The translations under genes were made by a program, and so were the position numbers. Below, piece after piece: positions 1 through 64,000 of a stretch of 64,000 bases of DNA. The number at the start of each line of letters is the position of its first letter. Position 1 is the first letter of the stretch. The notes below the pieces were generated by a model. The model made no database searches. It saw nothing but the letters and a program-made list of their open reading frames with translations, and was not told the DNA's origin. The stretch lies in the NCBI GenBank assembly GCA_017303505.1, contig JAFLCP010000007.1, positions 1 to 64,000 on the forward strand. The letters are read 5' to 3'. Source of the DNA: Planctomycetota bacterium (GTDB taxonomy: Bacteria > Planctomycetota > Planctomycetia > Pirellulales > Pirellulaceae).

Positions 1-1
1 T

Positions 2-127
2 CTTTTTGAAACAATTGTTGAACACGGAGGGTCGCCTTTTTTCGTGTCCTGCGTCAAGGGCAATAAACACTTGATGCCAAATGAGTTACGACAAATCAAG
101 GTACGAGAGTTGGCGCTGTCCAACTAG
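2..127 (+). CDS. C-terminal end of an unidentified protein (cut by window edge)
   Basis: An open frame enters from the left edge and runs 41 codons to a TAG at 125-127. The tail reads ...FFVSCVKGNKHLMPNELR... and ends in RELALSN. It stops about 50 bases before the convergent nuoN stop codon, as expected of a real gene end. I do not recognise the family from 41 residues. The frame could be a chance opening, although its composition looks protein-like. Confidence 0.45.
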   Translation, partial: LFETIVEHGGSPFFVSCVKGNKHLMPNELRQIKVRELALSN

Positions 128-177
128 CCTTCGGCATACGGGTTAAACGATTGCGCTATCGTCTCGCGCAGCGCGGA

Positions 178-1620
178 TTACATCCAGTTGGGTAGCAAGA
201 ACCATAAGACGGTAATCGCAGCACAGACTACCGTCAGGGCGAACGATGGACTGAACTTCGGAGTGGAGACAGGGGCCGAGTTCGTATGCGGAACACGATA
301 GATACGCAGCAATAATGAGAGATAATACATCGCTCCAACTGCCGCATTGATTGCCATGATCACGGCCCCGACGACCAGCTCCGTTCGAGCTGTACGGATC
401 GCATCTTGGAAGATACCGAACTTTGCCCAGAATCCCGCTGTCAACGGAACTCCGATCAGACTCAACAAACAAACCGACAAGGCTATGCAAAGCATAGGTG
501 CACGCTGATACAAGCCTTCCAGATCCGCCAAACTTGGATCACTGTCGCCATTGGCGGTCAATGTCGCTAAGGCCGCAAACACTCCGAGAGTCATGACCGT
601 GTACGCGCTCAAATAAGAGAGAACATAAGTTGTTTCACCGCCGCGATACAAAGCCGCTGCCACACCAATCAATAAATAGCCGGAATGAGCCACACTCGAA
701 TAAGCCAACAGGCGGCGCCATTTCGTTTGAGCAAGCGCCATGAAGTTGCCTGACGTCATGGTGACCAAGGCCAAGACCAACAATATCAGTCCCGCAGATT
801 CCACAAATCCAGTATGAAGTTGAGCGCCACCCAAAATGCGAATAATGGCCAAGAAGCCTGCAATTTTCGGAACCGTTGCGATCATCGCAGCAACAGGGAG
901 TGAACTACCCGTGAACACATCGGGTGCATAGAAGTGAAACGGAACAGCCGTCACACGAAAAGCGAGACCAGCAAGAACTAAGGCCATCGCAACTTTGGCT
1001 AACGTGGTGTCATTGGTGGCCAGCGCTGTTGCAATGCCCGATAGCGATGTGGTACCTGACAGGCCGTAAAGATAAGAAGCTCCCATCAAGAACACGGCCG
1101 AGGCAAAGGCACTCAACGCAAAATATTTCAAGGTTGCTTCGCGGCCTGAATTGTCCCGGCGGCTGATCGACAACAATAACGTCGTCGGCAAACTCACCAT
1201 CTCGATCGAGAGATAAAGGGTTGTTAAGTCCGCAGCCGCAGCGAGAAAAATCGAGCCAGCGAGCAAGATCAAAAGGCATGCGTGAAACTCGTACGCAAAA
1301 CGTCGCGGTGTGTGGGTAATCGAAAATGCCGAAATCAATACGCCTGCCAAAAGAGTCAGATGTGTACCGTGTAAAGCGACCGAATCCGATTGAAAAAGTT
1401 TGGTAACCAATCCGGATGGCTGCAGGGAAAACCACACCGTACCAATCCAAAGGGTGGTCAACAAAAATGTCGAGACAATGCCCCAACCACTTACAGAGCG
1501 GATACCTGCAGGTGAAGAGTTGTCTTGGAACATCCCTACGAGCAGATAGATGCAAGCGATGCCGAAAATCACAACGGCAGGCAACACGGTAAGAAAGCTA
1601 TTGGTTAGTTCGGGAGACAT
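178..1620 (-). CDS. nuoN: NADH-quinone oxidoreductase subunit N
   Basis: This is the 480-residue antiporter-like membrane subunit of complex I and the last gene of the nuo operon. It is almost entirely hydrophobic, with about 14 predicted helices. It carries family hallmarks: the LLAYSSVAHSGY segment in the middle, a charged Lys in the PKIAGFLAIIR helix, and VPLTAGFWAKFGIF near the C-terminal third. Its ATG overlaps the nuoM stop by one base (TAATG), indicating translational coupling. Length is normal for NuoN. No terminator-like hairpin was seen in the roughly 50 bases after its stop. Confidence 0.96.
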   Translation of the reverse strand: MSPELTNSFLTVLPAVVIFGIACIYLLVGMFQDNSSPAGIRSVSGWGIVSTFLLTTLWIGTVWFSLQPSGLVTKLFQSDSVALHGTHLTLLAGVLISAFSITHTPRRFAYEFHACLLILLAGSIFLAAAADLTTLYLSIEMVSLPTTLLLSISRRDNSGREATLKYFALSAFASAVFLMGASYLYGLSGTTSLSGIATALATNDTTLAKVAMALVLAGLAFRVTAVPFHFYAPDVFTGSSLPVAAMIATVPKIAGFLAIIRILGGAQLHTGFVESAGLILLVLALVTMTSGNFMALAQTKWRRLLAYSSVAHSGYLLIGVAAALYRGGETTYVLSYLSAYTVMTLGVFAALATLTANGDSDPSLADLEGLYQRAPMLCIALSVCLLSLIGVPLTAGFWAKFGIFQDAIRTARTELVVGAVIMAINAAVGAMYYLSLLLRIYRVPHTNSAPVSTPKFSPSFALTVVCAAITVLWFLLPNWM

Positions 1621-3263
1621 TAGCGAGTCGCCTCCAAATTGGGCGAGGATGGCATGGTGGCTGACGTGAGTGGCACGCTGTCGATGTGGGCTTGAATAGC
1701 GACTTTCGTCGGTGCAGCTTCATAAACTTGAACTAAGCGGTTGGTATCGACTTGAATCGATTGTATGGCGCTTTGTGGCCACAAACCGATCAAGAGAGTG
1801 ACGACGACCAGCGCGGTGAGCGGCAGCCATTCCGCCACTGACAAATCGTGCAACGGATGTTTGCGTAGTTGCGATTGCTTTTGCGGTGCGCCAAAGAAGA
1901 GGTCTTTGGCAAGACGAAGCGAGTACCACGCTCCCAGCAAAATTCCGACAATCGCTGCACCGGCCAAAGCTGGTGATACCGATAACATTCCACTCAAAGC
2001 AAGGAGTTCACCTACAAAGTTGTTGGCGCCCGGCATACCCGCTCCTGCCATCAAGAAAAAGATGGTGAGGATAGCCGTGCGAGGATAAACGCTCGCCAGG
2101 CCTGGGCCAATGCCCTGAATCATGGCAGTGCCACGTCGTTCGATTAAGCAGCCGGCTAAAAGGAACATAGCAGCAGTCGTTACACCATGGTTGAACATTT
2201 GAAGCGTCGCGCCAGCGACACCTTCGCGAGTGAGCGAGAAAAGGCCGAGCGTGATGAAGCCCACATGGCTCAAACTGCTATAAGCCAACAACAATCGAAT
2301 GTCGCGTTGGGCCAAAGCACTGAGACCACCATAAACAATGGCCAACACACCCAAGGATCCCAATACAACAGGACCGTATTCGGCGGTTGCCAGTGGGAGC
2401 ATAGGGATCGCAAGTCTCAAGAAGCCAAACAGACCCATCTTCAATACCACGGCCGCCAACAAGGCTGCGGTGGTTGGCGCGGAAGCACGATAGGTATCAG
2501 GCAACCAAGTATGCAGCGGAATCAATGCCATTTTGATTCCTAAGCCAAAAACCAGCAAAGCAAATATCCATTGTTGTTGCGTTAACGTGGTCGTGCTGGT
2601 AGCGGCTTGAAGAGATAGGTCGGAGAACAAAGTGGTCACTTTATCGGGAGTCGAATAAAGCCATACGATTCCAACCAAGGCAAGTACCATCGGGATACTG
2701 CCAGCCAATGTGAAAAGTACAAACCGTTTAGCAACACGTGGCGAATCTTCTTCACCCCAGCCGGCGATTAAAACCAAGAGTGGCAAAATGGCAAGTTCGA
2801 AGCCGACATAAAACAGCAAGATGTCCATCGCCAGAAAAACGATCATCAAGCCTGCTTGAGCCAACAGCATCCAGCCTGCATAGCTGGTGAAATTCTTGTG
2901 GATGTGTCGTGTCGCAACACACAAAGCTGCCCATCCAATGATGGCGGTCAGCAGCACCATAGCCGCTCCGATTGAGTCGGCGCCCAACGCGATTTGCACA
3001 CGCATGCCGCCAGGAGCTGTGATGATAAATGGAACCGGTGCTAATGGGCCCGCTTGTTGTACGGCTGCTGTCGATGCAGCGGGCTGCGATAAAAATTGAG
3101 TTACGGACGACCATTGCCAGATCGAGAGGCAACACAGCGTCCCGGAGATCCACAGCGCTGTCGCCTTACCCGAGGCTTCACTCAACTGCTTGGCAAAAAG
3201 CAGAAGCGCGACACCTGCGATAAGAGGCAGACCAATAATTAGCAAAGGGAGGAATGCGGTCAT
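1620..3263 (-). CDS. nuoM: NADH-quinone oxidoreductase subunit M
   Basis: This is a proton-pumping antiporter-like membrane subunit of complex I, about 547 residues. The core contains FYVGFELAILPLLVLI (conserved Glu of the FE motif), KMALIPLHTWLPDTY, LLAYSSLSHVGF and MFNHGVTTAAMFLLAG, all typical of NuoM. An ATG at 3263 follows AAGGTG by six bases. A GTG three codons upstream (3272) is an alternative that would leave one base between nuoL and nuoM. It sits between nuoL and nuoN, as in canonical operons. Confidence 0.96.
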   Translation of the reverse strand: MTAFLPLLIIGLPLIAGVALLLFAKQLSEASGKATALWISGTLCCLSIWQWSSVTQFLSQPAASTAAVQQAGPLAPVPFIITAPGGMRVQIALGADSIGAAMVLLTAIIGWAALCVATRHIHKNFTSYAGWMLLAQAGLMIVFLAMDILLFYVGFELAILPLLVLIAGWGEEDSPRVAKRFVLFTLAGSIPMVLALVGIVWLYSTPDKVTTLFSDLSLQAATSTTTLTQQQWIFALLVFGLGIKMALIPLHTWLPDTYRASAPTTAALLAAVVLKMGLFGFLRLAIPMLPLATAEYGPVVLGSLGVLAIVYGGLSALAQRDIRLLLAYSSLSHVGFITLGLFSLTREGVAGATLQMFNHGVTTAAMFLLAGCLIERRGTAMIQGIGPGLASVYPRTAILTIFFLMAGAGMPGANNFVGELLALSGMLSVSPALAGAAIVGILLGAWYSLRLAKDLFFGAPQKQSQLRKHPLHDLSVAEWLPLTALVVVTLLIGLWPQSAIQSIQVDTNRLVQVYEAAPTKVAIQAHIDSVPLTSATMPSSPNLEATR

Positions 3264-3273
3264 GTTATTCACC

Positions 3274-5229
3274 TTAGCTCCGCAGATAAACGAGGGTTAG
3301 CAGAGCAATGATCCCTATCACCATACCGGCTGCGTAATGCGATACGCGTCCGCTTTGCCACAAGCGGATTTGGTTGCCGATGGTTTCAGGTAACGATGCG
3401 ATGTATCTCGCCATACTGTCGATGACGTGCATATCGAATGCGGCGATGACACTGGCAAGATAGAGGGTGGGGGCTACGAGCAAGTTGTAGAAAAGTTCAT
3501 CCAAATAGAACCGATTTTCGGCGAAAATCGCAAAAGCATTGGGCGTTTTTGCCGATTCGGCCTGGTTTTTTCGCAATCCGAGCCAGCGACCGATTAGGAC
3601 GCCCGCGACTGCGATGCTGATCGACAACAGCACTAACAGCCAGCTTTCATGATGATGTTCATGTGCGACTTCGAGGAACGGCATCGGGAGGATGAAGCCC
3701 GCGAGCGTATCGAAGTAAAAAATGACGATACCCGAGAAAACGGTTCCTATAGCCAGTACCCATAATGGAGCCAGCATGGCGGTTGAAGCTTCGTGCGGAT
3801 GTTCGCCAGCTTCTGCAGGCCAATGTTCTTCACCATGAAACGTTTTGAAATAGGCTTTACTGGTGTAGATGGCAGTGAGCAAAGCAGCTGCTAAACCTAG
3901 TGCGAACCAGCAGACAAACACGGGGCCGTACACAGGATCGTTCGATTGTGAAAGAAGTAAACCCAGAATGCTCTCTTTGCTCCAAAAGCCAGCGAGCGGA
4001 GGTAGGCCCACCAAAGCAATGGCACCCAGCAAAAAGAGAATATGAGTTTTAGGCAGAATGGACTTTAGCCCACCGAATTGTCTCATATCGATCACATCGC
4101 CCATGGCATGCATGACGTTGCCTGCTGTGAGAAAGAGCTGGGCTTTGAAGAATGCGTGAGTGATCAAATGGAACATGGCCGCAACGACAGCGAGGCTCAG
4201 CGTCGCATCTCCGAGACCAGCGCCAAACGCCAAAAACATATATCCCAATTGGCTGATCGTGGAATACGCCAATACGCGTTTGAGGTCGCTTTGAAAGAGA
4301 GCGATGACACCGCCCAAAACGGCAGTAATTGCACCGAGCCAACCAGCCAACAACAGCGCAGTTGGTGCTTCACTCAAGAGTGGAGACATGCGCGCTAACA
4401 AGTAGATACCGGCAGTGACCATCGTCGCCGCATGGATCAAAGCGCTAACTGGAGTTGGACCTTCCATCGCATCGGGTAACCATACGTGGAAAGGAAACTG
4501 CGCCGATTTGCCAATGGCTCCGACCAAGATGAAGCAACCTACCCAACCCAGTAGGTCAGGATGTTGAGCAGCCAACAAAGGGACAGCCGTAAAGATGGCG
4601 TCGTAGTCGAGTCGAGCGATCACATTGGTCGTATCGTCGAGAACCAAACCGACGCCGTACCACAGTGTGATTACGCCTGCTAGGAACGCACAGTCTGCCA
4701 AACGGTTCACCAAGAAGGCTTTCATGGCGGCCTTGGCTGCTGAAGGTTTCTGATACCAAAAACCAATCAAGAGATAGCTGCAAAGACCGACACCTTCCCA
4801 AAACGCGTATAACAGCAGAAGATTGCCGACCAACACGAGCATGCTCATGCAGAACACGAACGCGCTGATCAACGCGAAGAAGCGAGCATAACCTGGATCG
4901 CCTTTCATGTAGCCGCTGGAATAGATGGCAACCATTAGCGAAATGAAAGTTACGACGTTTAGGTGCGTCAGGCTGAGGCCGTCCAATCGCAACGATACAG
5001 GAATGTTGATGGTTCCTACATTCAACCAAGTGTAGGCTTGAGTCGAAACAACAAACTCGCCACCCTTGCTTTCGAAGTAGGTCACGATGGCAACCACGGC
5101 GGCTATGGCCATGCCGATGATCGTTGGCAAATGCGCGAGTTCTTTTCTGCGCCCCGCCATAATCAACGCCATGCAGATGAGAGATCCGCATAGAGGGGCC
5201 AATGGTACTAACCAAATCGCATTGAGCAT
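3274..5229 (-). CDS. nuoL: NADH-quinone oxidoreductase subunit L
   Basis: This 651-residue subunit is the distal antiporter-like subunit that carries the long lateral helix of complex I. Visible motifs include YAFWEGVGLCSYLLIGFW (conserved Glu), QFPFHVWLPDAMEGPTPVSA, LIHAATMVTAGIYLLAR and LAYSTISQLGYMFLA. The C-terminal 150 residues contain amphipathic and hydrophobic stretches that fit the lateral arm. Length is within the family range. It lies 15 bases downstream of nuoK. Confidence 0.96.
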   Translation of the reverse strand: MLNAIWLVPLAPLCGSLICMALIMAGRRKELAHLPTIIGMAIAAVVAIVTYFESKGGEFVVSTQAYTWLNVGTINIPVSLRLDGLSLTHLNVVTFISLMVAIYSSGYMKGDPGYARFFALISAFVFCMSMLVLVGNLLLLYAFWEGVGLCSYLLIGFWYQKPSAAKAAMKAFLVNRLADCAFLAGVITLWYGVGLVLDDTTNVIARLDYDAIFTAVPLLAAQHPDLLGWVGCFILVGAIGKSAQFPFHVWLPDAMEGPTPVSALIHAATMVTAGIYLLARMSPLLSEAPTALLLAGWLGAITAVLGGVIALFQSDLKRVLAYSTISQLGYMFLAFGAGLGDATLSLAVVAAMFHLITHAFFKAQLFLTAGNVMHAMGDVIDMRQFGGLKSILPKTHILFLLGAIALVGLPPLAGFWSKESILGLLLSQSNDPVYGPVFVCWFALGLAAALLTAIYTSKAYFKTFHGEEHWPAEAGEHPHEASTAMLAPLWVLAIGTVFSGIVIFYFDTLAGFILPMPFLEVAHEHHHESWLLVLLSISIAVAGVLIGRWLGLRKNQAESAKTPNAFAIFAENRFYLDELFYNLLVAPTLYLASVIAAFDMHVIDSMARYIASLPETIGNQIRLWQSGRVSHYAAGMVIGIIALLTLVYLRS

Positions 5230-5244
5230 GGAACAGTTCCCGAT

Positions 5245-5691
5245 TTATGCTTTAGGTGCTGGGACATCTGGAAGTGTCACAGGCACTTTGGTGGTCAAAG
5301 GATCGATACCGGCAGGTGTTAAAACCGGATACTCAGCATGTTTGCTTGATTCTGACTTCGCGGTGGGTTTCGATTTTTCAGGGGCCGTTTCGCGAAGATC
5401 CGACCAAAGTTCAACATCCAACGTCGACTTGCGGCGATAGAGGGCAACCACCATGGCTAAGGCGATCGCTGCTTCGCAGGAAGCGACCGTCAGAATAAGA
5501 ATGGCGAAGAGTTGACCGCTCGCGATTCCGTAGTGAGAACCAAAAGCGATAAAGTTGGTTGCCACGCCAGCGAGCATTAACTCGACGGACAAGAAAATCA
5601 GAATCAGGTTGCGTCGGGATAAAAACCCCACGAGCCCGAAAGTGAATAGCAACGCGCCAACCATTAAGGTCTGTTGAGTCAATGGTGTCAT
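5245..5691 (-). CDS. nuoK: NADH-quinone oxidoreductase subunit K with a C-terminal extension
   Basis: This is the small three-helix complex I subunit. The first ~100 residues match NuoK, including the NLILIFLSVELMLAGV helix with its conserved Glu and a second Glu in the SCEAAIALAMVVALYRR helix. I chose the ATG at 5691 because it overlaps the nuoJ TGA as ATGA, the pattern used elsewhere in this operon; an ATG at 5709 is possible. The protein is about 148 residues, against about 100 in most bacteria. The last ~50 residues form a Pro/Lys/Ser-rich, probably cytoplasmic tail with no recognisable domain. Confidence 0.94.
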   Translation of the reverse strand: MTPLTQQTLMVGALLFTFGLVGFLSRRNLILIFLSVELMLAGVATNFIAFGSHYGIASGQLFAILILTVASCEAAIALAMVVALYRRKSTLDVELWSDLRETAPEKSKPTAKSESSKHAEYPVLTPAGIDPLTTKVPVTLPDVPAPKA

Positions 5692-6446
5692 GATTTTGCT
5701 CCATCCCATTGAGTGTGCGTTGTCTTGGTAACTTCTGCTTCCAGCAAGCGGTCGGGCTCATGGTCTTGAGCGATCAAGATTGCGGCAATCGCTGCAATCA
5801 AGAGCAACACACCTGCGATTTCAACACTCCAGAGATAATCGGTGAACATCAACTTGCCCAAAGCTTCGACCTTTTGTTCGGTGAGAGGCTTAGGTTCCGA
5901 TAGGTTCAGTTCGCTGATGGAGTAGAGCAAGCCACTAAACAAAGCCAAGCCAGCGAGCAGACTGAATCGAGGCAAGCTGATGGTGAGATCGTAGGCCTGC
6001 AGGTGGCTGCGTTGAGCGAACATCAACACAAACAAAAAGATGATGATGGTGGCGCCTGCATAGACGATCATGGTCGAAGCAGCCAAGAACGGCGATGTGT
6101 TGAGAATGTAGATTCCACAAACATCGAGCACGATGGCCGTAAAGCTCAAGGCGGCATACACGGGAGTACGAAACGAGACAAACGCGATCGAAGCGACCAC
6201 GGCCAGCCAACCGAAGGTGACGAGCAAACTTTGTTCGATACCCCAAGGAATCGAAATCACATTAATCACAAAGGCGGCTGTTAAGGCTACAAATCCCCCA
6301 ACGGTTGTCATGGGGGTGGGTTTGGTTTGACCAAACGATGCGCGGATCAATAGCAAGCCGATAACTCCCAATGCGAGAACCGCGATGTGCCATGGGGCAA
6401 TCGTGATATCTCGTTCGGTGATTTGAGCAATCGTTATAGGAATCAT
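5688..6446 (-). CDS. nuoJ: NADH-quinone oxidoreductase subunit J
   Basis: This is a membrane subunit of complex I, 252 residues with several predicted helices. The hallmark is the segment containing STMIVYAGATIIIFLFVLMF, which corresponds to the pi-bulge helix 3 of NuoJ. It is longer than E. coli NuoJ because of a looser middle loop (LSEPKPLTEQKVEALG) before the last helix, a size common outside Proteobacteria. Its stop overlaps the nuoK start by four bases. Confidence 0.94.
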   Translation of the reverse strand: MIPITIAQITERDITIAPWHIAVLALGVIGLLLIRASFGQTKPTPMTTVGGFVALTAAFVINVISIPWGIEQSLLVTFGWLAVVASIAFVSFRTPVYAALSFTAIVLDVCGIYILNTSPFLAASTMIVYAGATIIIFLFVLMFAQRSHLQAYDLTISLPRFSLLAGLALFSGLLYSISELNLSEPKPLTEQKVEALGKLMFTDYLWSVEIAGVLLLIAAIAAILIAQDHEPDRLLEAEVTKTTHTQWDGAKS

Positions 6447-6480
6447 GAAAAAATCGCTTGGATTGGAATGTTAGTTTGAG

Positions 6481-7101
6481 CTAAGAGGAAGGGTGATCGC
6501 TCGACGAGGACTCGTCAGGCAGATCGACCAAAATCTCAGAGGCGGGACCAAGAGTTCCTCGCTTGGTCCGGACAGGGTCTTTGCCAGATTGAGTTGTTTC
6601 GTCGAATACTTCCAATAGTTTCTCTTTGTCGAAGATCATCTCTTCGCGGCTGAGGCCGGTGAGGTCATAGATACTGGTCAGTTCGATTGCATCGACTGGG
6701 CAGGCTTGTTCGCACATCCCGCAATAAATGCAACGCAATTCATCGATTTCAAATGTCGCCGGATATTTGTCGCGATCGGCCCAATTTGGATCGGTTTTGT
6801 CCGTCGCGGTTGCTTCAATGGTGATGCACTTGGCGGGACAGACGGTCTGGCACAAGAAGCAAGCGACACATTTCACTCGCCCTTGGTCGTCGCGATTGAG
6901 TCGATGAACGCCGCGATAGTTCGGTGGAATTTCGGGTTCAACTTCTGGGTATTGTCGTGTTTCGTTTTTGCCAAACATGCGTTTAACGGTGGTGCCTATC
7001 CCGGCAGCGATTGCGGGGATATACAACGTTTCCATCAACGTCATCTGTGGCGGTTCCGCCCAGGTTACATGCTTCTTGGCTTTACTATTTTCTTCGCTCA
7101 T
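6481..7101 (-). CDS. nuoI: NADH-quinone oxidoreductase subunit I (two 4Fe-4S ferredoxin domains)
   Basis: This is the electron-carrying subunit of the peripheral arm, holding clusters N6a and N6b; 206 residues. The first motif is Cys78-x2-Cys81-x2-Cys84-x3-Cys88 (CVACFLCQTVCP). The second is CIYCGMCEQACPVDA around residues 128-142. An N-terminal ~25-residue segment (METLYIPAIAAGIG) is likely an amphipathic membrane anchor. The acidic, Ser-rich C-terminus (DESSSSDHPSS) is probably disordered. The ATG overlaps the nuoH TAA by one base. Confidence 0.96.
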   Translation of the reverse strand: MSEENSKAKKHVTWAEPPQMTLMETLYIPAIAAGIGTTVKRMFGKNETRQYPEVEPEIPPNYRGVHRLNRDDQGRVKCVACFLCQTVCPAKCITIEATATDKTDPNWADRDKYPATFEIDELRCIYCGMCEQACPVDAIELTSIYDLTGLSREEMIFDKEKLLEVFDETTQSGKDPVRTKRGTLGPASEILVDLPDESSSSDHPSS

Positions 7102-8285
7102 TAGGATGCACCTTCGTACGGCGCACTGCGCAGGTCAGTTGCGATGTTTGAACGGGAATTGGACGTACTAGTTCGGCGTGTGCTGGCGACATTGGCGATG
7201 CCCACCAGCAAAACGATGATCAACGAATAAACTGCTAACCACCATTTTGATAGGTCAAGAGTCAAAACTACGGCGAGGCCAACTAGGTTCAACATGCCCA
7301 ATGGAATCAAGCCTTTCCAAGCTACGCCCATCAACTGATCGAAACGGAAACGAGGCAATGTCCAACGCAACTGAATGATCAGGCCGATGACTAAGGCGAC
7401 TTTGGCTAACAGCACGCACCAGCGCACAGCGTATCCACCCCAAGTGCTATCAACGGAGTCGGTGAGGCCGGGGAAATGCCAGCCACCAAAGAACAGCAAA
7501 ACCGTTAAGAAGCTAACGGTTACAACGTGGGTGTATTCTGCGAGGAAGAACAACACAAACTTGATACCGCTGTATTCGGTATGAAAGCCACCCACCAATT
7601 CTTGTTCGCACTCAGGCAAATCGAAGGGGAGGCGGTTGGTTTCAGCCAAGGCAGCGGTGAAGAACATCAGGGCAGCCAAAGGTTGCCACCACACGTTCCA
7701 ATGCATAAGGCCTGGACCTTGTGATGCGACAATCGATTCAATATTCAGTGTGCCAGCGGCTGCAATCACACCTAGCAACGATAGGCCCAGCGGAATTTCA
7801 TAACTAATAAATTGCGCACAGGATCGAATCGCGCCATAAAGACTGTATTTATTGTTCGAGGCCCAACCACCCAAGATGATTCCGTAAGCCGATAATCCCG
7901 AGACGGCGAGCAAATACAATAAGCCGATATCGATGCCTGGTGCGATGATGGCCCGAAAACCTTCTTTCTCGCCAACTTCCGTTGGGCCAAATGGCACCAC
8001 AGCGATCGAGAGCATGGCACAAATTAGGCCAATCGTTGGTGCCAAGAAATAGATCGATTTGAAAACGTGATTCGGAACAACTTGTTCTTTGAGAAAGATC
8101 TTGATGCCGTCAGCAACCGCTTGCAGTAGGCCTGCAGGACCGACGCGGTTTGGACCGACGCGGTTCTGAATCAAGGCAGCCAGCTTGCGTTCGACAAAGG
8201 TCATGTAGAGACCTGCAATCGGAACGACCGCCAGGACAATGCCCATCGCAACGAAAAGTGGCCACAAATAATCCCAGGAAATCAT
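7101..8285 (-). CDS. nuoH: NADH-quinone oxidoreductase subunit H
   Basis: This is the membrane subunit that forms the quinone chamber with NuoB and NuoD; 394 residues, about eight helices. Diagnostic stretches are [19 protein letters not shown] near the N-terminus, [30 protein letters not shown] and [12 protein letters not shown]. These carry the Glu and Arg residues conserved in the quinone-site loops. It overlaps nuoG by ATGA (8282-8285). The C-terminal ~30 residues are polar and variable. Confidence 0.97.
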
Positions 8286-9970
8286 GACAGTGCTTTCACT
8301 CCCAATTCACCCATCGTGGCTTCCTTCAACGCGGCAAAGGCGGGGATAACCGCACCTATTTCTTGAAGCAGCGAATCGGCATGGAACAAGCCGCGACGAC
8401 CTGCTAATTCCATCAGAATTCTTCCGTCTGCACGAGCTTCTGCAGGTGGACGAACCGCTGCGTGGCACCGTTGGGCCAAGCCTGCATGATTGACGACAGT
8501 TCCTTCTCGTTCAGCAAACGAAGCCGAGGCCAAAACAAAGTTGGCGTTATCGGTGAGTTTGGATCGTAAAATGTCTTGCACGATCAAGAGACGAAGTTCA
8601 GATAGATTTTGCACATCGGCGTTGGATAACACGGGCTGCGGATATCCACCTACAAATAAAGCCGATTGCAAATGTTTTGCAGCCAGCTCGGATTGAACGG
8701 TGGACCACTCAATCACTTCACCCTGGAAATGTTTGAGAATGGCACTAACGCCAAGTCGGTTTGGACATTTCTCAGCCCGAATCGTGAATTTTACTTTGTC
8801 TGGTGCGGGGCTCTCTCCCTTAGGACCCTTGGGGTAACAATCGTCTGCTCCGACGACGGGTACCGGACCCAAAACCAAGCGGATGTGGCTGTTGATAGAC
8901 TTCAAGTGAGAAGCTAATAGATAAGCTTCTTCGCATGTCATAAATGGCGAGAAGATCGCCACAAATTTGTGAGCGTCATGCCGAGCTGCTTCGGCAATGG
9001 CTTGGTTGACATCATTTAATATGTTCGGCCAAGGATCGCTGAAGTCGAGATCGCTCTTCGGTTTTTCTTCTGTAGCGGGCGATGGAGTAGCGGTCCCCAA
9101 TTTTCCTTTTCGAGGAGCGAGCAAACGATCTTCGCTGTTGACATACTTCCAACCAAAGCGTCCTTCATCGCACATGAAGGAACCCTGAGCTTGCGGGTTT
9201 TCTCGCGGTCGCAAGCGGAAGATTTTGTCTTCATTCTGATCGACTTCGATACTGCAACCGGTGCTGCAGCCAGTGCAAACGCTGTTGGCAGACTTCAGCC
9301 ACCAGACGCGTTTTTTGTAGAGAAAATCTTTGCTGCACAATGCACCAACTGGGCAGAGGTCGACGACATTACCGGCTAGTTTGTTGTTGCATTCATGTCC
9401 TGGGAAAACGTCGATTTCTTCGACGCTGCCGCGATTCACAACATGCAATTCTGAAGTGCCGCTGATTTCGCGGGTGAAGCGAACGCAGCGAGTGCACATC
9501 ACACATCGGTCGGTGAAAAGAGCGATTTGGTCGCCGATATGATACTTGTCTAAGCGTTGAACTTTAGGTTCGTTGAGTCGGCTGTGAGCGCGGCCAAATT
9601 TGTAGGTGTAATCTTGAAGATAACACTCACCAGCTTGATCGCAGATGGAGCAATCAAGCGGATGATTGAGCAGTAAATACTCTAATGTTTGTTCGCGAGA
9701 CTTTTTTACTTTGTCACTGTCGGTAATCACCACAGTGCCAGGTTTGGCTGGAGTCTGGCACGCTGGAACCAACTTCGGAAACATGCTGACGGTGCCGTCA
9801 GGTTTCTTCTCGCCGACTTCGACTAGGCACATACGGCAACTGGCCACCACGCTCAAGTCATGATGCCAGCAGTAATACGGAATTTCTACGCCAGCTTGCT
9901 GAGCAGCCTGAATGATGTTGGATTTTGGATCGACGTCGACTTCGACATCGTTGATTCTTACACTGCCCAC
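8282..9970 (-). CDS. nuoG: NADH-quinone oxidoreductase subunit G, short form
   Basis: This is the iron-sulfur subunit of the NADH module. The N-terminal 2Fe-2S domain shows YYCWHHDLSVVASCRMC. The N3-type region has HPLDCSICDQAGEC, followed by DRCVMCTRCVRF and a CPVGAL motif. A CTGCSTGCS motif starts the molybdopterin-like domain. The protein is ~562 residues, whereas many NuoG proteins exceed 650-900, so the molybdopterin-like part is reduced. I chose the GTG at 9970 because GGGAG lies seven bases upstream; TTG at 9988 or GTG at 9961 are alternatives. Confidence 0.94.
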   Translation of the reverse strand: MGSVRINDVEVDVDPKSNIIQAAQQAGVEIPYYCWHHDLSVVASCRMCLVEVGEKKPDGTVSMFPKLVPACQTPAKPGTVVITDSDKVKKSREQTLEYLLLNHPLDCSICDQAGECYLQDYTYKFGRAHSRLNEPKVQRLDKYHIGDQIALFTDRCVMCTRCVRFTREISGTSELHVVNRGSVEEIDVFPGHECNNKLAGNVVDLCPVGALCSKDFLYKKRVWWLKSANSVCTGCSTGCSIEVDQNEDKIFRLRPRENPQAQGSFMCDEGRFGWKYVNSEDRLLAPRKGKLGTATPSPATEEKPKSDLDFSDPWPNILNDVNQAIAEAARHDAHKFVAIFSPFMTCEEAYLLASHLKSINSHIRLVLGPVPVVGADDCYPKGPKGESPAPDKVKFTIRAEKCPNRLGVSAILKHFQGEVIEWSTVQSELAAKHLQSALFVGGYPQPVLSNADVQNLSELRLLIVQDILRSKLTDNANFVLASASFAEREGTVVNHAGLAQRCHAAVRPPAEARADGRILMELAGRRGLFHADSLLQEIGAVIPAFAALKEATMGELGVKALS

Positions 9971-10045
9971 AAATTTACTCCCAGTCAAATCGGTTGTGTC
10001 ATTGAAACGTTTCTCATCTGCAGAGAGAACTCTGTTACTGAGCCA

Positions 10046-11377
10046 TTAATGTGCCAACACGACTTCACGCATTTCGGACTTTCTTCCCGACCGAATAAAC
10101 TCTTCAAACTCAGGTCTAAACTTTTGCAAAGCGTTCTTGATCGGCCAAGCGGCACCGTCTGCCAAACCGCAGATGGTGGTGCCCGGAATGGTTCCGATCG
10201 TTTTTGAAATGTCATCCAATTTCTGTAGATCTTCCATCGTTCCTTCGCCTTGGCGGATGCGATGTAGGATCTTGGCTGACCAAGCGGTCCCTTCGCGACA
10301 CGGCGTACATTGACCGCACGACTCGTGTGCGAAAAAGCGGCAGGTGTTATATAGGACGTCGACCATGCTGGTGTGATCGTCGATAACAATCACGGCAGCG
10401 GTGCCCAAGCCGAGACAACCGGCGCGACCTGGACCATTGAAATCAAGCGGTGTATCAAGTTCGTCAGCGGATAGGAAACCCATGCTGATGCCACCAGGGA
10501 CGACAGCTTTGGCTTTACGGTCTTTCCAAACTCCACCGGCATGCTGGTCGATTAACTGCCGAGCTGTGATACCTAATGGCAATTCGACTAAGCCTGGCTT
10601 ATTTACATGACCGCTAATGCAATAAAGCTTCGAGCCATAACTGCCGGCGTCACGCGGATTATTGGGGTCCTTGGGAACGCCGATCGTCTGGAACCATTCA
10701 GGCCCGCGATCCAAAATGTTGGTTACGCAAGCCAGTGTTTCGACGTTGTTCACAATGGTCGGACGACGAAAGGCCCCTTCAATCGCAGGAAAAGGTGGCT
10801 TGATCCGCGGCCAAGCCCGCTTGCCTTCTAGGCTCTCGATAAGGCCTGTCTCTTCACCGCAGATATAAGCACAAGCCCCGCGATGTAAATGAATGTCGAG
10901 CGAGTAACCTGATCCCAAGATATTCTTGCCGAGAAAATTCTTGGCGTACATCTCGTCAATCGCTTTTTGGAGTGTACGGTAACAGCGTCCATATTCGTAG
11001 CGAAGATAGAAGTACGCAGTCGTAGCTCGAGTGGCATAACCGGCGATTACGATGCCTTCCAAAACTTGGTGCGGATCTTCTTCAATAATGACTCGATTAT
11101 TGAAGGTCCCTGGTTCACTTTCGTCACCGTTGATGCAGAGATAAATCGGACCGGTGTAACCCTTGGGAAGAAACATCCATTTCGAGCCGGTATGAAAGCC
11201 CGCACCACCTCGTCCACGCAGATTGGATTTGATGACGGTTTGGGTGACTTCATCGGGTTGCATTGCCAACGCTTTTTTCAAACCGTTGTAGCCACCATCT
11301 GCCATGTAGGTGTCGATCGATGTGTTGTTAGGTTTGCCAACACGTCGTAATAAGATGGGTTCAAATGCTTCACTCAT
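10046..11377 (-). CDS. nuoF: NADH-quinone oxidoreductase subunit F (FMN/NADH-binding)
   Basis: This subunit oxidises NADH through FMN and passes electrons to the N3 4Fe-4S cluster; 443 residues. Visible are GRGGAGFHTGSKW (FMN/NADH-binding glycine loop), NGDESEPGTF, RGACAYICGEETGLIES and the cluster motif ESCGQCTPCREG followed by a later conserved Cys in TTICGLADG. The ATG at 11377 is preceded by AGGAGAAGG, which lies within the end of nuoE, so the two genes overlap by eight bases. A 75-base gap separates it from nuoG. Confidence 0.97.
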   Translation of the reverse strand: MSEAFEPILLRRVGKPNNTSIDTYMADGGYNGLKKALAMQPDEVTQTVIKSNLRGRGGAGFHTGSKWMFLPKGYTGPIYLCINGDESEPGTFNNRVIIEEDPHQVLEGIVIAGYATRATTAYFYLRYEYGRCYRTLQKAIDEMYAKNFLGKNILGSGYSLDIHLHRGACAYICGEETGLIESLEGKRAWPRIKPPFPAIEGAFRRPTIVNNVETLACVTNILDRGPEWFQTIGVPKDPNNPRDAGSYGSKLYCISGHVNKPGLVELPLGITARQLIDQHAGGVWKDRKAKAVVPGGISMGFLSADELDTPLDFNGPGRAGCLGLGTAAVIVIDDHTSMVDVLYNTCRFFAHESCGQCTPCREGTAWSAKILHRIRQGEGTMEDLQKLDDISKTIGTIPGTTICGLADGAAWPIKNALQKFRPEFEEFIRSGRKSEMREVVLAH

Positions 11378-11849
11378 GACCTTCTCCTGCCAATCGCAAA
11401 ACATCTTCCACAGAAACGTTGAGCTTGAGTTCGTCGTCGATCAAAATGCACGGAGCACCATCACAAGCTCCCAAGCATTCCGCGAGTTCAATGGTAACTT
11501 CGCCATTTGGAGTTGTATCACCAGGTGATACATGCAGCTTCTCGCAAACCTCAGCCAGCAGTTGATCACCACCCCGCAGCATGCACGGCAAGCTACGACA
11601 AATCCAAACTCGCTTTTTGCCAAGCGGACGGTCTTCGTCGCGAAAAAAGCCGTAGAAGGAGAGCGTGTCAAAAATTTGAGCAGGAGCCAAATCGAGCAAC
11701 TCGGCAACTTCTTCCACTGCTTCGGTCGGAACACACTTCAGTTCTTGTTGAACCAAATGCAACGCGGGGAGCGTAACGGCTTGCTTGTTGGGGTATCGCG
11801 AAAAATGGTCGCGAATTTTCTGGCGTAACCCTTCGGATAAAACGCTCAT
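11370..11849 (-). CDS. nuoE: NADH-quinone oxidoreductase subunit E (2Fe-2S)
   Basis: This is the thioredoxin-like 2Fe-2S subunit (N1a) of the NADH module; 159 residues. Cluster ligands are visible as CRSLPC (C-x4-C) and CLGAC (C-x3-C) in the C-terminal half. The N-terminal helical bundle includes the typical ALHLVQQELKCVP segment. Its start overlaps the nuoD stop as ATGA, and its end overlaps nuoF. Confidence 0.96.
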   Translation of the reverse strand: MSVLSEGLRQKIRDHFSRYPNKQAVTLPALHLVQQELKCVPTEAVEEVAELLDLAPAQIFDTLSFYGFFRDEDRPLGKKRVWICRSLPCMLRGGDQLLAEVCEKLHVSPGDTTPNGEVTIELAECLGACDGAPCILIDDELKLNVSVEDVLRLAGEGHE

Positions 11850-13066
11850 CGATCGAGCTCCGCAGCAATGATGTTGAGGCTTCCAAGAACGGCAACAACG
11901 TCGCTTAACATGCAGCCGCGAATGAGTTGTGGAAACAAAGCGAAATGGATCAACGATGGTGGCCGAGTTCGAGCGCGATAGGCTTTGAACGTACCATCGC
12001 CAACTAAGTAGTACCCGAGTTCGCCGTTGGGCGATTCGGTTGCGGCATAAATCGAGCCCCGTTCGCTAGTGAGCTGGCGATTGGGCATGATCTGTTCAAA
12101 ATGATGGATCAAACCTTCGATGCTTTGATAAACTTCGCGCTTCTCAGGCAACGCTTCTTTACCTGTGCCTGGGGCAAAAATCGGGCCCGATGGCAGATTT
12201 TCGAGAGCTTGGCGAATGATTTTGATCGACTCTTTCAGTTCGAGCATACGCACTAAATAACGGGCGTAACAGTCGCCGTCGCGACAGCAGATCACATCAA
12301 ATTCAAGGTCGTTGTATGCAAGGTAAGGTTCATCACGACGCAGGTCGCGAGTTACACCGCTGGCTCGAGCGACTGGGCCGGTTGCTCCACCGGAGATAGC
12401 TGCTTCTTTGCTCAATACGCCTACGCCTCGAGTGCGTTCGATGAAGATGCGGTTGCGCGTTACCAAGCGATCGATGTCGGCATAAGCTTTATCGAAGCCG
12501 TTGACGAACTGACGAATCATTTCGATTCCATCGTCGGTGATGTCGTACATCAAACCACCGACGCGTGTGTAACTGGTATGAAAGCGTTGTCCGGTCACAC
12601 GTTCGCAGATTTCATAGATGCGTTCACGTTCGTTGAACGCATACATAAAGGCCGTAACGCCACCGAGGTCGAGAACGCTGGCACCGACACACAACAAATG
12701 ATCGTGAATTCGCATTAACTCAGCGAAGATCGTCCGCAAATATTTGCAACGTGGCGTGAGTTCGATTCCTAATAAGTTCTCTACCGCATGGTGCCAAGCA
12801 ATTTCGTTGGCCATTGGTGAGATATAGTTCATGCGATCGACGATAGTCACATATTGGTTGTAATCGAGAGCTTCACCCAGTTTCTCGAATCCACTATGCA
12901 AGAAGCCGATGTCTGGTTCAGCGTCGACAACTTCCTCGCCATCTAACGTCAGCAGCAAGCGGAGAGTTGTGTGCGTGGCGGGATGCTGAGGACCGAAGTT
13001 CAGCGTCCACAATCCTTCGCGTCGACCGTAATCGTCGACTTCAAAATCTCTAAGCTCCAGTGGCAT
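11846..13066 (-). CDS. nuoD: NADH-quinone oxidoreductase subunit D
   Basis: This is the 49-kDa-type subunit of the connecting module, which forms the quinone site with NuoB; 406 residues. The hallmark is FGPQHPATHTTLRLLL near residue 25, where the quinone-binding His loop lies. Others are DIGFLHSGFEKLGE, the YTRVGG segment and the PPSLIHF region near the C-terminus. It is encoded separately from nuoC, unlike the fused NuoCD of enterobacteria. It begins about 70 bases after nuoC, the largest gap in the distal half of the operon. Confidence 0.97.
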   Translation of the reverse strand: MPLELRDFEVDDYGRREGLWTLNFGPQHPATHTTLRLLLTLDGEEVVDAEPDIGFLHSGFEKLGEALDYNQYVTIVDRMNYISPMANEIAWHHAVENLLGIELTPRCKYLRTIFAELMRIHDHLLCVGASVLDLGGVTAFMYAFNERERIYEICERVTGQRFHTSYTRVGGLMYDITDDGIEMIRQFVNGFDKAYADIDRLVTRNRIFIERTRGVGVLSKEAAISGGATGPVARASGVTRDLRRDEPYLAYNDLEFDVICCRDGDCYARYLVRMLELKESIKIIRQALENLPSGPIFAPGTGKEALPEKREVYQSIEGLIHHFEQIMPNRQLTSERGSIYAATESPNGELGYYLVGDGTFKAYRARTRPPSLIHFALFPQLIRGCMLSDVVAVLGSLNIIAAELDR

Positions 13067-13135
13067 ACGAAATTACTCACAATTCAACGGGCGTTTTCTT
13101 GGACGGTAAGCGAAAACGCGTCATTTGATTAAGGG

Positions 13136-13642
13136 TTAACTTTGAGCTCGTGTCACAACCGGGAAATTATGTCGTTCCCCGCGACCCTGCATCGGATAAT
13201 CTTTGCGGAGTGGGTAGGAAGCAAATTGTTCAGGCAGTAGCAGCCGTTTCAAATTCGGATGATTTTCAAATCGTATTCCGAACATGTCATACGCTTCTCG
13301 CTCTAGCCAATCGGCCGATTTCCAAAGCGAATACATCGAGGGAACAGTAAGCTCAGGCTCATTAAGATAAACCGAAACGGTCAATCGCTCGCCGGATTCA
13401 GTATTGAGCAAACAATACACAACCTCGAATCGATCTCTAGCACCTTGATATTCGAGCAAATCGATAGCGGTTACGTCGATGAGCATGTCCATGCCGCACT
13501 TATCGCGAAGTGTGGACATGGTTGCTGCGAGTCGATCGCTGGATACGATCAAGCGGCATTGGGCACGAAATTCGGACCAACGTCGCGAATCATCGGGCAT
13601 CAGAGCATCAAGACGTTCTTGCCATTTCGCGATTAGCGTCAT
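13136..13642 (-). CDS. nuoC: NADH-quinone oxidoreductase subunit C
   Basis: This is the 30-kDa-type subunit of complex I; 168 residues. The diagnostic C-terminal block is visible: WLEREAYDMFGIRFENHPNL, then LLLPEQFASYPLRKDYPMQG. The upstream part (DVTAIDLLEYQGARDRFEVV) also fits. It starts two bases after the nuoB stop codon. Confidence 0.96.
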   Translation of the reverse strand: MTLIAKWQERLDALMPDDSRRWSEFRAQCRLIVSSDRLAATMSTLRDKCGMDMLIDVTAIDLLEYQGARDRFEVVYCLLNTESGERLTVSVYLNEPELTVPSMYSLWKSADWLEREAYDMFGIRFENHPNLKRLLLPEQFASYPLRKDYPMQGRGERHNFPVVTRAQS

Positions 13643-13644
13643 GA

Positions 13645-14244
13645 TTAGTGCCTTGGATTGTAAATAGGAAGTTGAAACTTCTTCGGTTGTCGATCGCGAA
13701 TGCGTTCGATTTCATCCCGATCGAAACGAGGTGGACCTTCGGGCGATGTTCGCGATGCAAACTCTTTGCCGTAGACGGTGCCCGTTTGTTGGATTTTTTC
13801 CTGCAAATCGAGGACGGCTCGAATCAATTGTTCAGGACGTGGAGGGCAACCTGGGATGTAAACATCGACCGGAATAAAACGGTCGATACCTTGCACAACA
13901 GCATAGGTATCGAAAACGCCGCCCGAACAGGCACAGGCACCCATCGAAATGCACCACTTGGGTTCTGGCATTTGCAACCAAATGCGTTGGAGCACTGGGA
14001 GCATTTTCATCACTACGCGTCCAGCAACGATCATCAAGTCGCATTGGCGCGGAGTAAACCGCATTACTTCTGAGCCGAAACGAGACAAATCGTGGCGGCT
14101 AGCTGAGGCAGCCATCAGCTCGATACCGCAGCAGGCAGTTGCGAACGGCATGGGCCACAAGCTGTTTTTGCGAGCCCAGTTCGCGGCCGCATCTAGCCTT
14201 GTCCAAATAACATTGTCGCCCGTGGGGTTCATTTGCGTCGCCAT
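13645..14244 (-). CDS. nuoB: NADH-quinone oxidoreductase subunit B (N2 cluster)
   Basis: This subunit carries the terminal 4Fe-4S cluster N2 next to the quinone site; ~199 residues. Ligand motifs are [10 protein letters not shown] (adjacent Cys pair), [11 protein letters not shown] and [11 protein letters not shown]. The ATG at 14244 has AAGGTG seven bases upstream; an ATG at 14232 would make an ATGA overlap with the nuoA stop, so the exact start is open. Both choices overlap nuoA. The C-terminal ~40 residues are charged and variable. Confidence 0.96.
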
Positions 14245-14651
14245 TGAAACACACCTTTCTTCCACGCATAGACATAAGCGAGGAACAGAGTACCGGAGAG
14301 TGACAACAGAGCGATGAGGATTCCGAACTTAGTTTCCGGCGTGACGATCGAACGATTGGCTACTGCCCAGGGATAGAGGAACAAAAGCTCGACGTCGAAT
14401 AGCAAGAAGAGAATGGCAATCAGATAGAATTTAATGTCCAGCGGTTTTCGCGCGTCTCCCACCGGGTCCATACCAGATTCGTAAGGCATGTCCTTGATAG
14501 GCGTTTTCTTTCGTGGGGCTACCAAGTGAGGCAAAAGCAAACTCACTGCAGCAAAGCCGAGAACTGCAAAAGAGTAAATCAGTATCGGGATGTAGGAATT
14601 CAAGCTAGCAATCCAGCGTTGTCTTAGATCGTGAAATTTTTCACAACTCAT
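14229..14651 (-). CDS. nuoA: NADH-quinone oxidoreductase subunit A
   Basis: This is the three-helix membrane subunit and first gene of the nuo operon; 140 residues. The family block is clear: [20 protein letters not shown], then [20 protein letters not shown] with its acidic residues in the helix. The ~15-residue polar N-terminal stretch before the first helix is slightly longer than usual, and no strong ribosome-binding site precedes the ATG. The operon promoter should lie in 14652-15102, divergent from the YbhN-like gene. Confidence 0.95.
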
Positions 14652-15102
14652 TTCGGATCATAGTCACGACACATGGTTCGGCAAGTGCAGTCTGCGGCCT
14701 GCAGTTGTTGGATTGGGAGCTCCGAATAGTGGACAATTGTGTGAATGAATGATGTTTTGAAGCGGTAATGTGGGGTGAAGTCGCATAAATCCATGAATAA
14801 AGGCGTGGAATCGTACTTTTTGCGCCCAAAATCACGGAAATTGAAGCACGGGATTGTAACCTGACTAACAATTAATTTTTGAAAAGTAGCAGAGGTTGGG
14901 TTGCGTGCTAGTTCTTTCGAGCAGCAACTTGTTAACTAGGTGCCCCAAAAGGCAGTAGTTGTACGGGTGGCATGCCCACTGAGAAAAAACGGAGTTAGCG
15001 TCTACAATCATCTGCGGCTAGCGACCATAAGATTGACGATGAACAAACACGGCGACCATCTTTGAGTGTGCTGACACGACGATACAACGAAATGAAAATG
15101 GC
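14652..15102. other. 451-bp divergent intergenic region
   Basis: This region separates the divergently transcribed nuo operon (minus) and the YbhN-like gene (plus) and must hold both promoters. I could not assign convincing -35/-10 pairs. The only structure noticed is a near-palindrome GGGTGGCATGCCCAC at 14965-14979. No RNA gene or credible small protein was seen. Confidence 0.5.
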
Positions 15103-16164
15103 ATGAGTCCTGAACACGATACAGATTCGACGGCTCCTCAAGATGTAGGGAGCCAAGATGAAGTGCAGAAGTTACATCAAGCTTGGCGATTGCCGCTAGA
15201 GATTGCGAAGTACACGACCGTCTTCGGCATCATCGCATTTTGCTTGTGGATTGTACGGGCCAAGCTGAAACACATCACTTGGGCGCAGATTGTTGAGAGT
15301 GTCGAGAATATCCCGCCCAGTCAGATTTTGTTAGCGATCATGATCACCGCATTGAATTTTGTGGTGTTGACGGGCTACGACTGGATCGCAGTTACCTATC
15401 TCAAGAAGAAACTCTCGATTTCCAAAATTATGGTCGGGGCTGTTGTTGGCTACGCATTCAGCAATGTGGTTGGTTGGATGTTGGGAGGGACCGCTGTTCG
15501 ATATCGCATGTATCGGCGCTGGGGCTTTTCCTTTATGGATATCGTAGCCTTTATTTCTTTGCTGACGGTTACATTTTGGATGGGAATGTTTTTGTTGGCA
15601 GGCATTGCGTTTGTGATGTTGCCGGTTCAGTTGCCAGACGAGTATCAAGACAAGTTGTATTTCGAGCCGATTGTGTTCGGTTATGTTTTCTTGGCGGTGA
15701 TTTTATCGTATCTGATGGCAACGCTGCTGATTCGCAAGCCACTAAAGATTGGTGGTCAAGAGTATTCTTTTCCACCGATGAATTTATCTCTATTGCAATT
15801 GGTTGTTTCCGCAGCTGACTTCGCCTTAGCCTCGTTGGTGTTGTACATCTTGTTGCCCGATGGCACAGCGAATTACAGCACAGTGCTGGTGAGTTATCTG
15901 GCGGCGATGATTGTGGCGGTGACGTTGCATGTGCCAGGGGGCTTTGGCGTACTTGAGGTGATCGTGTTGGATCTTCTGACCAAAAATGAAGTGACACCCT
16001 CTAACGAACTAATCGTCGCTGTAACTTGTGGACTGCTATTGTTTCGAGTTGTCTACTATTTGATTCCAGGGCTGATTGCCTTGGTCATGTTCTTGTGGCA
16101 AGAAGTCATTTTCTGGCGGCAGAAGAAGGCCGAAGGTGCACTTGCGATTGGCGACAATATTTAG
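15103..16164 (+). CDS. YbhN/UPF0104-family membrane protein (lysylphosphatidylglycerol synthase TM-region type)
   Basis: This 353-residue integral membrane protein has about eight hydrophobic helices after a ~35-residue polar N-terminus. It contains the features of the flippase-like domain of MprF and YbhN: GYAFSNVVGWMLGGTAVRYR in the first third and VTLHVPGGFGVLEVIVL in the last third. Such domains are known or proposed to move lipids across the inner membrane. There is no attached synthase domain, so it cannot make lysyl-PG by itself. It stands alone between the nuo operon and putA. The substrate is unknown. Confidence 0.8.
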   Translation: MSPEHDTDSTAPQDVGSQDEVQKLHQAWRLPLEIAKYTTVFGIIAFCLWIVRAKLKHITWAQIVESVENIPPSQILLAIMITALNFVVLTGYDWIAVTYLKKKLSISKIMVGAVVGYAFSNVVGWMLGGTAVRYRMYRRWGFSFMDIVAFISLLTVTFWMGMFLLAGIAFVMLPVQLPDEYQDKLYFEPIVFGYVFLAVILSYLMATLLIRKPLKIGGQEYSFPPMNLSLLQLVVSAADFALASLVLYILLPDGTANYSTVLVSYLAAMIVAVTLHVPGGFGVLEVIVLDLLTKNEVTPSNELIVAVTCGLLLFRVVYYLIPGLIALVMFLWQEVIFWRQKKAEGALAIGDNI

Positions 16165-16223
16165 CACTGCAATAACATTTAAAGATAAGACTCACATAGA
16201 CTGTTGTAACTTCAATTGCACCA

Positions 16224-16256
16224 ACTGCTCCATGCGGGAATTCAACATGGAGCAGT
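16224..16256. terminator. 11-bp inverted repeat between convergent genes
   Basis: ACTGCTCCATG (16224-16234) pairs perfectly with CATGGAGCAGT (16246-16256) across an 11-base loop. It lies between the stop codons of the YbhN-like gene (plus) and putA (minus), so it may end transcription from both sides. There is no clear U-tract on either strand, so an intrinsic terminator is likely but not certain. Confidence 0.55.
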
Positions 16257-16305
16257 CGTTGTTGGCGTCAAGATCTGGTAGTGAGTCTATTCATCATTGC
16301 TAGAT

Positions 16306-19300
16306 TTATAGCGGTTCAGCCCGATGCTCTTGGCCGCGAACGCCGAGGTTTCCGTAACGATGATAGTCGCGGCAGAGGCTTTGTTCTTCGACATACCATA
16401 GAGCTTCGACGCGAGCGACATTCGTCACTGGTCGATCAGCCAGATGGATATGAGATTCAAGGGCTGCGGCGCGAATAGGTAGCGGAATGGAATTGGCGTC
16501 CACGTATCGAACTCGATCCGTTTGCTTCAAGCGAATAGCTTCCGCCAAGACCTCATCGCTTTCCTCAATAAACTCGATGCTGCCGGCTAGGTCTTCTGTC
16601 CAACGATCTAGCCAATCGACGAGGTTGCGATCGAAGCGTGGAGCGACGCTAACGGTGACACGACAACCGACTGAGATCGCGGCAATCATGCGAATTAATG
16701 TATCTTCTAAACGATCGCTGAGTTCGACGCGGATGCGAACTTGTTTTACTGGAAGATAACGTCGCAGATTATCTTGACCGATCAATTTGAAATGATCGTG
16801 GGACTCGAGAATTTCTTGATTGGCAAAGCGATCGAAGTCGAGCAGAGCTTCTCGAATCAGCGGTTTGAGGCCAGCAATGGCTGCTGGTACCTGTTGATCC
16901 TTTTCAAGATGTTCCCAGAGGGTCTTGAGTTTTCCAATTTGTGGAGTTGCTTTCGTTGGCGTTCCTGTTGCGCGAGCCGACGAGGGCTTCGGTCGCACAT
17001 GGCAAAGTGGAATGATGTAGTTGGGCCCACCCGCTTTGATACCTGGGCCAAATGCGCTTAGGCCGAGACCACCGAAAGGTTGTCGCAACACAATCGCTCC
17101 GGTTGTCGGACGGTTGATATACAAATTCCCCGCCTTCAAATGGCTCGACCACAGTTCTTGTTCGCGGTCATCCAAACTCTCAAGGCCGCTGGTCAAACCG
17201 TATCCAGTGGCGTGAACTAATTCGATTCCGTGGGTGAGATTCTTGATCTTCATCACGCCCAATACGGGACCGAAGAGTTCTGTTTTATGAGTGAAGCTAT
17301 CAGGTTGAACGTTCCACTTTACGGCGGGGCTGTAGAGGGAAGGATTGTCGTCGAGTTGTTTGGGGAGAACGGCCCATGATTCGCCATGTTCTAGTTCTTT
17401 GAGGCCACGCAGCAACGCGCCACTTGGCGGACGAATCAATGGTCCCATCTTATTCTTTAGTTCCCACGCAGAGCCGACGGACATGCTGCTAATGGCATCG
17501 ACAAATTGTTCACGGAAGTTCGTGTCCTCAAAAACTTCTTCTTCCAAGAGGAGCAATGATGTGGCACTACATTTTTGGCCTGAGTGAGAGAAGGCGGAAT
17601 GGAGAACATTTTTGATGGTTTGATCTCGATCGCTTAGGCCAGTTACGATGGTCGCATTCTTGCCGCCTGTTTCGGCCAGCAAGAATAAGTGTGGATGTTG
17701 TTTGAGCATTCGCTGCGCGGTTTCGGTGCCGCCGGTGAGGATAACCGCTTTCACATCTGGATGACCGACAAGAGAGTTGCCTGCCACACTTCCGCTGCAT
17801 GGGATGAGTTGTAATGCGGTACGTGGCACACCAGCGGCCCAGAAACACTCGCATAAAACCGAGGCGGGTAACACCGTATCGGAAGCTGGCTTCAGCAGCA
17901 CCGTGTTGCCGGCTGCGAGAGCTGCAGCGATACCACCGCATGGAATTGCGATCGGGAAGTTCCAGGGAGAAATAACGGCAACTACACCGAGAGGCTGAAC
18001 TTCAATATCGTCGCGTTTGGCCAAATCGAGTGCACAGCTTGCATAGAATTCTACGAAGTCAACCGCTTCGCTGACTTCGGGATCGCTTTCAAGCAAAGTC
18101 TTGCCACCGTCTGCCAAAGCAGCGCCCATGAGGTCGCCACGGCGAATGCGAATTTCTTGGGCGACTCGTCGCAAAATGTCATAGCGATGTTGGGCGGTGA
18201 GTTGTCGCCAGCCAGATGGGTCGTCTGCGGCGCATTGGATGGCGCGACGGATTTGAGCTGGGCTCGCTTGATGATATCGAGCTGCGACGACACCTGGGCG
18301 CGATGGATCGGGCGATTCGTAGAGGCCACCTTCGCCAGATTGTGTCTCACCTGCAATGCACAGCGAAATTTCGGTGGCGCGGCTATCGCAACGTTGTTTC
18401 CATTGCTCGATGATCGATTCTGCCCAAAGGCCATTTTGTACAAGCGAGACATCGGTGTCGGGCTCATTTTGGAATTCTTCCCAACGTTTAGGTTCTGCGG
18501 GTTGGGCAGGTGGTAGTCGTCGATCTTGAGTTCGGCGCGGCAAGTCTGAAACGGTTTTCGAAAGTTCAAGCGACGAGATGAAACCTGACTCCAAGCGTTT
18601 CCAAGCAGGGCTTCCAACTTGAATGTTGAAGGCGTGTCTTAGAAAGTTATCAGGTCCAGTATTTTCATCGAGGCGACGGATCAGGTAACCGATGGCGTTG
18701 ATGAATTCATGTTGATGACAGGCTGGCGCGTAGAGCAGAACATTGTGGCAAAGTTCGAAGAGAGCTCGCCGTTGATGGTTGGCCATGCCTTCGAGCATTT
18801 CGAATTGCACTTGAGCGAGCACACCTTGGCTCGCTGCGAGGACGACTGCATAAGCGAGATCGAAAAGATTGTGGGAAGCGACGCCGAGTTGTACGGCTTT
18901 GTAGATATCGGGCTGCATGCCGTACTGCAACATACGTTTGTAGTTGGCATCGGTTTCGTATTTGTGTTTGTAGGGCGCTTGAGGCCAGCCGCGCAATGAA
19001 GCTTCCACTCGCTCCATTTCCATGTTTGCCCCTTTAACAACGCGGACCGTGATGGGGGAGCCGCCCCGACGGACGCGTTCTTGAGCCCACTCGGATAATT
19101 CGCGTTGAACGATATGTGAGTCGGGGATGTAAGCTTGAAGAGCGATGCCGGCTCGGACTTGTTCAAGGCCAGGTCGTTCGAGAGTCTTCATGAAGGTGTC
19201 GGCGGTGAGTCGCAGATCGCGATATTCTTCCATATCGAGATAAACAAACTTCCCCACTTTGGAGCCATCGGGACGCACAAACACTTCGCGGGCTGCTGCG

Positions 19301-20004
19301 CGAAGGATAAGTTCCAAGCGATCGCAGAGAACTTTGACGGTGTGGCGACGAGCGATTGCGGAGATCTGCGAATAGATCGTTGAGATTTTGACCGACATGC
19401 ACTCGATTTCAGGACGCTGCAAGGCGGCTAAGTATTTTTCAAGACGCCGCTGGGCTTCTTCTTCGCCGAGAATGGCTTCGCCCAAAAAGTTGACGTTCAT
19501 GCGCAGACCTTCTTCGCTGCGAGCTCGCAAATGCGAAGAGAGAACATCAGCTTCGGCGGGAAGGATTACGTTGGCCGTTTCCTTTCGCATTTTGTCTTTG
19601 ACTAAGGGGACGGCTACGCCTGGCAAATAATTGCCAAACGATTGAAAGCCTTTGAGCAAAGTGCGATCAAGCATACTGAAGAATCGAGGTACACCTTGCA
19701 CGTCGAGGATATGCACCATTTGATCGACAACGCGCCAAGCGGATTGGCTGCGAAAGGACTGGTCGGTCATTTGGGTGAGAATGGCTTTGTCGCTTGGGTG
19801 TTGGATCATGCGATCCAGTTCGGCTTGTTGGCGACGCTCGGCGGGAGTTTGCAATTTGGCAGCTCGGTTTTGCAGCATGCGAGCTACGGCCAGTGCTGCT
19901 TCTACGAGTCGATCAGAATTGGAATTGGGGCTTAATTCTCCGATGAGACGGGGAACATTGACAGAAGCCAGCGACTGGTCAGCCGATATTTCTGGCGCAC
20001 TCAT
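16306..20004 (-). CDS. putA: Bifunctional proline dehydrogenase / L-glutamate gamma-semialdehyde dehydrogenase
   Basis: This 1,232-residue enzyme oxidises proline to pyrroline-5-carboxylate (FAD domain, roughly residues 100-490) and then to glutamate (NAD domain, roughly 570-1010). PRODH motifs include VNFLGEAILGEEEA, LDMEEYRDL, AYIPDSH and RVVKGANMEMER. The aldehyde dehydrogenase part shows ISPWNFPIAIPCGG, catalytic Glu in LLAETGGKNA (~773) and catalytic Cys in SGQKCSAT (~810). A C-terminal ~200-residue region follows. No N-terminal ribbon-helix-helix domain is present, so it is not a DNA-binding autorepressor. It stands alone; proline catabolism would feed electrons to the quinone pool. Confidence 0.95.
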   Translation of the reverse strand: MSAPEISADQSLASVNVPRLIGELSPNSNSDRLVEAALAVARMLQNRAAKLQTPAERRQQAELDRMIQHPSDKAILTQMTDQSFRSQSAWRVVDQMVHILDVQGVPRFFSMLDRTLLKGFQSFGNYLPGVAVPLVKDKMRKETANVILPAEADVLSSHLRARSEEGLRMNVNFLGEAILGEEEAQRRLEKYLAALQRPEIECMSVKISTIYSQISAIARRHTVKVLCDRLELILRAAAREVFVRPDGSKVGKFVYLDMEEYRDLRLTADTFMKTLERPGLEQVRAGIALQAYIPDSHIVQRELSEWAQERVRRGGSPITVRVVKGANMEMERVEASLRGWPQAPYKHKYETDANYKRMLQYGMQPDIYKAVQLGVASHNLFDLAYAVVLAASQGVLAQVQFEMLEGMANHQRRALFELCHNVLLYAPACHQHEFINAIGYLIRRLDENTGPDNFLRHAFNIQVGSPAWKRLESGFISSLELSKTVSDLPRRTQDRRLPPAQPAEPKRWEEFQNEPDTDVSLVQNGLWAESIIEQWKQRCDSRATEISLCIAGETQSGEGGLYESPDPSRPGVVAARYHQASPAQIRRAIQCAADDPSGWRQLTAQHRYDILRRVAQEIRIRRGDLMGAALADGGKTLLESDPEVSEAVDFVEFYASCALDLAKRDDIEVQPLGVVAVISPWNFPIAIPCGGIAAALAAGNTVLLKPASDTVLPASVLCECFWAAGVPRTALQLIPCSGSVAGNSLVGHPDVKAVILTGGTETAQRMLKQHPHLFLLAETGGKNATIVTGLSDRDQTIKNVLHSAFSHSGQKCSATSLLLLEEEVFEDTNFREQFVDAISSMSVGSAWELKNKMGPLIRPPSGALLRGLKELEHGESWAVLPKQLDDNPSLYSPAVKWNVQPDSFTHKTELFGPVLGVMKIKNLTHGIELVHATGYGLTSGLESLDDREQELWSSHLKAGNLYINRPTTGAIVLRQPFGGLGLSAFGPGIKAGGPNYIIPLCHVRPKPSSARATGTPTKATPQIGKLKTLWEHLEKDQQVPAAIAGLKPLIREALLDFDRFANQEILESHDHFKLIGQDNLRRYLPVKQVRIRVELSDRLEDTLIRMIAAISVGCRVTVSVAPRFDRNLVDWLDRWTEDLAGSIEFIEESDEVLAEAIRLKQTDRVRYVDANSIPLPIRAAALESHIHLADRPVTNVARVEALWYVEEQSLCRDYHRYGNLGVRGQEHRAEPL

Positions 20005-20147
20005 AGATCGAACTCGCGTGAAGGAATGTCAAAGAACAAACTGCCTGTATCATCGTAGCTAATTTGAGGCAGAAGGGTAGCGGTGAAAATTAGAGATGAA
20101 GATAGAACGCGGTAGAAGATGAGAGGCCGCATTTTCGGCGAGGTTAT

Positions 20148-20192
20148 ACGCTCGAAGGAGGCTTCGCTGTTGGGCAAATCGACTTCGAGCGT
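20148..20192. other. Inverted repeat between nusB and putA
   Basis: ACGCTCGAAG (20148-20157) pairs with CTTCGAGCGT (20183-20192), a 10-bp stem with a 25-base loop. It lies 67 bases past the nusB stop and 144 bases before the putA start. It could be a nusB terminator or part of the putA leader. No U-tract is evident. Confidence 0.4.
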
Positions 20193-20258
20193 TGGGTTGG
20201 CTACCGGTACCTAGTCACGGGGCATGGCCGTTTGGGGAGTTCTCCATGCTGTGGCAGT

Positions 20259-20705
20259 TTAGGCTTCGGAGACGGCGGCTGACTCAGATTCACCTTGTTT
20301 ATCATTGAGCTCTCGCAAAACTCGATCGAGAACTCCGTTGACGAAGGTGCTCGAGTTTTTGCCACCGTAGCGTTTGGCAATTTCGACAGCTTCGTTGATG
20401 GCAACACGACCTGGTGTCCCTACGTGCACCATTTCATAAGTCGCGAGGCGGAGGATATTGCGATCGATGGCCGACATGCGGCGGAGTGACCAGTTGGTCG
20501 CTTTTTGGGAGAGAAGTTGATCGACTTTGAAGCGGTGTTTGCGAACGCCGGTGAGCAGATCGAGGGCGAACTGGGACAGCGGCTTATTTGCTAGCATTCG
20601 CTTGTTAATGAAAGGTTCGGCGAGCGCTGGGTCGTGGTTGGGATTGAGATCATCTTCGTAGAGGAGTTGTAGAACGACTTCTCGAGCGCGTCGGCGGGTG
20701 GTCAT
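20259..20705 (-). CDS. nusB: Transcription antitermination factor NusB
   Basis: This small all-helical RNA-binding protein acts with NusE (S10) at boxA sequences in rRNA antitermination; 148 residues, a normal length. The N-terminus TTRRRAREVVLQLLYEDD and the C-terminal block AINEAVEIAKRYGGKNSSTFVNGVLDRVLRE are diagnostic. The ribH gene often found upstream of nusB is not present in the adjacent 360 bases. The polar tail after residue 135 is variable. Confidence 0.95.
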   Translation of the reverse strand: MTTRRRAREVVLQLLYEDDLNPNHDPALAEPFINKRMLANKPLSQFALDLLTGVRKHRFKVDQLLSQKATNWSLRRMSAIDRNILRLATYEMVHVGTPGRVAINEAVEIAKRYGGKNSSTFVNGVLDRVLRELNDKQGESESAAVSEA

Positions 20706-21063
20706 GATGGGATTCAGGACTGTAAAGTGAGGGGAAAAACGGCGTGCGAGTCATATAGCATCGCTAACGATAGGATAACCTTCAGGGCGGTTTGAGAAAA
20801 TGGCCAAAACGGAAAGGGTTGGTGTTGAATGGGGGGAACTTGTTAGAAAAAGGTTGGGTGGTGGGCTGAAACGGGGAGAATCGCCCTAAATGTAGGGTGA
20901 GGTTGGGGGACAGTTGGGGGTGGTGCGAGTGAGTCGTTGTTGGGAAATGCGCTGGGCGAGATTGGGGGAAAAGTATTCGCAAAAATCGCTATTGGCCCGA
21001 AAAGAGTAGTTGGTGTAGGTTATCGGGTGACCCAGTTTGGACCATAAGGCTAAGGAGGAGCCA
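20706..21063. other. 358-bp divergent intergenic region
   Basis: This region separates nusB (minus) from the large coiled-coil gene (plus). It is purine-rich on the plus strand, with several GGTTGG/GGGGGA runs between 20800 and 20970. It ends in a strong ribosome-binding site for the plus-strand gene. No coding frame or RNA gene was recognised. Confidence 0.45.
21052..21058 (+). promoter_or_regulatory. Strong ribosome-binding site AAGGAGG
   Basis: AAGGAGG at 21052-21058 lies five bases before the ATG at 21064. It decides between that ATG and an in-frame upstream codon at 21037, which has no such signal. Few genes in this window have so perfect a site. Confidence 0.75.
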
Positions 21064-24000
21064 ATGTATCTGGTTAGCATGGATGTTGATCCCGAAAATC
21101 TAGTGGATTCTGCCGGTTCCCTATCAAACCCAATGGCACATGTGCCGTCGGCGGGGAGCGGAGTATTGGCGAATCGAGCAGCTTCTGCGGCAGCAGAGTC
21201 GATATCTCACATTGGTCCTCTGAATGAAGGTCTCAATGCTATATGCGTCCCGACGGCGTACAACACGTCGAAGATGATGCGTCGGTTAGTTAGTGGTTTG
21301 TACGGACCGTTAGCGATGCAGGTTGGCGCTACGGCGTTGCCGATGCGTCAGATTACATGGAGCGATGCATCGGGGTTATTCCGAAGATTTCATTACGCGA
21401 ACAATTTGCATGGTGAGCGCGAGTATCGTGTTGAGCATCGTCCTTTGTGGAGCGATGCGTTGGCATGGCGATCGTTGGCTGCGAATGAAGGTGGCGCTGT
21501 TCCACAAATCGATCGTGACTTCTACGAAACGGTGTATGCGCTTGGAAAAGACCAATGTGTAGCGCCGCAGAGTTTGTGGAATGCGGCGCGTCAGCAAGGA
21601 TTATTGCAAGCCCCGGTTCCCGCTTATGTTCCAAAGGTGCCGAATTTAGAGTTAGAAGATCTTCAACGTCGCCGTGCGTCTTTGGCGAATGAAATCGACT
21701 ATTTTGATCGCTTGCCAGTTCATGATCGAACCTATTCCACCAGAGACGATTTGCGTGGTGAGCAGCGTCGTTTGTTGCAGGATATAGATTTGTTGCAGCG
21801 TGATGTGCCCACAGAGGCAGAGTTGCTGGAGCAACGAAGATATTATTCACAGCGCGAGCAGTGGCAGCGAGAGTTGGTAGATGCAACAAATCGAGCTGAG
21901 CCGTTGAATAGTCAGGTCCAGCGTTTGCGGCAGGAGCAGCAGCGATTGGTCGAGGAATTGCATCTGGCATCGAAGAACAGTCGGCCGGCTGTAGTGACGG
22001 AACGCTTAGTGACTGAGACTCTGGTGCCTGTTGTGACAAAGAGTCATATGGATCGATTGAAGGAGATCGACACACAGTTACATCATTGGCAACGAACGGC
22101 GACCGACATTGCAACGCATCGTCAGCAGCTAGAGCAATCGGCTGCGCAATTGCGAGTTGAGAAACAGAGTGATTTGAGTAATCCGTATGCGGTTGTTGAT
22201 CCACGTGAGCCGTTGCGAGCGTTGGAGAATCAGCTTCTGCAAACGCGACGTCAATTGGAAGATTTGGTGCAGGTCTACAACCATGGGGCTCGGGGAAATA
22301 GCAATGTGGATGTTTCCTTGCCATCGACACTCAAGTCGATGCAGGAGAATCTATACGAAGTTTGTCGCCAGATTTCTCGAAAAGAATCGGATACTGCTTC
22401 GCGTCAATTGCATGAGCAAATCGAGCAGTTGGGACGTTGTGAAAAGGAACTTCATACAGCGATTGAGAAGCTGCTCGGCGATCGATTGCAATTGTTGCAG
22501 CAGATTGCGGCAGAGATGGGGATTCCCGTTGAGCAACTGAAATTGAAGTTGCCGTTTCAGTGTGGTTGTGAGAATCACGGAGTCAACTTACATAGCTATC
22601 GTTCGAATCAGTTGCCACTGGAAGTTAAGACAGTGGTGCGCAAGTCGATTGATGATGGAGCCGAGTTAGCGATTCGGGAGAAGTTGCGTGATGTTGAGGC
22701 TCGTTTGCGTGCGACGCAGGGAGACCATGCAGCGTTGTTGGTGGAGATTCGCCGACTTGAAGAGCGATTGAAGGATGAGCCTAAGGTTCGAGTTATCGAT
22801 ACAAGTCGCTTGATGATGCTTCGCGAGCAGTTGGAGCGGGTTGAGCAAAGGCTGCGACAGTGGGATCACATCGATGGTTTGCGGGCCGAGTTGCGAGAAT
22901 TGGATCGTCGCATCGCCGACCTGCGAATGGTCGAGTATCGGCAACCTGTGGTGGCAGAGAGTGGTTTACACTCCGCAGCGAATGTGTGGCATGAGAAGCT
23001 TACTGCAGTTCCCGGGCACGCGATTCACGGACGTCCACTTCCGACATGGGCGTGCGATCAGGATTGGAATCACTACTATTCTCGATCTATTTCACCGGGT
23101 TATTTGGACGCAGTGAGGCCTTTGGATGCCGCGTCGGGCCGATCGGTTGAGGAGTATCGCATTGCTACGTTAGCGATTCGGTTAGCGATTGTTGAAGCGA
23201 TGATGGGACGAGGCCATGTGGCCCCATTGTTGATCGACGATTGCTGGAACGAACTCTCTGTTGCGACCTCGAAGCAGCTGATGAGCGTGTTGGCGGAAGT
23301 GGCACGACGTGGTATGCAAGTTGTCGTATTGACTGCGGATCCTCGAGTTAGCACGTTAGCGCGGGCACATCAGGCTTGGATTTGTCACGTTCGGCCATTG
23401 GTTGAACGTGCACCGGAACCTATGCCTGTTGTCGAGAGCGTGATTGTTCCTGCACCTGCGAAAACATTAGATGCTGCGGAAGTGAATCGACGGCTTCATG
23501 CTATTGCCGATGAACTTTATGCACAGCAAGAGCCTACGGTTGTGCCACTGCGGTTGGCTGAGCCGCCTGAGCCTGTGGTGGTGAAGAAACCGAAAGTAAA
23601 GACATATTATGTTGATGGGCGAGGTCCCTTTTATTTGTCGCGAAGCAGTCGAATCGAAGATGCTCCGTCGATGGACGAAGCGATGGCAACTCGTTTACGG
23701 CGGGTTGGCATTCAGTCGATAGGTAATCTGTTGGATGCAAATCCGGAGAAGGTTTCGCTGAAACTCGAGGATACTTCGGATGATGATTATTATCGCCAGA
23801 ACGGTTTGAAGAATCACGCCAGAGGGAAGTCAAGTCGGTATGTTTCACCGAAGCGAGTCGCGCGCTGGCAAGCAGAATCGCGGTTGGTGTGTGAGGTGCC
23901 GAATGTACGAGCATTCGATTCGCGAGTGATGGTTGGTTGTGGAATCAAGACACCGCGACGCTTAGGAAAGTTAACACCACGAAAGCTAGCCAAGCGAGTT

Positions 24001-24846
24001 GAGCGATTCTTGCAAACCGAGCGCGGTCGGCAGGTGCTTCGTAGCGGAAATGGTTACGAAGTGGCACGCATCACCAGTTGGATCGTGGAAGCGAATCGTG
24101 AGCGTAATCCAGCGGTTTCGGCAGACGATCGTGATCGATCTCCCAGATCGGAGCGGAGGAAGAGTGGGCGTGCTGAACGCGATCGCTCGCGATTGGAAAG
24201 AGATTCTAAGAATTCGATGTCCGCTGCAGAGCGTCGTTTGCAGCAGAAGATGCGCGAACGCCTGCGTGCGGAGAGGCCGGAACGAGAAGTAGAGCCAGTT
24301 GTGGCGGAGGAGCCAGTGGCGGTGAAGCGAAAACGCGAGGTCCGTCGTGTCGTAACTTCCAAGCCCGTTGCGGCAACTGAGACAGTGACAAAGCAGTCCA
24401 CCAAAGTGCTCAAGTTCTTCTTGAGTCAGGATCGACCTGTGGTGGATGCTCCAAGCATTGGGCCGAAGGTTGCGCAGCGAATGAATAACTGTGGCATTTT
24501 CACGGTTCGTGATTTCCTGCAAGCGGACCCAGAGTCGTTGGCATCTCGTTTAGGTGAGTCACGTGTAAGCGGGGAAGTTATTCGTCAATGGCAGCAACAA
24601 TCGCAATTGGTATGCCGTGTTCCCGATATGCGCGGCCATGATGCCCAATTGTTGGTAGCTGCCGGGATTAGTTCGCCTGAGCGTTTAGCGAAATCAAATC
24701 CAGTTAAGTTGTATGAGGAAATCCGTACGTTAGCGGAGAGCACTCAAGGCAAGCGCATGTTGCGAGGCGCGACTGGTCCAGATTTGGACGAAGTGAGAAG
24801 CTGGGTCGAGTCCGCTGGTCTCTGCCGCCCCCTCGCCGCAGCCTAA
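21064..24846 (+). CDS. Rad50/YhaN-like coiled-coil protein with degenerate ATPase head and two DUF4332-type domains
   Basis: Order of parts in 1,260 residues: an N-terminal head segment (~40-80) reading HIGPLNEGLNAI then VPTAYNTSK (62-70), where a P-loop GPNxxGKST would be expected; long coiled coils (~190-495 and ~530-640); a CGC..H turn at 500-505; a C-terminal head half with a signature-like SGRSVEEY, Walker-B-like PLLIDDCW (Asp725-Asp726) and LTADPR (~756-761), where the usual H-switch His is Ala758; then two DUF4332-type helical modules (~850-1005 and ~1113-1255) joined by a basic, Arg-rich linker. The architecture is that of an SMC/Rad50-type protein. The missing Walker A Lys suggests it does not bind ATP normally. 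Monocistronic; function unknown, possibly structural DNA binding. Confidence 0.8.
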   Translation: MYLVSMDVDPENLVDSAGSLSNPMAHVPSAGSGVLANRAASAAAESISHIGPLNEGLNAICVPTAYNTSKMMRRLVSGLYGPLAMQVGATALPMRQITWSDASGLFRRFHYANNLHGEREYRVEHRPLWSDALAWRSLAANEGGAVPQIDRDFYETVYALGKDQCVAPQSLWNAARQQGLLQAPVPAYVPKVPNLELEDLQRRRASLANEIDYFDRLPVHDRTYSTRDDLRGEQRRLLQDIDLLQRDVPTEAELLEQRRYYSQREQWQRELVDATNRAEPLNSQVQRLRQEQQRLVEELHLASKNSRPAVVTERLVTETLVPVVTKSHMDRLKEIDTQLHHWQRTATDIATHRQQLEQSAAQLRVEKQSDLSNPYAVVDPREPLRALENQLLQTRRQLEDLVQVYNHGARGNSNVDVSLPSTLKSMQENLYEVCRQISRKESDTASRQLHEQIEQLGRCEKELHTAIEKLLGDRLQLLQQIAAEMGIPVEQLKLKLPFQCGCENHGVNLHSYRSNQLPLEVKTVVRKSIDDGAELAIREKLRDVEARLRATQGDHAALLVEIRRLEERLKDEPKVRVIDTSRLMMLREQLERVEQRLRQWDHIDGLRAELRELDRRIADLRMVEYRQPVVAESGLHSAANVWHEKLTAVPGHAIHGRPLPTWACDQDWNHYYSRSISPGYLDAVRPLDAASGRSVEEYRIATLAIRLAIVEAMMGRGHVAPLLIDDCWNELSVATSKQLMSVLAEVARRGMQVVVLTADPRVSTLARAHQAWICHVRPLVERAPEPMPVVESVIVPAPAKTLDAAEVNRRLHAIADELYAQQEPTVVPLRLAEPPEPVVVKKPKVKTYYVDGRGPFYLSRSSRIEDAPSMDEAMATRLRRVGIQSIGNLLDANPEKVSLKLEDTSDDDYYRQNGLKNHARGKSSRYVSPKRVARWQAESRLVCEVPNVRAFDSRVMVGCGIKTPRRLGKLTPRKLAKRVERFLQTERGRQVLRSGNGYEVARITSWIVEANRERNPAVSADDRDRSPRSERRKSGRAERDRSRLERDSKNSMSAAERRLQQKMRERLRAERPEREVEPVVAEEPVAVKRKREVRRVVTSKPVAATETVTKQSTKVLKFFLSQDRPVVDAPSIGPKVAQRMNNCGIFTVRDFLQADPESLASRLGESRVSGEVIRQWQQQSQLVCRVPDMRGHDAQLLVAAGISSPERLAKSNPVKLYEEIRTLAESTQGKRMLRGATGPDLDEVRSWVESAGLCRPLAAA

Positions 24847-24858
24847 CCCTCCCCAATC

Positions 24859-25017
24859 GGTGCCTGGTACCCTTTCCATATGGTGCCAGGCACTTCAATT
24901 GGATGCCTCAATTGGATGCCTGGCACCTTGTTTTTCCGGCACCTTGTTTTTCAAACTCCGCCCTTCTTGGTGCCAGGCACCAGCAAATAGGCACCAGCAA
25001 ATTATGGTGCCAGGCAC
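24859..25017. repeat. Cluster of GGTGCCAGGCACC palindromes (left side of RAYT gene)
   Basis: Copies and variants of a near-perfect palindrome GGTGCC-A-GGCACC occur at 24859-24871 (GGTGCCTGGTACC), 24882-24893, 24914-24927, 24969-24981 (full copy) and 25006-25017. Between them are small tandem duplications: GGCACCTTGTTTTTC at 24922-24936 and 24938-24952, and GGCACCAGCAAAT at 24976-24988 and 24990-25002. The cluster fills the gap between the coiled-coil gene and the transposase-like gene. The remaining bases to 25257 hold nothing recognisable. Confidence 0.85.
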
Positions 25018-25257
25018 TTGGTTCTTGGTTTTGGTTCGAGGAAGTGAGCCGGACGTCCACGAAGACAAACAATTGACTTTGAGAGAAAGAACTCAAGTCG
25101 TCTAAAAACGAAGAGGCTCAATGGGCTTGCTGCAGCCCCATTCAAAGCGAACGACAATGAGACTTGCAACTCCAAACTGCAGTCAAACCGTATAGAACCA
25201 GAAAACGTCTCGGGCTTGTTTCAACGAGGCTACTGGTCCAAGAAACTGGTGGTGCGG

Positions 25258-26352
25258 TTAGGCACTAGATGATGCCGGCGATTTATCCGGCTCAGTTAAT
25301 AGTCCTTTTTTTTCTGCGGGGCAGCGAAGCTTATGGCCTCCTAACTCTGCAGCTTTCTTGGCCAAGCTGTCTTTGTTGCCCACAAAGCTCCTGAAAAGCG
25401 TGTCATACGCGGTGATGAGCTCTAAAGCATTTTCCCAAGAGATTTTCAAACGCTCGAAAATGGGCGGAATTTCAGGCGGAATGAATCCCTTTTTGTCTTC
25501 GCGAATGATCCTTCCGACTATATCGATCGATAGAAGATACTCTTGTAGCGAAATTCCCAAGAAGCCAAAGTCGCTCGCACGAGTCGGTAGGACACTAGTC
25601 CGTTGCCGCGTAGTTTCATCGTTTGAGATTTCAAGCGGCGATATGAATGCGTCCGGTCGCTTTTCTGCAGGGACTTGAGGGGTCGCCTCCTGCATTTCAG
25701 CAGCCTTAATTTGGCAGTAAACGGAGGTGTATTCGCTCGTTTCCGGGGTTTGGCATGCGTTTGCTCGGATAGGATTTAGGTCCACATACATCGCTCCGAC
25801 AAAAGTAGATAGATTATCCAATAGCACTTTCACTTTGTATCGATCTTCCCAAAAGTGTCCTTTCTTTTGGTCGACTAGATTGAACAGTTTTGCACAGTAG
25901 CCATTAAGTGCCCACATGAAATAGCTGACACTAGAGAGACGCGAACGCAATTCGGCGATTCGCTTTTTGTTCTCGGCAAGCTTCTTGATGTCGGCTTCGG
26001 TAGGTCCTTCTGGGGTCTTGTTTCTGAAGTCTGCAAGAGCTTGGCAAAAGCCAGGGCATATCACTAGCCATCGTCTTGCCACTTCTTCGTCATCCATTTC
26101 AGCAACTAATGAGGGTCTATTGCGCAAAATCACATGAAAATGATTCTCAAGTATTGAGAAACGCAGCACATCAATGGCAAATGCGGATGCCAGTTTCCTC
26201 AGTCGGAAAAGGATCACATCTCGCCGTCGATGATACTTACACTTTGTGCTCAACTTGTCGTTCATAAAGAAATCTTGGCGAACGCAGCGCTGTGTGATGT
26301 GGAGGATGTTCTCTACAGCTGGGTTCGCAATCTGAGTCCGTTTTCTTCGCAT
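25258..26352 (-). CDS. REP-associated tyrosine transposase (IS200/Y1 HUH-type)
   Basis: This 364-residue protein is a Y1-type HUH endonuclease. The N-terminus has HITQRCVRQDFF; the metal-binding HUH motif is His71-Phe-His73 in ENHFHVIL; the likely catalytic Tyr is Y189 in YVDLNPIRA, a position matching the YIHLNPVRA motif of RAYTs. It belongs to the longer subtype with an HRRR..I..RL.KLA..FAIDV segment. The C-terminal third is unassigned. The gene looks intact, with AAGGAG six bases before the ATG. The upstream DNA (26400-26520) is AT-rich and unlike its neighbours, suggesting horizontal origin. Confidence 0.85.
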   Translation of the reverse strand: MRRKRTQIANPAVENILHITQRCVRQDFFMNDKLSTKCKYHRRRDVILFRLRKLASAFAIDVLRFSILENHFHVILRNRPSLVAEMDDEEVARRWLVICPGFCQALADFRNKTPEGPTEADIKKLAENKKRIAELRSRLSSVSYFMWALNGYCAKLFNLVDQKKGHFWEDRYKVKVLLDNLSTFVGAMYVDLNPIRANACQTPETSEYTSVYCQIKAAEMQEATPQVPAEKRPDAFISPLEISNDETTRQRTSVLPTRASDFGFLGISLQEYLLSIDIVGRIIREDKKGFIPPEIPPIFERLKISWENALELITAYDTLFRSFVGNKDSLAKKAAELGGHKLRCPAEKKGLLTEPDKSPASSSA

Positions 26353-26523
26353 GGCTTACTCCTTTTGGTTCGCTGTATTGTTAGTGGACATCCGGATAAG
26401 TTCAAGAGTGCGCCGAAAAAATGTTCATTAAAATTGTTCTGAATACTAGCATTTTTTAATTCTAAGGATTTTTTGTTCACTTTATTGGCTCAATGCTTGC
26501 AAAGTTTGGTTTTGGCAGTAGAT

Positions 26524-26595
26524 GGTGCCAGTCATGCGACGAGTCGCGACACTAGACAAGGTGCCAGGCACTCAGTCCATTTGGTGCCAGGCACC
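26524..26595. repeat. GGTGCCAGGCACC palindromes (right side of RAYT gene)
   Basis: A partial copy GGTGCCAGTCA lies at 26524-26534, GGTGCCAGGCAC at 26560-26571 and a full palindrome GGTGCCAGGCACC at 26583-26595. They sit in the 404-base gap between the RAYT gene start and the DUF1080 gene. The rest of that gap is AT-rich from 26400 to 26520 and otherwise featureless. Confidence 0.85.
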
Positions 26596-26755
26596 ATGTT
26601 GGAGGCGGGGAAATTCAAGAGGTAATGGTTACGGACACCCCATTTACTGCGTACTATGGAAGGGATGCCGATTGATTGGGCGGTTTCAACGAATCGATCG
26701 CCTTACCTTTCGTTTCATTGCAAATGCTGACAAATGTGGAATCGCCATCCAAACC

Positions 26756-27595
26756 ATGTCAAACTTTCAAGCCTACATAATGCAAGCGAATCAACCTGGA
26801 AGAGTTTTCGGGCTCCCTCCTTGGTTCGCCATTTCGCTTTGTCTATGGGCCTGCGCCTATACGACCAACACTTGCTGCTACGGACAAGACAGCGAAGTTG
26901 CACCGTTTGCCGAAATGCCAGAACTCAATGGAACTCCCCCTGTCCCCACACTCTCCCCTACGCGTGTTCCAGCCTTTCGCGACCTTTTTGACGGCAAATC
27001 ACTCGATGGCTGGACCCAGCGCGGCGGGCAAGCAGAGTTTCGCGTCGAAGATGGTGCTATTGTGGGCAAAACGCGCATCGCGACTCCCAATAGCTTTCTC
27101 TGTACCACCCAAGAGTTTGCTGACTTTGAACTTGAGTTGGAATTCAAGCTAGAAAACGACCGCCTGAATAGCGGTATACAAATACGCAGTTCTAGCAAGC
27201 CAGAGTATAAAAATGGACGTGTACACGGCTATCAAATCGAAATTGACCCCACCGCCCGAGCTTGGACCGGTGGCATCTATGACGAAGGGCGGAGGGGCTG
27301 GTTGTTTACGCTCAAGAATCGACCAGAAGCTCAAGCCGCCTTCCGATTGGGCCAATGGAATAGAATGCGGGTTGTCGCCGAAGCGAATCGGATTAAAACA
27401 TGGATCAACGAAGTTCCGGTTGCCGATTTGATGGATGATTTATCCTCTCGCGGTTTCATTGCCCTGCAAATTCATGCCAGTAACGAAGTGATGCCCATGG
27501 AAATCCGCTGGCGAACTATTCGGCTCAAGGAACTTAATCCCTCTGAACCGGCAGCGGATTCGCGTGTCGAAACTCAAAACGACTCGTCAAACTAA
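26756..27595 (+). CDS. DUF1080 (3-keto-disaccharide hydrolase type) secreted protein
   Basis: A ~279-residue protein with an N-terminal hydrophobic signal-like segment (PPWFAISLCLWACAY) and a single DUF1080 concanavalin-like domain from about residue 75. Diagnostic stretches are FRDLFDGKSLDGW, FELELEFKLENDRLNSGIQIR, GYQIEIDPTARAWTGGIYDE and GFIALQIHAS. The family is very abundant in planctomycetes and is linked to carbohydrate binding or hydrolysis outside the cytoplasm. ATGs at 26756 and 26780 are both possible starts. The open frame extends further upstream into the palindrome cluster, but that part does not look coding. Confidence 0.85.
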   Translation: MSNFQAYIMQANQPGRVFGLPPWFAISLCLWACAYTTNTCCYGQDSEVAPFAEMPELNGTPPVPTLSPTRVPAFRDLFDGKSLDGWTQRGGQAEFRVEDGAIVGKTRIATPNSFLCTTQEFADFELELEFKLENDRLNSGIQIRSSSKPEYKNGRVHGYQIEIDPTARAWTGGIYDEGRRGWLFTLKNRPEAQAAFRLGQWNRMRVVAEANRIKTWINEVPVADLMDDLSSRGFIALQIHASNEVMPMEIRWRTIRLKELNPSEPAADSRVETQNDSSN

Positions 27596-27671
27596 CACCC
27601 CAAATAAACATAAAGACACTCTCGGTGAATAATAGAACCCTTCAACTCCTCGCGATAATCGATGGTGATGC

Positions 27672-28253
27672 ATGATCCTGGTGATCGATAACTACGATTC
27701 GTTCACCTACAACCTCGTGCAACGACTCGGTGAATTGGACGCAAGTTTGGATGTAAATGTCGTCCGGAATGATCAACTTTCCGTGGCGAATATCCGGGAA
27801 ATGAAACCCGATCGACTGATTATTTCTCCGGGCCCATGCACGCCTTCCGAAGCGGGGATCAGCGTTGAAATCGTGGAAAAATTGACGGGCGAAATTCCCA
27901 TACTCGGCGTTTGTTTGGGCCATCAGTCCATCGGTCAGGCTCTCGGCGGCACTATCGTACGCGCCCCTGAACTAATGCATGGAAAAACGGACAAGATCCA
28001 CCACGATAACAAAGGTTTTTTCGCGGGCTTGCCGAATCCGTTTGTAGCGACCCGTTACCACAGCCTCGTTATCGATCCACCTACTTTGCCCGAATGCCTC
28101 GAAATGACGGCTTGGACCACGGATTCTCTGGGAAATCAGATTATTATGGGAGTGCGTCACAAGTTCGCGAAACTCGAAGGCTGGCAATTCCACCCTGAGA
28201 GTTTCCTCACGGAACCCGGCCCTGAATTACTGAAGCGATTTCTACACTGGTAA
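27672..28253 (+). CDS. trpG: Anthranilate / aminodeoxychorismate synthase glutaminase component
   Basis: This class-I glutamine amidotransferase releases ammonia for anthranilate or aminodeoxychorismate synthesis; 193 residues. The N-terminus MILVIDNYDSFTYNLV and the oxyanion region SPGPCTPSEAG are typical. The triad is Cys81 (GVCLGHQ), His174 and Glu176 (FHPES). It lies 22 bases upstream of aroDE, which makes the chorismate precursor shikimate, so the two are likely co-transcribed. No trpE/pabB partner is in the window, so TrpG and PabA roles cannot be separated; one protein may serve both. Confidence 0.92.
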   Translation: MILVIDNYDSFTYNLVQRLGELDASLDVNVVRNDQLSVANIREMKPDRLIISPGPCTPSEAGISVEIVEKLTGEIPILGVCLGHQSIGQALGGTIVRAPELMHGKTDKIHHDNKGFFAGLPNPFVATRYHSLVIDPPTLPECLEMTAWTTDSLGNQIIMGVRHKFAKLEGWQFHPESFLTEPGPELLKRFLHW

Positions 28254-28275
28254 ACATCCTGAGAGTCACAAAGCA

Positions 28276-29811
28276 ATGATCTGCGTCAGTATCGGTCGCA
28301 CTCGACACAAACACATCATCGCCGAACATGCTCGCTTGGCTGAACTGGGCGCCAAACTCGTCGAACTGCGTGTTGATTACATTGGTCGTTCCATCGACTT
28401 TGGACGATTACTGAAAGACCGTCCCACACCCGTCGTCGTAACATGCCGACGTAAAGAGGATGGTGGCCGCTGGGCAAAGTCTGAAGACGAACGCCAGAAA
28501 ATTCTGCGGACCGCTATCGTATCGGGCGCCGAATACGTCGACTTGGAAGAAGATATCGCAGCTTCCATTCCACGCTACGGAAAAACCAAACGTATCGTGA
28601 GCTTACACGATTTCGAAAAGACCCCCGCAGATCTCGAAGATATCGCTGCTCGCTTGGCCTCCAAAGATGCTGACATCGTCAAAATAGCGACCATGGCTAA
28701 CTCCTTTGCAGACACCATTCGAATGTTGCGCTTAGTCGAAAAGGCTAAAGTTCCCACCATCGGAATTTGCATGGGCGAAGCAGGCGTTCTCACCAGAATT
28801 CTAGCTTGTCGCTACGGTTCGCCTTTCACATTCGCAACCACCAGCGCAAATCGAAAAGTTGCCCCAGGCCAACTCACTTTCGAACAAATGAAGCATCTCT
28901 ACCGCGTCGAAGAGATCACCGAAAAAACAAAACTTTACGCGGTTATCGCAGATCCAGTAGGCCACTCTCTAAGCCCTCTCATCCACAACGCTGCTTTTGA
29001 ACACGATCGATTGCCGTATCGCTATCTTGCACTTAACATCCCGAAGGATGATCTCGCCATCTTCATGCAGTGGTGCAAACAAAACGAATCGTTCGGCGGC
29101 CTTAGTGTGACAATTCCTCACAAAGAAGCGATCGTGAAGTTGTTGCACCAAGTTGAAGCAGCTGCCTCCAGTATCGGAGCAGTTAACACTGTCATTTTTG
29201 ATCGAGGCGAAGCGTTGGGCTACAACACCGACTACCGAGCCGCCATGGATTGTGTCGAACAGGCAATGGAAAAACGTTGGGGACCCGACGAAAAATTGCA
29301 AGGTCGTTCCGCATTGCTTCTCGGAGCTGGAGGCGTTTCAAGAGCCATCGCTCATGGACTCCGCCAACGTGGCGCTTTGGTTACCATCGCTAGCCGCAGC
29401 GTAGAACGCTCAGAAGCTTTAGCAAAAGATGTCGGCGGAAGAGCGATCCCATGGGAACGCCGTTATGAGTCGCGACCAGGACTCATCATCAATGGCACCC
29501 CCATCGGAATGCATCCCAACATTGATGAATCTCCCTACGATCGAAAATATCTCGATGAACGTACTATCATATTCGATACCGTCTACAATCCCGAGCAGAC
29601 CTTGCTGCTGAAAAACGCGCGAGAAGTAGGCTGCACCGCAGTATCAGGTGTCGCTATGTTTCTCCGCCAAGCGGGTTATCAATATAAGTTGTTCACCGGA
29701 AACAACCCTCCAGTGGACGCGATGCGAAAAGCGCTCAAGAAAGCAACTTCGCCCATCAACTATGAAGTGGATGTTGATGACGAAAACGAGGACGATCTTC
29801 TCGACGACTAA
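28276..29811 (+). CDS. aroDE: Bifunctional 3-dehydroquinate dehydratase (type I) / shikimate dehydrogenase
   Basis: This fusion carries out two consecutive shikimate-pathway steps; 511 residues. The AroD half (1-~215) shows VELRVDYIG, catalytic His111 (SLHDFEKTP) and Schiff-base Lys136 (DIVKIATM). The AroE half (~220-490) shows [19 protein letters not shown], catalytic Lys283 (TIPHKEA), Asp319 ([10 protein letters not shown]) and the NADPH-binding [10 protein letters not shown] very acidic tail ends the protein. Similar fusions are known from plants, chlamydiae and planctomycetes. Its stop overlaps the stop of the convergent helicase gene. Confidence 0.95.
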
Positions 29812-31856
29812 ACATCACCGGCTGCAGATCGAGCCGCTATTTGTTTGAGCAACACAGGACCATTCAGGCGATCGACAAGACATTCCGGCAATGAATCCAG
29901 AAAAATCTTGCCGTATGGCTTAGACATCATTCGCGGATCGAGTATCACGACTGATCCGTAGTCCGTTGCCGTACGGATCAGTCTCCCAAATCCTTGTCTT
30001 AACTTGATCACCGCTTCTGGCAATTGATAATCGCGAAACGGATTACCGCCCGCATTTCGTATCGCCTCCAACCGTGCCTCCAATAGCGGCTGGTCCGGAA
30101 CGCTGAAAGGAAGCTTCGTAATAATCACATTGGTCAGCGTATCACCTGGCACGTCGACCCCCGCCCAAAAACTATCGGTCCCGAATACTGCTCCACGCGG
30201 ATTTGCCTTAAACAACTCGATCAGTTTCGAACGCGGTGTTCCATCAGCTTGACTGTATATCGACAAGTTGTGTTTTGCCATCCACGGCGCTACTGCTTGC
30301 GAAACTTGCTTCAACAATTGATAACTCGTGAACAATACAAAAGCATGCCCATCGGACTGAGCCAAGAAATGTTGCACCAGCGCAGGCAATGCGGCTTCGA
30401 ACTCGCGTTTCTGTGCGGATGGGTCAGGCAAGTTCTCCAATAGAACCAAACGAGCTTGTTGTGAGTAGTTAAATGGACTTCCCAGTTTGATTGTACTTGG
30501 TCCGGTAAGCCCAACGCGCGACTGAAAAAACTCGAAGCCCCCTTCCCTGCCAACCGAGATGGTTGCACTGGTAAGTATCACACTGGGGACTTGATTAAAC
30601 AACATTTCGCGCAATTGCGGCCCAACGTCAATCGGTGACGCTCGCATGATCATTCGCGAGTGACCACGTCTCGAAAACTGTTGTTCAAGCCAATAAACAT
30701 TGTCTGAGAGACGTTGCTCCATCCACGTAGTGATCGATCCAGCCACCGTATCCAAACGCGTTTGTGCAGAAATCAAATCTTGGCGGATCGACTCATCCTT
30801 ATGGTCCGCGCCATAGCGTTTTAATTGTCCTGCGAGCTCTTGCAGAAGCGGGCTGAGTTGGTTTTCGACAATCTTTGGCGCATGCACCCGTCCATTACCA
30901 TTAGGTCGGTCCTCGAGCCAATGTTGCAGTTCAAAACTGAATTGTTCCAATGCGTCGCAACAGCGAATATGCAATTTGGCGACTTGCACTAAATCCAAGG
31001 CCTTTAACAAACCTTTGTCCGTCGAAGGATTATAAATCTTCCTCAATATGTAATCGATTTGGCTCGTTGTAACCTGCAGTCCCAGGTGATCGCTCGCCAC
31101 AGCTTCTAACGTATGGCATTCATCAAATACGACCGCGTCATAGTTTGGCAATAAACTCACACCTGAGGCTCGCAACGCGAGATCGCTAAAAAAGAGAGCA
31201 TGATTCACCACGAGTATCTGTGCATTTTGAACTCGCCTTCGAGCCATATAGTAGAAACACTTTTCATGCATTGGACATCGGCGTCCCATGCAATTGCCAC
31301 TATCGCTCGCCACTTCATCCCAGACATGAGCAGAGGGACGAGTTGGCAGTTCGCTTAAGCTGCCATCGTGAGTTTCCGCAGCCCACCGTCGGATCATTTG
31401 CAATTGTTGCAATTCTTCTTCGCTGCCGAAGAGCGCTGTCGCACGCCCCGATGCTTGTTGCAACCTACGGAGACTGATGTAATTTCCTCGCCCCTTGACT
31501 AACACCGAGCTAAACTCTCTCGGAATTACCGCATTGAGCAAAGGTAAGTCCTTATGGACGAGTTGCTCCTGTAGACTGATCGTATGAGTGCTAATGACCA
31601 CTCTGCGGTTGCGTTTCTTCACCGATCCATCGTCCAGAATATCTGCGCTCTCCCCACTGGTTGCAAATAAGATCGCCGGTACTAGATACGCAAAACTCTT
31701 ACCAACTCCCGTGCCTGCTTCTGCCAAAAGATGTTTGCTGGAATCGAGAGCAACGGAGACCGCGTCCGCCATTTGCAATTGCTCTTCTCGCGTTTCGTAT
31801 CGTGGTAGTCGCCTGGAAATCGAGCCACCAGGGCCGAGAATGTCGTGAATATTCAT
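29808..31856 (-). CDS. dinG: DinG/XPD-family ATP-dependent DNA helicase
   Basis: This superfamily-2 iron-sulfur helicase probably unwinds DNA 5'-3' in repair; 682 residues. Motif I is [10 protein letters not shown] (Lys53), the DEAH-box variant is FDECHTLEA, and the C-terminal motifs include [14 protein letters not shown] and QGFGRLIR (motif VI). Between motifs I and II is a Cys cluster ([14 protein letters not shown]) that fits the Fe-S domain. It lacks an N-terminal exonuclease domain. The ATG at 31856 is preferred over an in-frame TTG seven codons upstream. Its last four bases overlap the aroDE stop on the opposite strand. Confidence 0.9.
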
Positions 31857-32061
31857 GACGTGTTGGCTCTGGTTCAAACGGGTTACGAATGGATCGGACT
31901 ACTTTGGGCAATTTCTGAACTAAGCTGCGTTTCGTGAACCAAGTTGCGTTCACCCCAGTGTGTTACACAGCCTAGATCTTACGCGGGCTCGAAGTATATC
32001 ACGTTTCCAGACTTACTCCGAGGCCAGGCGACGATGAACCGACACATGCCGGCTGGAAACT

Positions 32062-33165
32062 TCAGCACCGCAGAAAGCAGCGGCCACTACTCCGGCGGAC
32101 CAGATGTTTGGATTCGAGGACACTGAGCGTGCTCAAGACCCGTGCCACCGGCAAACCACTTCGATGAATAATCCGATCGATATCTGTAGCATCAAACTCG
32201 ATTGAGTTGAGCACCGTTGTCTCTTGTTCATTGAGTTGCAATTCAGCCGGTCTACGAATGGTTCGGTCGGGAGCGATTTTGGCGTCCTGTACCATAGGTC
32301 CTAGGCTTTCGATGATATCCTCGGCGCATTGTGTCAGTATTGCGCCATCACGAATGAGTTGATGGCAGCCCTGCGATACTCGCGATTGCACTGGTCCAGG
32401 CAAGGCGAAGACATCGCGTCCTTGCTCAGCCGCATGTCTGGCTGTGATCAACGTCCCGGATCGGCGAGCTGCTTCGATCACCAAAACTCCTAGGGATAAA
32501 CCACTAATGAGTCGATTGCGCTGCGGGAACATCCCGCGTTTGGGAGGCATGCAGGGTGGTTGTTCTGACAGTAACAGCCCACCTTCTTTGACAATGTTCT
32601 GAGCTAACTCTTGGTTTTCCGGTGGATAAATACTGTCGAGACCATTGGCCAGAACAGCAATGGTTCGAGCTTTGTTTCTCAGGGCTGTTTCATGGGCGAT
32701 GGCGTCGATACCTCGCGCCAAGCCGCTCACTAAGGTGAAGCCAGCCTGGGCCAATCCATAACTGATGCGAGTCGCTTGATCTTTGCCATATTGCGTTGCG
32801 TGTCGCGTGCCAATTATCGCTATGGAAAGCTGGTCGCGAGGAGATAATTGTCCTCGATAAAAAAGAATATTGGGTGGGTCAGGTATCGTTCGCAAAAGAG
32901 CTGGAAACTCTGGTTGGATAGGAAGCACAAAACGGATTTGAAACCGGTCACAATTTCGCAATACTTCATCCGCTTGTTTGGGATCACGGTGGCGAATGAG
33001 GCCAGTAAGTCGCGGCCCGATCCCTTCCACCTCCATCAAGCGATCGGTCGACGCCGACAGTACATTTTGGGCAGAGCCAAAACACTCTAATAGTCGTTGG
33101 AGGGTTTGCGGACCGATTCCCGTAATCAGGGCAAGTTCGAAGTAAGCACGATGTTCAGCGTCCAT
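32062..33165 (-). CDS. dprA: DNA-processing protein DprA
   Basis: This cytoplasmic protein loads RecA on incoming single-stranded DNA during natural transformation; ~367 residues. The N-terminal helix-hairpin-helix region includes ITGIGPQTLQRLLE and VEGIGPRLTGLI. The Rossmann-like core has IIGTRHATQYGKD, LVSGLARGIDAIAHE, FPQRNRLISGLS and the conserved RRSGTLITARHAAEQGRDVFALPG region. A C-terminal winged-helix segment follows. The ATG at 33165 has GGAG ten bases upstream; an ATG at 33201 is an alternative. The upstream gene on the same strand, GH62, is unrelated. Confidence 0.94.
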   Translation of the reverse strand: MDAEHRAYFELALITGIGPQTLQRLLECFGSAQNVLSASTDRLMEVEGIGPRLTGLIRHRDPKQADEVLRNCDRFQIRFVLPIQPEFPALLRTIPDPPNILFYRGQLSPRDQLSIAIIGTRHATQYGKDQATRISYGLAQAGFTLVSGLARGIDAIAHETALRNKARTIAVLANGLDSIYPPENQELAQNIVKEGGLLLSEQPPCMPPKRGMFPQRNRLISGLSLGVLVIEAARRSGTLITARHAAEQGRDVFALPGPVQSRVSQGCHQLIRDGAILTQCAEDIIESLGPMVQDAKIAPDRTIRRPAELQLNEQETTVLNSIEFDATDIDRIIHRSGLPVARVLSTLSVLESKHLVRRSSGRCFLRC

Positions 33166-33271
33166 GATAAAGAGACTCCGTCCGATCGATCCATAGTGCA
33201 TTGCGGTGACATATGTTCAATATAGGGTTGGCTCACCAAAAATCAACTAGGTCGTGATAGTTTTGGAAACG

Positions 33272-34339
33272 CTACGGTTGAGAAGAGGCCTCACCAGTTA
33301 ACAGGCCTAGTCGCCATGGAAATTGACCATAGCTCTTATTTTGTTTTTCTGATTCCAGCATTCCTTGAAACAAAAACGTCCAACGATCCACTTCGATTTC
33401 ATGCAGTTCATTGATGCCTTTTCGCAAAAGTTCTCCATGGCTCACGTTATCTGTCCAACGTTCGACACCCGGTAGCGGTTCGACATTATTCGCTCCAGCA
33501 AACGGTGCCCTCTCCGAGTTCGCCAATGGTATCCATTCGCCGTCGAGTTTATCCGCTATAAAAGCCTTGTAATATCGACGCCCGTCTTGCTCAATGATAT
33601 TAAGGTATCTTCCCCACTCTTTCGCATAATACACGTGACTGGCCTCGAAGAACTCTCCACGCAATGCGAGTTGGCAATCGCGAAATCCATTCGGAAATTC
33701 TTCGCGCGTTGTCCACAATCGCCACAGTTTCCCACCCGGTGAAGTGTAGAAGAGATACGCTCGGTCTTGGTCGCAGATAACCCAAAAATCTAATCCCCCT
33801 TCTTGTCTTGGGTCGCCACTGCCAGCATCAAGTGCATATCGTGCCTGGCTCCACGATTCGGGATCCTCGATGTTCTTGGTCGTTGAATAGGCAACTCGTA
33901 AGAAACGATCACCCGGTAGACCAACTTGATAGATAAGGTACCAAAGCTCTTGTGGTTCATAGTAAAACACTTGCGGCGCACAAAAATATTTCGAATCCAC
34001 CAGACGCAGCAAATGGCGTTTGGAAGATTGTGCCTCCTCCCATCGCACAAAATTGCAATATTCCATGACGGTTCGATCTTGAAGCTTGATGGTCATAAAG
34101 AGATGCCATTTGCCATCGAAGAAGACGATCGATGGATCCTTCTGGGCGTGACTCTTTTCAGTCTCTCTCGATTCGGGCATCACAAGCGGCGCAGAGTATT
34201 GCCAAGTCACGGGCGTTCGAGATTGGCACTTGAGTTTGCTCTCGACGATTGAATCTTGACTTAGGGCAAAATTCGTCAGAGGGCTCCAGTACGTAAACGT
34301 GAACGACACTAATAGCATGGACGAAATGAACCGCAGCAT
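33272..34339 (-). CDS. Secreted GH62-like alpha-L-arabinofuranosidase
   Basis: A ~355-residue protein with a signal peptide (residues ~1-27, RFISSMLLVSFTF) and a five-bladed propeller-type domain resembling GH62. Matching stretches are KDPSIVFFDGKWHLF (candidate catalytic Asp), SKYFCAPQVFYY, GLDFWVICDQDRAYLFY (second Asp) and FFEASHVYY (candidate acid Glu). GH62 enzymes remove arabinose side chains from arabinoxylan. The start at 34339 is set by GGAGG at 34348-34352, eight bases upstream. No other polysaccharide-degradation genes are adjacent. A related GH43-like fold is the main alternative. Confidence 0.8.
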   Translation of the reverse strand: MLRFISSMLLVSFTFTYWSPLTNFALSQDSIVESKLKCQSRTPVTWQYSAPLVMPESRETEKSHAQKDPSIVFFDGKWHLFMTIKLQDRTVMEYCNFVRWEEAQSSKRHLLRLVDSKYFCAPQVFYYEPQELWYLIYQVGLPGDRFLRVAYSTTKNIEDPESWSQARYALDAGSGDPRQEGGLDFWVICDQDRAYLFYTSPGGKLWRLWTTREEFPNGFRDCQLALRGEFFEASHVYYAKEWGRYLNIIEQDGRRYYKAFIADKLDGEWIPLANSERAPFAGANNVEPLPGVERWTDNVSHGELLRKGINELHEIEVDRWTFLFQGMLESEKQNKSYGQFPWRLGLLTGEASSQP

Positions 34340-34610
34340 TTCCCTTACCTCCATCAACACAATAGTCGCTCTGAAAGAGAAGCATGACTTCTTAAAGTGT
34401 TGTATGTCCATTGAGCCACGTCAATTCCGTACCTATTCACGCGAGCGAGTTCCCAAGTCCTCGCCAAACGTCGCCATCTAAAGAACATGAAGCGAACGCA
34501 TGATTATTCGCCCGCTACGACGCGCCGAAAATTGCAATAAGCCCTGTTATGAAGAGTCAGGCTTAGTGCGGGAAATCCATATTCAGTCGCGTGTGTCCAG
34601 CGACGAGGAT

Positions 34611-34643
34611 AAAAAAAGCCCGTGATTCAAAACCACGGGCTTT
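34611..34643 (-). terminator. Rho-independent terminator after the FHA gene
   Basis: AAAGCCCGTG (34615-34624) pairs with CACGGGCTTT (34634-34643). Read on the minus strand, the hairpin is followed by a run of seven T (34617-34611). It starts 31 bases past the stop codon of the minus-strand FHA gene. Confidence 0.9.
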
Positions 34644-34673
34644 ATTCATACGATTTGAAATAACGAGCTGAGT

Positions 34674-37600
34674 TTACTTCTTGCCCGAGATCTTCATTTG
34701 AAAGGCGTTGGCCCCGTTATTATTCTGGTCGCGTTTCTTGCTTGCGGCCATCACCTGCACGACATCCATTACCCAGATTGCAGAAAGCATGAATGAGGTA
34801 GCAGCGGCCACCAAGGTGAGGTTCACTCGCAAGCCATTGCTGATCAAGAGTACAACACCAAACGCAGCGGCCAAACCAGCGATCGTCAGCTTAATCGTGT
34901 TGCTAACAGGCTTTACTTTTTTGTCGCTGGTTTTCACAGCAGCCCGAGCTGAATCGTTTGCCAATTCTCGCAGAGCTGCCATGTCGCTCGCCTTTTCAGG
35001 TGCTGAACGCGTGACAGTGACTTCTGGGGTTAATTCCGACTTGTCGTCGCCGGTCGATTCAACCGCTTCACCACCTTCCTCGTCTACCTTAGGGCGGCTA
35101 GCGATTAACGCTGCGGCAGGGTCCTGTCGAGTCTTGCGGATCGGGCTGTAGGTGTTACGTACGACCTTCGATGCACCAGCTGCCTTTGCTGGTGAAGCTT
35201 TGGCTGCAGGAGCTGAAGAAGTAGCCGTAGGTTTAACTTCTTCCACTTCATCGCCACGCATACGGGCTAGAAGTCGCTGCATGTATGCTTCTACCGAATC
35301 GTCTTCCGCTGGAGCTGCGGCTTCTGAAGCAGGAGCACTTGCTGCAGCGCTGCGACCGCGAGCTGAACTGGCTCCCAAACGAGAAGGTGTTGGAGCTGGA
35401 GGAGGTGGTGGTGCTTCCTCTTCGACAACTTCTTCCTCAACGTTCGCTTGGGCTTGTTCTTCGGTCAATGCTCGCCCAACAGCGCTCAATGTTTGTTCTG
35501 GTTCTTCATGAATCGCTTCGGAGAATTGTTGAAGCTTGTTGGCCCACTTCTCTTCCTGCTCGTCATCAAATTGATCTTTGGCAGACTCACCATAGCTCGC
35601 GCGCAGGATATCCAAAGCGGAAACACTCGTTTGGCGTTCTGTCTGCAAGTACGAGTCTGATTCATCCCAGTCCTTTTGATTGAACATGGGGCTTTCGGCT
35701 GACTCTTCAGCAGTGGGCTCTGGGCTCTCGTCTCGCAAGAGACTACGAAGCAAAGGGCTGTGGCTCACATCTTCGTTAAACGCCTCTTCAACTTCTTCCT
35801 CATGGATTCGGTCTTCGTAGGCTTCAGCGTTTGAATTAGCTGCGTTGGATGAAGCGGAACCAGTCGACCATTGAGCGATAGGTTGAACAGCTTGTTCTTC
35901 GTCATCGCTGCTTCGCAACAGTGGCGAATAAGAATGGTCGACGTATTCCTCTGTGTTCTCCTCGGCGTATTGTTCGCTGGTCTGGGAAGCAGTGTCGTCG
36001 GCAGCAGGCTGTTGGCCTTGGGTAAACCAAGCAGGCAATGCGGTAGCGGCGGCTGGAGGTTGTATGTCTTCGGGGCCGTTTGGATCCAGTGATTCTACAT
36101 AACGCTGGTAAACGGACTCGGCGGAGTTATGAGCTTCTTCTTCTGGGTATCTAGCATTCGAGTTATTCGATCCGCGATACGGACTTGTGGTATCGGAATG
36201 GAACCGCTCTGTAATTGCACCCTGACCGGGGCGCAAATTTTCTGAGCGCAAATTTTCACTTGCGGCGAAGTCGTTGTAGTTGTCGTGACGTGGAACGTCT
36301 TCGTTCTCGGGAGCGTACGTTGGAGTTGGTGACGACGCGAAATAGTTGGATGTGTTCGCGGGCTCGGAACTTCCGAAGTAAGGTGCAGCGGCAGCTGGCG
36401 CCACCGATCGCTCATGTACCGTTGCAGCTAAGTCAGCCAACACACTTTCAAGCTGAGCCAAGCGGGATTGCAAGGCTTCAATTTCTGGCTGAGCATTTTC
36501 GTTAGGGGCTGCTGCTTGATTTACACGAGAGTTGAGTGCAGCCGTCGCCAATTCGATTTGAGTCAAACGGTCATTGGAGTCTTGTGCAACTTGCTCCAGC
36601 TTGGCATCGAGTCCTTCGCGGACGTTTTGCAAATCGCCCTGGATGGTTTGCACCAAATCTACAACGCGCTCTTGGAAGTTATTGAAATCTTCCGGCGTTA
36701 CACTAGCAGCTGGCGAAGCATTGGAGATGTTATTCGCTAGTTGTTCATTTTGTCGTTGCAGTTGCTCGAAGCGATCGTTTGTTTCTTGGGTTAGCGACTC
36801 GATCTGTGCAAAGCGTTGGTTCGATTGTTGCTGCACCGATTCAATTTGCGAAATTCGCGAATCGACCTTCTGCTGGTTTTGTTCTACAGTGGTCCAACGC
36901 TGATCGGTTTGTTGTTGAAGGCTTTCAAAGCTGTTTTCAACATCCGAGCAGAGGTTCTTAAATTCGTCGGAGAGTGTCTGGAACTTAGCATCAAAGCGAG
37001 TTTCTCGCGACTTGTTTTGGCGTTCAAGATCGTCGGTCAACGCGCGGAGTTGCGTACTGAAGTCTTGAGTAATGATGCGTCGCAAATGTTCGGTTTCATT
37101 GCGAAGTGAATCGCATTGGCGCGAAAAATCATCTTTTTGTTCTGATGATGTCCGCGTGATTTTGTCGTCGATATCGCCAAGACGTTGCAATAACTGGTCG
37201 ACTCTTCCTTCGAGCTTTGAGAGGTGTACGGTGTCGGTGGAGATGGCCGGTTGTGGACGGCTTAGCTGCGCCGAATCAAGAGCCGAGCTTGCATCAGGCA
37301 CCTTGGCGTTGTTGCGGGAGTTCAACGGTGATGTGGAAAGCGACTCGATCAAGAACTGATAACCGAGCAATTCCAAACGGTCGCCAACCCGAATCGCGCT
37401 CTCCTGAACGCTTTGCCCATTAAGACGGAGCCCTGGCCCGAACGACTTGATGATGGCATTGGTCGATCCAAAGACCAAAAGAGCATGGAACGATGCGATC
37501 TTACTATCGTCAATCCAGATGGTGGCTTGGCGGTCCGAACCGATCGTGCACTTGGTGTGCTGTAGTCTCCAGCGGCGAACGACTTCGCCAGCTGAATTTA

Positions 37601-37694
37601 CCATACTGACGACGCCTAGGTAGTTTGGGGCGATACCTAGACTGAACGACGGAGGGGTCGCGGTCGCGCTGGTGGCATTGATGTCGTTGGGCAT
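34674..37694 (-). CDS. FHA-domain coiled-coil protein with C-terminal membrane anchor
   Basis: 1,006 residues in four parts. An FHA-type phosphothreonine-binding domain (~35-115) contains CTIGSDRQATIWI, SKIASFHALL and LRLNGQSV. Long coiled coils (~160-420) have many Gln/Asn heptads, e.g. DQRWTTVEQNQQKVDSRI. An acidic, Pro/Ser/Glu-rich disordered region follows (~430-900). Two hydrophobic helices lie at ~925-970, with a short basic tail. The soluble domains thus lie N-terminal to a membrane anchor, suggesting a scaffold at the inner membrane that recognises Thr-phosphorylated partners. No kinase gene is adjacent. It stands alone and ends in a strong terminator. Confidence 0.8.
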   Translation of the reverse strand: MPNDINATSATATPPSFSLGIAPNYLGVVSMVNSAGEVVRRWRLQHTKCTIGSDRQATIWIDDSKIASFHALLVFGSTNAIIKSFGPGLRLNGQSVQESAIRVGDRLELLGYQFLIESLSTSPLNSRNNAKVPDASSALDSAQLSRPQPAISTDTVHLSKLEGRVDQLLQRLGDIDDKITRTSSEQKDDFSRQCDSLRNETEHLRRIITQDFSTQLRALTDDLERQNKSRETRFDAKFQTLSDEFKNLCSDVENSFESLQQQTDQRWTTVEQNQQKVDSRISQIESVQQQSNQRFAQIESLTQETNDRFEQLQRQNEQLANNISNASPAASVTPEDFNNFQERVVDLVQTIQGDLQNVREGLDAKLEQVAQDSNDRLTQIELATAALNSRVNQAAAPNENAQPEIEALQSRLAQLESVLADLAATVHERSVAPAAAAPYFGSSEPANTSNYFASSPTPTYAPENEDVPRHDNYNDFAASENLRSENLRPGQGAITERFHSDTTSPYRGSNNSNARYPEEEAHNSAESVYQRYVESLDPNGPEDIQPPAAATALPAWFTQGQQPAADDTASQTSEQYAEENTEEYVDHSYSPLLRSSDDEEQAVQPIAQWSTGSASSNAANSNAEAYEDRIHEEEVEEAFNEDVSHSPLLRSLLRDESPEPTAEESAESPMFNQKDWDESDSYLQTERQTSVSALDILRASYGESAKDQFDDEQEEKWANKLQQFSEAIHEEPEQTLSAVGRALTEEQAQANVEEEVVEEEAPPPPPAPTPSRLGASSARGRSAAASAPASEAAAPAEDDSVEAYMQRLLARMRGDEVEEVKPTATSSAPAAKASPAKAAGASKVVRNTYSPIRKTRQDPAAALIASRPKVDEEGGEAVESTGDDKSELTPEVTVTRSAPEKASDMAALRELANDSARAAVKTSDKKVKPVSNTIKLTIAGLAAAFGVVLLISNGLRVNLTLVAAATSFMLSAIWVMDVVQVMAASKKRDQNNNGANAFQMKISGKK

Positions 37695-38438
37695 GGACGG
37701 GCCGTTCTCAATGTTTTGTAGTGTGTCAAATCGATGTGCGGGGAGCCTAGGATTGGTTTTTCAGGAAAAGACCCCGCTTCGTCTCCTATCGTCTTTTTAG
37801 GACAACATCGGATTCAGGAGGGTGTTGAAAACAGTGGAAGCTGCATAGAAGAGTGGGTTCGTTAGCGATTGTGTCGATTTTGACGATCAAATTTAGGCTA
37901 GGAGGGCGAACTGGCTTGAATTTGGTGAAGGTGGGGGTAGTGCGCGGAATGGGGGGACGACGCCCTCTTGAATGGAATTCTCAAACTGCATTGTGATCTG
38001 GAGTTGGCTCATTTTGGTGGTTTGGGACATTCGAGGACGATGCGGTTTTCAACTTTCGGGGGTATGGGGCTGCGACAATCTGCGGGGGATTGATACTAGG
38101 TGTCGAATGGACAGTCCTGGGAAGTCGCTGCTCCTATACATTTTTGTCCCACTAAAATTGGGGAAAAAATCGTATTGGAGAAGTTTGCCAAACCACTTTC
38201 GGTCCGTGTGCGTACTATAGTTGCGTGCCCAAACGATAGGTTCCAATATGGGACATCCCTCACAAGGTGGTATACAAAAGGGAATTTGGAGGCGTAACGG
38301 CAATGGCTCAGATAGACCTAGCAATGGCCCCAAATGCACGGTCGCCCAGTGAAGTCGCTTTTCGGTAATGCGGTTTTCCAGATTGGGTAGCGGTGTTCGT
38401 TGGGGAATGAACCTCAACCGAAGAAAAGGGTGGCAAAG
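37695..38438. other. 744-bp divergent intergenic region
   Basis: This is the longest gene-free stretch in the window, between the FHA gene (minus) and the DksA-like gene (plus). Small open frames in it (e.g. 37972-38220 plus, 38049-38417 minus) show no protein-like pattern or ribosome-binding site. No tRNA or rRNA was seen. It may hold long leaders or a small RNA, but nothing specific can be shown. Confidence 0.4.
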
Positions 38439-38843
38439 ATGGCCCGGAAAGAAGCACTAAACAAACTCAAGCAAGTTCTGATCGGTCGACGCGAAGCGCT
38501 GCGAGCTGCTTTAATGGGCGACCTAAGTTTGCTCAATGAGTTGAAAAATGAAGCGTTCAGTGATGTGTTTGATGCAGCGTTGGATAATGCCAACGATGAC
38601 ATCAGCACCCAATTGCTCGAAGTCGAAGCCAAAGAGCTAGCTCAAATTGACTTGGCTTTGGAGCGGATGAAAGATGGACAGTACGGCACGTGTGAAGCTT
38701 GCGAAAAGCCCATCCCTTTGAGTCGCTTGCAAGCTCTGCCTTTCGTAACGATGTGTATTGAATGCCAACGTGAAAGCGAAAAACGGAGTTCAAATTCATG
38801 GGATCGTTATGGACGATCTCAAAGTCACGCTTCGTTCGATTGA
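38439..38843 (+). CDS. DksA/TraR-family zinc-finger protein
   Basis: A 134-residue protein that probably binds RNA polymerase through its secondary channel. An N-terminal coiled coil (~10-80) includes DAALDNANDDIS, and a four-Cys zinc finger is visible as CEAC ... CIEC (residues ~86-109). The ATG at 38439 is preferred; an in-frame TTG at 38400 would add 13 residues that do not fit the family. DksA proteins act with ppGpp on rRNA and amino-acid promoters; the acidic residues at the coiled-coil tip that define true DksA were not checked, so the family name is used without a symbol. Confidence 0.85.
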   Translation: MARKEALNKLKQVLIGRREALRAALMGDLSLLNELKNEAFSDVFDAALDNANDDISTQLLEVEAKELAQIDLALERMKDGQYGTCEACEKPIPLSRLQALPFVTMCIECQRESEKRSSNSWDRYGRSQSHASFD

Positions 38844-38926
38844 TACGATTATCACGTTTGTTGCGCTCGCGAGCCATCGGGAAATAACCTCATGGCAAGG
38901 CGTGCGAAGGACGTTAGAAAAAGCTG

Positions 38927-38968
38927 GGCGTTGCACAACCCGAACAACCGTTGTGCGACGCCTTTTTT
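38927..38968 (+). terminator. Rho-independent terminator downstream of the DksA-like gene
   Basis: GGCGTTGCACAAC (38927-38939) pairs with GTTGTGCGACGCC (38950-38962), including one G-U pair, and is followed by TTTTTT (38963-38968). It lies 83 bases past the stop codon. The remaining bases of the 313-base gap to the HtrA gene show only the ribosome-binding site AAGGAG at 39142-39147. Confidence 0.9.
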
Positions 38969-39156
38969 GTTGAAGTGATGGATTTGCTCGTCAGCTTTTT
39001 CTGCATGCAATCTCTTCTGGTTCCGATTCATCATCTGACACCAAGTCATGGAGGACATTGGCCAGCACCTGCAACCAGATTATCGCGCAGTGTGAAACAC
39101 GGATGGATTCGTGGAATGAAATGTTAGCCACGCGTCCTGTGAAGGAGTTTATGACC

Positions 39157-40323
39157 ATGCGGTTGATGGGTGCTCGCAGACTTGCTTCTCTACTTGCTGC
39201 TATTCCATTGGCAGCAACTCCTCTTTTTGGGCAAGAGCTTTCCGATGGCTCACGTTTCATATCGAACCCAATACTCAACATAGATTCTGCCGATAGTTCG
39301 CCTGCAGAAAACCGTGACGCAGAATTTCGGGCGATCAACGCGGAAGTCGATCTGTTAGAACGCCAGTTGAGCTTGGTAAAACGCGTGGTGAGATTCGCGT
39401 CTCCAAGCATCGTGCATATCGAAGCTTCGAAAGCAAGCCAACCTGGACCTGGGTTTGCTGCTTCCAAGATTCAAGAAGCGGGGGCTGGCGTTGTGGTTAC
39501 GATGGGGGAAGCTAACTATGTGCTTACCAATCGGCATGTGATCAACCAAGCGCAGTTGGATGCGATCAAATTGAGCTTGAGCGATGGTCGCATGTTTCAT
39601 CCGGAGCGAGTCTGGGCGGATCCGTCGACGGACATCGCCGTATTGTTGCTTCCCCAAGCCGAAGGTATTGTTCCTGCCCGTATCGGCGACAGCAATCGCG
39701 TTGACATTGGCGAATTCGTGTTGGCAGTGGGGAGCCCATTTGGATTGAGCCATTCGGTTTCTTATGGAATCATTAGCGCCAAAGGTCGTCGCAATTTGGA
39801 ATTAGGCGCGCGCGAAATCGAGATTCAAGATTTCTTCCAAACTGATGCGGCCATTAATCCTGGTAACAGTGGTGGTCCTCTATTGAATCTGCGCGGAGAG
39901 GTCATCGGCATCAACACCGCAATCGCCAGTAACTCGGGCGGAAATGAGGGGATTGGATTCTCCATTCCAATCAAGATGGCTTCTTTGGTCGCCGAGCATT
40001 TGGTGCAACATGGCAAGTTGCCACGAGCCTATCTAGGTGTTCAGTTAGATGGCACCTTCAACAGCGACAAAGCAAAGCAGTTAGGGATGATGGCACCCAA
40101 GGGGGCATTGATCAAAGCGGTCAAGCCAGAATCTCCAGCGGCTAAGGCTGGCTTACAGCACGGTGACGTGGTGCTGGAATTCGATGGAACCACGGTTGAA
40201 AATGACGGGCATTTATTGCAAACAGCCGGCCTGACACCTGTCAATCGCGAGGTCGACGTAATCATTTTACGAGACCGTCAAACCTATCGTGTGCAAGTGA
40301 CACTTTCCGAGTATCCTAATTGA
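39157..40323 (+). CDS. HtrA/Deg-family periplasmic serine protease with one PDZ domain
   Basis: 388 residues. A signal peptide (RRLASLLAAIPLAATPLFG) precedes a short linker and a trypsin-like domain with the triad His127 (TNRHVIN), Asp159 (STDIAVLLL) and Ser238 (GNSGGPL). One PDZ domain (~290-380) follows, with GALIKAVKPESPAAKAGLQ and GDVVLEFDG. DegP has two PDZ domains; a single one is closer to DegS/HhoA-type proteins. The start at 39157 lies nine bases after AAGGAG; the nearby ATG at 39151 is too close to it. The likely role is quality control of exported proteins. Confidence 0.9.
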   Translation: MRLMGARRLASLLAAIPLAATPLFGQELSDGSRFISNPILNIDSADSSPAENRDAEFRAINAEVDLLERQLSLVKRVVRFASPSIVHIEASKASQPGPGFAASKIQEAGAGVVVTMGEANYVLTNRHVINQAQLDAIKLSLSDGRMFHPERVWADPSTDIAVLLLPQAEGIVPARIGDSNRVDIGEFVLAVGSPFGLSHSVSYGIISAKGRRNLELGAREIEIQDFFQTDAAINPGNSGGPLLNLRGEVIGINTAIASNSGGNEGIGFSIPIKMASLVAEHLVQHGKLPRAYLGVQLDGTFNSDKAKQLGMMAPKGALIKAVKPESPAAKAGLQHGDVVLEFDGTTVENDGHLLQTAGLTPVNREVDVIILRDRQTYRVQVTLSEYPN

Positions 40324-40380
40324 TACGCTGCTGAGTTGAACACGCTTTTGTGTTCCTTCTACGGCCGCTGTGGCTAGTTC

Positions 40381-40415
40381 GCAAACTGTTTCTTGCCAGC
40401 AAGAAAGAAGTTTGC
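40381..40415. other. Long stem-loop between the protease gene and hemB
   Basis: GCAAACTGTTTCTTGC (40381-40396) pairs with GCAAGAAAGAAGTTTGC (40399-40415), leaving one bulged base and a two-base loop. It ends 34 bases before the hemB ATG. No U-run follows. It may be a weak terminator for the protease gene or a structure in the hemB leader. Confidence 0.6.
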
Positions 40416-40433
40416 CTGCCGCTTGTTGAATAG

Positions 40434-42240
<1,807 letters not shown>

Positions 42241-42274
42241 CTTCGTTGCTGAGAGTGAAAGCCTGCAAACAAAG

Positions 42275-42320
42275 CAGCCCTTAATCGCTGTCGAGTTAAA
42301 CTCGATACGAATAAGGGCTG
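42275..42320. terminator. Nested hairpins between convergent genes
   Basis: CAGCCCTTA (42275-42283) pairs with TAAGGGCTG (42312-42320). Inside this, TCGAGT and ACTCGA (42291-42305) form a second stem around TAA. It lies between the enoyl-CoA hydratase stop (plus) and the glgC stop (minus). A short U-run is lacking on both strands, so its terminator role is inferred from position and symmetry. Confidence 0.55.
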
Positions 42321-42350
42321 AATCATAAAGTGTTTGCGGTTAAGTCGATC

Positions 42351-43667
42351 TTATTTGCCACGCAGCGGAATGGTCCAGCCGTCGTTGAGCGTGCCATCTT
42401 TCAACACAATCGGAATACCATCGCGGATATAGCATGGGTCATAGTCATCGCAATCGTTTACACCAAGACGATTGACGACTTGTACGTGACGACCAATGCG
42501 GCAGTTCTTGTCGAGGATCGCACCTTCGATCCAGCTACCGCTGCCTATGCCTATAGGTGGAATGCCGGCAGCCTTGTTGGCTGCAATTTCATCAGTGCTT
42601 TCCAGATAATCCGCACCCATTAACACGCTGTTGCGGATCGTGACACCTTCGCCAATGATGCATCGCAAGCCGATGATACTGTTTTCTATAACCGCACCTT
42701 TACCAATACGACATCCGTCAGCGATTAGGCTATCAGTGACTTGGGCACCTTCGAACAGCGATGGTGGCAAGTAGCGAGCTCGCGAGTATACAGGTGCGTC
42801 GGGGCAAGCAAAATTGAACGGAGGATTGGGCTTGGTCAGGCTGAGGTTGGCATCGTAGAACGCGCGAATGGTTCCGATATCCTCCCAGTAGTCATCGAAA
42901 AGATGGACTTGAACTCGACGAGACCGAACGGCTGCTGGGAAGACTTCCTTGCCGAAGTCTTCATAATTGGTTTTGGTCAACACATCGAACAAGAGTTGTT
43001 GATTGAAGATATAGAGACCCATGCTGGCCAAGCAGTCACGACCATTGGCTTTGATACCGCGCGATTCGATCCAAGCTGGATCGGTTCGGACCATGTTGAT
43101 CTCATCATCCGTTTGTGGCTTCTCTAGAAAGCCTTGAACACGACCCGTATCATCGCAGCGCATCACACCGAGGCTCTTCGCTTGATTGCGGTGCACAGGA
43201 ATCGCAGCGATGGTAACGTCCGCTTTCGATTCAATGTGAGTGCGCATCATGTCTTCATAATCCATTCGGTAGAGTTGATCACCTGATAGGATAAGGACGT
43301 GTTTGAGATCTTTTTGGTCGAAATACTTGAGGTTCTTGCGCACGGCATCAGCGGTGCCTTGGTACCAGTCGGTGCCACCTTCCATTGTTTGCTGAGCCGC
43401 GAGCAACTCGACAAAACCACCGCTGAAGTGATCAAAGCGATACGTTTGACGAATGTGGGCGTGAAGACTGACAGACAAAAACTGCGTGAGAACGTAGATA
43501 CGATTGATACCGCTATTGATGCAGTTCGAGATGGGAATATCGATCAAGCGATATTTGGCGGCCAGTGGAACGGCCGGCTTAGAGCGGATCTTAGTAAGTG
43601 GGAACAATCGTGTGCCACGGCCACCACCCAAAATCAAAGCGACCGTGTTTTTCATATCGTTTGTCAT
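42351..43667 (-). CDS. glgC: Glucose-1-phosphate adenylyltransferase
   Basis: This enzyme makes ADP-glucose for glycogen synthesis; ~438 residues. The nucleotidyltransferase domain shows LILGGGRGTRLFPLT, PAVPLAAKYRLIDIPISN, ILSGDQLYRMDY and FLEKPQ. The C-terminal ~150 residues are a left-handed beta-helix with hexapeptide repeats (GCRIGKGAVIENSIIG), the allosteric region. ATGs at 43667 and 43655 are both possible; the first is used. No other glycogen genes are adjacent. Regulation by metabolites is expected from the family, not shown here. Confidence 0.95.
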   Translation of the reverse strand: MTNDMKNTVALILGGGRGTRLFPLTKIRSKPAVPLAAKYRLIDIPISNCINSGINRIYVLTQFLSVSLHAHIRQTYRFDHFSGGFVELLAAQQTMEGGTDWYQGTADAVRKNLKYFDQKDLKHVLILSGDQLYRMDYEDMMRTHIESKADVTIAAIPVHRNQAKSLGVMRCDDTGRVQGFLEKPQTDDEINMVRTDPAWIESRGIKANGRDCLASMGLYIFNQQLLFDVLTKTNYEDFGKEVFPAAVRSRRVQVHLFDDYWEDIGTIRAFYDANLSLTKPNPPFNFACPDAPVYSRARYLPPSLFEGAQVTDSLIADGCRIGKGAVIENSIIGLRCIIGEGVTIRNSVLMGADYLESTDEIAANKAAGIPPIGIGSGSWIEGAILDKNCRIGRHVQVVNRLGVNDCDDYDPCYIRDGIPIVLKDGTLNDGWTIPLRGK

Positions 43668-44085
43668 GAAGATCACGCTTTCAAAAAACCGTGCGAAATG
43701 CTGTGTTGCCAAGGATGTGCATGAAGCATACCAAGCCGGGGGCTGATCCAAAAGATAGCCGGACCAAACGCCCCAGGTTCAGCGATTTGGGGCACTGGAA
43801 AAGTCTCAGAAAATCCCCTTTTTTTCGTAGTCAGGTGCTTTTTTTACTCCTATTGGGGGTCGCGAAATGGCGAGAAAGTCGCAGGAGAACAGCAGACCCG
43901 GATCTTGGTGAAATGGCCCAAATCGGAACGGATTTCCAGGCCGAGAGAGTGTTTGGGTATGAAATTTTCCGCCGCGAATTGGAAGGTAGTTTTTCAATGC
44001 GGAGAATTATTGCTGCGTGCCCTCCTACGAGTTGCTCGTAAAATGGTATTTTATGGACTAACGGAAAAGTGAATTAGGAAGTTGA
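43668..44085. other. 418-bp divergent intergenic region
   Basis: This region separates glgC (minus) and the M20 peptidase gene (plus). It contains a small stem, GCCCCA (43770-43775) with TGGGGC (43788-43793), in the presumed glgC leader, and a T-rich patch at 43816-43850. No gene was recognised. AGGAAG just before 44086 is the ribosome-binding site of the peptidase gene. Confidence 0.45.
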
Positions 44086-45243
44086 ATGCTTGGTGTGAAA
44101 GACCAAACCATGAGGGCTCTCGAATTCGCTCAGCAGTTGGTCGCATTCGATTCGGTCAGCCGAAAATCGAATATTGACGTAAGCGATTACGTATCGAACG
44201 TATTGAAACAGTTGCAGTTCGATGTTGAGCGATTGGAATACACGGATGACCAAGGAGTTCGCAAAGCGAACTTGGTAGCTAAACGCGGTAAAGGCGTGGG
44301 TGGCATCGCCTATTTTGCGCACACAGATGTTGTGCCAGCGGACGATTGGTCGGTTGATTTTTGCGGTGCGTTCTCGCCTGTGGTGAAAGACGAGAGATTG
44401 TGGGGGCGCGGGAGTTGCGACATGAAGGGCTCTCTCGCCTGTGCTTTGGCAGCCGCTTCAGAAATCGATCCGCAACAGCAAACGGCACCCATCTATATCG
44501 TCTGTTCGGCGGACGAGGAAGTCGGTATGTCGGGGGCACGACATATCAACCAATTCTCTAAGCTTTTCGACGAAATGGTGCGAAACGAAACCGTGGGAAT
44601 TATTGGTGAGCCGACGGAATTACGGGTGGTGCACGCGCACAAAGGTGGTTGTCGCGTCGAGATTACCGCCCATGGAAAAAGCGCGCACAGCAGCACGAAA
44701 GATGGAATCAATGCAAATTGGCAATTGATTCCGATGTTGGCGCGGCTACGAGAAATGCAGTTGCTGACCGAGCGGGAAAGCGTGTATCAGAACGCAGAAT
44801 TTGATCCGCCCACTTTGTCGGGAAATATTGTTATCACCAACCAGCCGTTGGCAGCGAACGTGACAACGAGTTTGGCTCGGGCTGCCTGGTTTTTGCGGAC
44901 TATGCCCAAGGTCAACATCCAGCCGCTGTTGCAGCAGGTACGTGAAAGTTGTGAAGAGCTAGGGTTGGACTGCGATTTGCGGTATTCGATCGATCCGTTA
45001 TGGGTGGATCCAGCGTCACCTTATGTGCAACAAGTCTTGGCATTAGCCGGCTGTGCGAAGAGCGAAGTGGTATGTTATGCGACGGATGGCGGCGTGCTAC
45101 GGCGGCTCAAGAATTTAGTCGTTTGCGGGCCTGGCAGCATCGAACAGGCTCATCGAAGCGACGAGTGGATTTCGCTTGAACAGCTCGAAAAAGGGACAGC
45201 GTTATACCGACGGTTTTTTGAATATTGGGGGGTGAGGGGATAA
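44086..45243 (+). CDS. M20-family metallopeptidase, ArgE/DapE-like deacylase
   Basis: A 385-residue zinc hydrolase. Metal and catalytic positions are visible: FAHTDVVPADDW (His, Asp), GRGSCDMKGSLACAL (bridging Asp), SADEEVGMSGA (catalytic Glu-Glu) and GEPTELRVVHAHKGG. The lid domain contains AHGKSAHSS. The C-terminal metal-binding His is in EQAHRSDEW. The best fit is the acetylornithine deacetylase branch. It sits just upstream of a GNAT protein resembling a short N-acetylglutamate synthase, which supports, but does not prove, a role in arginine metabolism. Confidence 0.88.
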   Translation: MLGVKDQTMRALEFAQQLVAFDSVSRKSNIDVSDYVSNVLKQLQFDVERLEYTDDQGVRKANLVAKRGKGVGGIAYFAHTDVVPADDWSVDFCGAFSPVVKDERLWGRGSCDMKGSLACALAAASEIDPQQQTAPIYIVCSADEEVGMSGARHINQFSKLFDEMVRNETVGIIGEPTELRVVHAHKGGCRVEITAHGKSAHSSTKDGINANWQLIPMLARLREMQLLTERESVYQNAEFDPPTLSGNIVITNQPLAANVTTSLARAAWFLRTMPKVNIQPLLQQVRESCEELGLDCDLRYSIDPLWVDPASPYVQQVLALAGCAKSEVVCYATDGGVLRRLKNLVVCGPGSIEQAHRSDEWISLEQLEKGTALYRRFFEYWGVRG

Positions 45244-45344
45244 ATGCCCCTAGTGCATTGATTCAACCTGATAAATAATTTGGGAAGTGAAGCGTCGAGC
45301 ACGACCTGAGATGTGCTGGCGTTCAAGGTTTGTAACGGTGTTGT

Positions 45345-45872
45345 TTGCTATTTCACTTGCTGCTTTCTTTTGCGGAGTATCGCAGCCCATTGAACGCTCC
45401 ATCCACTACAGAATCGGCTCATGAAGTTGAAATAGAATTTCGTCCCGCTTTGGACGAAGATATTCCTGCAGTGCAGGCATTGTTGAACGTGTATGTTTCG
45501 CACAAAAAGTTATTGCGCCGCACACGACAAGAATTGGCGATGCTGGCCACCAACGGTTTTGTTGCCACGGTCGATGAGGAAGTGGTAGGTTTTGCAGCAG
45601 TCGAAATCTATTCGCGCAAGTTGGGCGAAATTCAATGCCTCGCTGTCTCGGAAGATTATCAGGGACGAGGTATCGGCTCGAAGTTAGTCGAGTTGTGTGT
45701 CGAACGAGCGCGTGAGAAGGGCATTTTGGAAGTGATGGCGATCAGTTCCTCCGAGCACTTTTTGCGAAAACTAGGTTTTGATTATTCGCTGCCCGATCAG
45801 AAGCGAGCTTTGTTTTTTCAACTGCGCAGCCGCGAAGATTTTTCCAACGATTCCGTCGACCCCGATCTCTAG
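45345..45872 (+). CDS. GNAT N-acetyltransferase resembling short ArgA
   Basis: A GNAT-fold protein of up to 175 residues. The domain (~30-170) has KLLRRTRQEL, the acetyl-CoA loop IQCLAVSEDYQGRGIGSKLVE (motif A, Q/RxxGxG/A) and HFLRKLGFDY. The RRTRQEL stretch and overall size resemble short N-acetylglutamate synthases. No in-frame ATG precedes the domain; TTG at 45345 or TTG at 45390 (GGAG about 12 bases upstream) are the candidate starts. It ends nine bases before a repeat element. Substrate is inferred only from similarity and the neighbouring ArgE-like gene. Confidence 0.8.
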   Translation: MLFHLLLSFAEYRSPLNAPSTTESAHEVEIEFRPALDEDIPAVQALLNVYVSHKKLLRRTRQELAMLATNGFVATVDEEVVGFAAVEIYSRKLGEIQCLAVSEDYQGRGIGSKLVELCVERAREKGILEVMAISSSEHFLRKLGFDYSLPDQKRALFFQLRSREDFSNDSVDPDL

Positions 45873-45880
45873 TAGGGCAA

Positions 45881-46181
45881 GTAGGGTGAGTGAAGCGAAT
45901 GCATCTCGCCTGATTCACCCTCGCATACAACATTCCATTTTATTGAATCGTCGCATGGCAATAGACGATTCGCGCAACACACCGTGCGTTTGATATGGCG
46001 ACGGAATTGAACGTCGCGTCGAATGGGATGCAACATCGAAGCCGCGGTGAGTCAACTCCACGGTGTGTTCCGCAAGTCCGGTGAATGGCGTGTCGGGACG
46101 CATTCATGATGGTGAAAGCCAAATAGCATGATGGTGCAACAAGAAAGGACTTGCTGCACACACCGTCCACAGGCACCCTAC
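45881..46181. repeat. ~300-bp structured element, copy 1
   Basis: The element begins GTAGGGTG (45881-45888) and ends CACCCTAC (46174-46181), an 8-bp terminal inverted repeat. Inside are GAATCGTC/GACGATTC, AACACACCGTG/CACGGTGTGTT and GCAAGTCC/GGACTTGC stems. A second copy lies at 47337-47634 in the same orientation. The element fills the whole gap between the GNAT stop and the cysE stop; no coding frame in it is credible. Confidence 0.85.
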
Positions 46182-46183
46182 CG

Positions 46184-47152
46184 TTAGATTTGGTAGTTGG
46201 CTTCGGGCAATAGTTCGTCGGGAACGCCGGAGCGAATGCGCAGTTTTGGTTTTTCTAATGTGACGGTTGTGCCAGGAGCGACCGTACTGGTTATCCAAAC
46301 GCTCGAACCGATCACGCTGTCGTGGCCGATCACTGTTTTGCCGCCCAAAATCGTCGCGTTGGCGTATACTACGACGCGATCTTCAATCGTGGGATGACGT
46401 TTGTGGCCGCGAATGATGTTCCCATCCGAATCTGTAGGGAAGCTCAACGCTCCTAAGGTCACACCTTGATAAATTTTCACATGCTTGCCAATCTCGCAAG
46501 TCTCTCCGATAACCACCCCTGTACCGTGATCAATAAAGAAGTAAGGACCGATGGTTGCTCCAGGATGGATATCAATTCCGGTTTGCTTATGTGCCCATTC
46601 CGTCATCATGCGAGGAATGAAAGGAACAGCTAAGCGACGCATCTCATGGGCGATGCGGTAGATGGTTATCGCTTCGAGGCCGGGATAGCAAAAAATGATT
46701 TCGTCGCGATGAGTAACGGCAGGATCGCCTTCGAAAGCCGCTTCCACATCGGTGGAGAGAATGTTGCGGAGGTGCGGAATACGTTCCAAAAATGCAATCG
46801 CAATCGCTTGTCCCTTGGCTTCATAATCCACTGGGTCCACACAATCGCTCGGACGTTGACGAACTCGATCTTCATGCTGGAGCGCACGAGCGATTTGAGT
46901 GGTCAGCTTATCGTGTAAATTGTCGATCAAATTGCCAACATGATAGGTCACATTCCCGATGTGAAGCCCTTCCCTACGGCGATAGCCGGGGTAAAGAATG
47001 TCTTTCAAATCATCCAGGATAGAAATGACAATATCATATTTGGGGAGAGGACAGTGACCGAGGTGATTGATCCTATCGTCGGGTGTGTACGTCTTGACAA
47101 TCGCATCTGTTAGACGCGGCAACTGCTCTTTTAATCGAACGTCGGACGCCAT
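46184..47152 (-). CDS. cysE: Serine O-acetyltransferase
   Basis: This enzyme makes O-acetylserine, the precursor of cysteine; ~322 residues. The N-terminal half is helical and longer than in E. coli CysE (273 residues). The C-terminal half is a left-handed beta-helix with catalytic [21 protein letters not shown] motif parts, then [11 protein letters not shown] and the late [19 protein letters not shown] coil. The long N-terminus resembles the EpsC-type subfamily. The ATG at 47152 is used; an upstream in-frame TTG is unlikely. Its stop lies three bases from one repeat element, and a second copy lies upstream. Confidence 0.93.
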
Positions 47153-47336
47153 GGTACTAACCTGGAGGAGGATCGCTGGTCTCAATGGGTCGAGAGTTGT
47201 AAGCGATAGTAAGATTCACGCCTACTTCATCGCTTCTCTACATTTCGACTGCCGCGAGTTGAAAAAACAGAATCTTCGAAACGCTGGGTAGAGTTCTTGT
47301 GGTCGCTATATTTTACCCAGCTCTCGCAGTTTGTGG

Positions 47337-47634
47337 GTAGGGTGTGTAAAGCGAATCCACCTCGTTGGGTTCACCGGCGGTTACAACATGCCATTTTATT
47401 GAATCGTCACGTGCCAAACAGCGATTCGCGCAACACACCGTGCGTTTGACGTGGCGTCGAAATTGGATGTGATGTCGAATTGGATGCGACATCGAAGCTG
47501 CGGTGAGTCAACTCCACGGTGTGTTCCGCAAGTCCATTGAATCGCGCGTCGGGACACATTCATGAGGGTAAAATCCATTTAGCGTGATGATGCAACAAGA
47601 AAGGACTTGCTGCACACACTACCCCAAACCTACC
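47337..47634. repeat. ~300-bp structured element, copy 2
   Basis: This is the second copy of the element at 45881-46181, direct orientation, roughly four bases in five identical by eye. Blocks are shared around CGATTCGCGCAACACACC, GTCAACTCCACGGTGTG and AACAAGAAAGGACTTGC. It begins GTAGGGTG (47337-47344) and ends CCTACC (47629-47634); the matching end is GGTAGG (47336-47341). The final CTA forms the stop codon of the minus-strand beta-propeller gene. The 180 bases between it and the cysE start show nothing further. Confidence 0.85.
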
Positions 47635-48955
47635 TCTCTCGTGACAAGTCAACGCATAGGATCTCTTTGTCATTGCGAACGTACAAGCGAGCGTTCGAAT
47701 AGGCTGGGTAACTCCAAACCACATTGCGTCCAAAACACTCACCGGTTGGTTCCAGCAAATGAGTTCGTCCGATTTCGGTGTAAGCCTCAGGAGTCAACTT
47801 GGCGATAACGAAGTCGCCTGTCTCCGTGAATAGGTAATGTAGGTCTTCATAACGGTTAATGAAGACTGTGCCATGGCTGGCGCGGCCAGGCTTACCGGTG
47901 GTTGGTGCGAAGGTTTCCCAAACGCGTGAACCATCAACTGCCTTAACTCCCATCATGGCACCTACTTGGCAATCCGCACCGTAAATCATGTTGTCCTGGA
48001 ACAGTGGTGTTGAGTTGGCACAATACAAAGCCATCTTCGGCTTGCCTTTCCACATCAACTCTGGTGCCGTTTTAGGGGCTCCTAATCGATACATGGCAGC
48101 GGTTTCACCGATCCCGCAGGCAAACAATAGGTTGTTGCTCACTTGAGGTGCTGCGATCGACATCCCATAACGTGGTTGCAAAGGAACTTGCCAATAAACT
48201 TTGCCAGTCTCGGGATCGAGTCCGCATAACTCATCTGCAGTCCAGATCAACAACTCTTTGGTACCTTGTCGTTCCAACAGTTGGGGTGGGCAATAGCCAA
48301 TTTCAGTGGCCGACAGAGCTTTCCATTTTTCGTTGCCCGTTTTGAGATCGAGGGCTACCACAATGCTCCCTTCGCCACCTGCCAAGGTGATTACCATGTC
48401 ACCGACAACCAAGGGTGGTGCACTATAGCCCCAAATTGGCGTTTGAGCTTGGTAGGCATCGCGTAGCGATTTCTTCCATACCAATGAACCATCCTTGAGG
48501 TTCAAGCAAACCAAATCACCTTCCGCACCTAAGGCCAGGACAACATCGTTAGCGATAGTGGGATTGCAACGTGGGCCGGCCGGATAGGAAATGTTGTATT
48601 TACACTCATAGGAGTGCTCCCAAATCTTCTTGCCAGTGACCGCATCAAAACAGAGAACTCTTTCTCTGCCGGACAATTGGCGACGCCCGCCCGGATCGTT
48701 GGAAGCATCGCCGGTCGAGCGTTCATAATCCGAAACAATGACCTTGCCCGAAGCGACGGAGGGGCCCGAGTAACCACCCGCAATCGGTTGTCGCCACAAA
48801 ACCTTCAGGCCATCTTTAGGGATTTCGCGTACCAAATTGGTTTCGCGAATAACACCATCTCGATTGGGACCATACCATTGTGGCCAATCTTCACCGCGGA
48901 CTGTCCAGGTTGGGAGCAATAGCAGCGCAGTGGCCAAAAGTAGATTGTATTTCAT
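47630..48955 (-). CDS. Secreted PQQ-type beta-propeller repeat protein
   Basis: A ~441-residue protein with a signal peptide (KYNLLLATALLLLPTWTVRG) and PQQ/BamB-like propeller blades. Blade signatures recur: GEDWPQWYGPNRDG, ALGAEGDLVCLNLKDGSLVWKKSL, ALDLKTGNEKWKALS, GLDPETGKVYWQVPL and GVKAVDGSRVWETF. Planctomycetes have many such proteins; no enzyme residues can be assigned. The ATG at 48955 is preferred to an upstream GTG. Its last codons run into the repeat element at 47337-47634, which supplies the TAG stop. Confidence 0.88.
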   Translation of the reverse strand: MKYNLLLATALLLLPTWTVRGEDWPQWYGPNRDGVIRETNLVREIPKDGLKVLWRQPIAGGYSGPSVASGKVIVSDYERSTGDASNDPGGRRQLSGRERVLCFDAVTGKKIWEHSYECKYNISYPAGPRCNPTIANDVVLALGAEGDLVCLNLKDGSLVWKKSLRDAYQAQTPIWGYSAPPLVVGDMVITLAGGEGSIVVALDLKTGNEKWKALSATEIGYCPPQLLERQGTKELLIWTADELCGLDPETGKVYWQVPLQPRYGMSIAAPQVSNNLLFACGIGETAAMYRLGAPKTAPELMWKGKPKMALYCANSTPLFQDNMIYGADCQVGAMMGVKAVDGSRVWETFAPTTGKPGRASHGTVFINRYEDLHYLFTETGDFVIAKLTPEAYTEIGRTHLLEPTGECFGRNVVWSYPAYSNARLYVRNDKEILCVDLSRER

Positions 48956-49051
48956 GTGAACTTCTTTCACGCAAGATCGATGTATGGGTATGGCTGTCGC
49001 GACTTTGGAGTCTTACGAAGTGAAGCGTATTTCAGTTTGGTTTATGATCGC

Positions 49052-50329
49052 TTAGTTGCCTAACGATTCGGCAGCAATCAAGTCCGCAAAGGTCTCTCGC
49101 CGACGGATCTCTAGCATCTTGCCATTCTCGATCAGAACCTCTGGTGCTCGGAATTTGCTGTTGTAATTGCTGGCCATCACGAAGCCATAAGCTCCGGCAA
49201 CTTCGAGGATGAGATAATCGCCGATTTGGGCCACTGGTAGTTCACGCGATGAAACATAGCCCCCTTCATCTTGAGTGAAGATGTCGCCCGACTCGCAAAG
49301 TGGGCCGCCAATCACGACCGGATGAGTGCTGGTCAATGCGCGACCGTCTCGCGACGCAATAGAGATGGGGTGATATGCACCATACAAAATAGGGCGGGCC
49401 AAGTCGTTGAAACCGGCATCAACTAAATAGTACGTGTTCTCGCCCATTTGCTTGATGGCCCGAATCTCGGCGACCAGATAGCCGCTTTCAGCCACTAAGT
49501 AACGGCCTGGTTCGATTTCCAAAGAAACCGCATGTCCAAATTCATTCTGCAAACGTTGGCGAGTTGCATCCCACAGCGAATAGTACTGTGCAATGTCAAC
49601 GTAGCTTTGGCCCACACGATAAGGAACGGGAAGACCACCACCAGCGCTGATGGTCGTAATGGTGCGGCCAACACTGCGAGCGGTCTTTTCCATTGCGCCA
49701 CAAACATGGGCGAGATGTTCGAGGTCGGTTCCCGAACCGATATGCATATGCAAGCCGGTGACGGTGAGGCCGTAGCGATCGGCACGGATTAGGCACTCAT
49801 CCACTTGCTCGTGCCAAATACCATGTTTGGAGCCCGAGCCTCCCGTGTTGGTTTTGCGGCTGTGGCCATGACCAAAACCTGGATTGATTCGCAATGTAAT
49901 GTCGTGGCCTGGCAAGACTTCGCCCAATTGATCGATCATGCTCGGAGAACCGACATTTACATGCAATCGATTTTTGACAATGAGATCAAGGGCAGCTTGA
50001 TCGAAGATATCTGCGGTGTAAACGACTTGATGAGGAGTGCCGTGAGCAGTGTAGCCAGCTGCAAAAGCGCGTTGGATTTCGCCCGCGCTAACTGCATCTA
50101 CCACAACGCCATGTTGACGAAGTCGATTTAGAATACCGATGTTCGAGCATGCTTTTTGTGCAAAGCGAATCACATCGAACTGTTTCAAGTCGTTTACTTT
50201 TTGAGCGATGACATTGGCGTCGTAAACGTAGGTCGGAGTTCCAAACTTTTTCGCAATATCGCGAATGGGAATACCGGCAATGTTTTCACGGGTCGTTGGG
50301 AATGAGGTTTCTGTAGCAATAGCGTTCAT
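49052..50329 (-). CDS. lysA: Diaminopimelate decarboxylase
   Basis: This PLP enzyme converts meso-diaminopimelate to lysine; 425 residues, a usual length. PLP-binding Lys59 lies in VIRFAQKACSNIGIL. Family segments include GVVVDAVSAGEIQRA, LRINPGFGHGHSRKTNTGG, HMHIGSGT, SLEIEPGRYLVAE and the active-site CESGDIF near the C-terminus. The rhomboid gene lies 28 bases upstream on the same strand and may share a transcript. Confidence 0.96.
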   Translation of the reverse strand: MNAIATETSFPTTRENIAGIPIRDIAKKFGTPTYVYDANVIAQKVNDLKQFDVIRFAQKACSNIGILNRLRQHGVVVDAVSAGEIQRAFAAGYTAHGTPHQVVYTADIFDQAALDLIVKNRLHVNVGSPSMIDQLGEVLPGHDITLRINPGFGHGHSRKTNTGGSGSKHGIWHEQVDECLIRADRYGLTVTGLHMHIGSGTDLEHLAHVCGAMEKTARSVGRTITTISAGGGLPVPYRVGQSYVDIAQYYSLWDATRQRLQNEFGHAVSLEIEPGRYLVAESGYLVAEIRAIKQMGENTYYLVDAGFNDLARPILYGAYHPISIASRDGRALTSTHPVVIGGPLCESGDIFTQDEGGYVSSRELPVAQIGDYLILEVAGAYGFVMASNYNSKFRAPEVLIENGKMLEIRRRETFADLIAAESLGN

Positions 50330-50356
50330 GTCGATCTGCTCTGATTCAAAAGAAAA

Positions 50357-51235
50357 CTAACGTTGATTCATGTCGCGTTCTTTGCGCTTCTTCGCGCTAT
50401 ACTTTTCCATGAACCGCTTCTCCTTGGCGGTCAAACTATCTTGGCCTTGTTCATAGATCTTTTGGAGAATGCGATCCGCTTCTTGAGCTTCCCGTTCCAG
50501 TGTTTCGGTTTCCTTATCTGGATCGTGAAGTTTCAGACTTGTGCCAGCAAGTCGCCGTTTCAAGCGAGCTAAATTGAGGACTTGGAGCCAGCGCCCAAAG
50601 TTCATGCCGGAGTAAAAATAAACAGCAGCGAAGACAATGCCGACGATATGCACGTCGTAAGCAATATCCTCTTGATTACCGAAAAAGTTCATCAATACGA
50701 TCAAGCCGCCCAATGCCCAGGCAGGCATCGGGATCACGCCATACAACATCAGCGTGGCTTTGGGGTTAAGAAAGACAAAGAGCATGGTGGTGCAGATGAC
50801 GGCACCTGATGCACCCATACAAGGGCCGTTTATGCCGCTAAAATAAGCACGAAGTGCGAAGACAATTCCACCCAGAACGGCTGCAACCATATAGATTCGC
50901 AAGAATTCGTTTCGGCCGTAGTGCATCTCAACAGGTCGCCCCAAAAACCAGAGGCTGAACATGTTGAAGAGGATATGAGTGATGTTGTTCGGATCGTGCG
51001 CGAATGCGTACGAAATGAAGTGCCACCATTTCCAGGGTTGAACAAGGTCGGCGCCGCGAACCGCCATTCCGTCAGTGATCACGGACTCGCGACCACCAAA
51101 TAGGAAATTGAGAAGAAAGAATGCGACATTAATCAAAACGAGATTGGTGACGACCATCCGCTGGTTCCACAGCGGCCCGCCAGTCCAAGCTTGTTCAGAT
51201 TCATCGGAGTAATACGAACGATCATAAATTCCCAT
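50357..51235 (-). CDS. Rhomboid-family intramembrane serine protease
   Basis: A 292-residue protein with six hydrophobic helices in the first ~215 residues. The catalytic dyad is Ser143 (MGASGAV) and His196 (YDVHIVG). The helix 2 motif HILFNMFSLWFLGRPVE is typical. The C-terminal ~75 residues are soluble and charged, with TETLEREAQEADRILQKI and a very basic end. That domain is commonly seen in rhomboids of this type and may regulate the protease. Substrates are unknown. lysA follows 28 bases downstream. Confidence 0.92.
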   Translation of the reverse strand: MGIYDRSYYSDESEQAWTGGPLWNQRMVVTNLVLINVAFFLLNFLFGGRESVITDGMAVRGADLVQPWKWWHFISYAFAHDPNNITHILFNMFSLWFLGRPVEMHYGRNEFLRIYMVAAVLGGIVFALRAYFSGINGPCMGASGAVICTTMLFVFLNPKATLMLYGVIPMPAWALGGLIVLMNFFGNQEDIAYDVHIVGIVFAAVYFYSGMNFGRWLQVLNLARLKRRLAGTSLKLHDPDKETETLEREAQEADRILQKIYEQGQDSLTAKEKRFMEKYSAKKRKERDMNQR

Positions 51236-51369
51236 GCTGATATCTTAGCGAATCGCAAGGAGATGGGTATTCCTGTCCAGTTAAACTCGATTTCAATTGC
51301 TCAAAACTTCGCCACGAGTCATGCCGAAAAGGTGGGGGTATTTCGAGCGATTTTCGGCCATAAACGCAA

Positions 51370-51398
51370 ATAAGGCCAACTTCATCAGTTGGCCTTAT
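51370..51398 (-). terminator. Terminator after the ABC export cassette
   Basis: ATAAGGCCAACT (51370-51381) and AGTTGGCCTTAT (51387-51398) form a perfect 12-bp stem with a five-base loop. It starts 28 bases past the stop codon of the last cassette gene (51426), on the minus strand, and before the rhomboid promoter region. The T-tract after it is short and interrupted. Confidence 0.75.
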
Positions 51399-51425
51399 GC
51401 GAAATTCTTCATTTACAGAAGCGGA

Positions 51426-53276
51426 TCAAGTGCCGCTGCCATCCCCAGCAGGTGGAGCGGGTGGTTCACCCGAATCTGGGGTCTCTGCAGCCGGAGCGGC
51501 TGACTCCGTCGCTGGCTTCGCATCAGCCTCAGGTTTCGCATCACTAGGTGTGGCAGGTGGATCTGAGGTTGGAGCTGGTGCTGGTGCAGCAGGATCAGGT
51601 GTCGCTGGAGTTGCAGGGGCGTTCGGGTCTGGTGACTCGTTGGCTGCCTTCTCCGCAGCTTCCTCGGCGGCCTTGGCTTTCATCGCGGAAGCTCGGGACA
51701 TTTCCAAAAGCGTTTGGATGTCGCCACCGTTCTGATCGTATTCACGACGCAGTTTGACAAACGGCATCAAGATGAATTCATCGCCCAACTCTTTGTCTAG
51801 GGCTCGAGCATAACGTCGAATTGCATCTAGTACCTCGTCCCCACCTTCGTCAACCATCAAGATTGGATATGTGTCAAAGAGGTTCTTCCAGTGCACCCAC
51901 GATTCTTCGTATTTCTTCAAAGCTTCATCGAGTTCTGCATCGCTGAGCAGTTTTTCTGCGTCATACAGAGTCTGGTGTGCGGCGATCGCAAGATCCGATT
52001 GCTCAGCTCGAGCGCGCGTTTCCCAGTAGTTGTAGTTGACTTGGTTTCGGTAATTGTCGACGTGTTGACGATAGAGTTCTTCTTCTTCAACGCGAACGGC
52101 AAGTTGTAAACCATCCACACGTTTGTCTGCTGGCAAAAGTTTGGCAACGTCGGTTGGTGAAGGCTCCACTTTCTGACGAGCGGTGGCGGCAACCATAAAT
52201 TGACGCTCTGTCTTTTTGTCATCTGGAGTCTGCAGTGCGATCCGTTCTTCTGGAGATAACTTTTCGAAGCGTTGATCATAAGCTGCACGGTACAGGTCGC
52301 CCGTCAAGGCTTCGAACTCTTTACGCAAAACTTCCGCTCGTTTGACGCTTTCTGAGAGATCATTCAAGCGAATGGTGTGGCCCCAGGTCGTCGGAATTTC
52401 ACGCTCACCATATAGCGACCATGAAGTGTCAGACCGTTTCCAAGCAAACTTAGCACGATCGTCCAAGATGCCTTCTTTTTCAATCGCTTCACAATAATTC
52501 ATCATCGTGAGTGGAGCGGAGCTGTAGAAATGTAAGGGGCTCTTGCGGAAGGTGTTGGCCAACAGCGAACCCGATTCGACAACTTCTTCGGCGCGTTTGT
52601 GCCATAGCCGGCCGGAGAGCCAGTTATCTGGCAATCGGTCTGCACCTAGCCCATCTTCTTGACGCACGTTAAAGCCTTCCTTTTCAAGCTCATCGTGGAA
52701 GTCTTTATCTGCGCTATAGAGCTTGCGATACTGAAGTTGCTCGTCTGCTTTACCAAGTTTCTGAGCGAACATCATGCCTTGGAAAAACGGCAAGTTGGCA
52801 TCACGTCGATTGAAGTCGATGCCCTTGCTCAAATATTCCATGCCACGTTTTACCCAGGCGTACCGTTGACGATAATCATCGAACTCGACCGATGTGTTGT
52901 AGGCTAAGTTGTGAGCTTGGAATTCCCATACTTTGATGAAGTGCGGTTGGAGCAAAGCGATTTGATTGAGTGTAGCTGAGAATCGATCCCAGTTCATTTC
53001 ACTCTTATATTCATTCGCTTTGTGCCACATGATTGCAGTGGCAACACCGCGAAGACCAAGCGTTGCCAAGCGGGCTGATTCGCTGGCAGGGTCGAGCCGC
53101 CCCAAGTCGCCTTGGCCTAGGTCATATTTTTCCCGGATCTGCGAGAGCGTACCACCGACCGAAGTCAGCTTGTTGTCTCGATAGACAGCCGGTTGTCCGA
53201 TGAAATACAACGGAATCAGGATCGCCACGATGGCGGCCAAGTAAATCAGCTTGCGACGATAAGCATTTATGTTCAC
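51426..53276 (-). CDS. Membrane-anchored protein with Ala/Pro-rich tail, partner of the ABC exporter
   Basis: 616 residues. One N-terminal membrane helix (~9-29, LIYLAAIVAILIPLYFIG) anchors a large predominantly helical domain (~60-520), including tetratricopeptide-like helix pairs such as ALKKYEESWVHWKNLFDTYP. A low-complexity Ala/Pro/Thr/Asp tail (~530-616) follows. I do not recognise a named family. A GTG start at 53276 overlaps the permease stop as GTGA, so it is translationally coupled to the ABC permease and probably works with it at the membrane. Confidence 0.75.
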   Translation of the reverse strand: MNINAYRRKLIYLAAIVAILIPLYFIGQPAVYRDNKLTSVGGTLSQIREKYDLGQGDLGRLDPASESARLATLGLRGVATAIMWHKANEYKSEMNWDRFSATLNQIALLQPHFIKVWEFQAHNLAYNTSVEFDDYRQRYAWVKRGMEYLSKGIDFNRRDANLPFFQGMMFAQKLGKADEQLQYRKLYSADKDFHDELEKEGFNVRQEDGLGADRLPDNWLSGRLWHKRAEEVVESGSLLANTFRKSPLHFYSSAPLTMMNYCEAIEKEGILDDRAKFAWKRSDTSWSLYGEREIPTTWGHTIRLNDLSESVKRAEVLRKEFEALTGDLYRAAYDQRFEKLSPEERIALQTPDDKKTERQFMVAATARQKVEPSPTDVAKLLPADKRVDGLQLAVRVEEEELYRQHVDNYRNQVNYNYWETRARAEQSDLAIAAHQTLYDAEKLLSDAELDEALKKYEESWVHWKNLFDTYPILMVDEGGDEVLDAIRRYARALDKELGDEFILMPFVKLRREYDQNGGDIQTLLEMSRASAMKAKAAEEAAEKAANESPDPNAPATPATPDPAAPAPAPTSDPPATPSDAKPEADAKPATESAAPAAETPDSGEPPAPPAGDGSGT

Positions 53277-53806
53277 GCTGCAAACTCCCTGGTCTTTAAG
53301 AAGAAGTAACTGACGATAGTTGTTAACACTAAATAGCCAAAGGTGATGGTTCCATGGCGAGCAACCAAGCCTCCAAAAATGTTGATTCCGAAGGCTACGA
53401 AATCTGCTGTGTTAAGTGACTGGAAGTTGGGGAGAGCACTGGTCAAAGCGGTCAGCACACCCAAGATACCTTGGTCACCAAACCGTATAGCTTCTTCCAG
53501 TCTTTCTGAGCCGAGGTCAATTGGAATCGTCGGGCTCTGTTGGGTTACAGTGCGAATCAGCGATTGAATAGGACCACCGCCTACGATCTCACCCGATAGG
53601 GCGCCCGATGCCAAAGAACCAAAGAACCCAAGGGTCAAAGCGGCCAGCGTAGCGATCATGGCAACTGGCCCGGTCAAGAAGGTGCTGAACATCACGCCGA
53701 AGCAAATGATGATGACCATCTGGAACCAAATACCAAGGAAGCCCTTGAAAAAGTTCCAGCCAAACGCCGCATCACCTTTGCGCAAATAGAGGTCAGCTGG
53801 TGCCAT
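53273..53806 (-). CDS. ABC transporter permease, 3' part of a frameshifted gene
   Basis: This frame carries the C-terminal third of the permease: four or so hydrophobic helices (FFKGFLGIWFQMVIIICFG, VAMIATLAALTLGFFG, ITFGYLVLTTIVSYFFL). Upstream of the in-frame ATG at 53806 the same frame continues naturally with LDIYKDLVQDGKLEVIIR back to about 53920, where it meets the 5' part. The listed start is therefore probably internal to the ancestral gene. Joined across the shift, the protein would be ~595 residues. Confidence 0.7.
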   Translation of the reverse strand: MAPADLYLRKGDAAFGWNFFKGFLGIWFQMVIIICFGVMFSTFLTGPVAMIATLAALTLGFFGSLASGALSGEIVGGGPIQSLIRTVTQQSPTIPIDLGSERLEEAIRFGDQGILGVLTALTSALPNFQSLNTADFVAFGINIFGGLVARHGTITFGYLVLTTIVSYFFLKTREFAA

Positions 53807-55059
53807 ACCGAAGTATTGGCTGCGATCGTTGCAACGGATAATAACTTCGAGTTTTCCATCTTGAACGAGATCTTTGTAGATATCGAGTTCTTGTGGTTGA
53901 CCGTCACGGAATCCTTGACCTTTCGCGGGATTTCCATTCGATCCACTTGGTACTCTTTCACGATGAATGGAAAGCGTTCGCTTTCGATTTTTCCATCAGG
54001 GCTGCGAAGGATAACGCTACCGCGTACGCCCGTAACGATGTCACCTTTGAAGGTACGATAGGCGGTGATCGTCATTTCGATGTTGAGTTGATCGCCAAAG
54101 CTGGATTCATCAACATTGTTGAAAGTCCAGATGGCAGAAGAAAGGCTGGCACCGTCGATATATTTGCGATAAGTCGACTCATAACCAACGTTGATACCGT
54201 CACCTACCGATCCATCGCGTTGCGTGAATCGCAAGACACCGAACACTGGTATTCGAGCTTGAAGCGTTCCTTCAGGTGGACCGAAGTCATAGACTTTCTT
54301 GCCATCCACTTCGCGTACTGACACGGTATGGCGATGGGATTTTACTTCGTCCGTTACACCGGTTCCGTCCTCAAGAAATGTAACAGCATGGGAATGGCGT
54401 GCATCATAGGTCGAAGCACCCTTGCGGGCATTCGCTTCCATCGGTTCCATTTCGTGATAATGGACAATACCGCGGGTTACGAACACATAGCTTAAGATTC
54501 CCATCGTGCCCAAAAGCAACGTTCCCACTAAGGTAAAGCCGAGCACGCGGCCCAGCACAATTTCAGTGGGGCGGACAGGTTTGGTGATAATGGTGTAGAT
54601 GGTGCGATTCTTGATATCCGCTGGCAAACTGAATGAAGAAAGAAACAAGCCCAGTAGCAACATCATGTAGTTAATCGATGTCATTACGAAGCTGATGTAG
54701 AGTTTGGCTGGATCATCGGCTGCAGGGTCGAGGTACCAACCTGCAAACATCAAGCCGACAACGAACACTGCGAAAATCGCTAGTACTTTACGACGCAAAG
54801 CTTCTTGAAAAGCAAGTCTCGCCAAAGCTGCTATGCGACGCAATGAAGTGTTGGGCAAATCTTCGCGGAAGAATTTGGACATCACTTCTGCAATGACGTA
54901 GAAGCCTTCGGCTGGACCATAAAGTCGAGCTGCAATTACGTAGCAAACGATAAAGCCTAAAACGGCCAAAGTGACTACCAATAGGAAGCCATTGAGTAAA
55001 CCCATGCCGGGAATGAGCCATTCCCAGAAGGTCACCATTTGATCGGGATCTATACGCAT
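53692..55059 (-). CDS. ABC transporter permease, 5' part of a frameshifted gene
   Basis: The first ~380 residues form a normal permease start: a hydrophobic N-terminus (FLLVVTLAVLGFIVCYVIA), several helices, then a large extracytoplasmic domain with HSHAVTFLEDGTGVTDEV. After codon 380 (AAG at 53920-53922) the frame turns into an unlikely polar run (KNSISTKISFKMENSK...) ending at 53692, while the true continuation is in the -1 frame. The gene lies between an ABC ATPase (upstream) and a membrane-anchored partner. A single-base loss, assembly error or programmed slip could explain it. Confidence 0.75.
   Translation of the reverse strand: MRIDPDQMVTFWEWLIPGMGLLNGFLLVVTLAVLGFIVCYVIAARLYGPAEGFYVIAEVMSKFFREDLPNTSLRRIAALARLAFQEALRRKVLAIFAVFVVGLMFAGWYLDPAADDPAKLYISFVMTSINYMMLLLGLFLSSFSLPADIKNRTIYTIITKPVRPTEIVLGRVLGFTLVGTLLLGTMGILSYVFVTRGIVHYHEMEPMEANARKGASTYDARHSHAVTFLEDGTGVTDEVKSHRHTVSVREVDGKKVYDFGPPEGTLQARIPVFGVLRFTQRDGSVGDGINVGYESTYRKYIDGASLSSAIWTFNNVDESSFGDQLNIEMTITAYRTFKGDIVTGVRGSVILRSPDGKIESERFPFIVKEYQVDRMEIPRKVKDSVTVNHKNSISTKISFKMENSKLLSVATIAANTSVWHQLTSICAKVMRRLAGTFSRASLVFGSRWSSSFASA
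53919..53925 (-). other. -1 frameshift site (A_AAG) in the permease gene
   Basis: On the minus strand the bases read CGAAAGG (53925-53919). Lys codon AAG in the upstream frame can slip one base back to AAA, after which GGT CAA GGA continues the downstream frame. The junction would read EIPRK-GQGFRDGQ. No classical seven-base slippery sequence or strong stimulatory hairpin was recognised. Confidence 0.6.
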
Positions 55060-55104
55060 TGTTTATCCGAAATCGAAAAGAGACGGGTGGGTTGTACGAG
55101 AACG

Positions 55105-56025
55105 TTACTCGACCGAACGATGGCCAGGTCGATTTTCACTTTGACGCACGATATCCAAGAACAACTCTTCCATCGTTGTGGTTGGGTTATCGACGGTGAG
55201 AACTTCTCCCCCGTGTCGCTTAATCACTTCTTGAATTTCTCGTTTGGCCTCATCACTGAGTCCCTTCGCATGAACTTCCGTCACATCTTGAACCTTGAGA
55301 AGGCTATCGACGCGACCGAGTTCTTTGAGTTCGCCTTGATGCAGAATGGCGACACGATCGCAAACGTCTTGCACGTCAGCCAATTGGTGACTGCACAACA
55401 AGATCGTCTTGCCTTCGTCGCGTAACTTCAGGATCAAGTCTTTCATGTCGCGTGAACCGAGCGGGTCGAGGCCCGTGGTTGGTTCATCCAGCACCAATAA
55501 GTCGGGTTCGTTGATTAGCGCTTGGGCCAAACCGATACGCCGAGTCATACCTTTGGAGTATTCACGCAATTGACGTCGACGGGACTTCTCCAGGCCGACC
55601 ATCTTGATAAGTTTTTCCGTGCGAGCGCGTCGCTCTTCGGCAGGCATTTCGAACAGGCGTCCGTAAAAATCGAGTGTTTCTTCGGCATTAAGAAACTTGT
55701 AGAGATAAGACTCTTCGGGGAGATAACCAACGCGTTCGTTCTTGCGAACATCGGTGGAGTCTTTACCAAAAACAAAAGCTCGACCTGAGGTTGGGAAGAG
55801 AAGTCCCAAAATCAACTTGATGGTCGTCGACTTTCCGGAGCCGTTGGGGCCCAGCAAGCCAAAGATTTCCCCTTGCTTCACTTCGATATCTAGGGATTTC
55901 AAGGCGTAAACTTTCTTACGCCCCCAAAAGTCTCGGTAGATTTTCCCAAGGTTTCGGGTCTCAATGACCGGCTCGGAAGTCGTTTTGCTGGACTTCGCTG
56001 CGGTGCTCTCGGCTGTAGCTGACAT
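55105..56025 (-). CDS. ABC transporter ATP-binding protein
   Basis: A 306-residue cytoplasmic ATPase. Walker A is [11 protein letters not shown], the signature is [10 protein letters not shown], Walker B with D-loop is [12 protein letters not shown], and the H-switch is LLCSHQL. The ~30-residue N-terminus is Ser/Thr/Ala-rich. The ~80-residue C-terminal region resembles that of CcmA/DrrA-type export ATPases. It is first in a three-gene cassette, 45 bases before the permease. The substrate is unknown; the type is exporter-like. Confidence 0.92.
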
Positions 56026-56545
56026 CGAAAAATGCTCCGTCGCATCGGACGCAGGGAATGAATGAATCAGATAAGGGTATATGGGAAAACAGGCGCCACT
56101 ACGTTTTCGGGCTAAAAGCAGTTCAATCGAACCACCGATGCCGAAAGGGCATATTTTCCGCTATGGGGCACTATAAATGCGGACGGAAGTATCGACAAGC
56201 TACGACGTTACTCCAAAGTATCGGATAGATCGTATTATGCCCGCACGTTCGTTAAACTTCGCCAAACTGCACGTCCATTCCTTCCACTATGTGAAGAAAT
56301 GTTGAAAATCGAGTTTATTGGAGCCCCCTAGTTTGCGTTGCATCTAGTGGGTGAAGTTAACGTGCTGATTCACAGCCTTCCCCGAGAGCGACGTCGGGAG
56401 GTTATGTGGTGTGTTCTTATGATCACTATCGCCTGCCAAGACGCCTCGCCCTGTAGTCGTTACACTTACCTGGCCAATTACACTGGCTTGTAAGGTGGCA
56501 CTTTCCAATAAAATGACATGGTCCAACAAGCTAGGTAGTGACACG
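56026..56545. other. 520-bp divergent intergenic region
   Basis: This region separates the ABC cassette (minus) and folC (plus). It has mixed composition with no notable repeats or RNA gene seen. An in-frame ATG for folC at 56495 within it has no good ribosome-binding site. Promoters for both units must lie here but could not be assigned. Confidence 0.4.
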
Positions 56546-58060
56546 ATGGCAGCTTCGGCTGCGACCCTGGGAGCGTCGAACGTGGATTTCGCTGAAGAAC
56601 AACTTGAACCTGCTCCTGGATATCATCAGGCGCTCGAGTTCCTTCTTGGCCGCGTCAATTTTGAAAAGACCGGTCACAAGCCCTACTCTGCGAACCATTA
56701 CAAACTCGGTCGCATGCAGTCCTTGTTGGAATCGTTGGGGAATCCACAACTTCGACTGCCAACGATCCACATTGCGGGCACCAAAGGTAAGGGCTCCACT
56801 GCCACTTATCTATTCGAAATTCTGCGAGCTGCCGGATATCGAGTCGGGCTCTTTACCTCTCCACATTTCCTGAAGCTAGAAGAACGCTTCACGGTCGACG
56901 GAGAGTTCTGCCCGCCAGAATTGTTGGTGCAATTGGTAGATCGATTGCGCGTGGCCGAAGAGCGGCTGGTTCAAGAAACGGGTGAGAACGCGACCTTTTT
57001 TGAACTCTCGACCGCGTTGGCTTGGCTTTATTTCGAAGCAGCTCGCGTGGATGCAGTGGTGCTCGAAGTTGGTTTGGGCGGGCGACTCGACAGCACCAAC
57101 GTTTGTTCCCCTTTAATCACAATCATCACTTCGATCAGCTTGGATCATCAAGCTCAACTAGGTAATACGATCAGTCTTATTGCGGGAGAAAAAGCGGGCA
57201 TCATCAAAGACGGTATTCCGGTGATTTGTGGTGCTCGTCATCCGGATGCAGTAGAGGTCATTGTGGCTAAAGCGAACGCATGTCAGGCCCCGCTGAGGCG
57301 CATAGGCGTCGATTTTGAGGCCGTATGGCAAGGTCCACGCCAGATCGCTGATACGCCAACCTCAGCCGTTCCCAGGTTGTGTGGTGAAGTGGCATACTCT
57401 GAAAAATCGCCCTCGTATCAGTTCCCAAATGTGACACTTGGGATGCCCGGTCACCATCAATGCGATAACGCAGCCATTGCGATCTCAGCAGGACGTTGGT
57501 TAGCTGAGAAAGGTTGGAAGATCGACGAGTCACACTTGCGTTTAGGTCTGCGGGCCGCCAACGCCCGCGGACGCTTTGAGCTGGTGGGCGTCCAGCCTTA
57601 TCGCATTATCGATACCGCCCATAACGAAGCCTCGATCCTCTCGCTATCGAAAGCCATGGAGGAGTATTTTCCGAGAGTTCGAAGGGTCGTGATCTTTGCT
57701 GCGAGCCGCGATAAAGACTTGCGCGTGATGCTAAGAGAGTTGGTTGTATCAGCCAACGTTTTGGTTCTTACACAGTATCGCGAAAACCCCAGGGCTGTGC
57801 CAATTGCCCAACTTCAAGAGATTGTGGCTGAACTGGCTACTTCAGAAGGGCCTGTTTTTGCCAAAAAAATGCGGGCACATACGATAATTGCTAAAGATCC
57901 AGCCGAAGCGTATGAGATGGGTTTGCAGTTATGCGGACCAGACGATTTGTTGTGCGCGACCGGATCTTTCTTTCTCGCAGCTGAGCTCTTTCCCATAATC
58001 AGTTTGAGACGTTTTGAGCGGCTGACCGAAAACAATCGCAATACCGAAGGGGAACCTTAA
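56546..58060 (+). CDS. folC: Dihydrofolate synthase / folylpolyglutamate synthase
   Basis: This Mur-ligase family enzyme adds glutamate to dihydropteroate and folates; ~504 residues, somewhat long. The ATP loop is HIAGTKGKGSTATYL. Others are GLFTSPHFLKLEERF, VLEVGLGGRLDSTNV, the SLDHQAQLGNTISLIAGEKAGIIK block and GRFELVG with DTAHNEAS in the C-terminal domain. The ATG at 56546 is used; 56495 is an upstream alternative. The Rossmann tail with the Cys-rich LLCATGSFFLAAEL is normal for the family. Confidence 0.93.
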   Translation: MAASAATLGASNVDFAEEQLEPAPGYHQALEFLLGRVNFEKTGHKPYSANHYKLGRMQSLLESLGNPQLRLPTIHIAGTKGKGSTATYLFEILRAAGYRVGLFTSPHFLKLEERFTVDGEFCPPELLVQLVDRLRVAEERLVQETGENATFFELSTALAWLYFEAARVDAVVLEVGLGGRLDSTNVCSPLITIITSISLDHQAQLGNTISLIAGEKAGIIKDGIPVICGARHPDAVEVIVAKANACQAPLRRIGVDFEAVWQGPRQIADTPTSAVPRLCGEVAYSEKSPSYQFPNVTLGMPGHHQCDNAAIAISAGRWLAEKGWKIDESHLRLGLRAANARGRFELVGVQPYRIIDTAHNEASILSLSKAMEEYFPRVRRVVIFAASRDKDLRVMLRELVVSANVLVLTQYRENPRAVPIAQLQEIVAELATSEGPVFAKKMRAHTIIAKDPAEAYEMGLQLCGPDDLLCATGSFFLAAELFPIISLRRFERLTENNRNTEGEP

Positions 58061-58317
58061 GCTGATTTCAGCTTGGCCCCAATCCCCGGAAGTCCACGTC
58101 TCAATTCTCAGCTTTGACAAATTTTTTCTGATGCATTTCAGCATGGACCTAAGGTGTCCTGGCACTTGCGATCATTACTGCAGGCAAGAAGGGAGTCGCT
58201 GAAACAAACGTTTCAGCCCAACTAATCCTTAAGCTCTGGCGTAGTAGTCACAAAACACGAGATTGAATCTCACAGCCCTGCAAGGCTGCAGCCCCCTGAA
58301 ATGCAAGGAAGTTCTCC

Positions 58318-58638
58318 ATGGCCAAGTTTTACGTACAAAGTGGTACAGTTCGTGCAGTTATTGATGCTGAAAGCCAAGATCGGGCTGCCCTGTGGGTGGT
58401 TCATCGTGCGATGCAGCAGATCATGCCCATCTATGATGACAATGATCTTTCCGCCCAACAAAAATGCGATAACGCATTGGTTGAAGGCATGCTGGTGCTC
58501 GATGCTCGTATCAAGTTGAGCGAAGTCGGCTTCGATCGACCTGATTGTTTGAGCTTAGATACTTTTGAGATCGTTGCCGAATGGCATCGCTTGATGGTAG
58601 CGCTCGAACGTCTGCAACGCATGTTGGATTCACAGTGA
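58318..58638 (+). CDS. Small conserved-type hypothetical protein
   Basis: A 106-residue soluble protein (KFYVQSGTVRAVIDAE..., then a helical C-terminal half with FEIVAEWHRLMVALERLQRM). The fold looks alpha/beta with an N-terminal beta-strand pair. AAGGAAG precedes the ATG at a good spacing, which supports expression. I do not recognise a named family; small proteins of this composition occur in planctomycetes. It lies between folC and the RRM gene. Confidence 0.75.
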   Translation: MAKFYVQSGTVRAVIDAESQDRAALWVVHRAMQQIMPIYDDNDLSAQQKCDNALVEGMLVLDARIKLSEVGFDRPDCLSLDTFEIVAEWHRLMVALERLQRMLDSQ

Positions 58639-58779
58639 TAGATTCGCACCGCTAGAGATTGGGTGCGGATGCGAGTCGCAAGAGAGAGCGACTAGACGCG
58701 ACCAAGGGTTATTTGGCCAAGGTGTGCAATCAATGTGTTTGATCGACGTGTGGGGTCACGTGTTTTGGGGAAAGCTGTC

Positions 58780-58847
58780 GTTGCACCGCATCACGGTGCA
58801 ACGAGCAGAGCTATTCATGATTTTCTCTAGCCTGCATTGAGCAGGTT
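58780..58847. terminator. Two hairpins between convergent genes
   Basis: GTTGCACCG (58780-58788) pairs with CGGTGCAAC (58794-58802), a nine-bp stem with a five-base loop. A second stem, CCTGC (58831-58835) with GCAGG (58841-58845), follows. They lie between the small-protein stop (plus) and the RRM gene stop (minus). Neither has a long T-run, so the terminator call rests on position. Confidence 0.55.
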
Positions 58848-58859
58848 AGGCATCGCTAA

Positions 58860-59177
58860 TTACCAGCGATCACGACGGCCACCACCACTGTTGCGTGAGC
58901 TGCCTTCGTAGGAGCGACTGCCCCGTTCTTCTCGCGGCTTAGCTTCGTTGACTTGCAAGCTGCGGCCACCGTTGTCTTTGCCATTCAAGCCATTGATGGC
59001 TGCGTTGGCTTCTTGTTGGTTTGACATTTCAACAAAGCCAAAGCCTTTGCTGCGACCGGTGTCACGGTCCATGATGACCTGTGCACTAACCACATCGCCG
59101 TATGCAGAAAACATCTGCTCAAGCTGTGGTGAGCCAACGCTGTAGGCCAAATTGCCGCAATAAAGTTTGCTACTCAT
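58860..59177 (-). CDS. RRM RNA-binding protein with Gly/Arg-rich tail
   Basis: A 105-residue protein with one RNA recognition motif (~3-80). RNP2 is LYCGNL and RNP1 is KGFGFVEM. The tail (~85-105) is rich in Arg, Gly and Ser, with RRDRW at the end. Such glycine-rich RRM proteins in cyanobacteria and planctomycetes are often induced by cold. The ATG at 59177 has GGAG seven bases upstream; the ATG at 59183 abuts the site. The ~170-base leader to the next minus-strand gene upstream could fold, but no specific element is shown. Confidence 0.92.
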   Translation of the reverse strand: MSSKLYCGNLAYSVGSPQLEQMFSAYGDVVSAQVIMDRDTGRSKGFGFVEMSNQQEANAAINGLNGKDNGGRSLQVNEAKPREERGSRSYEGSSRNSGGGRRDRW

Positions 59178-59345
59178 ATCCATTCTCCAATAACGGTTCT
59201 TATCACAAAATCAATCAACAAGCCAAAGAACCATCAAGGATCTTATTGAAAGGTACTTGCTCTCAGGGGAGAGCTAAAATTGGACGACGCAGGTAACCAA
59301 GTTGTGCACTTAGCTGTTGCGACTCCAGTTATTTCTTATAGGTAA

Positions 59346-59504
59346 TTACGAAACAGTTGGTGCTTCGAGTGTTTTTGAGACAGCCGTAAATGACGTTTCT
59401 GTTTCAAGGTGGCGACGGACTTTCTTTTCGCGTTTGCGGGCTGCTTTGTCACGTTTTTGTGATTCGCGCTGCCGCTTGGCCATAGTGTCTCTGTCTTTTG
59501 CCAT
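59346..59504 (-). CDS. Very small, strongly basic protein
   Basis: A 52-residue protein with a Lys/Arg-rich helix (KRQRESQKRDKAARKREKKV) and a polar tail. Similar short basic proteins are seen next to cold-shock or RRM genes in other bacteria, where they may bind RNA. The ATG at 59504 fits this pattern better than the upstream codon at 59555. It lies upstream of, and on the same strand as, the RRM gene. The call is moderate because the frame is short. Confidence 0.55.
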   Translation of the reverse strand: MAKDRDTMAKRQRESQKRDKAARKREKKVRRHLETETSFTAVSKTLEAPTVS

Positions 59505-59875
59505 GGTTGTTCTTTCGAAGTTATTGCATTCAGAAAATGGCACTAGAAAAACCATGTCTTACAAGCGCAGTACTTGAGACTTGCTCGTTTTGACGTGCAA
59601 TTTTCAGAATGAATTAGAAGGGCTTCGGAGAGACGCCAAAACATCCGTAGGCGTCGCCAAGAGTCCGATGAAAGAGCTGCTTAAAATTCTTAACAATCCA
59701 CCCGGATTGCATATCGCAGCGAATGAGGACTCGAAGCACAAAGAAAGAACATACCTGTTCTTAGCATAGAACTGAAAGAGCTCAGACGAAGGGATTATAC
59801 CATGTTAAACGCAGTAAAGCCAGCGATATCCGAGATTTGGTTTCCGAATTTCGGCGATTGATGACAAAAGGTCTA
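59505..59875. other. 371-bp intergenic region
   Basis: This region lies between the small basic gene and 6-phosphogluconolactonase, both on the minus strand. A short plus-strand frame (59581-59769) has no ribosome-binding site or recognisable pattern. No RNA gene or strong terminator was seen. Confidence 0.4.
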
Positions 59876-60667
59876 TCACTGCTTGATATGCGTCGCCATG
59901 GGTGGTGGCTCTAAATGCCCCAACGCTGCACGATCCACCATCCAAATCACTCGCTCGGCACCATGGATCAATTGAGCTGGATACAAATCAGGATTCCGTG
60001 GCCCATGCCATATTTGTTCTAAAGCTACAGTCTTGCTGTTGCCGGATACCAAGAATACGACCGCGCGAGCCTGGTTTATCAATGGAGCAGTAAATGTAAT
60101 TCGCTGTGTGTTTAGCTTGGGAACATGATTGGCGATCACATTGCGAGTTTGTTCTTTCAAGCCGCTGGTGGCAGGAAATAGTGAGGCGGTGTGGGCATCA
60201 TCTCCCAATCCAAGAAAGATCAAGTCAAAGGCGGGGCGTCCATTCACACGCTTAGAGAGAGAAGCTTCGATGAGCTTTTCATACGCAGCGGCTGCGACGG
60301 CGGGTGCATCCACATTGATGGGAACGGGGTGAAGCAACTTTCGCGATAGAGCGGCTGGTTGGAACAACGTTCGATCTGCCAAGCCGAAGTTGCTATCCGC
60401 ATGATCGATGGGAACATTGCGTTCGTCACTGACATACCAATGAGCTCTCTCCCAAAGCGTCACATCTGCTTTGTTCTGCGTCATACGCTCGTATAACCGC
60501 TTGGGTGTAGAACCACCTGACAAAGCAACATGTGCGAGTTGATCCGCTGCCCGATCGCGAAGCAGTTCTTGCAGAAAGAGATAAGCCCACTCGGCCAATT
60601 GCGTTCCATCCTGAGCAATCCAGCATTCGAGTGCAGATTTTGGCGAGGAAGCAAGAGGTGATGTCAT
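59876..60667 (-). CDS. pgl: 6-phosphogluconolactonase
   Basis: This enzyme hydrolyses 6-phosphogluconolactone in the oxidative pentose phosphate pathway; ~263 residues (DevB/SOL type). Diagnostic parts are VALSGGSTPKRLYE, HWYVSDERNVPIDHADSNFG, FDLIFLGLGDDAHTASLFP and ITFTAPLINQAR. The ATG at 60667 is used; an in-frame TTG at 60685 is an alternative. No zwf or gnd is in the window. Confidence 0.93.
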   Translation of the reverse strand: MTSPLASSPKSALECWIAQDGTQLAEWAYLFLQELLRDRAADQLAHVALSGGSTPKRLYERMTQNKADVTLWERAHWYVSDERNVPIDHADSNFGLADRTLFQPAALSRKLLHPVPINVDAPAVAAAAYEKLIEASLSKRVNGRPAFDLIFLGLGDDAHTASLFPATSGLKEQTRNVIANHVPKLNTQRITFTAPLINQARAVVFLVSGNSKTVALEQIWHGPRNPDLYPAQLIHGAERVIWMVDRAALGHLEPPPMATHIKQ

Positions 60668-60745
60668 GGGGTTGTTCTTGGGCAAGGGTGATCGAGGCGC
60701 AGCAACATCGCCGCGCGCGGCCCCATTACGATAAGCGACTGGCGA

Positions 60746-63700
60746 TTATCGGTCTACCGTGCTTCCACCGCCACGGAGATTCCCCAGTCTGCGGCGCAAT
60801 AAACCTTGCGCAGGTTGATTCGCCGTATTCGGTGAGTTCCCTTTGCTAGAGCCGTTCGCATTATTCGCAGCGGTTGGCTTAGCCCCATCTTGTTGTGCCG
60901 AATCTGCGGCTGAATTGGTCGCATTTGGGGTAGTCTGAACTTCGCGCGAGCCGCTCGTGCTGGCGGTCAGCGGTACATAGCGACGCAGGTATTCGCCCCA
61001 ATAGCTTCTCCAAAGCCGATCAATTTCATCCAAACGCACGGTGAGGTTCGGATCGCGGAATGGTTCGCTGGCAGCAAAAATCTCATTTCGAATTAGATTT
61101 CTTTCGTCAGGGTGTAGGTAAACATCGTAAGCCTTCACCTCGTCGACATAGATGGTACCGCTACCAATTAAATCGATTTCAACTCGCAGTTCATCGATTC
61201 CGGACGCAGGCAAGTCAGAAACCAACAGCACCAGCGGAGCTGTTTCCCATCGGTCCGAAATCGGTGCGTCCGCGACATCTTTACCCAAGAAACGCGAGCG
61301 TTCATAACGTGTTCCATCGCTACGACGTCCTTGCAGCATAAGGCGAACTTTAGGCTCGTCTGTTCCCGCTTCTTTGCGTATCCATAACTCCACAGCCATA
61401 CGGCCTGTCTTGGGAAGACGAAGTGGAGTGCTCTGTAACCACAAAGGTGCGTTGCCACCGCTGTTGTTTTCCAATCGCAAAGAAGCCGCACCGCGAAACG
61501 CATTATTGGAGGGCGTGATCTGCGCGTTCGGCAAGGTTGACATGGTCCAGCCTTCTGGCTTTCCCTCTTGCGTGAAGTTTTCGAAGCCGCCGTTCACTAA
61601 AGATTCTGATGCCGCTAATCGTGTTGTGTGCAAACGTTTTACTCGTTCACTGAGATCCATCAATTTGGCTTTGGCAATCTCGACCGCAGCATCTTCCGGC
61701 TGATGCGTCCAGTTGACTAACTCCATGCCAGTGGCATCGATGCAAATGGTTTGCCACTCGAAAGGCTGGAGATCAACGGTCCACTTTTTGCTCGACCAAG
61801 AGTCGGGTATCGCTTGACCAGAAGCACTCACCCATTCGATCTGTTCAAGTCCAGGTGCTTTGTTCCATTCGATGGAACAGCGTTCCGCCCAAGGTGCCGC
61901 ATTGATCAATAAGATGAAGGTCTTATTTTCATACGTGGCAGTGCGGAACACTACCGAATTCGATAACGGTTGCCCCATGCTGTAATCGGCGGTTTCTAAT
62001 CGCACAGGTGGTAGCTCGGTCCAGCGTTGGGCCGCAGCACGCATCCACTGCTCCGTGCCATAATTGGGAGACCAACCACCACTGGCCATCAACCAAGCAT
62101 CATCAACTAACAATCGTTGACACCATGTTGATACCACGCTCGGCGCATGGGGTGCAACTTGATGAAACGTCCAAACTTTAGAGGTCGAGAGGTTAAGTGG
62201 TTGTTGCTTCTCAACCGCAGGCCAATTGCGACTGGTGGGAGGCAGCAACAATAACGCACCTCCGCGCGGCTGAGAAGGTTCGCTGGCTGGAGTGATGGCT
62301 AGATCTCGAACACCATAACTCCAACGTTGCTGCGGTAACGAATGCAGAGGAAACCGCACGTCGGCTTGTAGCAAGTCGATCTCAGGCACTTCGCTCAAGC
62401 CATTCAAGTCAAGGCCTCGGCTCAAGGCAATGTAATCTGCAGGCATCCATAGTTCAGACCATTCAACAAAGTCGCTCTCCATGGGTGGTTGCTTGGCTAA
62501 GCCGGCAGTCGATACAACAAACCGCAAATCAGCTCTATCTCTGCGGAGATTCTGAGCCATTTGTTGAAGAACTAGAGTAAGTTGATTGGCCCGCCATTGC
62601 ATGAATGAGTCACGCAAACGACTTTGGACGACTGCGGTTAGTTCTTTCAGATCAGACGGGAGCTGAGCGTTGAGGCTCTTGGCAAATGCCTGGACGCTCG
62701 TGGCATCGTAACCCCAGCGGTCACCCGCGAAACTGAGGTGTCCAGTGCCACCCATTTCGACCACCACACCGCGGAAGCTAGGGTGCTTGCCGTAACGTGT
62801 GACTAGTTCTTGAAGCGATTTCGAAATCTGTTCCTGTACCACTTTGTGCAATGGGTTGTAACGCGGAGCTTGAATGGAAGATGTACTTGTGGGGCGTGAC
62901 CACTTTCTGCCCTGCAAGTCGATGAGCTCAACGGGATCGGTCGAGTTCGCATTGCGAATCAGTTGATTTCCCATCGCGCCATCGAAGTGAATGCCGAGCA
63001 GCACATGTAGGCCTTCACGATCCAGCATCTTGAGCAATAGCTCGACAACATCTTTCTGAACGGGATCTCGACCATCAGCGAAGAAGCGGCCTCGATCAAA
63101 CTTAGGGTTCGGTAACAATGTTTCGCTTGGGTAAAGCGAGCCTCCCTCCCCTGCTACAAACAAAACCACGCCATTGTGTCCCGACCATTTGATGTACTCG
63201 ATCAAATGTTTGCAGGCTGAGTAATACGATTGCCAAGCATGTAACCCTCGACCTGTGGCTTGGTCCAAAACTTCCGGGCCGCCAAAATACTCGGCTAGCA
63301 GTGGCTTATCCAAATAGATCGCCGCCATTCTGGGAACTGGGCCTGCATTGGCTGCTTGGGTTGGGGACGCTTCGTCTATCGTCTCGCGATTCTCTGCGTC
63401 TGATGAAAAAGGAACGAGGTTGGCATAAGATTCAAGTTCATTGGGTCCTGCGTAAAGTTCATAGCCAAGCAACTGCAGCGAATGTTCGGTATCAGGGTTA
63501 GTGACTAACAGACTGGCTGAATTTGACTTGGGCCAAAAAATGATTTCTGTTTCACCTTTACCATCGATCTGCCGCAGGTCATCGCTGGATAACTGAACGC
63601 CCGCATTAATGCCCAATGGTGATAAGACGCCTTCACCGTTTGGTTCGAGGATGGTTAATCCTAATTGCATAGGTTGTGCGCATGAGTAACGCAGGACTAA

Positions 63701-64000
63701 ACGATGAGGTTTACCGGTCGCCTGAATCTTCAAAGGTGTCAGGTACCAATCGTTAGGTCCCATAACACTTTCGCCTCGTTCCACCGTTTGGTTACTGAGC
63801 GGACTACGAGCCGATTCGCGAGTTGAGTTATTCCACCAGCCACCACGGTTGCCCAGGTTGCGCCATGTAAGCCAACGGCCTTTATCAGCCGAACTGGCCA
63901 AGTTGCCCTCGCGATTCTTGTTTCCATTTTCTTGTACAGCATCCACCGCAGCCGGCTCCCAAGTTTCGATGGAAGTCCACGGCACTTGGGGCACAGCGAT
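60746..64000 (-). CDS. Large glycosidase-like multi-domain protein (5' end outside window)
   Basis: The frame stays open to the right edge, so the N-terminus is missing; 1,084 codons are visible. From about 250 residues into the visible part a (beta/alpha)8-type domain appears, with SGHNGVVLFVAGEGG, DREGLHVLLGIHF, YNPLHKVVQEQI and FRGVVVEMGGTGHLSFAGD, resembling family-10-type putative glycosidases of planctomycetes. A later part (~800-960) looks like a carbohydrate-binding jelly roll (ENGGFENFTQEGKPEGW-like NGGFENF start). The C-terminal ~80 residues are low-complexity. The enzyme function is inferred and the acid/base residues were not assigned. Confidence 0.7.
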   Translation of the reverse strand: MAVPQVPWTSIETWEPAAVDAVQENGNKNREGNLASSADKGRWLTWRNLGNRGGWWNNSTRESARSPLSNQTVERGESVMGPNDWYLTPLKIQATGKPHRLVLRYSCAQPMQLGLTILEPNGEGVLSPLGINAGVQLSSDDLRQIDGKGETEIIFWPKSNSASLLVTNPDTEHSLQLLGYELYAGPNELESYANLVPFSSDAENRETIDEASPTQAANAGPVPRMAAIYLDKPLLAEYFGGPEVLDQATGRGLHAWQSYYSACKHLIEYIKWSGHNGVVLFVAGEGGSLYPSETLLPNPKFDRGRFFADGRDPVQKDVVELLLKMLDREGLHVLLGIHFDGAMGNQLIRNANSTDPVELIDLQGRKWSRPTSTSSIQAPRYNPLHKVVQEQISKSLQELVTRYGKHPSFRGVVVEMGGTGHLSFAGDRWGYDATSVQAFAKSLNAQLPSDLKELTAVVQSRLRDSFMQWRANQLTLVLQQMAQNLRRDRADLRFVVSTAGLAKQPPMESDFVEWSELWMPADYIALSRGLDLNGLSEVPEIDLLQADVRFPLHSLPQQRWSYGVRDLAITPASEPSQPRGGALLLLPPTSRNWPAVEKQQPLNLSTSKVWTFHQVAPHAPSVVSTWCQRLLVDDAWLMASGGWSPNYGTEQWMRAAAQRWTELPPVRLETADYSMGQPLSNSVVFRTATYENKTFILLINAAPWAERCSIEWNKAPGLEQIEWVSASGQAIPDSWSSKKWTVDLQPFEWQTICIDATGMELVNWTHQPEDAAVEIAKAKLMDLSERVKRLHTTRLAASESLVNGGFENFTQEGKPEGWTMSTLPNAQITPSNNAFRGAASLRLENNSGGNAPLWLQSTPLRLPKTGRMAVELWIRKEAGTDEPKVRLMLQGRRSDGTRYERSRFLGKDVADAPISDRWETAPLVLLVSDLPASGIDELRVEIDLIGSGTIYVDEVKAYDVYLHPDERNLIRNEIFAASEPFRDPNLTVRLDEIDRLWRSYWGEYLRRYVPLTASTSGSREVQTTPNATNSAADSAQQDGAKPTAANNANGSSKGNSPNTANQPAQGLLRRRLGNLRGGGSTVDR

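Follow-up and report, generated by a model that had tools for sequence, protein, structure and literature searches.

The window, by which we mean the whole 64,000-nucleotide stretch of DNA analysed here, contains at positions 21064-24846 of the forward strand a single open frame of 1260 codons, which closes with a stop codon at 24846. Its start is fixed at ATG 21064 by a strong Shine-Dalgarno sequence that ends 4 bases 5' of it. The gene is flanked upstream by nusB (- strand) and downstream by an ORF of 364 aa (25258-26352, - strand) that has no Pfam match and that, judged by eye, we take to resemble a REP-associated transposase; no Mre11/SbcD-like partner gene adjoins it. Further upstream, 16306-20004 (- strand) encodes a fused proline dehydrogenase and aldehyde dehydrogenase of the PutA-like kind. 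The elements of the gene are the following:

21052..21059, + strand: Shine-Dalgarno sequence AAGGAGGA, read directly
21064..24846, + strand: Rad50/YhaN-like protein P0001, 1260 aa, with C-terminal DUF4332 domains
21064..21441, + strand: N-terminal head half, residues 1-126 (AlphaFold2 model and alignment)
21097..21195, + strand: window-specific insert, residues 12-44, between strands 1 and 2 (model and alignment)
21247..21273, + strand: Walker A slot V62-PTAYNTS-K70, replacing GxxxxGK[ST]
21646..23001, + strand: coiled-coil arm region, residues 195-646 (helices of the model)
22561..22578, + strand: CxCxxH motif C500-G-C502-E-N-H505, at the place of WCQCHDH in sister proteins
23131..23397, + strand: C-terminal head half, residues 690-778 (HMM of intact members only, E 1.5e-20; model)
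23140..23154, + strand: signature slot RSVEE (residues 693-697), LSRGT in motif-complete members
23224..23241, + strand: Walker B PLLIDD (residues 721-726), both acidic residues present
23332..23340, + strand: H-switch slot T757-A758-D759, with the His column at D759
23626..24105, + strand: DUF4332 copy 1, residues 855-1014 (HMM E 2.4e-43)
24397..24831, + strand: DUF4332 copy 2, residues 1112-1256, with an HHH_5 hairpin (Pfam 3.1e-33; HHH_5 1.6e-10)

A Pfam scan recognises the C-terminal end of the protein only, as DUF4332 (PF14229; 115 bits against a curated cut-off of 23.2, in two copies), HHH_5 and Cdd1, and leaves AAA_27 (PF13514) unmatched. A preliminary description of this DNA had ascribed to the protein the layout of an SMC/Rad50-type ATPase, with a split head and long coiled coils, and profile, model and structure search all bear this out. 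An HMM built exclusively from family members with an intact P-loop finds residues 693-782 of the window protein (E 1.5e-20). The N-terminal head half, by contrast, scores only 3.2 bits against the intact-member HMM and is not recognised by itself, owing to its insert; this half is positioned by way of the multiple alignment together with the model. The AlphaFold2 model (residues 1-1020, 64 sequences; mean pLDDT 76.8, pTM 0.44) places strands at residues 2-8, 48-50, 57-61, 94-101, 104-112 and 119-126 and a helix at 68-80; the head strands and this post-slot helix mostly reach pLDDT 85-96 (block 51-80 at about 85-96), whereas the insert is mostly of low confidence (residues 18-35 and 37-41 below 50). 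The model drew on the same family and is thus only in part an independent check on the alignment. A PDB search with it returned Rad50 first (7zr1_D, E 7.4e-10; 7zr1_C, E 1.2e-9), followed by MukB, Lamassu LmuB, JetC and Smc. Because the coil is flexible, the TM scores of these matches reach only 0.13-0.20 over the query, and support for a split ABC-type head with an intervening coiled coil thus derives from ranking, E-values and element order rather than from global superposition. Both DUF4332 copies are strongly conserved by HMM; copy 2 is modelled as all-helical (pLDDT 93), and its hairpin resembles DNA polymerase iota (probability 1.0) and the RAD51C N-domain (0.97), with E-values that are non-significant.

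Which of the ATPase motifs are left in this head? Residues 61-70 read CVPTAYNTSK, and the slot VPTAYNTSK (62-70) was correctly reported as lacking GK[ST]: GxxxxGK[ST] is absent from all six frames of both strands between 20901 and 25000, ruling out a misread frame or frameshift. Sister proteins run from MQLVSMDVD to FGPFSPGLNAIFGTRGSGKST (L079) or from MRLVSIDID to LGPFVAGLNAVWGARGAGKST (L075/L076), and relatives carry Walker A sequences such as GTRGSGKST or GARGAGKST at this place. The window protein begins with MYLVSMDVD (residues 1-9), continues through an insert of about 33 residues without counterpart in relatives, and resumes with ISHIGPLNEGLNAICVPTAYNTSK; ISHIGPLNEGLNAI precedes the slot. 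Walker B was likewise rightly recognised, as PLLIDD ends in the Asp-Asp pair that includes the catalytic acid. The segment formerly described as signature-like is not intact, since RSVEE stands where motif-complete members have LSRGT and the signature glycine of S-x-G is gone. The H-switch His is indeed lost, at D759 and not at Ala758 as first proposed, when the column is set by the YhaN-type motif (FTCHEH in the paralog described below). By descent the protein belongs to the Rad50/YhaN lineage; judged from its motifs it does not qualify as an ATPase, and canonical ATP binding is predicted to be lost.

YhaN, which defines AAA_27, is the Rad50-like ATPase partner of YhaO, and intact members of our family pass the AAA_27 cut-off. 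The split head and the motif wording LSRGT, LPLVLDD and FTCH, as found in the own-genome paralog, are YhaN-like; however, the window protein lacks the AAA_27 match, the P-loop, the signature glycine and an adjoining partner, and it has two DUF4332 domains instead. It is like Rad50/SbcC in that Rad50 is the best fold match of the model, and unlike it in having no ATP site and, probably, in carrying CxCxxH (500-505) in place of a CxxC zinc hook at the coil apex. Coalescin ClsN and Sph are archaea-specific SMC-related proteins, of which coalescin acts on chromosome structure; both carry Walker A, Walker B and a zinc hook, whereas the window protein has no Walker A, and the survey of archaeal SMC-related proteins discarded sequences without that motif (PMC9389158).

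The preliminary description had regarded the protein as representing a family that kept the architecture but not ATP binding. This holds for the window protein and not for the family: a census of 95 distinct homologs in the alignment, almost all of them from Pirellulaceae, finds Walker A intact in 51, lost in 36 and intermediate in 8 (six with GK[ST] but no first Gly, two with GxxxxGKK), and 40 further loci display a similar spread. The signature S-x-G is present in 16/51 intact and 0/36 lost members, the H-switch His in 11/95, and acidic residues at both Walker B positions in 28/51 intact and 8/36 lost members, the window protein being one of the eight. A tree made without the Walker A columns requires, by parsimony on lost and kept states, at least nine changes. 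Intact homologs had been expected to point to a local mutation or a misreading, yet a one-off mutation is ruled out because 36 homologs have lost the P-loop, on those nine or more changes. This is hence not a P-loop-less family but one that repeatedly loses its P-loop. A sequencing, assembly or reading error is exceedingly improbable: the assembly has 295 contigs and the genus has no second genome, but no frame holds a P-loop, the sequence around the degenerate slot codes normally, and the motif is also missing from 35 further homologs, which come from assemblies of their own.

The window protein falls into a clade of 35 rows that also contains 12 proteins, 11 of them intact (the exception, L072, reads EPTGASKT at the slot), the intact sisters L075 and L076, and 20 Pirellula proteins, all of which (20/20 sampled) are without P-loop. 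Its loss is separate from that of the Pirellula clade, since a tree that groups the window protein with Pirellula, as a single common loss would demand, is rejected by the AU test (p 5.4e-5), although the branch of the window protein is long. In Pirellula members such as L100 and L103, the coil spans about 190 aligned residues, compared to about 500 in the window protein, and CxCxxH is absent. Rhodopirellula-type members (L128, L131, L132, L134, L095) combine an intact Walker A with an ETHREL-like sequence in place of the D-D/E of Walker B, and may bind ATP without hydrolysing it. Since the window protein has no close relative (best 33%), selection was gauged on other P-loop-less members. Simple Nei-Gojobori estimates, some from saturated pairs, put dN/dS in close P-loop-less pairs at about 0.00-0.09 over the N-terminal head (0.19 in L140/L142) and at 0.02-0.23 over the C-terminal head; pairs that have kept the P-loop give 0.03-0.13, and the linker gives 0.16-0.80. 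P-loop-less relatives are under purifying selection.

Matches to the family at E 1e-10 were obtained in 234 of 241 Pirellulaceae genomes when the YhaN type is included in the count. The combination of head and DUF4332, in contrast, was seen in the order-wide sample and the loci examined only in members of the window's family and of a second family, f7, which matches the Lacipirellula locus L130. Elsewhere in the order the matches place DUF4332 on other proteins; it is fused, for instance, to a zinc-dependent phospholipase C-like domain at L058:7177-8769(+), with similar ORFs in L053 and L059. Plasmids gave no tblastn match, and a literature search, beyond whose reach lay most subscription journals, found a single paper that mentions DUF4332 and no account of a head-plus-DUF4332 family.

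No gene is common to all family neighbourhoods. The only recurrent neighbour, found beside early-type, motif-complete members, encodes a protein of about 400-440 aa; it adjoins 10/95 members and likewise stands beside the DUF4332-less YhaN type (L060-L068) and a paralog in the window's own genome (L153). A Pfam scan of three of its products gave no match, and singly 5/18 match Metallophos; a profile of all 18 matches SbcD (E 1.6e-8) and, in the PDB, Mre11. Unlike in Mre11/SbcD proper, most metal ligands are lost: GNHD of SbcD has become GGTVDE-like and GHIH has become GGQSA or GGNH, and only some members retain the first DxH and GD motifs. All 10/10 members beside this gene keep Walker A, whereas it stands beside none of the 36 P-loop-less members in the flanking DNA examined. 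Such degenerate SbcD/Mre11-like genes adjoin Rad50/YhaN-like ATPases across the order, with further examples at L110, L117, L118, L121, L125, L129, L133 and L138. In the own genome the SbcD-like gene L153:9347-10618(-) adjoins the YhaN-like paralog L153:5608-9324(-), on a contig (G000:C68) different from that of the window gene. The paralog has all motifs intact (GPNEAGKTT, LSRGT, LVLDDVLVNFD, FTCHEH), has a coil that includes a hydrophobic stretch resembling a membrane hairpin, and carries no DUF4332; the window protein is the one DUF4332 protein of this genome. The genome also encodes a normal SMC (C223, 1216 aa), and the window gene is therefore no SMC replacement.

What might a Rad50-like protein without an ATP site do? 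We infer, at roughly even confidence, that the window protein is a Rad50/YhaN-type pseudo-ATPase whose role would be to tether DNA, or to bridge the nucleoid as a rod, independently of ATP. With S-x-G gone from all 36 members without P-loop, even an ATP site shared with a partner head seems unlikely. Consistently, DNA tethering by Rad50 has been reported to be independent of ATP binding or hydrolysis (PMC4494100). We envision that the protein would run no ATP-driven cycle of engagement and disengagement, its heads instead forming a fixed fold or dimerisation platform, while the coil would act as a spacer joining two molecules, perhaps via CxCxxH, and the two DUF4332/helix-hairpin-helix tails would grip DNA. 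The structural nucleoid or DNA-binding role suggested in the preliminary description is plausible through these tails. That CxCxxH is a metal-binding hook would be a guess; the motif sits where the coil of the sister clade is well conserved and is retained in only 6/36 P-loop-less members. Retention of the Walker B Asp-Asp pair counts against this reading.

Alternatively, the window protein may be a regulatory or asymmetric subunit: its pseudo-head would join the intact YhaN-like paralog, or else that paralog's Mre11-like partner, and modulate the complex so formed. Pseudo-subunits are commonly paired with active ones among ABC ATPases, and an intact paralog with a degenerate SbcD-like neighbour is available in the same genome. 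We nevertheless consider this rather unlikely. Each head of an ABC dimer relies on its partner for the signature motif, which the window protein has lost as well. The two genes also reside on different contigs, and their coils differ, given the membrane-hairpin-like stretch of the paralog and its want of DUF4332. A less probable possibility is that the head works as a sensor rather than a motor and binds nucleotide non-canonically, or another small molecule. The Walker B acids and the strong conservation of the head in P-loop-less clades would fit such a role, but a common new ligand site would need a conserved slot, and the slot sequence varies from one P-loop-less lineage to the next. Finally, the long branch (1.29), the window-specific insert and the joint disappearance of several motifs could be read as the decay of a gene released from constraint and devoid of function. 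This we regard as highly improbable, since the 1260 open codons with their good Shine-Dalgarno sequence, the strong conservation of both DUF4332 copies and the low head dN/dS in P-loop-less relatives all argue against it.

A probable history may also be sketched. The starting point would be a YhaN-YhaO-like (that is, Rad50-Mre11-like) pair in which the active site of the nuclease disappeared; the ATPase would have acquired DUF4332, later become separated from the nuclease gene, and lost the signature and the H-switch as well as, in many lineages, its P-loop, an order that we read from co-occurring states and not from a rooted reconstruction. More tentatively, and at somewhat longer odds than the tether itself, it is conceivable that what began as a Rad50-Mre11-like repair machine was converted step by step in Pirellulaceae into a non-enzymatic system for structuring the chromosome, leaving a graded ATPase-to-scaffold series today. 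If true, the steps would comprise loss of the nuclease metal site, gain of the helix-hairpin-helix tails with departure of the partner, and repeated loss of the P-loop. A lesson for annotation is that a Mre11/SbcD-like family with most of its metal ligands gone would be labelled a nuclease by homology.

Teaching presents SMC and Rad50 proteins as machines driven by ATP. The repeated loss of the ATP site, in proteins whose head and tails are still selected, would imply that the architecture does work of its own, such as tethering or bridging, that is separable from the work of the motor. With homologs whose sites are intact, half-lost or lost, some of them in culturable genera (Rhodopirellula, Roseimaritima, Lacipirellula), this question is directly testable.
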